Source: Paraphysoderma sedebokerense (lineage: Eukaryota; Blastocladiomycota; Physodermatomycetes; Physodermatales; Physodermataceae). From it: DNA of 64,000 nucleotides. Of this stretch, positions 1 through 64,000 are shown in pieces. The notes below the pieces were generated by a model. It saw only the letters and a list, made by a program, of their open reading frames with translations. It did not search any database and was not told the origin of the DNA. Every line of letters starts with the position of its first letter. Within the stretch, counting starts at the first letter, position 1. The stretch lies in NCBI GenBank assembly GCA_025602915.1, contig JAHLJZ010000001.1, positions 372,001-436,000 of the forward strand. The letters run 5' to 3'. The position numbers and the translations under genes were made by a program.

Positions 1-320
1 ATGTGTAATCCAATTGTATAGCCAATGCGCTGATAGAATAAACCACACTGAAAGAACGACAGGGAACACAATATCTAAATTATCTGGTTTAACAAGATAA
101 TCTCTCAGATATCCTGTGACGAGCATGTTTGTGGTTAGTGGAAAAGTGTTGGTTATGCTGTTTTCTGGATGTTGAAAGAGTTGCCAATGCGAGGGGAGGA
201 GTACCTCGAGGGAAGGGAAACGACGTGAATTCGTCACTGTCACCTCTCGCACCCTTCACAAGAAGATAAATTGCCCCAAATTCGTACAATTTTCATAGAT
301 ATTACATAAGGATTTTCAGC
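1..320. other. No recognisable gene; upstream flank of the STRAD-like gene
   Basis: I see no supported gene here. A 66-codon minus-strand frame lies at 89-289, but it has no family motif and its composition looks like chance. The stretch probably holds the promoter and 5' UTR of the kinase-like gene that starts at 321, and perhaps the edge of a gene to the left. Confidence 0.4.
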
Positions 321-2112
321 ATGCCTTCCAGTATATTCAATTCGAAAAGGGAAAGGGAGAAACATTACAGGAGCGTCGAATTCTCAACCAACATACAAGA
401 CTACGAACTCATGTCACCAATCGGTAACGTATCTGATCATTGATGCAAAATTCACATCATTACAAACATATTATGCCGATGTGTCAATGCAAGTAATAAC
501 TTCTTACGTGTAACCATAATCACATTAGGCGGGGTCGATGACATATCTTACATGTATTTATCGCGGTACATCCCTACGCAAGATCTGGTCGCATTGAAGT
601 ATACAGATCTAACAATCTCACCGGACTGGGAATTCCTAGAAGAGTTGATGGTTTGTTGTTTTACCTCAATTCTTCCCGTTGGCCACGTCATGCGGAGGGG
701 TCATACTATTAGCCAACAGTGGACGATGTGCCGAGTTAACACATTTTTGATGAGTAGGTAGTAATCAAAAATACAGCAGTTTGTAAACATTCAAATACCT
801 TACCGTACTTTACGAGCTTCGTCGAGCATGAAAGGTTGTGGACCGTCACTTTGCCAATGCAGGCGGGTAAGATCAGTTAAACTCGGGCTCCAATGCTTGA
901 CTCTGTCAGTATAACCGAATCGAAACGTTTACCAGGAAGTTGCCGGGCAATCCTCCGAGAATATTTTCCAGACGGCTTTACGGAGACCATTGCAGCGACC
1001 ATACTGAAGCAAGTTCTAAAAGCGATACGGTATCTGCACGCCCAAGGATATATACACAAGTATGATTTCTCCCGTTCGCCCAACTTTTCCGCAAGCTAAT
1101 TATTCCTAATCAATTGTACAACAGTGATCTCCGTGCAGACAACGTATTGGTGGATGCCAACGGCGATGTTCGGTTAACGGGTTTTCACCAGTTACTGTAT
1201 CAATGTGGGGAAGGTGGTTATAAACGCCAATTCTACGAATTCAACGGGTTGCCAGAATGGATGGCACCAGAATGCATGGAACAAAACTCATTTTATGATG
1301 CCAAGGCAGACATATATAGCTTCGGTATTATGGCATTGGAACTGGCGTACGGCCGAACGCCTTTCGACGACTGGCCGCCGTTTAAGGTTGACCAATTTCT
1401 TGATGTGCATGTGCGATTTCAGTCCTACATGCTGACATTCTCCTACGGGATCTCCTTTGAAGATAATGTTGAGCAAGCTACTCTATGAATGTCCCACCGA
1501 AGAGTTAAACCCAACGAAGAAGATGTCGAGGCACTTCTTTGCTATGGTGAAGTCGTGCCTGCATAAGGATCCTTCTAAAAGGTAAAGCGCATTTAAGATA
1601 ATTTGGCATTACAAAGTAACTCAAATCTTTATGTTATGTGTCAGGCCGACGGCAGAAAAACTTCTCGAATATCCGTTCTTCAAAGTTGCAAAGAACTCGA
1701 AATACATCGAGTCGCGCTTGATTAAGCTAAGTGGCATTTGCAAGAAACATGGTGTGTACAATACAATACTTTTAGGTTATCTGTTTGCGTGAGCTCACAG
1801 TTACATGCATTGATCAACCTCGAAAAAGCTGCCGCCCTGTCCTCCCCACCCCCTGAGCCATCTGAGAAATCACCGACACATGATGTGAAAGACGTTGTAG
1901 TAGAATCTCAATCAGAAGGCTCGTTGAGTCAGTATGTAGAAAGCCGGCCCAGTACTGCTGCTAGTTATAACAGCCGTGCAACGAGTCAAGCTGTGTCCTT
2001 GGCACCAAGTACGACGAGTAGTATGGATGGATTGGAGATGAAAGCGTCTGGTCTGTTAATTGATCGAGATGTTGAAGGAATACCTGAAGAGACCGCAGAG
2101 GATAAGACATAA
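321..2112 (+). CDS. STRAD-like pseudokinase (STE20/GCK family)
   Basis: Spliced kinase-fold protein. In animals STRAD is an inactive kinase that, with MO25, activates LKB1. Clear exons include 321-423, 529 to about 656, one from about 776, one ending before about 1120, 1134-1386, 1463-1581 and 1645 to about 1750, then a low-complexity Ser/Glu tail ending at TAA 2110-2112. Start region MPSSIFN leads to YELMSPIG, where the glycine loop is degenerate. VALKY keeps a VAIK-like lysine. The catalytic loop reads HNDLRADN once spliced, so the HRD arginine is lost but Asp and Asn remain. DFG is replaced by GFH in RLTGFHQLL, in the same place where STRAD has GLR. EWMAPE (APE motif) and AKADIYSFGI (subdomain IX) follow, then a C-lobe ending LLEYPFFK. 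The C-terminal WEF motif used by animal STRAD was not found. The family call is firm for STE20-like and likely for STRAD. Confidence 0.72.
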
Positions 2113-2295
2113 TCCGAAATAAAATATAATTGGTAGATTCACTGTTGCCAAGAACTCGAGCAGCGTCCCTACACGGCTCATGTTCGTTTGGCCTTAAAAT
2201 GTTCATGTTCAAAATCTTCCTGTTTAACGCCTCGCCTCATCGGTTCCGTTGAGGATTCACTTTTTATGATAAAGAATTTGCTCAATTTACTTTTT

Positions 2296-5200
2296 ATGAA
2301 TGACAAAGATGTCGATAAAATGGACGATTCCATCATCCAGGTCTGCTAAATTTGTCTTACTGTCATTTGTTTTGGATGGGTGCCTTCCATGCAAACAAAT
2401 CATCCTAAATTCTCTCGGCCCTAATCTTATATATTTGTTTCCATATTATCTTTACTATGCAGATTCGGAAGCAATTAGAGAACGAACGACAATCCCAAAT
2501 ACAGTAAGTCCATCAAAGTCGTTTCATCTCATTTACGGATTAACACGATTGAGATATGGTGTGGATTCAGTTGTATTGATTTTGTTGGCTTTTAGGGAAC
2601 TCAACAACCGCCGAGACGAAAATTTGAAGCAATTATTTTGCATGCTAGCAAATATTGAGTACGATAATATAGTCGTCGATTTGGATCAATCAAAATTTTC
2701 TTTAGATGAGGATCGGTTAAAATCACTTATTGAGAAATACCAACTATCACAGTAAGAGATTTCTACTAAAATGTTACGAATGCTTGATCTGTTAATTTGA
2801 CGACTCTCTTTCTATATTTATCAATATAGCGATCAAGTATATATTTATTATTTATGATTCTTTGGAGCAATTTATGGGTATCTGACTGATGTCATTTAGG
2901 ATATTCCGCATTTACCAGATTCATTTGAAACCCTCATGTCACTATCACCTCTCCGTGGAACTGCAGCCCGCAACAAATCCAGTTTGAGCCAAAACATAGG
3001 AGATCAATCCGAACAGTCATCACAAATTCAATCCGTAGATGAGAACGAAGACATTCAATCATCACAAATTCCGTTATCCTCGGCCGGAGCTTCAGATGAG
3101 AGTTTACCGTCAAAGATATCTGCATTGTCAAATGCCATGTCAATAGATGACGAAGAGATGGTCCCGATAAAGGAAGAAGATGTTTCGCAGGCTCCAAGTA
3201 GGGCTCCTTCACAAACACCTGAGCCATCAAATGAACCATTGGATAAAGTCAAAATGGAGGATGGATCTATGGATGCCAATGGGAATAATGTGAAAAAACG
3301 CAAAATCGTACCACCACCAATTGAAAGACCGGTCACCCGAGGGATAACTAGAGAGGTAATGAATAGAAGTTTATTCTGCTCTGAAGTTATATACTCACAC
3401 ACTCGAACCAGGCGAAGTCTCGAGATGGTACCCCTGGTTTACCGACGACGCCATCGCAATTGTCAGCGCCTCCAGACATAAATGAATTCACAGAAGCGTC
3501 GAAAGCAACCATAAATCAGTCAGCTCCGCATTACGCTTCTGGAGCATCAATTTTACAGCACTTACAAAGACAAACAGTTCTTCAGCCGCTGAATAGCGAG
3601 AAAGTCGATGAAAGGAGGATAGCATCATACAAAGTTCAAGCCAGAATGATTCATAATCCGATGTTTAAATGTCTTCAAACAGCCAATAAGAGTGTATCAA
3701 CGAGCGATTGGACGGTTGGTCTTCACTCGTCTGCAAGTGACCTCAGCCTTCGTACCGCTAAATTTACATTTCCAATTTACAGGTTGCGAGAGAAGAACTG
3801 AAGCGGGTCCGAATACTCAAACGCGTTGACGAGCTTAAAGCAGGCAATATGTGGGCATTTCGTCAAATGAAGATGCACAAAGCTCCAACCAGAGATAGAT
3901 CACATTGGGATTTTTTGTTAGATGAAATGAAATGGATGCAAGTTGATTTTAAGAAGGAAAGAAGATGGAAAATTGGCACAGCTTGGCAGGTATCAAGATG
4001 GATTTTGGAGTGGCATAATGCGGAAGATAAGAGTAGTATTTGTGTGAAGGTAGGAATATCATTTCCACCGTTTTGTTGTCGGCCTTTATTAACTCGATTT
4101 GAGTAGCCCGGTCCAGTTCGATTTTTGGAAGAAACCCCAGATAAAGAAGAGACTTCAAAATTACAAGATGTCGAGCCATCCGCTACCTCAAATCTTACAA
4201 GTGTTGAAGACGATTCGCACAGTGCCGTAACGATGGACCTTGATGACAACGTAACGGAAAAAACGGACAATCAAGTGAAGAAACCTGATAATATGGACGT
4301 AGATCTACGAACCCAAGTTGTACAGAACTTGTCCATCGATGCCTGCACGTGAGTGGTAACTTCCTTCCATTACATTGACATTCGATACTGACATGCTCCA
4401 ATATTTTAGATCCGTGATATCCGTCCCGGTCGAATTTCTCGATGATAATATCACAACATACGAACCACCAAATCCTAATAACGCCAAACCTTATTGCAAT
4501 GAAATCGAACTCGGTCGCATTATACCGATTACAAAATTGATCAGTATGAGACATTACTTCCCTCGAGAAATAACCGCGAAGGATATAGAAGAAGATTCTA
4601 GTCGTCTCCGTCGCAGACAAGATGGCACATTGGTATGGAAACACGAAGAAAGTGAACGGGCGAAGCCTGAAGAAGAGATTATTCCGCCGTCGAGACCTCG
4701 TATTGATCCAAACCCACTAGTATCACGTTAGTAACTTTCCATTAGTCGCAGTCTTAATATTGTCAATTAATTACTTGTCTGCATAGTTCCATTCATGAGA
4801 AAACCTAAAGAGCCGACCGCACATCCAACGTCTGCTCCAACGCCATCAGGAGCACCATGGAACTCAGATGAAGATGACTTTTTGCTCAAAAATGCAAAAG
4901 AATATCAGTTCAATTGGGAACTTGTTGCTGATGCTTTGAACTTGCAGCTGAAGAAAGGTTCGATGATTCGAAATGACCGACGGTCGCCACTTGAATGTCA
5001 ACAACGGTATCATAAGATAGAGAGTCAATCTTCAGGGTCCCAAGCTCAGAATCATTTAAGCCAAGTCATTCAGAATGCCTCATCGAGCTCGACTCCAAAT
5101 TTGGCACCGTCGCCAAAGACCAGGAAAGAATCGAGAGAAGCATTTTTATCTCAAAAGGCGATCAAGGATGGTGTGAAAAAACGAAGAATCAAACATTACT

Positions 5201-7010
5201 CTATCTTGGATGTTATTCGCCGATTGGCTCCTGATAGAAATAAGCATAAAACACAGCAAGCTAGTGAGTTTCATTTATACTATCATTTTTGTACTTAAAG
5301 TCAGGGTTGACATAACCATTTTTTTAAAGATCCTCCGAACTCGCAGAATGCTACACCTGAAAAGATTCCGATGGCGCCTTCTCCGTTTGAATTGAGTGAA
5401 TTAAAATTCCGCCGCGACGAGCAGTTGCGAAAGTTACAGTTAGAGCGAGAAAGACAGGCGCAACTTGCAGCAGCTGGTAGCGCAAGGGTATGTTGTCTTC
5501 TTACTTATTCCCCAAGTTCCCCGTCAACTGACAACGAGGAACATCTAATAACTGGATAACAGTTACTCGCAGGTCGTCCGCCAATGGCATTGCCTCCTGG
5601 AGTGCAGCCTGTCCCTCCACAACTTGCGCGATTAGGTCTTACCAGACCTCCACAGGGTAATATGCCGATGAATGCTGCACAGATTCAGGCGATGGCTGCG
5701 GCAGCTCAAGCTCAAGCTCAAGCTCAGGCTGCACAGGTACAAGCGCAAGCTCAGGCTCAACAAGCAAACCAATCAAACCCTACCAACCAGGCGCAAATTC
5801 GACCCGTTGCGCAAACTAATTCAACTGTAAATAATCAAAATGCCGGACAAATAAGTCAACTTCAATCGCAAGGACAACCACAGCAACAAGCTACTTCAGC
5901 TAACGTCGTCGCCATCGGAAACCCGTCCGCACCCAATCCAAATCCGTCATCAAATCCAACAGTTCCAGCTGGCATTCGGTTTCCGCCGGGAAGATTCACT
6001 CCAGAGCAAATGCAGCAGATTCTACAAGCAAATGCTGCTAGATTAGGTCAGGTTCGACCTCAGTTTCAACAGGTTTCGATGCAAGGTAAGTTCTTAATCA
6101 TGATTCGCATGTATTCACTTTCTTATTAACCAATGAAATCAGGTAATACTAATAATACCAACCCCGCCAAACCTGGCGACGCCGGAAGTTCCGGCGTACC
6201 TCAGCAAGCATTAAATGTACAGGCTGCTATAGCTGCTCAGTATGGACAACTGACACCTGCAATGGCACAGAAGCTTCATTTGGCCCAACAGCAGCAGCAA
6301 CATGCTCAAGCGTTTTCGAATCCGCATGCTGTCCAAAATATCCAACAGGCGGCGGCCTTTGCTGCCTTACAACAAGGTTTCAATGGCTATCAGGCGAAAA
6401 ATGCGACTGGTCAGGTATGTTATAATTCTTTCAATGTAGAAATCACAAATGGCACACAGGTTGATTGACTGATGTAATTGTTTGGTTAGACTTTACCGCC
6501 GATGACACCAGAAGCGATAGCTCTGTTTAACCGTCAACAACAGTTGAATGCGTTAAATCTGCAGCGAGCGAAATCTTTGGCTAATCAACCTACACAAGGC
6601 GCTTCCACTGTGCCGTCATCGCAAAGCACAATGCAATCCAACCCTCAGGGAACGCAAGATCTCACAAAATCACCGACTCCTGGTCCTGCCGCCTCACCCA
6701 AGTTAACGGCAGCGACAACCGCACCTAAATCAACGAGTTCTGATACGCCGATTCCAAACGTATCTAGCACATCCGTTTCCGCCAATCCGTCTGGTGCTTC
6801 TTCAACTGACAACTTGCCTGCCGCTGGTGACGACACCGACTCACCAGGACGAAGACGACTGTTGCGAAGGGTTCGTAGCCAGAGATTCTTTCTTTTTTAA
6901 TTATCTCTTATCCGATAATACAATGGTGGCTGACAATATTCCTCTTAGGGAAAAAAATAGTAACGGCTTTCAAACGCCCCGAGTATAAAGGGAGAGAATT
7001 TGATAACTAG
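2296..7010 (+). CDS. eaf1: EAF1/VID21, NuA4 histone acetyltransferase platform subunit (HSA + SANT)
   Basis: EAF1 holds the NuA4 acetyltransferase complex together. The HSA domain, read around MWAFRQMKMHKAP to WQVSRWILEWHN (about 3840-4049), binds actin and Arp4; the SANT/Myb repeat, WNSDEDDFLLKNAKEYQFNW (about 4858-4950), lies where EAF1 has it. The rest is acidic N-terminal sequence and a long Gln/Ala-rich C-terminus (5560-6900). Exons: 2296-2340, 2463-2503, 2596-2751, 2830-2836, 2900-3355, 3412-3714, 3783-4049, 4107-4348, 4410-4726, 4787-5263, 5330-5487, 5563-6085, 6143-6414, 6490 to about 6875, and a last exon near 6950-7010. The ATG at 2296 is chosen because it splices in frame to the coiled-coil exon 2463. 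The last splice is uncertain: reading through instead stops at 6898. AATAAA lies at 7058. Confidence 0.85.
2830..2836 (+). other. 7-nt microexon of the EAF1 gene
   Basis: The exon ending at 2751 closes in phase 2 and the exon opening at 2900 needs phase 0, so a direct join breaks the frame. Between them the sequence AATATAG-CGATCAA-GTATAT offers an acceptor, seven bases and a donor. Including these seven bases restores the frame (residues ...LSHDQDIPHL...). The flanking introns would be 78 and 63 nt, normal for this genome. This is inferred from phase logic, not from transcripts. Confidence 0.6.
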
Positions 7011-7057
7011 TGTCCAATTTGTATATAATAATTGATTTGAATTGGTACACATATTCC

Positions 7058-7063
7058 AATAAA
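7058..7063 (+). promoter_or_regulatory. Polyadenylation signal AATAAA, EAF1
   Basis: A canonical AATAAA lies 48 nt past the proposed EAF1 stop. It is only 25 nt from the stop of the convergent minus-strand gene, so the two 3' UTRs should overlap. Confidence 0.5.
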
Positions 7064-7087
7064 TGTTCATGGTATCAATTATCTTAG

Positions 7088-7984
7088 TCATGTATAGATC
7101 CCGGGTCCTTCCTTCTTACTTGTTTCGGTAGTACTCCGACGTTGCAATTGCTCCAATCGCGACATTCTCAACGAAACTTCGGACCGAATTTGGGATTCAT
7201 ATTTTTTTCCTGCACCTAACTCTTTCATTTCATCTAACCAATCTAACCTTTCACGAATTTCATCGACAAGAGCGTTGTATTCGTCGTATTCCTCCAAATC
7301 TGGTGAGAGCAACTGACGTGTTTCGCGAGGCTTTAAACGTGAAGGATTATCCTGATCAACCGTCTCACCAGACATTAGAGTTTGAAGTTTAGCGATTTTC
7401 TTTTCTCGACTTACTGCAAAATAGGTGAATGATTAATTAAACATTAGTTGTATGGCTTATCTTCATTTGAATTTCCTAAAATGCTACCGGTTATTAAACC
7501 TCCTCTGAACTTTTCTGTTCTGTAATACTGGGTTTCATTCACGATTTGTTGAAATGTTTTTTTTACGGGACGCGGATTTTCGAAGCGAAGCTTTATAGGT
7601 ATTGCACTCGCATTTCTTGGTTGTCTACATTTGGGAGTGACGGTTCTGTTTAATTCGGTGGGTTGCGGAAGTGGTTGATATCCTGTAATGCGTCGACATT
7701 AGACTATTTCTAGTGGTGATGAGATTCGAAAAACATGTACAACTCGGTTAAAACATGTTATAGCATGAGAAATTCTTGCCTTTAATTCGGTCTAGCAGTA
7801 ATTTTTGCTGAGCAATTGATAGACCAGATTTCTTCATGTACCCTGCAAGAATGATGTGCAGAGCAAGTCAACCAGTTACAGCTGGCATCCAGAAGCTTGG
7901 CAATAACTTGAGAATACCATTCAAAAGGGCTTCCGTCTGTGCACTTAAGATTGAGCCAGAATTTGTATTTTTGTTGTTGAGCAT
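7088..7984 (-). CDS. UPF0193 family protein (C22orf23/EVG1-like)
   Basis: Four exons read down the minus strand: 7984-7918, 7842-7780, 7682-7488 and 7413-7088. The product is about 216 aa. The family signature is visible at both ends: an N-terminal block SAQTEALLNG-YMKKSGLS-IAQQKLLLDRIKG-YQPLP, and a C-terminal block IRERLDWLDEMKELG followed by QIRSEVSLRMSRLEQL, matching UPF0193 in order and spacing. The molecular function is unknown. Homologues I recall are mostly from animals and other organisms with flagella or cilia, which would fit a zoosporic fungus (inference). The second intron starts with GC rather than GT (AAAG-GCAAGA at 7779-7778), and only this junction joins the conserved blocks in frame. 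The start ATG at 7984 is the only one that splices correctly. The gene diverges from the bromodomain gene 136 bp away. Confidence 0.82.
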
Positions 7985-8120
7985 TTGATGTGTTAGTTGA
8001 TAAATGGTGGTTTATGGATGAAATAAGAGCCGCGTTGGCCTTGATCCGGATGGAGCGAAAAAAAAACTTCACTCGGCCGATGCCACATTGAACATTCCCG
8101 CTGGAGAATCGGATTCTGAT
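7985..8120. promoter_or_regulatory. Divergent promoter between UPF0193 and BRD7/9-like genes
   Basis: Only 136 bp separate the two start codons, which face away from each other. Both 5' UTRs and promoters must lie here. I see no clear TATA box, only a short A-run. Shared or bidirectional control is inferred from layout alone. Confidence 0.45.
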
Positions 8121-10767
8121 ATGGGGAAGAAGAACAAGCAAAAAGGTATTCTCTTCTGCTCTGTCTTTTTCATCTCCTTCCGTCCGTTCCTCTCTACCTT
8201 TTCCTTTCCTCGCTAAGTTCCTCTGTTCGTTGCTCGTCGTCATCATCGTCGGTCCAGCCTGTGTTAACCATCCTTTTCCTGTCTTCCCGATTTGTATATG
8301 ATTTGTACCTTTCGCAACAGAATCTGAGCATGGAGTCTTGCCGAAAATAAAGTTATCTTTAAAACTCACTCTTCCGCAAAAGAGGCCATCTGCGGAACCA
8401 ACACCATCATCCCCTCCTCACAAAGTTCGCAAAACCTCTTCTTCTTCAGACACATCCAAGCAGCCATCGAAGCCAGCTCCTCAACCCAGAATTAAACTTC
8501 GATTAGGTCCTATCCCGTCTTCCAACAATCCTCCTGCTCAACTGCAGCAGAATGCATCAGCTCAGTCCGTATTCAGTCATTCAACCTATACCGCCATCCC
8601 CAAAGTCGAGGAAGATATCAATATCGAAGATGTCACTGATGAGGAGGATATCACTAGTAAAGTTACAAGTGTCACAGCCGATGGATCCAATGGAAGCCCG
8701 TCGCCTGGATTTACATCAAGAGCTGGCAGCATAGATTCTGATGAGCGCTATGTAAAGCAAGAATCCACCGATTCATTTGACGTCAACAGCCACTATGCCG
8801 ATTCTGTGAAATCAGAAGATACAACGAAAGGAAATGGTATCTTGAACCAGCCACTCAAAGGTCCAAGAAGGGTGCGGGGAAAATTTGCAAAGCGAATTAA
8901 ATTGCCGCATGAGAAGGGCCCTGCTCCTGTTCGAAAGTATAAGAAGAACCTTTACGTTGTGTTGAGCAAGTGTTTGGAATTGCTGAATCGGTTAGTTCCA
9001 TTATGTAATTTTGAATTATTTCAGTTTTTCATATTTACACAATCAAATATAGCAAGGATCAATATGGTTTTTTCCTGCATCCCGTCGATACCAACATCGT
9101 TACCGATTACCTCACAGTTATCAAACACCCGATGGACTTTTCAACTATGCAGCAAAAAGTAGATCGGAAAATATATCGCAGCGTTGCTGAATTCAAAGAT
9201 GATCTTACGTTGTTGTGTCAGAATGCAAAAACATACAATGCGCCTGCTACTCCGTATTATAAGTTGGCGGAGAAGTTACTGGACTGGGGTACCCGATGGC
9301 TAGATAAGGAAGAACCCTTCACAACGTTAGAAGATGATTCATCCTCCAAGATGAAAGGTGAAGAAGATATTGACATTGTGTCCATGAAGTCTGCTGATGT
9401 ATGCTTGACCTCCTTTTGGATCCTCTATTTTGTCCATACTTGAGTTAATTTTCTTTTCCTAGACTTCGCAGGATCAGATTGATCGGTCACGATCATCGAC
9501 ACCAGTAAAGCGTAAGTGTGGATTCGCCTAAACCCTAGTCTTATTTTCAAAGCTGACCATTTGGATATCCTCGCCAGTGAAGAAGAGCAAAAAGAAGCAA
9601 ACAAAATTAAAAGAAGCATCAAAGGCCATTTACCTCGGAGACGCATCATTTGACTCTGGATACCAAGATCCTTTGGACTTCATTCCGCAGCCTGATGTTT
9701 GGTGGGAGATACCGCTACTCGGGCAACCCACTGCAGATGATGAAGAAGGTACACCTGGTATGCTTGCCCCCTCTTCCGCTTTCAACCGTACGCTTGTGTT
9801 TTTTTTAACTCTCTTATGCAGCTTCTTTTCTCGATTATGGCCCTTTCGCTTATCCCGATCCCAAGATCAATACAACCCCAGTAGAAGCATCCTTCCAGTT
9901 TCACGTTTACGGCAACGCGACTGGTGAAGCGTACATCAACAGCCTGAAATCGTTTGTCGAGGATATGGATCCGTACGTGAGAAATTACGTGAATCGGATA
10001 TCATCCGCCGTCACCCTTGGTGGTGCTGACATTGCAGCAAAAGTGGAAGAGTTAGAACCAGCCGGATGTAAAACAGATAGAAGTATTGAACCAATGACAC
10101 AACACCAGCACATTGTTCGGACAGAAGTGGGAACTGTAGATGTCGCGGCAGAGTTGGACTATCTGAGACGTTTTGCCAAGGCTCAGGAACTGGAGTTTTT
10201 CCGAAGGCAAAAGGTTGACCTTGGAATGTTTTACCAAGACGAAAAGGGGCAGGTGAATCTCTCCTCATTCCCTACCGGCGATGTGAGTGCCATGACGGTT
10301 CCAAATCCGCAGAGGATGGCTGAGCTATTGGAGTTGTCAAAGTCAGAGTTGCTTAAAGTTTACGAATCAAGGTCAGGCAATACTGATATAAACAGCGAAG
10401 ATGTGGTAGAAAGTCGTATGTAAAGTTTAGTGGTTGTCTACAAATCATTGGAAGATTGTTAACCCACTCTTTTATTTTCATACCAGTTCAATCCCTAAAA
10501 AATCGATTATTCAGCCTTGCTCGACAGCTTCCTCCTTGGGAAATTATTCAGCCCGTATATCAGAGTTCATCAAAACAGTCCGTGTCGTCATCTAAACCTT
10601 CGCAAGGCGCCCATCCACAAAAATCACTCCCGCGTTCTTCCAGCACACCATCAATATCGAAGAACGGGGCCTCGTCCAGTTCCTCTCATTCTTCTCAATA
10701 TTCAAAAACCAGTAAAAATATACCAATGGCGAGACCAGGATCTCACAGTGTAAAAGGAAAAAAGTAA
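8121..10767 (+). CDS. BRD7/BRD9-like bromodomain protein
   Basis: Bromodomain proteins bind acetyl-lysine on histones; BRD7/9 are SWI/SNF subunits. Exon 1 (8121-8145) encodes MGKKNKQK, very like the MGKKHKKHK start of animal BRD7/9, and splices to 8321. Later exons: 8321-8990, 9053-9399, 9463-9511, 9578-9748, 9822-10415, 10487-10767. The bromodomain spans about 8945-9300: YGFFLHPVDTNIVTDY (ZA loop region), KHPMDFSTM, FKDDLTLLCQNAKTYN with the acetyl-lysine-binding Asn, and YYKLAEKLLDWG. The N-terminus is Pro/Ser-rich and basic; the C-terminus is a conserved-looking region (FQFHVYGNATGEAYIN) and a Ser/Lys-rich tail. Membership in the BRD7/9 group rather than another single-bromodomain family rests on the N-terminus and layout. 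Confidence 0.78.
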
Positions 10768-11441
10768 TCTAGATTTTTAATATCGTGTATTTGATTGCCG
10801 AACAAATCCGTGTACCATAGCTCATTAATTGTTGAATTTTTTTGGTGAAAGTTACATAATCGATACCAATGCTATCTGATTCCACATAAACCGTCAAATT
10901 ATCTTCAATTCCGATAGCGAACCCTTGAATTAGAATAAATTTGAGGTGTTATTCTGTTGTAACGCCGACTTCTACACTTCGTGTTGCGGAAATTTTGATC
11001 ATGTCGTTGAATTTCATTCTTTTAACTTAACCTCTTTATTTCTAAGTATTGCGTATTGCAAGTTATCAATAGCCTGTATTTTTGCTCTGAAACCTCACTG
11101 AATACTCTAGTCATTATTAGCTTAAAATCAAATGTGTATTTCTTTCAGGAGAGTTTAAACTATTATTTTGTAAACTTTTTAAAATCATCTACACGGTTAT
11201 TCTCTAAGATCTACCAACATATGTCATATTCAATCTCTGATAACTCCAAAATGAATCTGCCGTCAATTCATAGTTAAAAGATCACATTGTTCGGGCTTTG
11301 ACACCACGGCCAGCCTCATTGGGCCGGAGCTTATTAAACGAGGCCTTCAGAAAGGCAGATAACTCGCAAAATAAACTTTTACGCACTCGAAAAAGTCTAA
11401 TATCTATTTTGATATATTCCCACATTTTCTGTGTCCCCAGT
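10768..11441. other. AT-rich spacer; probably hides the first exon of the GH26 gene
   Basis: No convincing gene. The GH26 reading frame is open back to about 11274 without an ATG, and a good acceptor (GTGTCCCCAG) lies at 11431-11440. An upstream exon carrying a signal peptide is therefore expected here, but I could not find one with a clean ATG and donor. The hydrophobic run LISILIYSHIFCV just before the acceptor could be chance. Confidence 0.35.
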
Positions 11442-12915
11442 ATGGATAGAAATGTCTACTACGGTGTTTATGTCGATTTCTGGAACGACACTCCGGAAAA
11501 TTACACCAAAGGTTTAGGCCGAACTCCTTCTGTATTCGGCAATTTCCTCAAAATCAATCAGACGTTTGATCCAACTGAAATGCGGAATAACATAAAAACG
11601 ATCGTATCGATTGCGAATAATCGTTCAAGGAATGGAGTCGTAGAAAGTATTCCCCCAATGTATCTGTTGACTCTTGATCCTTTGACTTATGATGTACCGG
11701 ACGAAACGTTCCAATTGATTGCGAATGAGTGCAGAGATGCTAATCGATTGAATGTGTCTGTATTGATTCGGTATGTAATATGCAGTTTTGAGTGCACTGT
11801 CTGATTATGACACAAATTTTCACCGATGAAAGTATTTTGAAGCTGACTGCGATTCACATTCTTCCCGCCCATAGGTATGCTCATGAATTCAACGGCCCTT
11901 GGTATCCTTGGTAATATCATTCAATCTGTATTTACAATATATTCATACAGGAAGAATAGATTATGAGTTATCGGGCTTTTAACTTTTAATTCGCCGTTCT
12001 TAGGGGAGCCCAACCCGATAGATTCATCGAGACATGGAAAAGACTATACAAGGCGGTTAAAGCAGCTTCTCCCGATACACAATTAATTTATTCGCCCAAT
12101 ATCTACTTTCATCCTATCAATGGTACTACGTATTCTGATTACTGGCCAGGTGATGATTTTGTGGATGTCGTCGGTTTATCATTCTATCATTTCGGAAATG
12201 GATACCCTTTTGTATGTTGACATTCCCTGCATTTCCATTTGGTCATGGATTGAAACTGAATACTTGAATTATGAATTCAAAACAGATAAACGAGGAAGCT
12301 TACCCTGATAAATTCGAGAGGGGATTGCTTGGTCGAGTACTCGATTTTGACTGTGATCCTCGATTAAACTATTATCAACACTTTGCAATCAAAACGAAAA
12401 AGCCGTTTATTATCTCTGAAACTTCAGCTCCATTGTACACTGACCGATCCAAAAATCCGGTTGATTTATCGGAATTAAATCAGAAACGATCCTGGTGGAA
12501 ACAAGTTTACAGTGCAGCTACATTTGATAAATTCCCCAGATTAAAAATGGTTTTGTGGTTCGAGTACACCAAACGTGAAAATTTCGGAGCCGAAAGCAAC
12601 CATAGGGTTATAACGAATTCTGATGCAGTCATTAGGGACACGTTTAAAAACGATTTGCCGATTGACAGATTAATATTCAATGAAGATAGAGTCATTTGGA
12701 ATGATTTTAAATCTGAAGTGGAACGATTGAAAACTTTCAATGACCCGGATGTGAATATAGCATTTGACAATAATTTCCTGTGTAAGGTTATCGGAACGGC
12801 GCCTATTCAGACCGTCTTGTGGACGACTGTTGCAATTGGAATTGTTATACTTTTGGCGGCTCTAGCTTGCTGTGTGTTTTGTTGGAGGAGACGACGAAGG
12901 CGAAAGGCCATGTAG
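11442..12915 (+). CDS. GH26-like glycoside hydrolase with C-terminal membrane anchor (5' end unresolved)
   Basis: GH26 enzymes are mostly endo-beta-mannanases or related beta-glycanases. Exons: 11442-11770, 11875-11910, 12004-12211, 12286-12915. The spliced acid/base region reads RYAHEFNGPWYPWG, the typical GH26 signature with its catalytic Glu. Later come DVVGLSFYHFGNG and FIISETSAP, where the Glu is the likely nucleophile, then MVLWFEY. After about 460 residues a hydrophobic span (TVLWTTVAIGIVILLAALAC) is followed by a run of arginines, so the catalytic domain should face outside and the tail the cytosol. That topology requires a signal peptide, which is missing from the exons I can place. 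The start given is the first ATG after a good acceptor and is probably not the true start. Substrate cannot be told from sequence. Confidence 0.72.
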
Positions 12916-13912
12916 GAATAGACTGCTAAACTTTATTTATGTTACATAATTGATTATAATTCTAGAATTGTATTATAGTATCAATCCTCAACTGCCTTCT
13001 GTAATTCGTGCAACATCGACGAGAGTCGAGACCGGATATATTCGCAAGACAATGGTGAGAAAAGCCAACTTGAGGAAATTTGGTAGAGTCAGATTTGTAC
13101 CATCATGAGTGGGATGAAATTGCAGCGCGAAGTGGCGTCAAATCCCAGAGACTCAAATCTCTAAAAAAGTTTATTCCTCGACACAAAATCCGCTGCACAA
13201 TGTAGTAAAATTGACGCAGGATAATACAAACGGATAATTTAATTGGAGAATAAAAAAATTTGAATCAAGGAGAGCAACGTTACATTAAGTTGTTTATATT
13301 GCCATCTAGGAGAATTTATACAGCCCGAAAAGCTGTCAGAATTGCAGACACTCCTTAGAACTCGAACGGATTGCACCCATCCCGTACACATTCTAGTCTA
13401 CACACATACACACAGTAGAAATATGCATCAAAAGGTAGAGTCGCTAGAGGGAATGGTTAGAAGGAAGGTCAGAAGATATAGAAAGCAAGTGACTGTGATC
13501 CCATCAGGTGAGTTGTCCATCGGTACTTTGATATCATCAGCGGTTTTATCATTGGGTCAAGGTTGGGGAAGAGTGGAATTCGTCATCCGTTCATTTGAGG
13601 ACAATTTCACTCTTGGATTGCAATCATCGTCATCATGATCATCAGCATTGAAGTGGTAGTGTCGCTGAGGATATTCAGCCACGCAGATTGAATTGTGTTC
13701 CCTCTTTCGTCCCGGCGACATCGTTCCCCTTTTGTCCTTTTGTGTATCATTCCGGGAGGAGCATTGACCCGTGCAGTTCCTGCTTGGCTTGCCGCTTGAC
13801 TCCCTCTCCGTCCCCATCTCTGCTTTTCATCATTCTCACATTTCGTTGCATTTTTGTATCTCAACTCACAACCCACATAACATACCCCTCCTCCCTCCCC
13901 TCCATCCCCGCC
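12916..13912. other. About 1 kb spacer without a supported gene
   Basis: Frames of 86-98 codons exist on both strands around 13342-13876 but overlap each other and lack domains, and I take them as chance. The right end (13690-13912) is pyrimidine-rich with many CCTCC blocks, typical of a promoter and 5' UTR just before the ATG at 13913. Confidence 0.45.
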
Positions 13913-16900
13913 ATGCTCTCCTCTCGCCTCCCCCCATCATCCTCCAACCATCAAGTCGCCGACTCCGCCTTCTCGAGACTGTACGAGTACATCCTGAAGG
14001 CCACTATACTCTCCGATTTCTACAACTCCGGCATGCTCAAGGAGAAGGACCAAATTAGACGGAAAGCTGAAGCACTGGCAGAAAGTCTGCTATCCGGTTA
14101 TGTTCGGAGAATATTCGGAACATCTGAAAAGTACCATGAGACGATTGTCAAGACTTTGAAATACTCTGTCAATCAAGAGGTGGGCTACTAAACTTTATAG
14201 CGCTCACACTTCTTCTCGTAACAGATTGCTGACATCGGTTTGGCTGATCATTCAATGTAGTCCTATTTTCAAGATTTGAAGCTGTATCTCGATTTGGTGG
14301 AAAAAGGTGAATTCCGCTCTCCCGCCTCGGACTTTGAATCTCGTCAGCATTTCGAGTCATGGATATCGAATGAGAGAAAGGACATAGTTTCCATTCTCTC
14401 GCAAATCCTTGAAATTAATCCAAAAATTAAACACGCAAAATGCCGTTCCGGCGATACTGCCTCCACCTTTTATATACCTGCTGAAGCGAATGAGTACTAC
14501 CGAGCCGTTTTAGAAAAGTGCTTGGAAATGGACAAATCTTTGGGGCCTTGCGCATTGTCAAGTATGTCTAGTCGGCTGTTAGAATGTATCGCTGTCAAAT
14601 GGAGGGTGAACCTAGTTTATCGAAAGACATTATACTTGAAAATTGCTTTGGATGAATTCGGGAAGAGCAATTCGAACTGGTCCTTACTCCACACTTCGAT
14701 AAAGTTTTTGGAGACCCTCAGTCTCGATAACTTTGGTCGTCTCACTGGAGAAGAGGTAAGCTCGGCAAATAAAGCAACCTGCTCTCAGACCAATCGATTT
14801 AATGACCGCGCACCTTTTTATAGCGTTTTTTGCTCCACTCGGTTTTGTCTTCAGTTATGGACACCCTCATCAATCGATTACGAAATTACAATACATTTTA
14901 TACCCCATCACAATTTTCCGCTGTTCTGGATCAGACTTTGAACATTGTATGTTCAGTTTCGACTTTGATAAGTCAGATATATGGAGAACCTACATTGTCC
15001 ATGTCAAAACTCATGCAGCTAATAGGAGTATGTAATCAGATCTGTTGCCACGGGATATTGAATGGTCCCTTACACCCATTACCTTATCTAGAACACTACC
15101 CAACGACGTTACATCGAACTCGTGAATGAACCAGCCCTATATAATCAACCGGTACTCCAACGCACCCTTTCATTAATTGATTTGATTCAGTCAGAACTCG
15201 ACCGCATCACTGCTTTTACCTCTAAGTCATCCTTCAATCTATTTTCTATACCCGACACATCCGCGTTCTTTTTCCTGCAGATGTTGTTTCATGAAATCGA
15301 TAATTGGTGGCACGTTCCACCTTCATACGATGATAATATCGGCTACACATTGACTTGCTACAACAAGTTAATGCTGATGAATTCCTATCTCGAAAGCCGA
15401 CAAAATAAGGTTCCGTCCAATATTGTAACCTATCAATCTAACGTGGAAAAGTATCGAATGTGGTTCAGCTCAGCCGTAGACAGCTGGATACAGAGAACTT
15501 CGGAAATGTTAACAGAAAGATGGACAAATAACGCAATCGACCAAGACAATTTCGAACCGATTGAAGGAAAGAACTATTCAACTTCTGTTACAGATTTATT
15601 CACATCTTTTCACCAGCAAATTACTGTAGCTGTTGATTTGCCTTGGCCGAGTTTTTCTTATAAGTATCGGATCGTTAAACAAATCACAAAAACCATTTCT
15701 TTTTGTGTGCAAGCCTATGCGAATCAGTTACAGTCTGCTATTCTCAACGATATTTTACAACTCGATAAACTGGAACAAGCTGATTTCCCAGACTCGCCAT
15801 CCTCAGACCGCTCGCCCACCGAAAAAGATGAACAGAATTTGGTTTCTCGATTCCAGAAAGTTTTCAGTAAGGAAAAGAAGGAAGAAGTAGAAGAAGGTTG
15901 CAGCAAAGTCGGAATGAAGATAAGGAAAAAGTTAAAGGAACCAGTGATGTTCAAAAAGGAGACGATTGTTATGTTGAATAACATCCACGCTTCCAAACTG
16001 CAAATCGACGACGTCTATGCTCGATTATCGGAATCAGTCACAGAAGACGTAACCGATTGGGTCTCTCCATTTCGATCAAATGAAAGTCTTATTAAAATTC
16101 TCATAACCGATATCATCCCCATGTCGACTCTAAACGTGGATTATTCCGGATTTTACATTGAATTCAATGTCCGCGGAACAGCAGCCGGCCAGTCAGATTG
16201 GTTTCCCTTCCAGCCCCATCAATCACATATATCCGCGAATATCGACTGGTCATTCGCCGTAGACGTACCTGTCTTAACGACCGAATCTGTCCATTTATCC
16301 GCCTATACTGTCGACTCGGAAGGAAAACAAATTTGTCTAGGCATCGGTGTCTTGCATTTGGATGCTCGAAATTTGAGAAAAACAAGAGTTGCTGAAGAAA
16401 CTATTCGTCTTACGAACGGATGGGGCAATGTCGATGTGAGAATTGAGAATGCAGAAAGTGATTACATCTATTATTGGTTCAATGATGCATATGAAAAACT
16501 CGGAGTGATGGAAGACAATAACATGCTGATGTTTGTGACACAGGTATGCCCATTTTTTTCGAGTGTCGTGTGATACTAGTGTTGTGAACTCACTTTGCTT
16601 TTTCTTACAGCTTTCAAACTACACCATGTCTTATTTGACGGCGTTAATCAAAAAGTATAAACCCATTCCAGCCGCTGACGGGGTCTTTTCTAAGTTTCTT
16701 AAACCCAATATCCCTTCGACCGTTACACTAGAATCAGTCGATAAAGATATAAAATATCTGATTGATTACCTTGATGCTAGTCTCGCTGTTCTGAACGGAT
16801 CGCTGGATGAAAATATCAGTGGAAAATTGTTTAAAAAACTATGGGGTCGAATCATTAAAGTGATTGAGACGCTTGCTGTAAATAGGATTAGTAAAAAGAC

Positions 16901-18065
16901 TGGAAAAAGAAAACTATTGAAGGGAAAGCAAGTTGATGTAGTCAAGACAGCGTTGTCGGTAATTATCGATCTAACTCTCTCATACATTATTCTGTAAATT
17001 TTATTGACTTAATGAACTTCTTATTAGCTGTTGAAGAGTTTCTTTCACGCCGACGGTGAAGGGGTTCCGCTTACTGATCTCGAGACGTCGAAGTTTCTTA
17101 AAGTTTCCGCCATCATTGATATGTACAGTTGTCATCCGGAAACGCTCATTTCGAAGTATCAAAATGCGTTTAATGCATACATTTCATTGAAGATGGAGCA
17201 AGCTGCCCGCAAGCGGTCTCTCGAATCTGTTCATCGAAATGGCTCTATCTTTTCAGACGAGAGAAGAAATCGACATGCGGATTACACATTACCTCGTCAA
17301 CGACACCGTACATTATCGAGCGAACATGCGACTGTAGAATCCTCTGCGAACCGATCATCCAGACCTCTTCCGCCGCTTAAAGTCTCTACCCAGCGCCATC
17401 ACCATCCCAAACCGAAATTTCACTTCATATCTACTGCCGATGATTCCGATTCAGATGTCGATCTTGATACACCACCTTCCCCGACTACCGCCGCTTTCGC
17501 ACCATCAGCATCCCGTCTATCTGTTCATTCCACCTCTTCCGACACCTCCCAGTATGTTACACTCACACCACCGCGAACCCCATCTCCCGGTCCTTACGAA
17601 CCTTCAGAATCTTCAACCCAACAACATGTAAGCAAAGAAGCCACTGCAGCTTTAGCCTGTCAAGATGCAATTTGGGCGTTGTTAGATTTATTTTCGGATC
17701 ATTCCAAAGTGGCGCGAGAGTTCATGAAAGACCAAGAGGAACGAACAAAGCAGATTGTGAAAAGTTTACTGGCAATGGAAAAAGAAGATGAAGCCATGAG
17801 ATCGAGACCGTTACCACCGCTGCCCGGTCAATCAGGTGGCGGACGAAACGAATTCTACCAAAATAATCAAAATCAAACCTCCTTTACAGGTTCGGACAAG
17901 GATCTTCCTCCTCCTCCAGTTAAAAATCAGGTTTACGGCCAATCCAGTCTCAGTATTGATACTGCTTATAACGGTGCGTCCCTCAGTCCTAACAGCCAAA
18001 CTGGATGGGGCATGAAAAGGACGCCAGATAGTGGAGTTTTTGTGAATGACAGGCATATTGTTTAA
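13913..18065 (+). CDS. Munc13/Ync13-like protein with MHD1, C2 and MHD2 domains
   Basis: Fungal Munc13-like proteins such as fission yeast Ync13 act in membrane traffic and cytokinesis; I infer a similar role. Exons: 13913-14179, 14261-14755, 14824-15027, 15092-16543, 16611-16958, 17028-18065, all joining in frame. The N-terminal third is helical. The MHD1-type region includes WWHVPPSYDDN and later FSYKYRIVKQITKTISF (about 15300-15740). A C2-like beta segment follows (LKILITDIIPMSTLN to GNVDVRIEN, about 16090-16450), then an MHD2-like region (FVTQLSNYTMSYLTALI to FHADGEGVPLTDLE, about 16530-17080). The tail is Ser/Pro-rich and disordered, with repeated PLPPL motifs near 17370 and 17810 that could bind SH3 domains. 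The family call rests on domain order, not a search. Confidence 0.72.
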
Positions 18066-18443
18066 CTGTGTGTAAAAAATGTATTGGCACAAATAGGACA
18101 ATGAATTATTGTGTACAGTGCTTTAGTTATAAGGTAATATATATTTTTGACATAGCTTTAGGTTTATTTTTAATACATACTAGTCTATTGTACACAGCTT
18201 TATGTACACAGTTGTATCTATATATGTTACTGAATATGTTCTGTAAGCTTAAAAGGCGAACAAAATAGCAAAAATTTATTCGTCGCGTTCGATTTTTGGT
18301 TGCAAGCACTCCCACGGACCCGATTCGCCAAATTGTTGTCAGCATCCACATCAACTATTTGTAGACGACTACACCTAAAACAGAAGACTATCTATCCTTG
18401 ATACCTGATTTAACTTAAATTTCGCAGAAATCTCCCCAAAACA
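18066..18443. other. AT-rich intergenic spacer
   Basis: No gene seen. It holds the 3' UTR of the Munc13-like gene and the promoter of SLD5. Short frames here on both strands carry no motif. Confidence 0.45.
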
Positions 18444-19854
18444 ATGTTAACGTCGTCCCCACCGTCAGAATCCAAATCTAAAACAAACCGCAGACAGGAC
18501 ACTACCCCCGACGAATCCGATTCTCAAGCCTACAACGACACCACCCCCGACAAACACATACCACTCGACCGATCAGATTACAAACCATCAAACAACAACA
18601 ACAACAACTCTTCATACAAAGACTCCGATAACCCGTTTTTAAGTGACCTAGAGAATTCAACATTGGGATTGAACGCGACTTATTTAGATGATGATGAGTT
18701 TACAGGAACAGGAAACCTGGATGGAGAAAATGAAGAGGAAGAAGAGAATGAAGTGAATTTGATGTTTCAGGTTTGGGTAAATGAAAGAAGGACCCCAGAG
18801 TTGTTAAAGTATAGAGAAGAATTGGTGAATGAGTTGATGCAGTTGATGGAGTTTCAGGTATTTTTTTTTTGATTTCTCATTTTACTGGGACATGTTTGTC
18901 GTTAGGATTCATAATAGGTGGTCGTATTTTCGATGGGTTTCAATTGAGAAAATTGGATCTTGTATGATTGGACGACTTGTCCGACCGTTCTGACGTTTTT
19001 AAAGTTGCAATGAGATTAACTTCTATCTGTTTATTTCGTGAATTGGTTTTGATTTTATGCAGAACGAAAATTTAAATGAATCTAATATATTTAGAATTAT
19101 GGATTGTAAAGCCGAAATAGAGCGAATCCGATTTGTACTCTCTTCGTATTTACGGACACGGATACACAAGGTATTTCGGCGTTGTATCCTTCAACTATTC
19201 CGGCATCTCTTTGCTAACTTATTGTTCAATTTAGATTGAGAAATTTGCAAAATACATAGAACGAACGTCATCAGAGATGGAAAAATTGTCGCCTGCAGAG
19301 AAGACCTGGGTGAAAGAGTGAGTAAATTTGTCGGACATGAAAGTTCTAGTGAGGTACTGACATATTAGATGTTTGATCGACAGGTACAATAAAGGTCTAG
19401 ATCGTCATTTCAAAGATTCTGCCTTGAAATATTTACCGCCGAATATGCAAAAACTGGACGAAGTCGATGGGTACGCAGAATTGGATATGGGTACGTGACC
19501 TCAATTGAAATGCTTGAACCAGCTCTAGAGATCAAACTGAATATGATTTTGTGTGCTTTATCTCATAGTGACAAAACCAGATTTAGATGGTACTGTTTGT
19601 ATACAAGTGTTGGAAGATATTGGCGAATACTCATTGTCCAATAGGTACGTTTACTCGCGCAGTCACATCTGACTATTTGTATTTTTGACGAGTGTCCTTG
19701 GAGGGTCAAATGCTAAATCTGTGTCTTTCTTTAAATAATGAATGACAGGGAAGACCAAGAGGATACCATTCGTATGGAGAAAGGACAGATATATTTTCTG
19801 AGATATTCAAGTATACGTCAGTTGTTGGACGAAGGACGGGTGAGAATGACGTGA
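18444..19854 (+). CDS. sld5: GINS complex subunit SLD5 (GINS4)
   Basis: SLD5 is one of four GINS subunits that, with CDC45 and MCM2-7, form the CMG replicative helicase. Exons: 18444-18857, 19063-19170, 19235-19317, 19384-19490, 19569-19644, 19749-19854, all in phase. The SLD5 core starts at VWVNERRTPELLKYREELV and runs through DCKAEIERIRFVLSSYLRTR, KIEKFAKYIE and SPAEKTWVKEY, the helical A domain. The C-terminal beta domain reads LDGTVCIQVLEDIGEY and IYFLRYSSIRQLLDEGRV, very like other SLD5 proteins. The first 95 residues form a low-complexity extension rich in Asp, Ser and an Asn run, longer than in animals. Conserved length and phase suggest an intact gene. Confidence 0.9.
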
Positions 19855-20794
19855 ATAGTTGAAATAAAGCTCCGAGTTAATGTACAGATGGCTTATTGCT
19901 TTAATTTGGCTTGGTAGACATTTCACCAATCATTGCGGATTGTAACTTTGGATGTTGTGATTTGATGTTGTATACCTATTCCACAGGTATTCCATGACTA
20001 TCCCGTTTCCATTTCCCTGTGTCCATGACATATTGGCTTTGCCTGATTGTATGTGCGTAATATTTACAATCAAGTTTTGACGAAAGTGGAATTTAGAACA
20101 TTCGATAGATCGAGGTATCGATCTGAATTTCATAAGTTCATTCAATATCGTGTGGAATGTGGATTGTAAGAATCAATACTGAATCACTGATATATGTTTA
20201 GCCTCAGTTCCTTCCACTAAGTGGGGGACCAACCCCAGGTTAGTGTACCTGAATTAACCACGATGATACAAACGTCAGGTTGAGGTCAATAAAGGATAGA
20301 ATGTCGATTTGAGCTGATGCGACACGATCCAGCAAGGGGGAAGGCGCATCACTGGTGCACAGTCAATCAAATCTGTGGCGTATTTAGATTCCCTTTTTGT
20401 ATGATGAATCAGTCTTATGTAATCCCAGGGAGTACCTGGCAGACTAGCAGTTCCCACAAGAGGGGAAATGTATCGGATTGTTTGGGCAGTAAACGTTTTC
20501 CGCACTCCAGCTGCCTAGCAGCCTAACAGTGTTACAGCGTGGGATGTATTATGTGTTAGGATGTATTCGTATTGCCGGGGAGTGCATCAGAATGCAGACG
20601 GCGAGGGAACGTGAAACAGTGGAGTGTGTCGTGATGGGGCGGCCACGTGGCTTCCCCTCCATTCCCTTTTCTGGAACACTTCTCTTAAACCGATCATCGG
20701 CCACGGCGCGACTCGCTCATTCCTTATCTTATAATTGACCCTCCCTCATCCACCATCTACCATCCAACAGTCTAACAGTCTATATTTACATTGC
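19855..20794. other. About 940 bp spacer without a supported gene
   Basis: Frames of about 70 codons on both strands (for example 20275-20505 minus and 20529-20738 plus) have no recognisable domain and no splicing pattern that extends them. Local composition from 20280 to 20720 is more GC-rich than the flanks. I cannot assign an RNA gene. The right end must contain the promoter of the ATPase. Confidence 0.4.
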
Positions 20795-23700
20795 ATGGAG
20801 AAGGAGCAACTCGCCAGCACGCACTTCCACACCCTCGCCTTCGCGGCAGTGGCTGATCAGTTGAAAACCGGTTCGTTCTCAGTCTCCTCTCATAAGGGCC
20901 AAAACCCTCGGGAGTATAAATTGAGTCGATAATCTAACCTGATTGTCTCTCTCTAGACTCGGACAAAGGTTTGACAAAAGATGAAGCTGAAAAGAGAAAA
21001 ACTACTTATGGACTGAACGAACTCGGTGGGGACGATGGAGTTTCGGTCTGGAAGGTCCTTTTTAACAAGTACGGAATCATTTTACGTTTCTGAAAGCCGT
21101 CTTCTTTCTAGTTTGTGTATCACTCACAACGCCGGCTGAATAAGTATTGAATATTCCATCTTATTAATTTTCCTTTTGTCGATATCAGCGTTGTCAATCC
21201 TATGAACGCCATTCTAGGTACGAGACTGTGAAATCGTTTTTAAATTGCATTTTTTTTAACCCTCTTACGCTGGATCTCCATTCTAATGATCGCTCCTCAA
21301 ATAGCGTTTGCCTTAATTATGTCTGCTATTACCGGTGATATTGTATGTATTCTATTCTTGAGCAGCATGATATTCAACCAACACGGATTGGTCTCACCTG
21401 CCTTTGTCTTTGATCTACGTAGGCTGAAATCGTTGTATTGGTAGTTGTAATTGTGACAAACGTAAGTGGCCATCTGCTATTTGTATTCACGTAAGCATGA
21501 AACTAAGACGTTTCTTGTGCAACAGTCGTTGATCGGGTTTCGTCAAGAGTAAGATTCAAATAAAGTGCTGGCCCTGCAAGTTCTATGCTGATGTACTCTC
21601 CCGGTTCAACAGATACAAATCGGAAAAAACTATGGAAGCCTTGAGACAAGTGCGTATTTCTTCCATTCAATGTTCTTCCTGTCTCTATTCCACACTAATC
21701 ATTGCGTCGTTTATTTTAGCTTGCTTCTCCCACTGCTCGCTGCGTCCGATCTGGAGAAATGACTATCATTCCCGCAAAAGAACTGGTACCGGGTGATATT
21801 GTTTTCCTTGAAGAAGGGGTAAGTGCGAAACGCGGCCGGTGCCTGTGTTACAACCGCCTGCTCACCCGTCCATGTTAGGATCAAGTTCCGGCCGACATGC
21901 GCCTAATCACTGCTGTTAATTTAAATGTCAATGAAGCTTTACTTACAGGAGAACCTATTCCAGTTCGCAAAAAGATTGATCCGCTCGCTGAGGCTGACAT
22001 TCCCTTGGGCGATCGTATTAATTTGGTTTTTGCCTCTACTTTGGTTGCCCTCGGTCGAGGTAGTGGTATTGTTATTCGTACTGGTATGTATATCCTCAAA
22101 TGCAAACCTGAATAGATCTGTGCATGGTACCAATTGTCATCTTCAGGTACTGGGACGGAAATCGGAAAAATCGCTCAGCAAGTAGCAAGTGGTTCAAACG
22201 AAAAGACTCCCTTGGAAAAAACGATGACCAGGATGATGTTCGTTTTGCTCCTCTGTGCTATCGCACTTGCCGTAATCGTCTTTGCAGTAAATGATTGGAA
22301 TATTGGTGACACTCAGGTTCTTCTTTATGGTAAGCTAAGAAACGAACTATTTTCATTCGTGGGTTCAGCTCTCAGCTAAACATCAATTTTACAATTTCCA
22401 GGTATTGCTACAGCTGTTGCCATCATTCCTGAGGGTTTACCCGCCGTTACTACTATCACGCTTGCTTTTGGAGTCCGCAAAATGGCGAAACAAAAGGTCC
22501 GTTTATAACTATAGTTGCGTACTATACGATTTGCATCTTACACACTGTCTCGTAGGCTATTGTTCGTCGTCTCGTATCACTTGAAGCACTGTCTTCTTTG
22601 ACAAACATTTGCTCTGACAAAACTGGAACACTTACTGAAGGCAAAATGTCCGTTACAAACGGTTACATTGGAGGAATTGATTTCGAAACTGAAGGTGGAT
22701 TTAGCAAGAACGTCCGGATTACCAGCAACGGACAAGAAGTGCCTAAAAGTGACCTTGATAATGACATGAGTATGCTCATCTCATCCCTATGCGAAATCTC
22801 TTTCTGATAAATAACTCCTAACGTATCATACAGAAATGTTCTTCTTGGTGGCATCATTATGTAACACATGCACTGTCCTCTATGATCAATCCAAACAGAT
22901 GTATGGCGGAACCGGTGACACGACAGAGCTTGCTTTAGCTATTCTCGCTGAAAAATTGGGTTATGTGAAAGCAAAGTAAGTTTTGATCTGCTGAATGAAG
23001 TCATCGGTATAACCAACTCATGTCATTATTGGTAGTCTTTCCTCCGAGTATGAATTTATTGGAGAATTCCCTTTCGATTCCGGCTTGAAGCGCATGTCCG
23101 CCATTTACCGTCATGTACCAACCCAAAGAGTTCTTATTCTCACTAAGGGCGCGTTTGAATCCATCATGCGCCTTTCCAGCCACTACTTCCTCACTTCAAA
23201 TAACGACCCCCTTGTTCTAACTGATGAGGTGAAAGATCAAATGGCCGCCAAAGTGGAAGAATTGGCTAAACAAGGACTTCGTGTATTGTCTGTCGGTTGG
23301 AAGGTACTAGAACCTGAAGAAGTGACATCTGAATTCTTAAAAAAGCTTGATGATGTCGAAAATCGTGGCAAAGTTGAAGTCGGCTTTACATTTGCCGGCC
23401 TCGTCGGTTTGATGGATCCTCCCCGGTAAGAAGGTTTTTTTCGTTTCTACATTGGCTCGCGCGATAACTAAGACGATCGCCTACTATAGCCCTGAGACTG
23501 CTGGAGCTGTTGCGGAATGCCAAAAGGCTGGTATCGTTGTTCATATGATTACTGGAGATCACCCATCCACTGCAGAAGCAATCGCACGGTAATATCACTC
23601 GTTTAATTTTAATAAGTCATCCAGCAAAGTCTCTAATCCCAGAATTTGTTTTGTGCCCTTCTACGTACACAGAAAGGTAATCTTTTTGTTAATACACCCT

Positions 23701-25217
23701 TGTTTCTGACGATTTTGCTAACGTGTTTCCCTCTCATCCTCAGATCAACATTGTTCCTAACACTGTTGTCGATACGAGAAACATTGTTATGACTAGTACT
23801 CAATTCGACGGACTGACTGAGGCTGAACTCGATGCTTTACCTAGACTTCCTCTAGTCGTTGCTAGATGTTCGCCAGAAACAAAAGTGAAGATGGTGCAGG
23901 CGTTGCACAGACGCAAAAAGTTTGTGGTTATGACAGGTGACGGTGTCAACGATTCTCCCGCTATCAAACAGGTAATATAGTGAATCACTCTGCGACCGTA
24001 CCGAACCAATTGTAACGTCTTTTGATTAATTTAGGCCGATGTCGGTATCGCCATGGGTCTCGGAGGTTCTGATGTTACTAAGCAAGCATCGGACATCACT
24101 CTTACGGATGATAATTTCTCCACTATTGTCAGGTAACAAATCCGCGGCTTTTACTATCTTGGTGTCCTTGTCTGATGCATAGATTTTCCACAGCGCTATT
24201 GCCGAAGGTCGTCGCATTTTTGCGAATGTTAAAAAATTCACACTTCACCTTTTGTCTGGTAACGTGTCTGAAGTCGTTGCCCTGATTATCGGATTAGCAG
24301 TCCAAGATGCCGCCGGTGTCCCTATCTTCCCCATGTCTCCGTTACAAATTTTATGGGTCAACTTGGCTACGTCTTCCCCAATCGCCCTTTCCCTTGGTAT
24401 TGAACCCGGTAGTCCCGATATTATGATTCGTCCTCCTCGTCGTGATGGTGTTTTCACTCGCGAAGTCCTTATGGATACTTTTTTCTACGGAGGTGTCCTG
24501 GGTGCTTTAGCACTAGGCAATTTCCTGGTATGTTTGATTGTCCTTGCATCGACTTTTAAAAGCGAGATTAAACTCATGTATATTTTCATTGTACTTCCAC
24601 TGTGGTTTTTTTTCGCAGATTACGATCTCTGTGTTCCCTCAAGACTGGCGTTCTACAACCGGGTGTAATAAATTGTACGAAGATCCGCGATGCGAGGGAA
24701 TTTTCCGTGGAAGAGCTGTTTCTTTCTATACATTGACCATACTTCTGCTGGGTAATATTTCCTGAAGTTTATTCTGATAATCCGGGGGTTTTAACTGACG
24801 CCTTAACTCCCTCATAGTTCATGGTTTCATCTGCAGACACGACAGACTTAATCTTTGGCAAATGAAATGGACAGGATTACGAGCCCTTAAATGGAGTATC
24901 TTTATTGGTTTCGTAACCCTCCTTCCCTTGGCTTATATTCCTGTATTAAACACCCGGCTTTTCTACCAACTCCCCTTTGAGTTCGTATTTCCTCTTTGCC
25001 TATCTTTAACATTTGAATGATCAAACTGACCATTTTCTTCCTTAGTTACGAATGGGGTTTCATTGCTGCCGCTTTTGTAATATATCTCATCATCGCTGAG
25101 ACATATAAATACGCCAAGAGACGTTACTATGCTAAGCATGAGGCTTCTCGTAGTGAGCTCACTCTTAGTACGGAAGCAGGCAACGTCCAAATGACTCAAT
25201 TAAAAAGCGAATCGTGA
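20795..25217 (+). CDS. Type II P-type cation-transporting ATPase (ENA/SERCA-like)
   Basis: A membrane cation pump of about 1,000 aa. Hallmarks in order: LTGEPIPV (TGE of the actuator domain), [11 protein letters not shown] in TM4, [12 protein letters not shown] with the phosphorylated Asp, KGAFE (nucleotide site), [20 protein letters not shown], then [12 protein letters not shown] in TM5 and [15 protein letters not shown] in TM6, ending with the last membrane pair and a short basic tail. Overall similarity along TM5-TM6 and the C-terminus ([14 protein letters not shown], [16 protein letters not shown]) recalls fungal ENA Na+/K+ pumps, while IPEGLPA in TM4 is the SERCA/PMR1 form that binds Ca2+. 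Ion specificity is therefore open. About 22 exons: 20795-20870, 20957-21068, 21189-21217, 21305-21342, 21423-21461, 21526-21548, 21613-21649, 21720-21818, 21879-22083, 22147-22329, 22402-22496, 22556-22769, 22834-22975, 23036-23425, 23490-23588, a small exon ending 23676, 23744-23971, 24035-24132, 24194-24527, 24619-24751, 24818-24980, 25046-25217. Confidence 0.88.
23643..23676 (+). other. Very small ATPase exon: 34 nt or a 4-nt microexon (23673-23676)
   Basis: The exons ending at 23588 and starting at 23744 cannot be joined directly without losing frame. Two acceptors upstream of the donor at 23677 both restore it: one at 23642 gives a 34-nt exon adding about 11 residues, one at 23672 gives a 4-nt exon (AAAG). 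The 4-nt choice yields IARKINIVPN, which matches the uninterrupted spacing of related pumps; the 34-nt choice would insert extra residues in the P domain. Confidence 0.5.
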
Positions 25218-25425
25218 CATTGACCTAGAATTTTCTATTTAAGAAAGATCTAGTGAGTGTACGATAAATGTAGCTATTTTATATGATAATTTTTTATGTA
25301 ATATTTCCGCATTTTTGGTTTTAGTGAACACTCTGTCAGAAAAAGCAGATTAAAAAATAGAATTTTTAATTTGTCGCGAACAATGAAGTCCCTTTCGTTT
25401 TGAGAGCGAACTCATCCATCCCACA

Positions 25426-26981
25426 ATGTCCAGCAAAATACTGTCGGAAGGTTATTACCATATATCTACATCAAATTGCTCCTACGATGATCGACACTAA
25501 CTCCAGGTATACCCAGATGATATTTCTCTATTAGTTGTAATTGTGGATACGAATCCGTTTTCATGGATCAACCTTTCCAAATCGAACGACTCGTCTGAAG
25601 CGATCCAGCTGTTCTCTCAAGTCCTCGAGCATTTAATTATATTTATCAACTCTTATCTTGCCCTGAATCATGACAATCAGTTGGCGGTTTTGGCATCTCA
25701 TATCAAGAAAAGGTCAGTGTAGCAGTTAAATCAACAAATATCGTTCGATCACGCAAATTGTTTTATCTCTTTCTTGAGGCCCTTTTAAACATATTCACTT
25801 CCATTACTAATAAATTTACTCAATTGATTTGTAGTCACTATTTATACCCATCCATAAACTCGAATCAACGTCCACAAAATTCGTCAGTCGAATCAACAGA
25901 AACCCCGAATGGAGAGGACACTCCTACCTCCACGTTTTCAACCGCCAACGCAAACAAGTATCAGCAGTTCTTCTCCGTTGATAATGAAATGATCAATAAT
26001 TTGAAAGAATTAATGTCTTCAACTGATGGACTGGCGATGGAGGAGTATCAAAATAAAGGTATGGACGATTCAAGAGGAAGTTTGGCCTGGGTTTGGTATT
26101 GATCATCGTTTTTTATTCGATCAGGATCACCGATATCGGCTACACTCTCTTTGGCCCTTTTATGTAACTATTTATTCGATATTATTCTCTTCATCATGAT
26201 TGCCAGATTAAAATTAAAGTTATTCTTTAACTTTGAATCTTGGCTTTTTTTGCCTGTTCGATTAGATATCCAACGTGTGCTTCGACAAGATGAACTAGGA
26301 TTGATAAAACCGAGGATACTAGTCATTTCTGCATCTAATGATTCACCGATACATTATATTCCAACGATGAATTGTATATTCTCTGCACAAAAAGCGGTAC
26401 GAGTTTGTCATTTCCATTGTCGTCGTGGACCACAGTTTCGTGGCCCGGGTTATGTTCTAACAGGGAACCTGCATGACAATAGATGATACCGATAGATGTT
26501 TGTAATCTGGGAAAGTTAGATACTATATTCTTACAGCAAGCCGCACATTTAACGGATGGCGTGTACTTGAAGATTCCACGAATCGAAGGGTTATTGGAAT
26601 ACCTGATGGTAACTTACTGTTAATCGATGAATGATCTCTTTAACTCATGAAATTAATTGTGTAATTGAAATCTATCTGGGAATAGTTTGCGTTTCTACCA
26701 GATCGTTATACGAGGCAATTTCTCTGTTTGCCGACCTTGGATCAAGTTGATTTTCGTGCGGCTTGCTTTTGTCATAAGAAAATCATTGATATCGGTTACG
26801 TTTGTTCGATTTGTTTATCAAGTAAGTGATTCCTGGATTCTTGACACCCGAGATATATTCTAATTGCTCCCTTCATTTAAAAGTTTTCTGTGAATGGTCA
26901 GAAGTATGCAGTACGTGCAAGACGAAATTCTCGTTCGGTCCATTATCCAGAGGTCAAAAAAGGATCAATCCACCAACATAA
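25426..26981 (+). CDS. tfb4: TFIIH core subunit TFB4 (p34/GTF2H3)
   Basis: TFB4 belongs to the TFIIH core used in transcription initiation and nucleotide excision repair. Exons: 25426-25450, 25517-25712, 25835-26058, 26125-26163, 26266-26396, 26483-26608, 26686-26821, 26884-26981. The N-terminal vWA-like fold reads [18 protein letters not shown], matching the family start, then [27 protein letters not shown] and [17 protein letters not shown]. The C-terminal zinc module is complete: [17 protein letters not shown] with a second Cys pair in [12 protein letters not shown]. The first intron's acceptor was chosen at 25516 because a nearer AG gives a stop. The stop lies 156 bp from the stop of the convergent PB1-SAM gene. 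Confidence 0.88.
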
Positions 26982-27137
26982 ATGTATACTATGACTCAAA
27001 AAATAGAATAACTTGTATTTCACTCTTTTGTCTTTAGCATCAAGTTTTAATCGTCTCAACCTAAATTATTCACATTAAATCACATTATCTCTAGTTACAT
27101 TAGTCTACCTTGCTTAAAATCTATCATTATTTAGCGT

Positions 27138-28762
27138 TTAGCATCGTTCTGGATACATATCTCCGTAATGCCTTTTTGTTGGGCTTACCTATCATTTGCG
27201 AAAGAAGCCATGGACGTTAAATAACAGTTGGTCACCGTATCCCAGAAACGACAACTCTTTCGATTTCGCGTATAACGTACCTGCTCTCTTTCTAAATCCA
27301 ACATTGCCAAGCCTTCCTGTATCTGGTTGATAATAGAGCCAGCGGTCATACCAGCTTTAGATCTAACTGTTCCGAACTTGCTTCCTGGTGTCATCGTAGG
27401 AGCCATGCTAAAATTTCTAGCTCGTTTGTCTTCCTTCATCGGTGAATTCGAGACTGTCGACATTCTATCATTCGTGTTGTTATTTAGTCCTCGTTCGATC
27501 TTTAATTCTTGGATAAACTTCAATAATCGTATTCGTTTGCCAGTGCTTATCATTCCGAGTTCTTTGAGAGTATCGTGAGTCAAATCAAGTAAAATCTCGC
27601 CGTTAATGTCGTTTGACTGGAAGTATGGTACGTATTCGTCATATCCTATTGTAGATAACCAAGTCGCAACTTGAAAGATAGTCCATGATGACGGTGCATT
27701 TGCTGGATTAATAGAATTACAGTCAATTGATGTTTTGTTGTGGTTGTGACGAGTAGACATAATTTACCGAATGAAATTTCGTCGGGTGCTTGAATTTTCG
27801 ATCGCACAACTCTGGAATGACGATTTCTGTTAACGGTGGGCACATTGTTTGGAGCTATCGTTAGAATAAAAGATGATGTTAAAAAAGCCAAAGTTGGATT
27901 TTGGTTGAAAGTGCCAAGAGATACAAACTGATAAGACTCCTTTCTGACGAGACCCAAGAATTCACCCCTGGCGCAGCCATATCTAAATAGTAGTAATACA
28001 ATGGGTAACGGCAAAGGTAATAAGAGGATATAATCTTAAAGATTGTTACCTCTGGCGGCAATGTAATAGCTAATATCCCTCAGAATATCCACTATCTCTC
28101 GGTCGCTGAAATCGGTTCCGAACTTTGGTCGATTTGCGTCTATCGCTTGCGCTGTGACAATTAATATCCATTAATTTTAAAATTGCGATGAACAAAATAT
28201 GAATTAGAGTATAACCATACCATCTAGTGTATTCTCTGCTGACTGCTCTCCCACCAAATCGACAGCATTCGGTGTGTAAGTCAAGAAAACAAATAACTTG
28301 AAAACGAAATTGCTTGTCTTGATGTCATTCTCAACTGAATATATGGCATAATTGAGCATTAATATTCTATTTGAATAAAGTTATATTCAACCAAATGAAC
28401 AGACTTATTTCATTCAACTCCTCGGCATTGGAAACAGTCACCAAGTCGCCATCCTTTGCAGAAAATGCGCGATTAATAAAGGGAGGCGGATTTTTGCATC
28501 ATAGCTATTTATAGCAAACCTCATCTTTGTATTTTAGAATGAAACTTTCATCTTGATCAAGTTGGTATATCTGCTTGACCTATACAATTTTTACCGATAG
28601 ATAAAAGACACAATGGGAACACATTAGCCGACCGCGATGGCACATGGAGGTGGACGAAATGAAATTCGTTCGCACTTTAGCTCGCAAGAGCTTGTAGTTG
28701 AGGACAGCGGGGTCACAGCTGAACCTTCTGCAGTCGTCGTTGAGCCAAATCTTGACGAGCAT
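27138..28762 (-). CDS. PB1 and SAM domain protein without a kinase domain
   Basis: Eight exons on the minus strand: 28762-28676, 28579-28520, 28453-28405, 28334-28221, 28151-28050, 27854-27768, 27702-27281, 27188-27138, with every junction in phase. The N-terminus is a PB1 domain: MLVKIWLNDDCRRF, then LKYKDEDGDLVTV with the acidic OPCA motif, then AEELNE. PB1 domains pair with other PB1 domains. The middle (IVDILRDISYYIAAR) is unassigned. A SAM domain follows: WTIFQVATWLSTIGYDEY to LDLTHDTLKELGM and GKRIRLLKFIQEL. SAM plus an interaction domain recalls the N-terminus of Ste11/Byr2 MAPKKKs, but no kinase follows and the protein ends about 95 residues after the SAM domain. An adaptor or scaffold role is inferred. 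Confidence 0.75.
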
Positions 28763-28995
28763 GTTAAATGAAAATAGTTGACGAGGAGGGAACGAACGAG
28801 AGAGCGAAAGACGCGTTCCTCAGTCAAAGTTTGCTCGCGTTTAAACTCATGCAATTGTCATTTGTGCGTGTTTTGCACTGTGACGTCATTGCATTCTTGT
28901 CGAATTTTCATTCTCTAAACTTGGAATGCAGTGTCTGATGTGTGTTTATCTTTCTCTCATCTTCCCTGATATCTCTCACTCTCGTCCCGCAGTGA
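28763..28995. promoter_or_regulatory. Divergent promoter region, PB1-SAM gene and coiled-coil gene
   Basis: The two start codons face apart across 233 bp. The sequence includes TGACGTCA at 28880-28887, a perfect CRE/ATF-type palindrome bound by bZIP factors of the CREB/ATF family. Whether it is used is unknown. Confidence 0.5.
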
Positions 28996-30682
28996 ATGGT
29001 CACCCCGAAAGAACAGAAGCGATTCGCCATCCATTACGACTACAACGAGTTGCACATTCCAGGTAGGTAGTTTGATTTATGTAACTCTTGTACTACTTCC
29101 CCCCTCTAATGACTGTTGTGGTGGTGCTGCCAGGGCTTGAAAGATCTGTAACATCTCCAGAATCCTTCCCAACGTATACCACCACTACTACAACTTTGAC
29201 GACAACAAACATCAGAATGATTTCCACGGATGATGATTTCGCCAACCAGCCCTCCGATCCCATGGAAGTTTCGAATGATCGAAATGAAAGTACAAACCGA
29301 TTACAACATGTGCTATCTAATCTATTAACGGAGAAGGAAAACGCAATCAATGATATCAGCACTATGAGGCAAGAGATCATGGAGCTGAACGCCGATAGGC
29401 AGAGATTTTTGTCGTCATCCCAAGACACCACAGACGGATTCTCCGATGACACTGCTCAATTGAGTCAACTTGAATCGAGACATAATGCTTTACGTTCAAG
29501 AATAACCCAAGTCGACGATGAAATAGCTCAATTAGAGAGTAGAGTCACCGGTATCCTGAGAAATAAACCAAGGAAGACTGAACTATCTTCGTACGGTAAG
29601 TCGAGGAAAACGCAACCACCTGGTCTAAAGATCGACACATCGGTTTCACCGACGAAGGAAGAAGAGAGGATGGAGCCAGAGGAAGTCCAGGCTTTGGGAA
29701 AACCGGAACCAGAGGAAGGTGAAGTCGCTCAACCAAAAGATTTTCGCTATGAAACCCCGCCATCGACTCCAAAACCTCGAGTGCGTGATGACACCCCGTC
29801 AACAGTAGGCAGTGCTGGTCGGCGGGGATCCACATACCGAGCCTTCAGCTACTCACCCAGGGAAAAGAAGTTCTTTCCGGCTGACTCGCTTTTCCCCCTC
29901 CGCGAGGCAGGCAAGAAGCCATCATCTTCTTCGGGCCCTTCGGGTGATACCGACGTCAGGCAACCCAAATCAATTCCAGCAGGTAAGACTGAAAAGTCCA
30001 CCCATACAAAGCCCACAGAAGGGGAATTCTTAAAGGAGAACGAGCCGTCGACTACTTCTGCGGCTTCTTTGAAGAGAAAACCAGCAATCAAATCCAAACA
30101 GCCTGGTGAATTCTCCCCCCGTCCTAAACCCAAGAAAAGGACTGTCGAACACGAGGAAGAGGAAGATGGCATGCCACATTTCCGGAAACCGGCATACTTC
30201 GATAATCGCCTTAGCGCTTTCGGTCCTCCCAAGTCAAAAACTTTACCTCGTTCTTTCGCATCCGGTACTTCTAGGGATCAAGAAGACAGTGAAGAAGATG
30301 GAATCAGAGTGTACGCTTCCTCGCCTTACCCTCGTGAAACCCCCAATGAACATCATGAGCGGGATCTGCTTCGAGAGAAAAAATGGAGAGAGGCTTACCA
30401 ACCAAAAGACCGACACGACTCTACCAGAAAGGATCGAGTTAGGTTCTCCTTACCTGAAGACGGCTATCCTGATTGGGACAACCTTGGTACCAATGGATAT
30501 GATGACCAAGAAGAGTTGGCAGGCAGCGGTATAGGTATGTTTTATCAAAAATCCATGATTTCTTCGGTATCCGTAGTCTAACCAAGATCAAAGCGGCAGA
30601 TGATGTTCCTAGCACGACGAAATCAAAGAAAACCAAATCTGGAGGTCGTTGGTCTAGGTTCAAGAACACGATAAGGGATTAA
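28996..30682 (+). CDS. Unknown protein with short coiled coil and disordered Pro/Ser/Lys-rich body
   Basis: I do not recognise a family. Exon 1 (28996-29062) encodes MVTPKEQKRFAIHYDYNELH and joins in phase to a long exon from 29134. A Thr-rich stretch is followed by a coiled coil from about 29300 to 29570 (NLLTEKENAINDISTMRQEI, then LESRHNALRSRITQVDDEI). The remaining 350 residues are charged, Pro-rich and probably disordered. The 3' end is unsure: reading through stops at 30581, whereas splicing near 30538-30586 into a last exon gives a conserved-looking basic end (GGRWSRFKNTIRD) stopping at 30682, but the implied intron is only about 43-47 nt and I cannot settle its junctions. Shared promoter with the PB1-SAM gene. 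Confidence 0.6.
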
Positions 30683-30969
30683 TTGTGTAATTGTTAAAGA
30701 TAGTGTTATTTGCTATTCAGTTTTTGTTTGTACTTCCAGTGAACTATTTTGTAGCGATATCTTAAAGAAGTGACGATATCTTTGGCAGAAATGCAGCTTC
30801 CAGTTTAGCGATTTTAAGAATAAATTGATTTGTATTATATTTCCTGTAACGGAGAGCAGCTCTCAATAGCTCAATGTTTACCCTGACAACAGAGCACGTG
30901 ATTATATAATTAAGATTATCGTTTACGGCGTGTCTACCATAAGTACTGCCATCTCCCTCTTAGTCTTAA

Positions 30970-31700
30970 ATGATGACTGCGAAAAGCCAGAAATCTTCAT
31001 CAACATCAAAGAATAAAGAGAAAGATGGTATTTAGAAGATTTTCATTTTGTCCCCTTAGACGACATTGACGCCGAAATTTTGGTACCTTTAGATACAGCT
31101 CATGCCCAGAAGTCGAAGAAATTCACCGAGATTGACGATATATTCAGTAAAAAGAGTACAAAGGTGACAATTATGACAGATAAAGCTGATATTATAACCG
31201 CAAAATCGACTGATACATCGACAAAATCGAAAAAGAAGAAGAAATCTAAAGTGCCAGTTACTGGAACTTCAACCGATGGACAATCAAATGTAGGATCAGA
31301 GCAGACAGAAATGAAGAACGAAGGCGTCACTGTAGTTGACTTTTCAAAAGTTGAAAAAGGCAAAAATAAAGAGGACGGCGGCACGAAAAGAAAACGAATA
31401 TCCGACGACGACGGATTTGCTGATTCTAAAGGGGTGAAGAGTAATAGTATGTGTTATCATTATTGATGCGTTCGGGGATGTATTTATTGGGATGGCTTGA
31501 TAACAGCAATTTCTGATTCAGAACGATTTACAGAAGACGGCTATCCTATTTATGATGCGAAGGATTTGAACATAGGAAAGGGCGGAGGTGAGTTTTTCAT
31601 TTTCCCTTTCCTTTTCTAGACTGTCACTCATATTAAATCTCTTGAATTGAAAATTGTAGACACACCAGACTGCCCCTTCGATTGCAACTGCTGCTTTTAG
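30970..31700 (+). CDS. DUF1764 family protein
   Basis: Small eukaryotic protein family of unknown function. Exons: 30970-31027, 31060-31446, 31522-31587, 31660-31700. The family signature is at the C-terminus: EDGYPIYDAKDLNIGKGG followed across an intron by DTPDCPFDCNCCF, the Cys-rich end typical of DUF1764. The N-terminal two thirds are Lys/Ser/Thr-rich with a KSKKKKKSK basic block that could be a nuclear signal. The first intron would be only 32 nt, because an in-frame TAG follows the donor; if it is not real, the gene starts elsewhere in exon 2. Confidence 0.8.
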
Positions 31701-31914
31701 AATGTTAAGATCTGATTAATGATGGAAGGCAGATGTAGTATAGAGATAGCCGGATTTTCATCAATATCATTTAAATGTAATATAAATATTCAGTACGCCT
31801 TTATAACACATAATTTGAATTTCTGTCGTTTTAGAAACCACCGAGTAAGGAGACTGGCAGATTAGATCAAAGTTTTATCTGCTGATACCACGCTCTCTCG
31901 TCTTTCATCTTTCA

Positions 31915-33172
31915 ATGTCCTTACCGAGAGTTGTTTCTTTGTTACCCTCCGCAACCGAAATATTGTGTCTCTTTCCTCAAGGGGCTAGTTATCTAGTTGG
32001 TAGAAGTCATGAGTGCGACTATCCAAAGTAAAGATTTCGCTGTTCGATTTTTACTAGCACATTTTTAGGTGACTGACACATTTGAATTAGATCAATTACT
32101 CATTTACCGATCTTAACCGGACAAAAGACAACGTTTACAGTAAATTCATTCATTTTAATTTCTATTGATGTTCAAACTAACTCAAACTTGTTCTGCATGC
32201 AATAGACGTCGGCCGATGTGGATAAGCAGGTTTCTGAAAGTTTGTCACAAGGACAGTCGTTATATAATCTGCACATTGATGTTATCAAACAATTAAAGCC
32301 AGATATCATCTTGACGCAAGACATCTGTCAAGTTTGTGCCATTGATCTTCAGGTACTGTCTTTGTATTTACAGTTGACTATTCTGCCGAATGAACGAGCT
32401 TACCTATAAACATGTACATTCTATTATTCCGTGAAATTATAATAGACAGTTGAAAGGGTTGCGGCCTCAATGGATCCTGCGCCAAAAATTGTGACGTTGA
32501 ATCCGAACAATCTTGGAGATGTCCTAGATACGATTACTCAAGTCGGAGCTGCGTTGAATTTAGAGCAGGAAGCGAAGATGGTTCATGGCCAGTTGACGAA
32601 TCGAATCGAGAAGATCAAGAAGCTGGGCGATGGAATAGCCCTGGGAGCTGGGAGAAAGAATGTGACATTCCTTGAATGGGTTGACCCTGTCAGTGTTTCC
32701 TTTTATTTTCAGACAGGTGCAGCACGACGTATTAACTTTTGAATTTTGCAAATAGATTTATTTTGGCGGGCACTGGACTCCAGAGATTATAGAAATGGCG
32801 GGCGGTTATCATCCATTAAATACTGTTCTCGCTTTGCCAAGATCGACCTATCCTTCGGTCGCTCATTACACCAAGTCGTTCCGCATACCCGCGGCAAAAT
32901 TGATCGATTCCAAGCCAGAGTATTTAATTATTGCACCCTGCGGGTTAGATATAGAAACAACCAAGAAAGAGTTAGAAATAGTTAAGGAAAAATGTGAATG
33001 GTGGGACGAGTTGAGAAAAGGGGTAAAGAAAGCGGTTCTTGTGGATGGAAATCATCATTGGAATCGTCCTGGGCCTCGTTTAATGGACGCCATGGAATGG
33101 CTCTATGGCTGGCTCCACGATCAAGAGGGATTCGGCCCAAAAGACTTTCCGTTTGAAGAAGTCCAAATGTAA
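31915..33172 (+). CDS. BtuF/TroA-like periplasmic-binding-fold protein, apparently intracellular
   Basis: Exons: 31915-32027, 32091-32139, 32206-32352, 32446-32688, 32756-33172. The start MSLPRVVSLLPSATEILCLF and YLVGRSHECDYP are typical of the helical-backbone metal or cobalamin binding fold of BtuF-like proteins. Further family segments are LKPDIILTQDICQVC, EWVDPIYFGGHWTPEII, EYLIIAPCGLDIE and VDGNHHWNRPGPRL. In bacteria such proteins deliver vitamin B12 or metal chelates to ABC importers. Here there is no signal peptide and no importer gene nearby, so a cytosolic binding or enzymatic role is more likely. Cys and His in QDICQVC and NHHWNRPG may bind a ligand. Ligand unknown. Confidence 0.75.
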
Positions 33173-33488
33173 AATGACCGATATCCATGGATTGGAATGT
33201 GCGAAAATAATAGAAGGAAATTTGGTCGAAATGATACGGGTGTGATTGGAATTGCTCACAATTTGACTGTGCATTGTTGCCGAGGGTTGACTCATCGCGC
33301 ATGCAGATCAGTTCATGATGACATCATGCTTTCCGCTATATAAGGAGTGGTGGACACGGCTACTTTAGAATACTCAAATTGGTCAAACTATTTCAGACAA
33401 CAAACACTACCCCGCATTGCAAACAACCCTCTCAACCTACAACTTCTTAACAATCCTATATCCACATTCAATAGTCTACAACAAGAAA
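33173..33488. promoter_or_regulatory. Promoter and 5' UTR of the repeat-protein gene
   Basis: A clear TATA box, CTATATAAGG, lies at 33336-33345. Transcription would then start near 33370 and leave a roughly 115-nt leader rich in C and A (ACAACAAACACTACCCC), ending AAGAAAATGAC around the ATG, a good start context. ATGATGACATCATGC at 33315-33329 contains an ATGACATCAT palindrome resembling an AP-1/CRE-like bZIP site. A strong TATA promoter suggests high or inducible expression. Confidence 0.6.
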
Positions 33489-34094
33489 ATGACAACTGAT
33501 CCGATTATCCCAACCGAATCTTCTGCAACTGAAGCCATCAGCAAAGTTGATCTCTGTCCCAAACTCTTTCGAAATGTGGAGAATTCAAACGATCCTGCTA
33601 TGAGGAATGCTCTTCACCAAGCCGAACAGACGTTTTTCCCTGCGGCCGCCGAAATGGACCAAGACGGCGCAGCCACACGGTCCGAAAATCCTCAAGAGTT
33701 TGAAGACTTGTATCCATCGGTTGTTCGTCAAATTGAGAACGCCAGCGATCAGGCAGCTAGAGACCATCTTCATAAACTAGAAGGCATGGAAGTCAATAAT
33801 CTCAATGCTGTTGAAGCGGCCCCCCAGGACCTTGACTTGTGTCCTCAAACGATACGCAATATCGAAAACTCGGAAGACGAGACACTGAGAAGGAAGCTGC
33901 ATCAAACTCAGCAAAACTTTTATCCGTCGGCGGCGGAAGTGTCGAATACGATGGATCAACAAAGCACAGAGACTGATCCGCGAGAATTCGAAGACCTCTA
34001 TCCGAATGTTGTTCGACAGATAGAAAATAGCGCGGATAACAAGGCCACGGACTTTTTGCACAAAGTAGAACAGAGATATGTTGATGATATCTAA
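33489..34094 (+). CDS. Small protein of four internal repeats (ABAB), unknown function
   Basis: Single-exon 201-aa protein, unlike its intron-rich neighbours. It has no signal peptide or membrane span. Residues 21-56 and 116-151 form repeat A (DLCP, RNxENS, LHQ, then FFPAAAE or FYPSAAE). Residues 73-98 and 169-194 form repeat B (EFEDLYP, VVRQIENA or VVRQIENS, LHK). A and B share a common core: D-L-x-P, R-x-(I/V)-E-N-(S/A), L-H-(Q/K). Acidic, Gln-rich linkers join them. The core looks like one short helical unit of 26-36 residues duplicated twice. A TATA box lies 144 nt upstream and AATAAA 43 nt after the stop. I know no family with this motif; ligand binding or a structural role cannot be told. 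Confidence 0.8.
   Translation: MTTDPIIPTESSATEAISKVDLCPKLFRNVENSNDPAMRNALHQAEQTFFPAAAEMDQDGAATRSENPQEFEDLYPSVVRQIENASDQAARDHLHKLEGMEVNNLNAVEAAPQDLDLCPQTIRNIENSEDETLRRKLHQTQQNFYPSAAEVSNTMDQQSTETDPREFEDLYPNVVRQIENSADNKATDFLHKVEQRYVDDI
33549..34070 (+). repeat. Four coding repeats, A1-B1-A2-B2
   Basis: Units lie at 33549-33656 (A1), 33705-33782 (B1), 33834-33941 (A2) and 33993-34070 (B2). A1 to B1 and A2 to B2 are offset by 52 and 53 codons, and B1 to A2 by 43. At protein level A1 resembles A2, and B1 resembles B2, more than A resembles B. This suggests an old A/B duplication followed by duplication of the pair. Confidence 0.8.
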
Positions 34095-34136
34095 AAAAGA
34101 GTGAACTGTATATATACTATATTGTTATAATGCGGT

Positions 34137-34142
34137 AATAAA
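34137..34142 (+). promoter_or_regulatory. Polyadenylation signal AATAAA, repeat-protein gene
   Basis: Canonical AATAAA 43 nt after the stop codon of the repeat-protein gene, in an AT-rich 3' UTR. Confidence 0.5.
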
Positions 34143-34332
34143 TTCCGTTTCCAGCTGTTTAATACACTGTGCGCCAGCCATTGCAGCGGCCAATCAGAAA
34201 GCGGCGACATTCCAGGCGCATTCGCTCCTCTTGCGAATTTTGTGTCGAGCGGAAAACGGCATTCCCTCTCTGAGATGATGATGAGACTGCTTTAACATAC
34301 CATCCGCACACACACATCTCAACCAACTCACC

Positions 34333-36414
34333 ATGAATCCACAGTCCCGCAAAACCCCATTCCTCCCCCCGCCCTCCTCCCAATCACTCGCAACGCCGAC
34401 AGAGATTTGCTACAGACACCGTCCTGACGTTCGCAAACTGGTCGACGATTGTTGCACAGAGCAGGAATTGACAAAGGTAATTAAATCACTCACTGATCTT
34501 TGTTTTAATCTGGAATGCACACTGAGCCCCTCCTTCTCTATGCAGAATCTGTCGCTGTTATCCCCGTCCGACCAAGATTCAGTTCGCCAAATATGGTCAT
34601 ATTTTGCGTCCTCCTCAGCAAAACAGCGAGAGCTGATGTTGATGGGCATCATTAACTCATGTTGCATCCCCCAACTCTCCTTTGTTAACAGTATGATTAA
34701 ACCGCTCTTACGAATGGATATCATTTCCCTTTTGCCTGATGAAATCGCATTCAAAATTTTCTACTACCTGGATGCAAAGGCGCTATGTCGAGCTGCTCAA
34801 GTTTGTAAAAATTGGAAGAGGTTGGCAGATGATGATTTAATTTGGCACCGCATGTGCGAGCAGCACATCGATAAAAAATGTACAAAGTGTGGTTGGGGGT
34901 TGCCTCTTCTCCAAAAAAAACGGAAGCCTCGCTGTATATCCCTTCCGACTTCACAAAAGTGTCCGACGCCGGCGCTTAAACCTAGTAAACCAAACGGAGG
35001 AATGTTAATTCCCAGCCTATGTAGTCCTGTTGAAATCGTGTGCCAAGGTGGCCCCGTCATTCCAAGGAATTCAACTTCTAGCCAAACGGTTTCAGATTAC
35101 TCGGATATGTCTGGTGATGAATCTGGTCTCGACCGGCCTTCTAAACGTCAGCGCACCGATTCAAACACTGGATCTTCACAATCTTATGCACGACCTCCCG
35201 TACCTCCTGCCACATCTTCAACATCAGTAACACTACCCAACCAGCCATCCATTCCGACGTCCTCGAGACCAGCCCGCAGACTTTGGAAATTTATTTATGC
35301 TGAACGGCTGGTCGTAGAATTCAATTGGCGCCGTGGGAAGTATCAGCAAGTGGTACTGAACGGGCATAAAGGCGCCATCACGTCTTTATTCATAGACGAA
35401 CATCTCCTCATGACCGGCTCGGAGGATAAAACAATCCGACTTTGGAACCTTGAGACAGGCGAAACCTTGCGAGTTCTGAGCGGCCATACGGATGCCGTTA
35501 AAGCCGTTCAATTTGACGAGACGAAATGCATTTCAGGCTCGCTTGATAAAACTTTGCGAATATGGAACTACAACACCGGCGAATGTGTACGAACTCTCCA
35601 AGGGCATACTGATGGGGTCTTGTCTCTTCATTTTGACGACCGAGTGTTATCGTCTGGTTCGAAAGACAATACCATTAAAGTTTGGAATTTTGCTTCGAAG
35701 GAATGCTTCACTCTGCGTGGCCATACGGATTGGGTAAACAAGGTCCAAATATATGCCAAAACGAAATTATTTAGTTGCTCGGATGATCAAACCATTAGAA
35801 TGTGGGATTTAGGAATGAAATCTTGCGTACGAGTCTTTCAAGGTCACGTAGGTCCCGTCAGTGATCTGGGGGCTGCTGGCGTTCATATCCCTTTGGAGAC
35901 GTTTCAAAAATTGGCCATCTCCAGTCGCCACATGAATGTTTGTGCGTCTTCCTTGGAGAATTCCATCATAGTATCGACAGATGTATCCGCCACTTCTTCG
36001 ACTTCGACATCTTCGACTTCGGCATTTAATTCCAACTCATCAAATTCAGCGTCATCGCAATCGAACTCCGACACTACGATTATTCCTCTGCCACCTTCGT
36101 CATCTCATACTGCACTCTTGATTTCGTCATCGCTTGACAACACCATAAAACTGTGGTCTCCGCATAACCCGTCTTCTATTCTTACGCTATTCGGTCATAC
36201 ATCAAGCGTCAACTCTGTTTGGTTCAATTCGCTAAGAATTATTTCCGGAAGTGAAGACAAGACCGTAAAAATATGGGATTTGGAAAGCGCACAATGCCAA
36301 CACACTCTTTGGTTGGGTAGTCCAGTGATGGCTGTCACAGGATCAGATACCCGAGTGGTTGCAGGCGGGGAAGATGGCTCAGTTAGAGTTTGGGATTTCG
36401 GTATGAAACTGTAA
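34333..36414 (+). CDS. F-box/WD40 protein (CDC4/FBXW7-like)
   Basis: Substrate receptor of an SCF ubiquitin ligase. The uninterrupted frame is 693 aa. The F-box is at about 34710-34860 (IISLLPDEIAFKIFYYLDAK, then KNWKRLADDDLIWHRMC), preceded by a helical region like the CDC4 dimerisation part. After a Ser/Thr/Pro-rich linker come WD40 blades from about 35350: GHKGAITSLFIDEHLLMTGS, GHTDAVKAVQFD, GHTDGVLSLHF, GHTDWVNKVQI, GHVGPVSDLG, then GHTSSVNSVWF and a final blade. Arginines in the blade pattern KTLRIWN could read phosphodegrons as in CDC4. A Ser-rich insert of about 60 residues (35980-36110) splits the propeller. A 69-nt stretch at 34477-34545 has intron-like borders and is a multiple of three, so the true protein may be 670 aa. 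Confidence 0.87.
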   Translation: MNPQSRKTPFLPPPSSQSLATPTEICYRHRPDVRKLVDDCCTEQELTKVIKSLTDLCFNLECTLSPSFSMQNLSLLSPSDQDSVRQIWSYFASSSAKQRELMLMGIINSCCIPQLSFVNSMIKPLLRMDIISLLPDEIAFKIFYYLDAKALCRAAQVCKNWKRLADDDLIWHRMCEQHIDKKCTKCGWGLPLLQKKRKPRCISLPTSQKCPTPALKPSKPNGGMLIPSLCSPVEIVCQGGPVIPRNSTSSQTVSDYSDMSGDESGLDRPSKRQRTDSNTGSSQSYARPPVPPATSSTSVTLPNQPSIPTSSRPARRLWKFIYAERLVVEFNWRRGKYQQVVLNGHKGAITSLFIDEHLLMTGSEDKTIRLWNLETGETLRVLSGHTDAVKAVQFDETKCISGSLDKTLRIWNYNTGECVRTLQGHTDGVLSLHFDDRVLSSGSKDNTIKVWNFASKECFTLRGHTDWVNKVQIYAKTKLFSCSDDQTIRMWDLGMKSCVRVFQGHVGPVSDLGAAGVHIPLETFQKLAISSRHMNVCASSLENSIIVSTDVSATSSTSTSSTSAFNSNSSNSASSQSNSDTTIIPLPPSSSHTALLISSSLDNTIKLWSPHNPSSILTLFGHTSSVNSVWFNSLRIISGSEDKTVKIWDLESAQCQHTLWLGSPVMAVTGSDTRVVAGGEDGSVRVWDFGMKL

Positions 36415-36553
36415 AGCAAACTTTACACTAGAGAACATGGTTGCAAATTGTTTATGTATTTGTGTATTTTTTACCTCAAGTGCAGAAAAGTTACATGTCG
36501 AGATATGGCAATTTTGGTTTCTAGTTCGTTATTTATTGAAATATTTTACCCTT

Positions 36554-36559
36554 AATAAA
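36554..36559 (+). promoter_or_regulatory. Polyadenylation signal AATAAA, F-box/WD40 gene
   Basis: AATAAA 140 nt past the stop, in the 207-bp gap between this gene and the convergent BRO1 gene. Confidence 0.45.
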
Positions 36560-36621
36560 CAAGTCACATCTCTCCGTTCCATCATACTACAAAATGATAT
36601 CTATACCACGTGCGTTCAGCT

Positions 36622-39600
36622 TTATTGACGGTTTTGATTTGGATTTCCACCGCTGCTTGGTCCCTGAAAACTGAATCCCATTTGGGGGTTCCATTGCCCT
36701 GGCATCGGAGGGGAGGGTCGAAACTGGGATTGCGGTTGTAAGGGATTAGTTGAATATCCCGGCTGCTGAAATTGAAATCCCATGCTTGGGTTCCACTGTC
36801 CAGGCATTGGGGCTGGAGCCTGATTAGGCGCAGAATAATATGGTGGAGGAGGGGTATACATTTGAGGATTAAACGGAGGTTGTTGGGACGGTGAACGGGG
36901 TGGGAGTGCAGGCGGAATTGGGTTGGCGAAACCGCCTGGAAGGGGGTTGGCGCCAGGCATGGGTAGTCGATTCGGGGAATGTGAAGCGGAGAGGGAAGAA
37001 GGATGTGCCAATGCGGTTGTCAAATCTTTTAGCAAATCCTTCTTTTCAAAATTGCGGGCGTGGCAGAAATCAGAGATGGCTGTGTTCAAATCTTCAGCAA
37101 CTTTTTCGAATTCGGTATAAAACTGCACAATAGATTTTTAATCAGCGCTCGCCTTCCTTGACGACGAAAATATGTAAATCAAAATACTTTGAGTCCTTCC
37201 TCAAGATTCCCCTTTAGCTCTTGATACTTCTTATAAGCATTGTCCAACCTTTGTAAGGCAGTTTCGCGTTGTCGAAGCAAATCATTGGATTGACTAATTT
37301 TTACGAACTCGGAATGAAGAGCCTGCATTCACATAATTAGTATGGCTCAAACGCCGAAAGATGTCACAGATTTTGACATACGGTAATTTTGTCAAGCAAT
37401 TGTTTTTGCATCTGCTCTTGCTGCGCTGCAAACTCTTTTGAAACGTCATATTTCTTTAATTCATCACGGAACAAGTCTTCATCCTTAAATTCAACTTGTC
37501 GACTGGCTAAATCCATCAATACTGGCCCTAATAGAGATGTGTCATGCAAGGGTTAGATAATTGTCACCAGGATGAAACAGATGTGAAGTCGAGAATGAAC
37601 GCGCACCGAGTTCATCCTTCTGTGCTACATCTTTTAATTGAGCAATCGTTTCTCCTCGGCTACGAATGAGTTGATCTATCTCCTTTAACGATAATTTCAA
37701 GTTTACATAAACGGGGTCTTTATCAGATATGATTAAGTTACTTGAAGTTGCCGATGGAATGAGCTGCATCAATTCGTTCTAATTGAAAGCATTCAGTTCA
37801 AAGGAATCCCCAGAGCTATCCATATGAAATATATACTACCGGTGAGGAAGCCAGCATTTCATATTCCACAAAAGAGGATTCTAATTTTTCTTTGATTTTT
37901 TGGTCTCCACTCTTTGCCTTCGCTAATGTGTCTTTATATTCTGCTAATTTTGATTTGAAATTTTTATTTAATTCATCCGACCGGGTGCGAGACCACCGTT
38001 CCTTAAATTGGGTTCGCATGTCATTATCTTCTGCCTCTTCCGCTTGAAGTGTCTTCGATGCCTATAACAAACAAAACACGTTAACCACATCATAAGTAGA
38101 TCCACCTTACAGAAGCTACCGAACTTACTTCTTCGATGATAGAAGCAACTTTCGCAGCAAGAGAGGAGATGGTCTCGGTACTGTCCTGAAAGGCACGAAC
38201 TCCACCTTCTCCCCTAAATTCTTCACAGCGCTGAATAACAGATTGTGGCAACCCCATTGGCTGCTCAATCGCTTCGATTGCTCCCGGTAAGTTTAATGAC
38301 GCCAAGTGACTATTCATTTCCCGATTTTAGCATTACTAATGACACATGTCAGACAAAGCATCGTAATGAATCAAACCTGTGACACACTGTCGTAAATTCG
38401 TTTAGGCCGCTGATGATTTCTTTCACCAATTTATCTCTCATATCAGTGTAAACGCTTGCAGCTTGATGGATTGCAAGTGGCACCAACCCTCCGAACAAAG
38501 GAGACCCTACGATATCCCCAAAATCTTTGATCTCGAATGGAATAACTTTAGTCATATCAGCTCCTTTCACTTTGCTCAAAGCATCAACAGCGGGAACAGC
38601 TTGGAGATATATGATGTCGTTGTCTTTTTGGGCGGCAGTTCTGGCTTTTTCCACATTAACTTCGAGTGCCTGATCGATGTCATTAGCGTCCTCGCCACAT
38701 ACTTTTGCTGGACGAAAAACCTACTTTAAGATCTTCAACCAGGGCCGATGTTACGTATTTTTGACTTTCTAGGGCTTTCTTTATGGATGCGCTGGCTGCT
38801 TTCAATCTACCAACCTGTTCCCCGTACTTTCCGTTGTTGTTACAATCAGCCGCGGCCCGGAAATTGCAAGCTATAAATTTATGTTAATAGTTTTCTGCTA
38901 TAGAGGTGTTCGAACTGTAAGATTTACCTGCATCGAAGTACAAATTCTTGACTTTAATGTGAGTGGCCCAGTGTTGCAGAACGGGCAACGACGAGGCCAT
39001 GGAATTCAAAAGTGAATCATACGCGAGAGAGTAATACTCCGCCGCTTTAGCTGCTATTTTGGATATGAGGTTGTCCTTCATGGAGGCTTCATGAACAAAG
39101 TAGAATTGAGTTTGCAGCAATCGAGTAGCATTAACTTATGAACGAACATACCTGCGCATCCTTTCAACCAAAAACATTCTTGGGCTTGACCTAATAGAAC
39201 GTTGATTATGCAATTCAAAGATGCTGCCGACATATCAACTGGAGGCGAAAATCCTCGGAGTTCTCCGTTCAAGGTATCCCGTAGATGGGTGAAAACGCCT
39301 GCTGCTTTCTATGGAGAGTTTAGATTGAAGGCACTTTAATGTATGACTTGATTCTTAATAATGTTTACCTGCATATAATCACAAGACCGTTTAATTCCTT
39401 CCTCTGTTATCCGGCTCTCTTGAGCTCCCAATTGAGCATACAATGCACCAATGTTAAACAACACGCTGGCTTTTTCAAAGTGTAGGTGATATTGATTAAC
39501 CGGCCTTTTTTCTTTGGAAAAGGCAGTATACCATGGGAAGCATATCCGTATCTAAAGATTATAAAACGGATAGCGGTGAGAATGGATCGGAATAACATTG

Positions 39601-39939
39601 CCCATAGGAAATCACATCGGCATTACATTATTTTCGTCAATTGGGAATTTTGCAGAAATGAAATGAAGCTGCCCATAGTATTTAAGTAGTCTCGACAAGG
39701 CATTCGTATGAATTTCAACATTAACTATATCATTGCGAAGTCTTAAAGCACGGAACTTAGTACTACATTACTCGATATGACGCTGTATCATTAGGAACGT
39801 ACATTTCCAGGGTCCGAAAGTCATCCGAGTACTGTGAATCATCCTCACTATATGAGCGACGAATATAAAGACGCAGCGGTTCAATCAATGAGATCGATTC
39901 GGTCCGTTTGATTTCGGGAGCAAGTAATGATGTTGCCAT
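36622..39939 (-). CDS. BRO1-domain protein of the ALIX/PalA/Rim20/Bro1 family
   Basis: ESCRT-associated scaffold; fungal members act in endosomal sorting or in the pH-signalling pathway. Read on the minus strand in about ten or more exons. The BRO1 domain starts at MATSLLAPEIKRTESISLIE and includes the hallmark ASVLFNIGALYAQ near 39450, then KAAGVFTHLRD, AQECFWLKGC and NLYFDAACNFRAAAD. The V-shaped central domain follows (LPQSVIQRCEEFR, QFKERWSRTRSDELN, LVYVNLKLSLKEID-type helices). The C-terminus (36624-37000) is Pro-rich with two copies of PMPGQWNP followed by MGF and FQ, as in ALIX/PalA tails that bind partners. An in-frame ATG 24 nt upstream (39963) is an alternative start. I cannot separate Bro1 from PalA orthology by eye. 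Confidence 0.85.
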
Positions 39940-40805
39940 TGGTAAGTAGGATTTTGTGAACAATTTTTAAGAGATGGATGTTACGGTCTGAGCCTGAACT
40001 GCGGCCGCGTCGAATTTTCTGCGTTTCGATTTCTAAAGTGCGACTGAAGAGAATCAATGTTAAGCCTCTAGTGTATTTTTCAATTGTTATAGCGATTATA
40101 CATAACAAGATTGAATAACTCTTACATAATCCAAATCTAAATTGATAATCGAAAGTTACAATTACGAGTTTTTATTATGTTGGCCTCTGCTGGCGAATGC
40201 CACAAACGATGCCATCCCAATTGTTGGCAGCATCCCCGTCGATCGACCTTCTGCACTTGTGCTGTCCACATATATAATCCCTTAATTTACAGCTGCTTTT
40301 GTTGGCCTTTTTCAAAACGGTCGTGCTGGCAGCACTGTGCGGGCCCGGCACTAATGACTGAAGAGCAGGCAACAACTGCCTTACGTTTACGCTTATGGTT
40401 GTGATTTATTGAATAAAATTTTGTGTGAGCGCAAACACATTTTTCGAACAAATTGAGCTTTTCATGATTACACCTATTCATCCCTTTAATAAAGTATCCC
40501 CATAATCGATCCATATTCACAAGGCGGAGCTCATCAATATTAGCATCAGAGCTAAGAGCATTTGTATTATACGCTAATCTACAAGTAATAAATACTAAAC
40601 ACTTCAACCAATAATTCAACCATCCTATTTTCAATTAATCTTCATGACCAGATATGAATTTACTATTAAGCTAATCTATTCTAATAACAAGGTTGGAATA
40701 TGAGAGTTATCAAGTAGAGAACTAAACGGTAATCTCTTTTTCCTATTATGTAATATATAACAAATTTGTTCAAACATCTTCTCAGGAATACCCACAATGC
40801 AAGTA
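39940..40805. other. AT-rich spacer between BRO1 and formin genes
   Basis: Frames at 40175-40375, 40177-40404 and 40287-40634 overlap on opposite strands and lack any motif. The region should contain the BRO1 promoter on the left and the formin 3' UTR on the right. I see nothing else. Confidence 0.45.
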
Positions 40806-43800
40806 TTACGATTGCTGCAAATTATTCAACAACTGTTGTGCTTTAGTTCCGATCGAACTATGCCGTTTAGATTTCCCGTTCGCGGCAGGTTGATTTGACG
40901 AAGAATGTGAGGGGTGGTGTCGTTCGAAAAAGTCGCCCCCTTTTTTGAGAGAGTTCAAAAGGTCATCCATTTCATTTATTTTGCCGCCTACAAATGAATT
41001 TGTTGGTAAAAATGAAATCAGTCACACGAAAGGCAAATAAAGAAGGGTGAAGTGGAGGCAGATCATACCGTCATTTCGTTTTCCTTCTAATTCAATCCTT
41101 TCATTTACAGGATGCCGCTTATTACTCATCTCCTTCAGCTCTTTCTTTTCTCGACTTTCCCGATGAATTTTCCTACGCTTAGCTTTTAATTCTTCTGCTT
41201 CCCTTTGTTTTTGATTGTCAGACAGAGCAGTCTATTCCGGAAATCAGAAAGGACATTCAGTAAAAGTTGTAATATATGTGAAAAGGACGAAGATAAACAT
41301 ACCTCAAACGACGTCAAGAAAGTCTTGAATATGCCGAAGAACTCTTCCGGCCCCATTTTATCGGGATCTTCACCAAATAGTTGAACGACTGATTTGTAGC
41401 ACTTCTCCATCTTCGTAACTCTAACATTTAAGTCCTTCATTAATCCTTCGATCCTAATCTTGAATTCACTCATCACAGATTTAAATCTGTCTTGCTTGTC
41501 TTTGTCTTCGTCTCCTCCGTTGGGATTGTTATGGAATCGTTCCAGCTCATTTATGATGTCCCTTAAACCTGACCTCAGAAGGTTCAACTCAGTATTTAGC
41601 AATTCAAAGTTTACTCTACAAGCTTCAGAAACAGGTTTAATTTCATTCGTGAACTCGAGAATATCAGGAACTTTACGCTGAATCAGATTAGCGAGGAAAT
41701 GGAGTAAAGTAGTTTTGGAGTCGTTGGCCTTCGTATCGATTAGCTAATAATTTACAAAATACGTGCATTTGTTGTCAATAGTTAATTCGTGCCAGACAGG
41801 AGATGAAACAAGAAACAAACCTTATTTATGCTACCAATCTTAAACCCCCAAGCTCCTCCTCGAAAACCGTTATTCATGTAATTACCCATCATCAAAACCA
41901 TATCCAAGAATTTGGCGAGACATTCGCTCGACTCTAACGATTCGGAAGCCTCAATGATTGCATTCACATCATGATCTAAATCTTTGTACCGTTCGTCAAA
42001 GGAACACATATAATTTATTGCTTTAAGTCTGTGCTCGTAACGATCAATTCGCAGCATCTACGATAAAAATGCGTAAGATTGTGATGACAACGAACTGTTG
42101 AGAGAAAGATGACGAATTGAGGGAAAGAGAAAGACATACCTCCACAAAAAATCGATCCGCTTTCGCCAGATTTACAACCCTGTTATCTTTATATGCGTTC
42201 AACTGACCGATTTCTTCTGCGGACGGAACATACTTCAAAAATTGTTTAATAATTTGCGGAGTCATGACTTCGAAGTCCAATTGCAGTATTGCCTGACGAA
42301 GATCAGTGAACGTGTATTGACGTAATCGGCCTAGCATAATATCTGAAGTACGCAAGAATGCAAATATTGTTAGAACGCCTGAAAAGGAAAGAAAAATGGA
42401 ACGAAAACACGGGTGGAGAAAGGAAGAGGTGAAAGAAGCTACGTACTGATATTGTAAGCCTTTTTAGGATCCACAACGGACACTTCCTTAACTTCCAATT
42501 TTTCCTTCTCTTCCTTTTTCATGACTTTAACTTGCCTGGCAGGGAACTTTTCTTCAATTTCGTTAAACACATTTTCACCCAAGACTTGACTCCATTTTTC
42601 ATCTGGTTCTATGCCCTTTTCTAATTCTTCAATTGAACCCTTCCAAATAGTATTTTTGACAGAAAAATCAGGAAGTTTGTCCCACTGTAATTGTTTAAGT
42701 GCAACGGAAGGTATGTACTTTCGCTTGCGACGCGGTGGAAGTAAGGGCATAGCTGGTCCGAAGCCAGGCGGCGGAGGAGGTGGTGGCATGCCGCCCATTG
42801 GGGGAGGTGGAGGAGGTGGGGGTGGCATTCCACCCATTGATGGTGGAGGAGGTGGTGGTGGGGGTGGCAATCCACCCATCATTGGGGGAGGTGGAGGTGG
42901 AGGTGGCGGCGATAATGATGATGAATACGATTCAGTTAATGTGGCGTGGTCCGATGATGTTCTGTCGATTTCTTGGTGGGAGGGAGGGATTGGTACTGAT
43001 GCCTGAATTGACGATCGTCTGCCGGTTGACGGTCCCAAAACAAGTTTGGAGTTTGTACCGTTCAATCGGCCCTCCAATACTTTCACCTGAACACGCAATT
43101 TCACATTAATATTTCAAAATTTGCAAAAAGAAATCCGGATAGGATCATGTTAATCACAAACCTTGTCTTTCAATTCATCTCTTTCCCTCCGCAACTCTCT
43201 CATTTCTTCAGCCAACAAACTCTTCCTTCGCTCTCCCGGTCCAGTCTTTTCCTCTGCCTTTTTAAGCTCTTCCAAACTTTCTTTCCAACCTTTATTTTCC
43301 TTAATCAAACTATCTCTTAAGGTAGCTAACTGGCTCCGCTGCTCTGACTCAGACTTCAAAGCAGCTAGCAGCTGCTTCAACTGCTTATCGTGACGCAATA
43401 GGAGGGAAGAGTACTTTTGATGAGATTGATTGAGTTGGTGCTGAAGTGTTTGAACGTTACGCTGAGAAAGCGATAGAAGGTCTTCTAAGTTCGATATCTG
43501 TAACAGATACTGTGACCTTTGAGTTTCTGATTTTGAAAATAAATTTGTGAGCGAATATCGAGTCGGAAGTGAAGGCAAAATACAAACCGTTTCCCTCGCA
43601 CAATTCTAGTTCCAACTTATTTTTTTCTGATATCAATTCTTTTATTCTTGCATCTAGATTTTTGTTTTCTTCAGTTAACCTTTCCACTCGATCTTTATTT
43701 TCAAACCCTTCCAAGATCTTTTCCACGGAAATGTTATAAGTTTTAGAGAAATCAGGATCCACTCCCTTCCCATCTAAAACGATCTGCGAGACGATTGAAT

Positions 43801-45630
43801 CGATTAGTTGAAGGTATTTGCCCCTGTAAACGAGATTCGGTGAGTAGGAAATTATAACTCGCTGAAAAGAGGCTAGTGGGGTTGGTGGCAGAAATTGTCA
43901 ACTGCTGGAAAAACAAACCTGACAGAACCAGCATAATCTCTTCCTTCACCTCTAATGCACACTAAATGCTGCATCAAACTGGTTAGCCAAAAGAACCCTT
44001 CAGGATCCAATTCAACACTACTCAATAACGTTCTAAAACAATCCATAGGATCTGTCATATCTTCCAGTATAAGGTCCATCCTTTCTTTGAATTCTTCCAT
44101 ATCTGCTTCACAGTCATTATGGAATTGAGATATCTGCCACTGGACGTATGAATTCGCGAAAGGACGAATACATTCGATTGTACGAAGTAGACCGCACGCC
44201 AAGAGCTGATTGCGAAGGTGAATTCGGAAGTCATAATCCTCTGGAATTCGGATTATACCGTTGACGAGAATAAGATTTGAAAGCTATTGAACAGGTGAAA
44301 TGGTAAGTTTGGCAGTCCGTTCCAGCATGAAATTGCAAATGTATAATTACCGCATAATCGTTTAAATCGTCATCTGTAATCCCTCGTTCTGGACCAGTCG
44401 CTCCAACTAAGCTACCGAATTTCCCTCTGCCTGCAATGACTTTATCGAAGGTTGTTATCCATTTTTCGAACCTCTTCGATTCACCTTTAGCCTTCATGAA
44501 TAGATCCATGGATTGTAAGACGAAGCTATGACCATGTGGGCGATCGAGGTAACAAAAAGCTGTCAATATTTCGGCAACGAGTTTTCGAGTGGTCAAGTTC
44601 GGGGAGTCGAGCGACAATGTTAATGCATGTATTGAGCTCGGATATGCTAAAGCGGCTTGCATTCCTGGCTTGACGTTGAGTAACCCTTTCATGCAGCGGA
44701 CGAGTTCGTTTTCTACTTCAACTCCATTCTTTCGGTTTCTGGATGAATAATAATTAAATTTTAGAACAGCATGTCAAACGAATTTTGAACCATAGAACTT
44801 AATACCGAAGTCCACTATCATGATTGTATCTGTTTAGCAATTCTGTCAATACTTCTAAGCCACCCTGCTGGATGAAATTTTCTACCCATTTAACAGAATG
44901 CGTAGTCAAAGATATTCTTAAAGAAGCTAAAGTTTTAGTTGAATGTTTGTCGGATCGGGCAGACAATTGTCGAATGAAGTATTCTGGGGTTTGCTTAGGA
45001 CTTTGATCCATTTGTTGCTATTCACACGAAAATGATAGGGTTAGATTGAATAGGGTAGACTGCCAATTACTAGTATGTACCTCCGCCTGAGCGGTTTTGT
45101 GTTGAACAATCATTCGCCATTTTGTTTGAATCGGAAGAGCTCGAACGGCTTGCCTTGCGTCTTCTTTGATACCCATTTGATCCTAGAATGCGAAAATAGA
45201 AGTCGTATACAGGAAAGAGAAGTTAGTAATGCGAGGTGTACTTGTCGTCGATATCATACCATGTTCAGCCATCGCTCCAAAGGAGTGCCATGATACATAC
45301 AAGTACTTTTTCCAACATTCTCTCGAATTCGGGTCCCTCCGACGGAGGATTATCGGGGTCCAAATTCTCGCCGAAGTGTGCATCTGTCTGACTAGTACTT
45401 CCATATGAATCTTTCGAGTCAAAACTGGTAAAACTAGAAACACTCGCAATCTTTGAGATATCAGCTAAGGTATTCTGCGAGCCGGAGAATTTGGATATTG
45501 AAGCGGAGGTCGATTGTCTGGAATGAGTTGGGATGTTTCGTTGATGAAGGAACTCAGGCTCATCATCTATGTCCTCCTTATGTTTGGTCTTGTTCTTGAG
45601 TTTCTTCAAAACGTTGTCAATTTTCTTCAT
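40806..45630 (-). CDS. Diaphanous-type formin (GBD-FH3-FH1-FH2-DAD)
   Basis: Formins nucleate and elongate actin filaments. About a dozen exons on the minus strand, starting MKKIDNVLKKLKNKTK at 45630. A GTPase-binding/FH3 region follows (MGIKEDARQAVRALPIQTKW, YFIRQLSARSDKH, LLNVKPGMQAALAYPSSI, TRKLVAEILTAFCYLD), then a coiled coil near 43160-43740. FH1 at about 42740-42920 has three Pro runs of 7-9 residues separated by MGG motifs, which bind profilin. FH2 begins LKQLQWDKLPD and includes QLNAYKDN and MGNYMNNGFRGGAWGFKI. The C-terminal exon ends in EMDDLLNSLKKGGDF, a textbook autoinhibitory DAD helix, then basic residues and TAA at 40806-40808. The complete set predicts Rho-regulated autoinhibition. 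The fungal counterparts are Bni1, For3 and SepA. Confidence 0.92.
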
Positions 45631-46392
45631 TGTAGGTGATTATAGGGTCAAGAGTCTGAAGATATTAGACTAGGGTATTCCAATAAACATAGCTATCTTA
45701 CAATAGTCGGGCTGTATAAAAGAAAGAGAGAGAATGGAAAGTTAGACGAGAAGGGGAGTGATGCAATTCAATTCGTGGGGAAGCAAGCTCAAATGCGCGG
45801 GATACAGATTACATACAAGCAGAGATTTGTGGAGCTCACGATGGCTAGTAACGATTGATGCTGAATTTTAATGTGGATAAACTAGACAAACACACATAGA
45901 AATGGAAGTACAACTTTTTAATTTTAGCAACAATCCTGGTGGAGAATGTGACTTCATCATCGATAATGTGATTGGAGGGATGGCTGACACTATTATTCGC
46001 TGCGTCCCTGCCTTCGCCGAACAAGTACGATACAATGTTACTTGATGATACAATGCTATCCATGCTCACACTGATCAGACTCTGTGCGCAATTCATCCAT
46101 CTTCTCTCTATTGTTGGTTCTCTCTGGATACCGGCAGCGACCGATGTGATTGCCAATTCGACATTCCCTCATTCTGAATTGGCGGAGAGATCATCACGTG
46201 ACCGGCCGAAAACAAACGTGCGGCCGGTGTTAAGGGAAAATTTGAACAGCAACAAGAACACTTTTGTGGATGATTCTTCTCCTTCCGTCGTCCCTTCCTC
46301 GTATCTCCATCTTCTGCACCCCCATATCGCAAATCTCCACTCGCACTTTCGCAACTTTTTCCACCCTTCTCGCCAAGAAACAAAAACTCAGA
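45631..46392. promoter_or_regulatory. Divergent promoter region, formin and OLA1 genes
   Basis: The two genes start 762 bp apart on opposite strands. Several overlapping short frames (45845-46403) occur on both strands without motifs and are most likely chance in GC-richer promoter DNA. GATCACGTGAC at 46192-46202 contains CACGTG, an E-box palindrome typical of bHLH factors. Confidence 0.45.
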
Positions 46393-48297
46393 ATGCCCCC
46401 TAAGAAAGTCGTCAAGGAAGAAAAAGTTCTTCTAGGAAGGCCGTCCAATAACTTGAAAATCGGTATGACCGATGGAGTATGCTCCTGATTTATGACGTCG
46501 TTGACCTTCTCGTCTTTACCATTTTAGGTGTGGTTGGGCTTCCCAATGTTGGTAAATCCACTTTTTTCAACGCAATCACGAACAGCAGTGTATTGGCTGG
46601 TAAGCACTTTAGCTAACCTTTAACAGCATCTCTATCCGGAGTATAAAATTGATTTGTCTAATTTCCTTCTTATCGCACCACTCCCCTAATACAGCCAATT
46701 ATCCGTAAGCATTCTTGTTTCCTCCGTCGTCAATCTGTTAAATCCTTAAGTAATTATTATCGACCCCCACGAATTTTAGTTTCGCGACAATCGATCCTTC
46801 AGAAGGTCGAGTTGCTGTTCCAGATCAGCGTTTTGACTGGTTATGTGAACATTATAAGCCGGCAAGCAAGGTTCCTGCCTATTTGACCTGTATCGATATT
46901 GCTGGTCTCGTTAAAGGAGCTAGTGCCGGTGCTGGTCTTGGTAAGTGGCTAGAATGAGAATCTAAACTGAAACTTGAGGCTGGTTTTGACAGAGTGTGAA
47001 ATTTTAGGGAATGCCTTCTTGTCTCATATTCGTGCCGTCGATGGTATCTTCCACGTATCGCGATGCTTCAGTGACGACGATATTGTACATGTTGATGGCG
47101 AAGTCAACCCAATACGAGATCTGGAAACAATCCACGAGGAGTTAAGACTGAAGGACGAAGAGTTTTTAAGTAAGAAAGTAGAAGATCTTAAGAAAACGCA
47201 TGGGCGATTAGGTCAGACCGGAGGAGCTGATGTGAAAGCCAAAAAGGAAGAATTCGAAATTATACTTAAAGTTCAAGATTGGGTCGCGAATCAGAAGAAA
47301 GATGTCAGAAAAGGCAATTGGTCAAACAAAGAAGTGGAGATAATCAACACACTGCAACTTTTGACGGCGAAGCCTGTTATCTACCTCGCCAACCTCAGTG
47401 AAAAGGATTACGCAAGAAAGAAAAACAAGTGGCTCGCTAAGCTTAAGCAGTGGATTGACGAACATAATCGTACCTATTTCTTCTTTCCCTGTGAATGACC
47501 CCTGCTATGATTCTTATCATAATTCATTTGATTTTCTTCTAAAATAGCGGGTGACTTGCTAATTCCGTTCTCCGCTTCGGTCGAATCACAGCTATCAACA
47601 ATGGAAAGCGAGGAAGATCGCAAGGCCTATCTTACTTCTTTAGGCGAAAATGTACAGTCTGTGTTACCCAAGATTATTGTGTCTGGTTATCAGGCCCTTC
47701 AACTCCAGTATTTCTTCACAGCAGGTGCTGATGAAGGTTTGTAGCTCGCTGTCATTTGATATACCTCCGGTGAATGGAGTGAGCAGTTCTGACCCATATG
47801 TTTTAACAAACAAACTATAGTCCGTGCCTGGACTATTCGAAAAGGGACCAAAGCCCCTCAGGCGGCTGGTGTAATTCATACGGGTAACAATCACATTTCA
47901 AGTTTTTTCGAGAGTCCTTACCTTGGGTTGCTTCAATATCCCTAACACATCTACCTATGCACTTTCCTTATAGATTTTGAGCGAGGTTTCATTATGGCGG
48001 AAGTAATGAAGTTTGATGACTTGAAAGAGTTGGGTAGTGAATCTGCTGTAAAGGGTGCAGGAAAGTATGTGCAACGCGGAAGGGAATATGTTACTGAAGA
48101 TGGTGATATTAGTATGTATATCTGTTCATTTCGCCGTCTTTCAACTTCATTGCTATTTGTATTGGCTTTTGCCTTTGTCTTTGAGGCTGGATTCATTTTC
48201 GTACGGAAGGGAGCTAAAGTTGGAGAATGTAATCCTAACTGTTTCCTCCCTAGTTTACTTCAAATTCAATGTTACCGACAAAGGAAAGAAGAAGTAA
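46393..48297 (+). CDS. ola1: OLA1/YchF-type Obg-like ATPase
   Basis: A TRAFAC-class P-loop protein that prefers ATP and associates with ribosomes; about 400 aa. Exons: 46393-46462, 46528-46599, 46695-46704, 46780-46940, 47008-47469, 47548-47736, 47821-47883, 47974-48111, 48254-48297. Motifs: GLPNVGKST (P-loop), [14 protein letters not shown] (switch I), [16 protein letters not shown] (G3), and NLSEKD at the G4 position, where the canonical NKxD is replaced, as expected for OLA1's ATP preference. A coiled-coil insert (residues about 130-200) and the C-terminal TGS domain ([34 protein letters not shown], then the end DKGKKK) are complete. The third exon is only 10 nt. Confidence 0.95.
46695..46704 (+). 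other. 10-nt microexon of OLA1
   Basis: CCAATTATCC is flanked by ACAG and GTAAGC. It supplies part of Ala, then Asn-Tyr and part of Pro in the invariant segment ANYPFATID. The neighbouring exons end with phase 1 and begin after phase 2, so the exon is required both by frame and by conservation of the protein. Confidence 0.85.
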
Positions 48298-48501
48298 ATT
48301 CATATAAATTTTCTGCTATATAATCAATTGATGCGTGTAAGGGTGTATAGAGAACTGAAAATTACATATTAAATCGTCTGAAGCCGAATTTATCAGTCGC
48401 GGGCAGGAATGTATCTATGAGATACCGGCACGTGACACCAATTAACATCCCATTGGTATATGATCAAATGTCAGATATCATGCAATAAACATCAATTCTA
48501 G

Positions 48502-49984
48502 ATGACCACTTCGAATACAGCACTCCCTGCATCTTCCGCTACATCAACGTCAGATTCAGCTGCAATTACTGGGACAGCGGACCAATGTCCTCCCCCGCCA
48601 TCCACAACTCTCCATCCTTCAATCATTTCCAAAGCCCACCAAATCTTGTCCTCGAAAGACGACCCTCCAATATCGGAATTTTGGCAAAACAAATATAAAA
48701 GAGAAGCGCAGAGGAATTGGGATGTTTTCTATAAGCTGCATACTACTAATTTCTTCAAAGATCGGCATTGGACCGATAAGGAATTTGAAGAGTTGAGGGG
48801 CGAAGATGGTGCTGGAACTGGAGAGGGGAGGGTTCGTTAATTCAAGTTCATTCATTTTAGGCTGTAGCTTGATTATATTGTTTATCTCTCTATTGCTAAC
48901 TGTATAAGTTTTCCAATTATGCATTGTTCGTTTCAATCCTTCTAAACGCCATATATAATTTCCGTCGCCCCGATGTCGATTTGATTGATATTTGCAAAAT
49001 GCGCTCTCGCTTCCAATCTTTTACATCTCGATTTCTCCCCCAATTTCTTGGCAACACGCTTATGCCATTAGACTCTACTGGAAGTGGGATGTGGCGTTGG
49101 TAACTTTGTATTTCCCCTGATAGAACAATACCCTAATCTAAGAGTTATCGCTTGCGATTTTTCAAAAAGGGCAATAGATTTTGTGAAGGTGCGTATTGTT
49201 CGATTAGATCTTTTAATGGCTGTTCGGAATCCTAATCTTCACTTCTATTTGCGGCTCAACCCTTTCTCTGATTGTTGTTGGTTCGCGAATGATTAGTCTA
49301 ATCCTAAATTTACGCCCGAAAGATGTACTGCTTTTGTGTGTGACTTAACAACCAATGATTTGCTGGATAATGTAGAAGAAAATAGTGTAGATATTGTCTC
49401 AATGATATTTGTGCTGAGCGCAATTCCCCCAGAGAAAATGGAATGGGCTTTGGAGAATGTGTGGAAGGTAAGCCCATTTTTTTAACTTTTATTGCGAGAA
49501 TCGGCCTTCTCTGTAGCGGTTTTCATTCTTTTTTCTCGTTTTCATGGGTTCGTTTGGCAGCTATTAATTGTTCATTGTAAAATCTAGGTATTAAAACCCG
49601 GTGGAATGATACTTTTCCGAGATTATGGATTATATGACGAAGCTCAGTTAAGGTTTAAAACTGGCCATAAATTAGAAGAGAATTTATACGTGCGCCAAGA
49701 TGGGACTTTGGCGTTTTACTTTAATACCGGTATGGCTAAAAGATATGCCTTCAATCGTGTGTAATTTGATTCCTGACTTTCCCTACTTTTCATTCTTCCC
49801 TGTCGATGATTTGCGTTGTTCTCGATTTCCTTGGCTGATAGAACTTGTCAAATCATTGGCCACTACCACTGGTTTTGAGATATTAGAGAATAATTATATA
49901 TATAAGGAAATTGTAAATAGGAAGACCCAAGTTAAAATGGAGAGAGTATTTCTGCAGGGCAGGTTTAGAAAGCCGCAGAAATGA
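48502..49984 (+). CDS. METTL2/METTL6-type methyltransferase (tRNA m3C32, Trm140/141-like)
   Basis: SAM-dependent enzyme predicted to form 3-methylcytidine at position 32 of tRNAs. Exons: 48502-48831, 49072-49188, 49297-49467, 49588-49729, 49842-49984, all in phase. The family N-terminus reads [19 protein letters not shown] and [18 protein letters not shown] motif I is [15 protein letters not shown], completed by splicing at 49072; then [15 protein letters not shown], the aspartate block of motif II, and [14 protein letters not shown]. Also present: [17 protein letters not shown] and [18 protein letters not shown], both diagnostic of METTL2/6/8. The end is [10 protein letters not shown]. No actin-binding extension, as in budding yeast Abp140, is fused upstream. 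Confidence 0.9.
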
Positions 49985-51208
49985 AGGCTGACAAGAATAA
50001 TCGATAAGATGAATAAAATAATATAAGGAAGGAAATCTTTCAGATTGCTTGTGACTGCCAATCCTGCAATCTCATTTACATCTCGATCCATCAATGTCAA
50101 GTATATCGCCTCCATCGCCATCGTTACGAATAGATTATGTACGAATGATATCATTCTAAACTCATTGACCTAATCAGCCGAATCATCCATTCTTTTCCTG
50201 CTTTCCTCGGTCTAAAATTGATTTTATTGACAAAAGTTACGTTCAAAAGATGTAGTTCCCATCATCATGCATTAAAACAAAGCAAGCAGCAGATAATACT
50301 GACGCACTAACTGACGCTCAAATCGCATCATCTTAGCGATAAACAAACAAACGAAGTGACTATAATGCCTTGATTGCATACAGATTGCATAAATCTGTAA
50401 TATGTTCGAGACACATAAACACAACAACATCTAAATCTCATCACCTGTAACCATTTTACAAACAAAGGGTCTGTCTTTTCCGAACCTTCTGGCGAAAATC
50501 TGCGCCTGTCTCCTCAGAACAGTTTCTTAATTAAGTTCGCCAATTAACTTTTGAGGTTTCATCATATGACAGTATTTTGACAATAAATGAAACGGTACAA
50601 TAAAATATCACGCATTTTCCTGTTCGGTCCGCAAAAATATTGGCCTCCACTAACAAACAACTCTATTTTAGTTCGACACGTTGATGTGTGCCTTCCTTCG
50701 CCCTCTCACTTTGTTATGCAGTTCGGTGTATTAATGTCTGCCTGGCGCAGTTGTACTGTCCTCAATCTGTACTCATTGCATTGGCATTATATCAGAAATC
50801 CCCACAATTGATTTATTATCGGGTTTGAAGGCGCAAAGCTACTCTTATCCCAAGGTTGGCTTAATGTGGCCTCAAAATATTCCATCGCCGCGTAGAACGG
50901 ATATCGGGTAATGCCGACTCCTGAAATTGCATTCATACATTGTTTTTCATTACATTAGACCTATCATACCGTAGGCGAGACTACATCAATGTATATTGAA
51001 TTGCTCGGCGAATGTGATGATAACGGCTATAATCGGACGGAGTAGCGTAAAAATCGACAGAAATATCAATTTGAACAATTAGATCGGGCAAAGTTTGAGA
51101 ATTTGCCTTTAATGGATCCCATGCAAAACTATAAAAGGAACCTCTCCCCCCTTGACTTTCTGCAGTAAACATTTTTAACTCTACTTTCTAAGTAACAACT
51201 CCCTCAAA
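49985..51208. other. 1.2 kb spacer; promoter of the secreted FG-GAP gene at its right end
   Basis: I see no gene. Small frames such as 50587-50811 and 50981-51172 lack motifs. The left part is AT-rich 3' flank of the methyltransferase gene. The right end carries the TATA box described separately. Confidence 0.45.
51130..51138 (+). promoter_or_regulatory. TATA box of the secreted FG-GAP gene
   Basis: TATAAAAGG, a near-perfect TATA element, lies 71-79 nt before the ATG. The leader is A/C-rich and ends CTCAAAATG. Only this gene and the repeat-protein gene show such clear TATA boxes in the window, suggesting strong or regulated expression. Confidence 0.6.
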
Positions 51209-52864
51209 ATGAAATTTCTCGTAGCTACTCTGTTAAGTGTGTTCGCTTTGAGCACCGCCAGCAGTAAGTGTCATGATACCTCTTCATAGGCTACTTTCGT
51301 CACTCATTGGCTTGTACAGTACAACATTGAATGGCCCAAGAAGCTAACTCTATTTTCGGCAGCTCTTCCGATAAAGAAGTCCCCCGTCCTGACTCCTGTC
51401 GGCAACTTCTCCGTCTACCGTCCTGGTTTCCTTTCTACAATCAAATCCCCCAACAGCAACGCGAGGGATTTATATATCTCTTCTTTCCATTTCGCTGGAG
51501 AAGATTTGTTCTATGTCCCTGATTTCACCACTGCTATGAAATCTGGTGGGGTCACAAATCAATTGAAAGCTCAAAAGATTGCGTCCAAAGATCTGAAATG
51601 GCCTAACGAAGTTGAAGAATACAATCAAGCCAATGGCAGAGGCATTATCGTTTCTGGCGGTTTCTTGGTAAAATTCATGCGTTCATGTCAGGAGACGGGC
51701 TTGGCTAACAACCGAATTGCAGGTGCCATTCCACGATAACGGTGGCCTTTACTACGCCCCTCTCGACAAGGACAACAAACCCTCTGGCACCTTGTCAAAA
51801 ATCACTGGCCAACCTAATGGCTGGTTCTATCACAGAGTTCGTTATCTTGATATGAACAACGATGGAGTTATGGATATTGTCACTTGGTAAGAAATTACTA
51901 CTGCATCAAATACTGCTTCGGCTGCCCTGGATACATGTATCTAACACCTTCTTCTACATGAACGTAGCCGTGGCCAAAAGCCAACTTTTGGCAGTGGCAA
52001 GGGTGCTCTCGTTTTCTTGACCGCCACCAACCCCAACGATCCGACAGCTCTTTGGAAAGAAACTGTGATTTCCAACGAAGGATGTGACTTCTTCTTCGAA
52101 ATCACCGATCTCAACAAAGACGGAAAGAAAGAAATCATCTACACTTCATTCTTTGGCAACAAATTGGTGATGGTATGGAGCGAAGATCCTAAGCAAGACT
52201 GGTCAAACACCAAGAACATCAAGACTAAAGTTCTTGATGATACCACTGGTAAGCTACCAATAAACTCATACATTACGTGATTCATGTCACTAACCGAACA
52301 TCACATCTACACAGGTTCCCTGTTCGACCTTCAACTTACCGACCTCAACGGTGACGGAAATGTTGACCTTCTCGTCAGTAACCATCAAGGAAATAACGCC
52401 AAACCCCCTGCTTCCGTTTATGCTTTTGACTTTGTCCAGCCAGTAACAATCCCACCTACATTCAAACGTCACACACTAGTTTCAGGCATCCCTACCCGCC
52501 AAAGCGGTATTGGTCAAGCTTCTCCTGGTGGTGCGCGAGTTATTTTCCCCACTAAGGAAAAAACCGGTAAACCCGATATTGTCATTGCTGGTGATGGTTC
52601 CCAAAGAGTTCATTATTTGAGACCAAAGAGTCAAGACTCTACCAACTGGGAATACGAATCTTCAGAAGTTTTGGACTGCGGCGTAAGTTATTGTTTCGAT
52701 GATATTCTATGTTAAGCACATATTTGGATTTTGACAATTTGCATTCTGTTATGTAGTGTACTGTTGGCGCCATGGTTGTTGAAGATATGGACGGTGATGG
52801 TGTAACTGATGTGATTGTTCCTTGCTACGACAATGACAGAATTGTTGCTATGAGCTACCAATAA
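51209..52864 (+). CDS. Secreted protein with FG-GAP/VCBS-type beta-propeller repeats
   Basis: Exons: 51209-51263, 51363-51667, 51723-51886, 51968-52248, 52315-52682, 52757-52864. The N-terminus MKFLVATLLSVFALSTAS is a clean signal peptide. Four calcium-binding DxDxDG-type loops mark propeller blades: DMNNDGVMDIV, DLNKDGKKEIIY, DLNGDGNVDLLV and DMDGDGVTDVIV. Such propellers are common in extracellular binding proteins, including many secreted proteins of unknown role in fungi and bacteria. No catalytic domain or membrane anchor is seen. The acceptor at 51362 was chosen because nearer AGs give stops; it yields a mature N-terminus near TLPIKKSPVL. Ligand unknown; a role in adhesion or in binding a surface polymer is inference. 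Confidence 0.82.
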
Positions 52865-53006
52865 GGAGTTTGCTTCATAAATCTGTACATGACGATGAGC
52901 GACGGTTTAGAGATGTCAATTCTCAACTAGACATGTATAATATTTGATAGACAACCAAAATATATTTTTCTTTTTCAGATTGTAACCTATTCTTACAAAA
53001 ATAAGC

Positions 53007-56000
53007 CTATACGTAACGCGACGAAATCAACATTCCTAATATCGCTACATGTAGCACTACGAAATAAAAATGAACACCAAGTCTGGTTGTTGGATGAGCT
53101 CGAAGGTAGTTCATGAACTTAACACTAATAAAAGCACATGATTTAGCGAACAGGTATATGAAACGATACAAAAATAACGTACCAATATTGATCTACCCGT
53201 CGAACAAGCGGTCTAAAACCAGGAGGTATTTTGTACCTGCTCATTCTCCTTCCCAACGCCATCCCTGCTTCTTCGTCTTCGGTGTCACTATCTCCCGACA
53301 TCAACCGGAGCCGTACGTCTTCGGCTGCATTGCCACTGCGAGAAAGAATGGTGGAACTAATCCTTGATGATTGCTGAATCCTTTCAACCTCTAATGTCTG
53401 AATTCGCTCTTTCAGGCGCTTATTTTCGTCCAACAGACCATTTACATTTGCAGCATTCAACGAAGAAGAAGCTTGAGATTGCAGCTGTAACTCCAACTGT
53501 CGTAATTTTTTCAGCGACTCAACCTTTGAATTTTCTGATACCTTGAGGTTACTCTTTGTTGACTCCAACTCGTTGTGAAGTTTTTCCTTCTCCATGCGAA
53601 GACTCCCTAGTTTGCGCATGAATTCTTCAACCTCCGCATTGTCTGTCGACTTGTTCATTTCAGCCTTCTGATATATTTCTTCCAACTCCTTAATTCTTTT
53701 TTCGCTGCCCGCTTTTGATTGATAAGCCTGCTGTAACTCGACCTCCAAATCCGTCACACGACTATTTAAACGGCTCAAAACAGACTCTTGTTCGCTGCAT
53801 CTAGAATTCACAGATTGTAATCGATTTTCCAGTTCTATAACGATCCGGGCATGATCTTCTTTCATGGTTTCGAGTTGTGCCCGTTGCGAATTAACATTAT
53901 TGTCCCTATCGGCGAGTTCCGAGTTCAGTCGAGCCTCGGTCGTTTCAAGCTCTGAAATGCGAGTTTGAAGTGATGGCATGATGTTGATTTTAACTTGAAG
54001 AGCCTGGAGTTCACGCTCCATTTGCTCGACGTTGCCTAATTTCTGTTCATACGACGTGAGTTGAGATTCTGCGTCCTTCAACTTTTGCTTAAGATCAACA
54101 TTTTGAGTTTGCAGTAAATGTTCGGCTTGTTCGAGATCAGAAATGCGAGATTGAAGAGAAGGGAGTGAATTGGCTTTGATTTGAAGATTATGGAGATCCT
54201 GTTCGCGACTAGTGGCTTCCGACATGTAAGATGAGATTTCAGATTCCATGCTTTGTAGTTTTTGACGGAGTCCGCCATTTTCGGACTTGAGTTGGGACTC
54301 TGTTTGTTCCAGGCTGAGTAAACGAGACTGAAGAGATGGAAGAGAGTCGACTCTGGACTTGAGTTCTTCAAATTCTGCTTCCATGTGACCAACATCGACT
54401 AATTTCTGTCTGTAAGTAGTGACCTCGCTTTCGGCTTCTTGTAACTTTTGCTTCAAACTATCCTTCTCAATTTGTAGCGACATTTCGGCTTTTTCAAGGT
54501 CAGAGATACGAGTTTGAAGTACCGGCAATGAATCGACTTTTCGCTGTAAATCTTGAAGCTCTTGCTCGCGATTGTCGACATCCAATAATTTTTGCTGATA
54601 GGATGACACTTGTGATTTCATTTCTAGCAATTGTTGGGAAAGTTTATCATTCTCAGTTTTCAAAGCGCTGATAGTGATTTCCAACGATCCATAGTCATTC
54701 AACTTCAGACTCATCTGTTCAATCTCAGAACTCCGCTCGGCCAACTCGTTCTTCATATTCGTATTCTCTGTTACCAACGCTTCATAATTTTGAACTCTCG
54801 AACGGACCTCATTTAATTCAGTCGTTATATCAGTAAGCTCATTCTTCACACGTTGGTTCTCTGCATTCAATTCGGTGGCAGTGGAGGCTTCAGCCGTCAG
54901 TCGAGATTGCAATTCCATCAACTGATTTTTCAAAGACCCCACTTGTTCATTCATTCCACTGTTAAGAGCTTCAAGTTCATTGCGTCGAGCGATTTCTGTT
55001 TGTACTGCAACTCTCAAGTTCTCTACTTCCCGCTGAACTGTAAGACTTTCTTCCGAAAGCCTCTGTTTTTCTGATTCCAATGCCACACGTTGGGCAGATT
55101 CCTCGTTCAGTTTGGATTCAAGAATTTCCAATCGAGACTTCGCTTCATCGGTACTGTGTAACTGATCCGCTGCTATCTGAGCCTTGACCTCTATCAATTC
55201 TGTAATTTGCTTCTCGGCTGCACCAAGTTTACCCTGAAGCAGTGCATTATCAGTCTGTAACCTTTGAATGATTTGGCTGGAGTCTGAGTCAGATTGTGCC
55301 GACGATATCTGAATTTGGTTCAACTGTTCTTCTACGATTTGCTTTTCACTGGTCAAAGTTTGCAGTTTTGCAGATAGATCTTCATGACGAGACTCCCAGT
55401 CACTCGAAATACGGCGAAATTCGTCGGTTTCAGCTTGAAGTTTGCTAATACGTTCGTTCGAAAATTTAACATTCTCATCCAGGCGAGCTTGTAAATCACT
55501 TAGCTTTAACTCAGATTGACGAGTTAGCTCTTCGTTTTTAGAAATCAGATCCGCGTTCTTTTGGCTCAAATATTTGAGCTCCGTATTCAGATTCTCGACG
55601 GTCGAATTTGGTTCCGCGCCTTCTGGTTGGATCATGTTCGTGGTGTTTTTTGAAGATTCTTTTAATTCCTTGATCAGGATATCCCGTTCATAAATCATAC
55701 GGTCTTTTTCGTTTATACTATCTTCCACTGATTTTGCTCTTTCCTCCGCTTTGACACTTGCGGCCGATTCAATTTCCATAGACTGCTTTTGAATCAACAA
55801 TTCTTTTTCTTCCAATAATTTCGACTGATTCTGAATCGTGTTTTGCATTTCTTGAATTTTAGATTTCACCCGTGTTTTCAGCTGGTCAAAATTCAATTTG
55901 AGATGTTGATTTTCTCGACGGAGGGATTCAACATCATCTACTGCGGCATCAAGAGAGGTCGACGACATTGATGGAGTGATACTTGGCGAAGTTGATGAAC

Positions 56001-56592
56001 TAGTGCTTTGGCATTTCAACAGTTCAATTTCCCGCTATAGAAGGCCCCAATAAATCTCTGTTCATAACTTCCGTCGAATCATCAGGAATGGAACATTACC
56101 TCCTTTTCCTTCAATCTGTTCGTATACTCTTCCGTTTTGATTTGATTCATTTGCTCAAAATCTCGTAATGTTGACGACAGGTCATTTTTTTGCTGTTGTA
56201 ACTGCATTATCTGTTGCAAGAGTTCATGATTTTGCCGCTCTAAAGTTGTATGTGACAGCCGCAAATTTTCTATTTCGAAATTCTGTATACTCGCCGGGGA
56301 CTAAGTCACTTGGTTAGATGCTTGCGCCAGAGGGTTGAATAAATTATCACAAACTATGGCATACCTCGAACTCCATTAATGTCGGATCATCTGAAAGTCC
56401 CATCATTACTCCACTCTTGTGAGATCTCGTAGACCCTCTTCTCTGAGGAATTTCTCCATCGTTTTTCTTGAGGAATGCGGAGCTGTCTTGCGTCTTGAGC
56501 GTTTCGGCAGCTTTTTTGACGGCTTGGTCCGTTGACTCAATTAGCTGAGAACCAAGGTCAGATATTTTTGACAAATTAAGTGAGGACCACAT
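53007..56592 (-). CDS. Golgin-84/CASP-like Golgi tether: long coiled coil with C-terminal membrane anchor
   Basis: About 1,090 aa on the minus strand. Exon 1 (from 56592) encodes an amphipathic N-terminus, MWSSLNLSKISDLGSQLIES, similar in character to the start of golgin-84. Exon 2 (about 56100-56300) and the large exon 53155-56035 form nearly 900 residues of heptad coiled coil with repeating blocks (SLPSLQSRISDLEQ and close variants occur about five times). After an acidic SGDSDTEDEEAG motif and PPGFRPLVRR, a last short exon gives YLRAHPTTRLGV and a hydrophobic span (FYFVVLHVAIL), ending at TAG 53007-53009. The LRxxPxxR plus tail-anchor layout matches golgin-84 and CASP, which tether vesicles at the Golgi. 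The last splice (TAC/TTC) is inferred; without it the frame would stop at 53143 without an anchor. Confidence 0.78.
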
Positions 56593-57356
56593 TTTCCAGC
56601 ATTATTGAACTGTGGGTGAAATGTCTGTCTGGCCAGCTGAGAGAGTTGCCTTTGTCCATTTATTCGTTCCAGCCACACCTCTCGGTGGCACGCAAAACAA
56701 TACTATGGGGTTTCGCTATATCCGTCCACACCAAATTCTACTTTCAAATCGTTCCGCCAAGTCTCCATTACTCTCCTCATAATCACTGCAATAATGGGGA
56801 GAAGAGATCAATAAGATGGCAAGTAATTATATGACGACCATCAATTGTAACGATTTGGCTCTGCCGGGTCTAAATATTTGCGAGGAATTGGGCAGGACAG
56901 CATTCCACACACTCTCGAATCTCTATACTCAGGGAGAGTGTGGCGAGGCCCTGCGAGCCCCTTCGGAAATTGCAGGCACACCCGGTGCTAACAGGTCTTG
57001 ATTCGTGTGGGCTAGACTCAGCTAGATCGCTCACCCAATTCATCGAGTTGTAGACGGACCATCCTGTCACTTTATATTGTCCGAAGTTGGAACGAATTGG
57101 GAACAACGCATACCCTTCTGCATACGCGTAATAAATCACTCAAAATTCTCTTAAAAGGAGTTTCTCCTCACGGCGGGAGATTCTGCTCTACTCGCTATAA
57201 TTCCCCCGCGCATCGTGCCAAAATTCACAAAGAAAAATTCGCAGCAGCTCTAGAATATAAAATTTAACAGAGTTGCTTCTGAATACATAAAAGACACCTC
57301 GAATATTTGGAGTAACAATTTTGAGCTTTGAAATTTGTGTGTCATTTTTAGCAGTC
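56593..57356. promoter_or_regulatory. Divergent promoter region, golgin and PstS-GPCR genes
   Basis: The genes start 764 bp apart on opposite strands. No conserved gene is seen. Frames at 56580-57139 are short and motif-free. AT-rich DNA with AATATAAAAT at 57252-57261 lies about 100 nt before the receptor ATG and could be a weak TATA element. Confidence 0.4.
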
Positions 57357-60300
57357 ATGGGCATAATTCGCTGGCAGTTTGCTGTTATTATTTCTCTCCT
57401 ACTTCAGGGAGCTGGAATATACGCGACAAATGGTATGTATCTGGATTGCAGTAACTGAGTCGAATGTCCAAATCTGACAAAATATGCTTCAAGTAATCTC
57501 GACAGGGGGGTCCTCTTTTGCAGCACCGCTATACAAGCAATTGATGACATCCTATAATTCATTGCCGAAATGGGACAACTTTCTGTACTCAGCTATAGAA
57601 GTAGCAACAGCGGTACTGGGGAGAACTATGTATGTCAAAATCCACCTTTCATACATTGTGTACTTCTCCGTCAAAGTAACATTTCTTCTCCGAAGGTTGC
57701 TCAATAAGACCTATATCTTTGCGGGAACGTGAGTAACATTTGGTTGATTTTACGCGAGAAGGATTGTATCCTCATGCTGTTGCCGCCATAGTGATAATGG
57801 ATGGACAATCCCACAAACTAGTCAATCCATGCGTGACAATGTGATGATGATTCCTTCAGTCGCTGGGGTCTGTATAAACCCACTTCAACCTATGTGTATC
57901 GATTATTACTGACCATGAGTTTAAATTTAGGCCGTAGTAGTAGTATACAATTTGCCGCAGCTGCGAGATGTGCCCTACTTTTTAAATCTCTCTCGCGAAG
58001 CGACAGCCGACATTTTCCTCGGAAGGATTGTCACATGGAATGATGCGGTTTTGCAGGCTTTAAACCCTTCTGTTCAGGTTCAAAAATGTTACTTTCTTTA
58101 CTCCTAAGTACCACAATCATTTTAACGGGTAACAATGTCATTAGCTTCCGAACGAAACGATCCGAGTTGTGGTCCGAAGAGACCAAAGTGGAACAACTGA
58201 GAAGGTAATTTTTTTGATTGCCTGAATCATTTGGCTATGAAATTGCGTAACAAGTTAACGCTGTATAGTTCACAAGTGCCTTGTCGAAATTTAGCCAAGA
58301 CTTTGCTTCACAAATAGGTATGTGAGAATTTCGTAAATAAGGCTCAGATTTCAAACTGACAGCATAATAGGGAGATCGTCTCTGCCCAAATGGAATAAGG
58401 TAAGCAGTAATCGGCGCGAACAAGTTTGATTTCTGGTTCTGACGGCCATTACAATGTTATAGCAAGATTACAACGTTTCTGGAAACGGCGGAGTAGCGTG
58501 AGTGTAGTTTTTACCTCTGCGTACAATCATTTCAAGCATATTTCTAACTCATGTTTAGCCGAGCTGTCGCCGGTTTTGAGTATGCGATAGGATACGTTGA
58601 CATCGCTGTAAGTAAAGAAAATGATGTGCAGTAAGTTCCAACTCCCAAACTACAGACTCACGTAGTTATTTCATCTGACTATATTTATATAGATATGCAA
58701 CAATGATAAACAAACGCGGAATGTATGTCCGTGGAAGTTATGAGTCCTTGGAAGCTACGCTCCGAAACTTGCCTCAGTCGGCGGTTACATCCGTTGGTAA
58801 CCTTACCGAAGACGTCGATCTTGCAGATTTGGATGGAGATGCTTCGTATCCGCTGGCAGGATTGACTTATTATGTGCTCAATCGAACCGTTGATCCTGAA
58901 AATTGCGATACTATGAGGTGATATATCACTTCTACGTTGAAGAACACATTGAGAACTGCTAACATCATATTGAACAGGCATGCAGCCAGATACCTTCACT
59001 GGAAGTACACATCTTCGGTAGGGAATCACAGACATAGACCTTATAAAGTTGAAACGGAAACTGATGAGCATCTTGCCGTAGATTGCTGTCGACATTGCGC
59101 ACACTTATGAATTCGCAGTAATATCGGGACCAATTCTGGAACGCACAATCCAGTTACTTCAGACAGTCCAATGTGAAACGGCGACGAATGCAAAAGTTGC
59201 CTTGTGGGGTCAATGTAAGATCTCGTCGGTTTATCACTACGTCTTAACGCGATGCTAATTATGCTTCTTCCGAAACAGCGGTTTGTGATGTAAGTGCCGA
59301 GGCGAATTTACCAATTAAATGCAATCAGTGAAAATTTAATTAATTCCCTTGTTAGACTGGTTGCAAAAATGGGAAGTGTCGCTACACATACGGATTTCAA
59401 CCGTCCTCTGAAATATGTTCCTGCGACCTCGGTTACAAAAATCAGAAATCAAACGATTGCTCCGAAGAGATTATACCTACGACCATGGAAATGACTGATC
59501 CTGGAGTCGCAGTTATTGTTGTTCTGTCATCCGCCCTTCTCTTTCTGACTGTTGTTGTCATTGCCGTCATTGTGTATCATCGTCACCATAAAATTATTAA
59601 AGGTATGGAAATCTTAGCAAAGCAATGCCATCACGCACTTATATTCACTTCAACATATTTTAGCTGCGTCCCCTCTTTTCTGCGTTCTTTCGGTAAGTTG
59701 TCAAAAGTTTTAACATGAGCGAGATTTCAACTAAAGATTCGGCCTTCGCTCCTTGGTGTCTTGCTTGCATATGTCGATGTTTTCCTTTATGTGGGTCGAC
59801 CAAACGATGCTATTTGCGTTCTGAGACCCACGATTGTCAGCATGGCATCCGCAATATTTTTCGGGTAAGTAGTAGAGTCATTAGGTTTCGGAATTGTTGT
59901 TTCCCTACATTAACGATTTCGTATTAGGACTGTGCTTCCGAAAACCTTCAGTACGGTATTCCTCTTTCTGCGGTGGCCCCGTTCACAATAATTAAAAGGG
60001 AATCTTCTTTTTTTTTATCTCAGGAATTTATCGTGTATTCAGAAGAATCCGTGCCCTAAAATCTAGTATTAGCGATCAACGGTTACTGATGCAAAGCGGA
60101 TTTATTGTGGCCGGCAACCTCTTGCTACTTATCATTTGGTTCGCCGTCAGCGCTCCCAAAGCTGTGTTAACTCGAGGCATTGACGAGTCCAAGTATATTT
60201 GCGTAGCTGAAAATCTAACATTGGATACAGTTATGGTTAATATCCTTTTGGTTTATCATGGATTGTTAATTGCTGCTACTACCTTTTTGGCATTCAAAGT

Positions 60301-61323
60301 TCGGGTTGCAAAAGATGTTTTCAATGAAGCTATACCTCTTGGAATTTCAGTCTATGGTAAAGTACCCTAATATCTTCTATAAACTGGGTTTATATGGATT
60401 TCATTAATAGATGGAGGACTCAACTTTATAGGAGTTACCACAGTTGCGATATTCTTTGTTCCTGTAGGTTTTATACCAAGCATCAACCAACCACGTTCCT
60501 TCTTCGTACATCAGCATCTATCGTGTGCGCTACGACGGTTTTAATGGTGCTTTTTGTTCCAAAAATAATGGCGATACTGCGTCCGGCCACAGCTCCACGT
60601 CCATGCTAATATCAGCACTACCGCGCCTTCTTCGAATGTCATTACCAAGAAACCGATTGCACAGAGTCAAGCTAGCTCAACTGTCCAAACCAGTTCTCCG
60701 GCAGAGGTAAATTTGACGTACTCTTCTTAATTCCCTAATTCTGTTAAACTAAACAATTTATGTCTTCATAGTTTTATTCTTGCGACTTCTATTGCAAGAA
60801 GAACGGGTTATTTTCCTCTTGGAACCTGATTAAACTAAATATGTTCTTAATCCCTGATGTGCCTGGGACTGGTGTTCTCACTTTCCACGATCGGATTTAT
60901 CAGTAGTAAGTTCCTGGTTTAATTCTTGAGTCGAATTGTTTTCCAATTTTAATTAAATTTCATACTTGACACTTGGCAGATCATTCATACTTTCCGAATA
61001 CAAGACGTAAAACTTATTATCGATGAGAAACTACGAAGCACAGGTTTATCCAGATCAAATCCTTCCAGTAGTAACAATGGTACCGGTTCAAATCCTTCCA
61101 AGCAGACTAATACTGGCCCAAATTTCGGACGATTGATGTTTGCAGATGGGTACTACGATTTGGAAGGAAAATCTACCCAGTCAATGGCAATCTTAATGAA
61201 AGCTTTTACAGGGAACACAATGTGAGAGAATCAGCTGTTATTAATCCTAGTAGATTGAATTATCCGCAGCCTGATGCTGCCCAAAACAGTATTTCTAATC
61301 CTGTCAGATCATATTTCAAGTAA
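57357..61323 (+). CDS. Class C GPCR with PstS-like phosphate-binding ectodomain and EGF-like module
   Basis: A signal peptide (MGIIRWQFAVIISLLLQGAG) leads into a PstS-type fold: VISTGGSSFAAPLYKQ, FAGTDNGWTIPQ, VAGAVVVVYNLPQLRDV, ATADIFLGRIVTWND, VVRRDQSGTTEKFTSAL and AIGYVDIAVSKEN. These keep the PstS order and most phosphate contacts. A Cys-rich EGF-like module follows (CDTGCKNGKCRY to CSCDLGYKN, 59279-59440), then TM1 (59500-59580) and TM2 onward from 59730 with family-C features: VLRPTIVSMASAIFF, KTFRIYRVFRRIRAL, TM4 (60095-60165), TM5 (60235-60300), TM6 (60420-60480), and TM7 ending VLFVPKI (60517-60580). The tail (60590-61323) is Ser/Asn-rich with a PH-like segment (LFSSWNLIKLN). About 22 small exons, most in phase. 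Two places read in a shifted frame (near 57590 and 60510), and the tail splicing is unclear. A phosphate-sensing role is inferred. Confidence 0.75.
59279..59289 (+). other. 11-nt microexon of the GPCR gene
   Basis: CGGTTTGTGAT is flanked by AAACAG and GTAAGT. It completes Ser and encodes Val-Cys-Asp, giving the first Cys of the EGF-like module. The exon before ends in phase 1 and the exon after starts in phase 0, so the 11 nt are needed for the frame. Confidence 0.75.
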
Positions 61324-61687
61324 CAAATGAAAGAATCCATTCATAATTATTTTAATAGTAATCAGTTCTATGCGAAGGACGCGATGAGTCTAACAAAGAT
61401 GTCGTCCGCCATATATACCCATGATTTATTCTCATCGCAAGTAATTATTTTATTGCTGTTGGCCTTTGTATTGTTATGTACTGTAATTAAGTAAACAAAA
61501 TAAATTTTGCATGCAGAGCTAACGAGTAACAACAGGCGAGAGCCACCAGAATTTGTACGCAATGTGGAGACGGAAACTTGCGATTTCAACAGGTCACTGT
61601 CAAGGTATTATTTTTGCATGATCCAACCATCTGGCACAATATCAAACAAAGTAGACTATTTTACAGCATTGAATTGATATGCGATTT
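61324..61687. other. Convergent 3' spacer, GPCR and RPT3 genes
   Basis: AT-rich 3' flank shared by two convergent genes. A 73-codon minus-strand frame (61368-61589) has no motif. AAATAAATTTT near 61500 may serve as a polyadenylation signal. Confidence 0.4.
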
Positions 61688-63141
<1,454 letters not shown>

Positions 63142-64000
63142 TATGTACGATAGTGCAGGTGTCTTTCAGATGTATATTGGGATGACGAATTCAAAAATGA
63201 TCGAGGACGGAATGTTGTACTGTCTGTGTGCGCAATTCGACTTTGAGAGGAAGCGAACAGACTCGTTCACCAGGCCGATTTCCGTTCACTCGTTCACCCC
63301 ATCATTTTTGCTCATCAGAAGACATGGTCCCATTTGCGATCAAAAAACATAATATAATGAGATATATCAACCATGGACATTTTTCTAAAGTGAAGTGAAA
63401 ATAATGTCGGCATGAGTTACTGATTGGTGTTGATCTTACATTAGCCAAATTCTTTTCAAAAATCTCATTTGCACATTCTATCTCTGCAACTGTGATAAAA
63501 ATGGCATCTGATACATCAAGGCAAGATTGGCATTGCCGGCATGCTGTGCAAGTTAAGCAGAATAGAAATAAGGACGCCCGTGAAAGAATTCAGGTGCATA
63601 CAAGCAGAGACTAAAAATTCTGCACGTCCACCCACGCCAGGCCTCACTCATGAATTTTCTTAATCGGGACGACATTCCTCAGGGACACTTGGTTCTTTTA
63701 GAGTCGTCTGAGGCGATTGGGCGGCTTACGGAGGGCTTGTAGGACAGATAGAGTGCGGGGATAGAGCGGGCGGACCTTCCGTTCTCTTTCTTCCTTTGGA
63801 TACCAGAATGATTCCAGCCACCTGCCTCGCGTTCCACTCTGCGCAGGTTACACAGCCATGAAAGGGAAATCGCTGCAAACGTTTTCGATTCCATTCACAT
63901 CCCTCTGTCTTTTTTCTCTCGACTATTGAATGTATTTATAAGTCCGCTACCATACACCCATTAGATAGACACTTCCCTATTCCTACCCATTCCATTCCAA
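63142..64000. other. Right-hand spacer; likely promoter of a plus-strand gene beyond the window
   Basis: No supported gene. The last 100 bp look like a promoter reading rightward: a TATA-like TATTTATAAG at 63932-63941, a C/T-rich leader (CCCTATTCCTACCC) and no ATG before the window ends. Short frames at 63113-63352 and 63679-63894 have no motifs. Confidence 0.4.

Follow-up and report, generated by a model that had tools for sequence, protein, structure and literature searches.

A probably decaying class C GPCR gene with a PstS-type ectodomain, and its five intact paralogues, in the fungus Paraphysoderma sedebokerense

The window gene and its surroundings

The window (the whole 64,000-nucleotide stretch of DNA analysed) corresponds to bases 372001-436000 of the 954-kb contig C1 in the 27.3-Mb, 195-contig assembly of Paraphysoderma sedebokerense, a blastocladiomycote fungus described as a parasite of the alga Haematococcus. 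Using a paralogue from contig 30 (C30), itself modelled by hand, as the guide for spliced alignment, we recovered a gene coding for a PstS-type ectodomain, an EGF-like linker and a class C seven-transmembrane (7TM) domain (Table 1). The joined 22-exon model has AG/GT borders, is 54% identical to the C30 model and ends at about 61225, which corrects the end at 61323 given in an earlier note on this DNA. Three introns (57868-57930, 58205-58268, and 59684-59736) are present only in the window copy among the six guided models of its family. The NCBI model of the gene (BKA69DRAFT_17888, here P0012; 494 aa) covers the ectodomain, the linker and TM1, after which the reading runs into an intron. The receptor gene is adjoined by a putative AAA ATPase gene, whose product we take to resemble a 26S proteasome regulatory subunit; a coiled-coil-like open frame in the window (963 aa) had no Pfam match at 0.001.

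Table 1. Features of the receptor locus and neighboring frames (window coordinates)
Feature	Coordinates	Strand	Basis or remark
PstS / EGF-like / 7TM gene, probable decaying paralogue	57357..61225	+	22 exons, guided spliced alignment
Exon 1, start codon and signal peptide	57357..57432	+	gene model; N-terminal residues of P0012
PstS-type (type II periplasmic-binding-protein) ectodomain, exons 2-13	57494..59214	+	
Exon 2 stretch out of register versus paralogues, frame open	57565..57622	+	spliced alignment, cage alignment
Six-cysteine EGF-like linker, exon 14 and start of exon 15	59279..59469	+	Cys spacing
Class C seven-helix domain (7tm_3), limits approximate	59485..60606	+	complete only across frame slips
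First frame slip region	60480..60510	+	longest homopolymer 2
Earliest stop codon in the spliced frame (as assembled), in TM7	60542..60544	+	
Second frame slip region	60575..60612	+	longest homopolymer 2
Cytoplasmic tail	60772..61225	+	blocks KKNGL and FADGYYDLEGKS common to all six copies
Third frame slip, in cytoplasmic tail	about 60880-60905	+	longest homopolymer 3
Putative AAA ATPase gene	61688-63054	-	
Coiled-coil-like open frame	53143-56034	-	963 aa

A PstS-type flytrap, a cysteine-rich linker and a class C core

The signal peptide and the PstS-like domain with GGSSF, FAGTD, and RRDQSGTTE motifs, which the earlier note had read from the sequence, were confirmed. PF12849 matches P0012 with an E-value of 2e-19, and TIGR00975, the NCBIfam PstS model, gives 179.5 bits (E 8e-53) against its curated cut-off of 205. 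P0003 exceeds this cut-off (209.3), and the other seven of the eight eukaryotic-type or unattributed sensor proteins scanned fall below it (besides P0012: P0014, 201.9; P0001, 199.5; P0016, 182.1; P0013, 173.0; P0015, 150.1; P0005, 110.2); the bacterial-type P0006 scores 378.9. In structural comparisons the ectodomain fold scores best to PstS (Escherichia coli 2abh and 1ixh; Yersinia 2z22) and not to a non-PstS fold, and molybdate/tungstate binders rank far below the phosphate binders. In the C30 model, P0003, P0005 and the window reading, the only Pfam domains above cut-off were PF12849 and 7tm_3. An LIVBP-type (type I, ANF) flytrap was rejected, since neither the Pfam scans nor the listed fold matches contained one (for fold matches such a lack is in itself no proof), while the fold found is that of PstS; the earlier proposal that a single gene joins a PstS-type and not an LIVBP-type domain to a class C 7TM, and that its motifs suggest phosphate, is upheld. 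A midpoint-rooted ectodomain tree of 16 rows (11 receptor/sensor and 5 prokaryote-type) split the two sets at 98/98; owing to the thin prokaryote sampling, the midpoint root and a long Phlyctochytrium branch, it yields no claim of origin.

The linker had been described as Cys-rich and EGF-like, of which the six-cysteine pattern stands (spacing 3-4-12-1-11, identical in P0001 and P0003 and differing only at the first gap in P0005). It is EGF-like by pattern only: in P0003, P0005, the window reading and the C30 model every EGF model stayed below its cut-off, and the best EGF profile match in the C30 model search was EGF_PEAR1L (E 0.66; 10.5 bits versus a cut-off of 37.5). For the membrane part, 7tm_3 (PF00003) matches the window copy, read across its frame slips, over profile positions 3-251 of 251 (E 1.1e-45), the C30 model over positions 2-251 (1.3e-48), and P0003 (2.1e-46); P0012 alone reaches 21.2 bits, under the cut-off of 33.5. 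This part has the class C GPCR fold, with seven helices in the class C arrangement. The whole-receptor structure model has a pTM of 0.48 and hence lends no support to any coupling geometry. A database search with the 7TM domain alone listed six proteins, three of them new relative to earlier searches.

Frame damage in the window copy

Relative to its five intact paralogues, the window copy carries frame slips at ~60.49, ~60.59, and ~60.89 kb. Within its exon 2 (about 57.57-57.62 kb), a segment of at most ~58 bases is likewise out of register with theirs, with the frame remaining open. Without bridging, the spliced frame runs for 661 codons to the stop in TM7, so that, as assembled, no single open frame passes through all seven spans; the class C spans claimed earlier are present across the slips and not in one frame. 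Introns that might bypass the slips were considered and rejected: at a slip penalty of 60 both TM7-region slips were kept and the third became stops. Guided spliced models of the five other copies in the same assembly contain neither frame slips nor internal stops, which disfavors sequencing error. Full-length database searches, with the best 8000 candidates scored, had neither a transcript-like sequence nor another near-identical protein for the window copy among the matches listed. The window copy is probably non-functional, a decaying paralogue; as the remainder of it is conserved, any decay would be recent, and because dS against the other copies is at or near saturation, relaxed selection on it is impossible to date. 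It is not the family member to study.

A six-gene family

The family comprises six loci, namely the window copy on C1, four tandem genes on contig 2 (185.9-205.5 kb; C2a to C2d), and C30, with the same order of domains at all of them. A protein query of the ectodomain plus linker retrieved 41 exon matches (E up to 0.01), and none lay outside these three contigs; the PF12849 profile gave only three across the genome, since introns split the domain. The six models have 17 to 21 introns, many at common positions, on which ground bacterial contamination was rejected. The C30 gene spans 3.85 kb with 18 introns, and its 868-aa counterpart P0001 (99% identical to the C30 model) is encoded on a contig of 2757 nt, with both domains in one coding sequence. 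A whole protein on so short a contig is most simply explained by spliced RNA (the source label gives no sample type), and this one-piece sequence supports the PstS-7TM fusion for the C30 paralogue. Among NCBI-named models, both domains occur in P0002, P0003, P0005, and P0015. P0002 passes over the exons that follow TM1 in the C30 model and P0018 consists of the 7TM only; the NCBI models P0002, P0012, and P0018 of the family look incomplete.

The tandem array on contig 2 contains four intact PstS-7TM receptors. In its six pairwise comparisons, dN/dS (Nei-Gojobori; dS 0.9-1.5 among the tandem copies, hence high) was 0.10-0.21 for the ectodomain and 0.06-0.09 for the 7TM. On these sequence comparisons, the tandem copies look like constrained genes under purifying selection, with the ectodomain apparently freer than the membrane part.

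Residues of the phosphate cage

We take the phosphate cage of E. coli PstS to consist of Thr10, Phe11, Ser38, Asp56, Arg135, Ser139, Gly140, and Thr141, and compared these positions in an alignment of 18 rows (P0002, P0008, P0010, and P0018-P0020 were left out). Equivalents of Phe11, Asp56, Arg135, and Thr141 are kept in all six Paraphysoderma copies, and position 10 is Ser or Thr throughout. Position 38 is Ser in three copies, Thr in C2a and C2b, and Ala in the window copy, where the Ala results from the displaced exon 2 stretch. The Ser139-Gly140 pair survives in the window copy and is changed in the other five, to Ser-Ser in C30 and C2c and to Gly-Pro in C2a, C2b, and C2d. Allowing Ser for Thr10, the cage scores out of eight are thus 7 for the window copy, C30, and C2c, 6 for C2d, and 5 for C2a and C2b; none of the five intact copies has the full eight-residue cage.

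All eight positions (again with Ser for Thr10) are found in P0005 from Phlyctochytrium, P0013, P0014, P0015, and P0016, that is, in each of the four other PBP_like_2-7TM relatives compared (P0005, P0013, P0014, and P0015) and in P0016. The PstS fold does not by itself entail the cage, as four of the six prokaryote-type rows (reference not counted) lack Thr141; nor is it a clean marker in either direction, in that P0011, one of these four, is without much of it and yet is named phosphate-binding by its source. In P0005, P0013, and P0015 the Asp137 equivalent is replaced by Lys, Gly, and Glu, respectively, and the titles of structures of phosphate-bound PstS Asp137 mutants suggest that this residue is dispensable.

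Genomic context and comparable proteins

Across the P. sedebokerense genome we detected fifty exon-level matches to 7tm_3 and 16 to the ANF-receptor domain, several of the latter within a few kilobases of 7tm_3, which suggests from sequence proximity that type I class C receptors coexist with the PstS-type family. There are 25 exon matches to G-alpha, so a transduction partner exists, and 12 to SPX. The SPX route reads the cell's internal state; the earlier note had seen in the receptor a sensing logic different from SPX, but with SPX-domain genes also in this genome it would add to SPX sensing and not replace it. Pairs with identical scores occur for 7tm_3 (C17:15284-15715 and C17:38619-39050) and for G-alpha (C54:22032-22598 and C103:29009-29575), suggesting recent duplications or uncollapsed haplotypes.

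Beyond this genome, P0016 from Tetraselmis chui combines a PstS-type ectodomain (PF12849, 4e-26; two TIGR00975 stretches) with a class I cyclic-nucleotide phosphodiesterase (PF00233, 4e-58), making it, by its domain composition, a candidate further eukaryotic PstS sensor with a different output. P0015 (1094 aa; labelled Batrachochytrium salamandrivorans) is a class C receptor with two TIGR00975 stretches, and its first PstS domain groups with P0016 at 96/94, which may reflect contamination or common ancestry.

PstS-7TM receptors as a kind are already in print (PMC3251606; PMC4815078), and Paraphysoderma is not the first; in light of these reports and of PMC5168858, as far as their extracts go, the view in the earlier note that known class C receptors carry LIVBP-type domains is out of date. 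In 2012, a PBP_like_2 domain was reported in the glutamate-family GPCR SPPG_06488 of S. punctatus (PMC3251606), which by its description resembles the present family in that a zoosporic fungus combines PF12849 with a class C 7TM, and differs in being one chytrid gene, with its ligand unnamed in the extract, as against six genes in a blastocladiomycote. In 2016, fusions of 7tm3 to SBP or PBP_like_2 domains were described in Plasmodiophora brassicae (PMC4815078): according to the extract, transcripts show them to be single coding regions, four were assigned to phosphate by homology, and they were termed transporters and species-unique. By description they share the domain pair and the homology-based assignment to phosphate with the Paraphysoderma proteins, from which they differ in coming from an organism that is not a fungus and in the label of transporters; we infer that the four phosphate-assigned ones are those with PBP_like_2. 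Anaerobic gut fungi, also in 2016, were reported to carry SBP type II domains on class C GPCRs (PMC5168858); these too combine a class C 7TM with a type II binding-protein ectodomain, but the ectodomains are described as similar to binding proteins for sugar uptake. Bacterial PstS (E. coli 2abh, 1ixh; Yersinia 2z22) shares the fold and most cage residues, but is a soluble binding protein of an ABC importer without a 7TM. The metabotropic glutamate and calcium-sensing receptors share the class C 7TM core, but pair it with a type I flytrap and a nine-Cys domain where the Paraphysoderma proteins have the type II PstS flytrap and six-Cys linker; phosphate is reported to act directly on the calcium-sensing receptor (extract of PMC6795806). 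In the open-access literature we found neither a functional study of PstS-7TM receptors nor a publication on Paraphysoderma GPCRs.

Alternative readings

The state of the window gene could be explained otherwise if the slips were assembly errors and the gene an intact sixth receptor, as the whole-length conservation of the protein across them (7tm_3, 1.1e-45) and a homopolymer of four in the exon 2 stretch would allow; however, the five slip-free paralogues come from the same assembly, the homopolymers in the slip regions are no longer than 2, 2, and 3 bases, the NCBI model of the locus is cut to 494 aa, and no other near-identical protein was among the matches listed in the full-length searches (best 8000 candidates scored), making this quite unlikely. 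That the locus instead makes a shortened product of signal peptide, PstS domain, linker and one to six helices, acting as a decoy, scavenger or dimer partner, is in keeping with the open frame across the entire ectodomain and the 661 codons as assembled, but seems improbable given that the PstS Ser38 position falls in the out-of-register part of exon 2 and no transcript-like sequence was among the matches listed in those searches. Nor is there much to commend the idea that the ectodomain and the 7TM are separate genes wrongly joined: the NCBI model of the window gene does stop after TM1, but the 2757-nt paralogue sequence spans both domains, six loci keep the same order, and both domains occur in P0002, P0003, P0005, and P0015, so that we give it next to no credence.

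As for the intact members, the PstS-type ectodomain might have been recruited to another ligand (some other oxyanion, a phosphorylated metabolite, or a small molecule from the host), which would make these proteins chemosensors and not phosphate receptors. The altered Ser139-Gly140 pair in five of six copies (Gly-Pro in three) and the tandem array of four speak for this; the universal retention of the Asp56, Arg135, Thr141, and Phe11 equivalents, the full cage in all four other PBP_like_2-7TM relatives compared and the fold match to phosphate binders far above molybdate/tungstate binders speak against it, and we hold it to be unlikely. An ABC importer uses PstS as its binding component, and transport was proposed for the Plasmodiophora fusions (extract of PMC4815078), but the membrane part has the class C GPCR fold, and neither an ABC permease nor an ATPase domain turned up when the C30 model, the window reading, P0003, and P0005 were scanned with Pfam, which makes a transporter function very improbable.

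Interpretation

On balance, we favor the reading that the window contains a probably decaying member of a six-gene class C GPCR family with a PstS-type ligand module, whose intact members are candidate phosphate receptors. In these, the extracellular PstS flytrap would most likely close on inorganic phosphate or on an oxyanion much like it, and its movement would pass through the short Cys-rich EGF-like linker to the class C seven-helix domain, which would then activate heterotrimeric G proteins. Coupling to G proteins is probable for the intact members; phosphate is a fairly likely ligand of C30 and C2c, and a possible but more doubtful one of C2a, C2b, and C2d. The fungus would thereby read external phosphate in the water or near its algal host.

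To our knowledge, extracellular phosphate sensing by eukaryotic cells is not a settled matter. For mammals, it is called unknown in the extract of PMC10104895. We tentatively suggest that PstS flytraps may serve scattered eukaryotes as receptors that detect phosphate outside the cell directly and feed into different outputs (in blastoclads, chytrids, and plasmodiophorids the class C 7TM; in Tetraselmis P0016 a cyclic-nucleotide phosphodiesterase), and that the Paraphysoderma array, with its drifted cage and more constrained 7TM, may reflect ligand diversification.

The PstS-7TM architecture and the six-gene family are real, and the phosphate-receptor idea is a reasonable one. By joining to a GPCR core a PstS flytrap that keeps most of the phosphate cage, the family offers a candidate extracellular phosphate receptor that can be tested directly; the natural cage variants within one genome provide built-in controls, and C30 and C2c are the members on which to do so. 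The family also bears on how class C receptors acquired type II binding proteins besides those of the LIVBP type.
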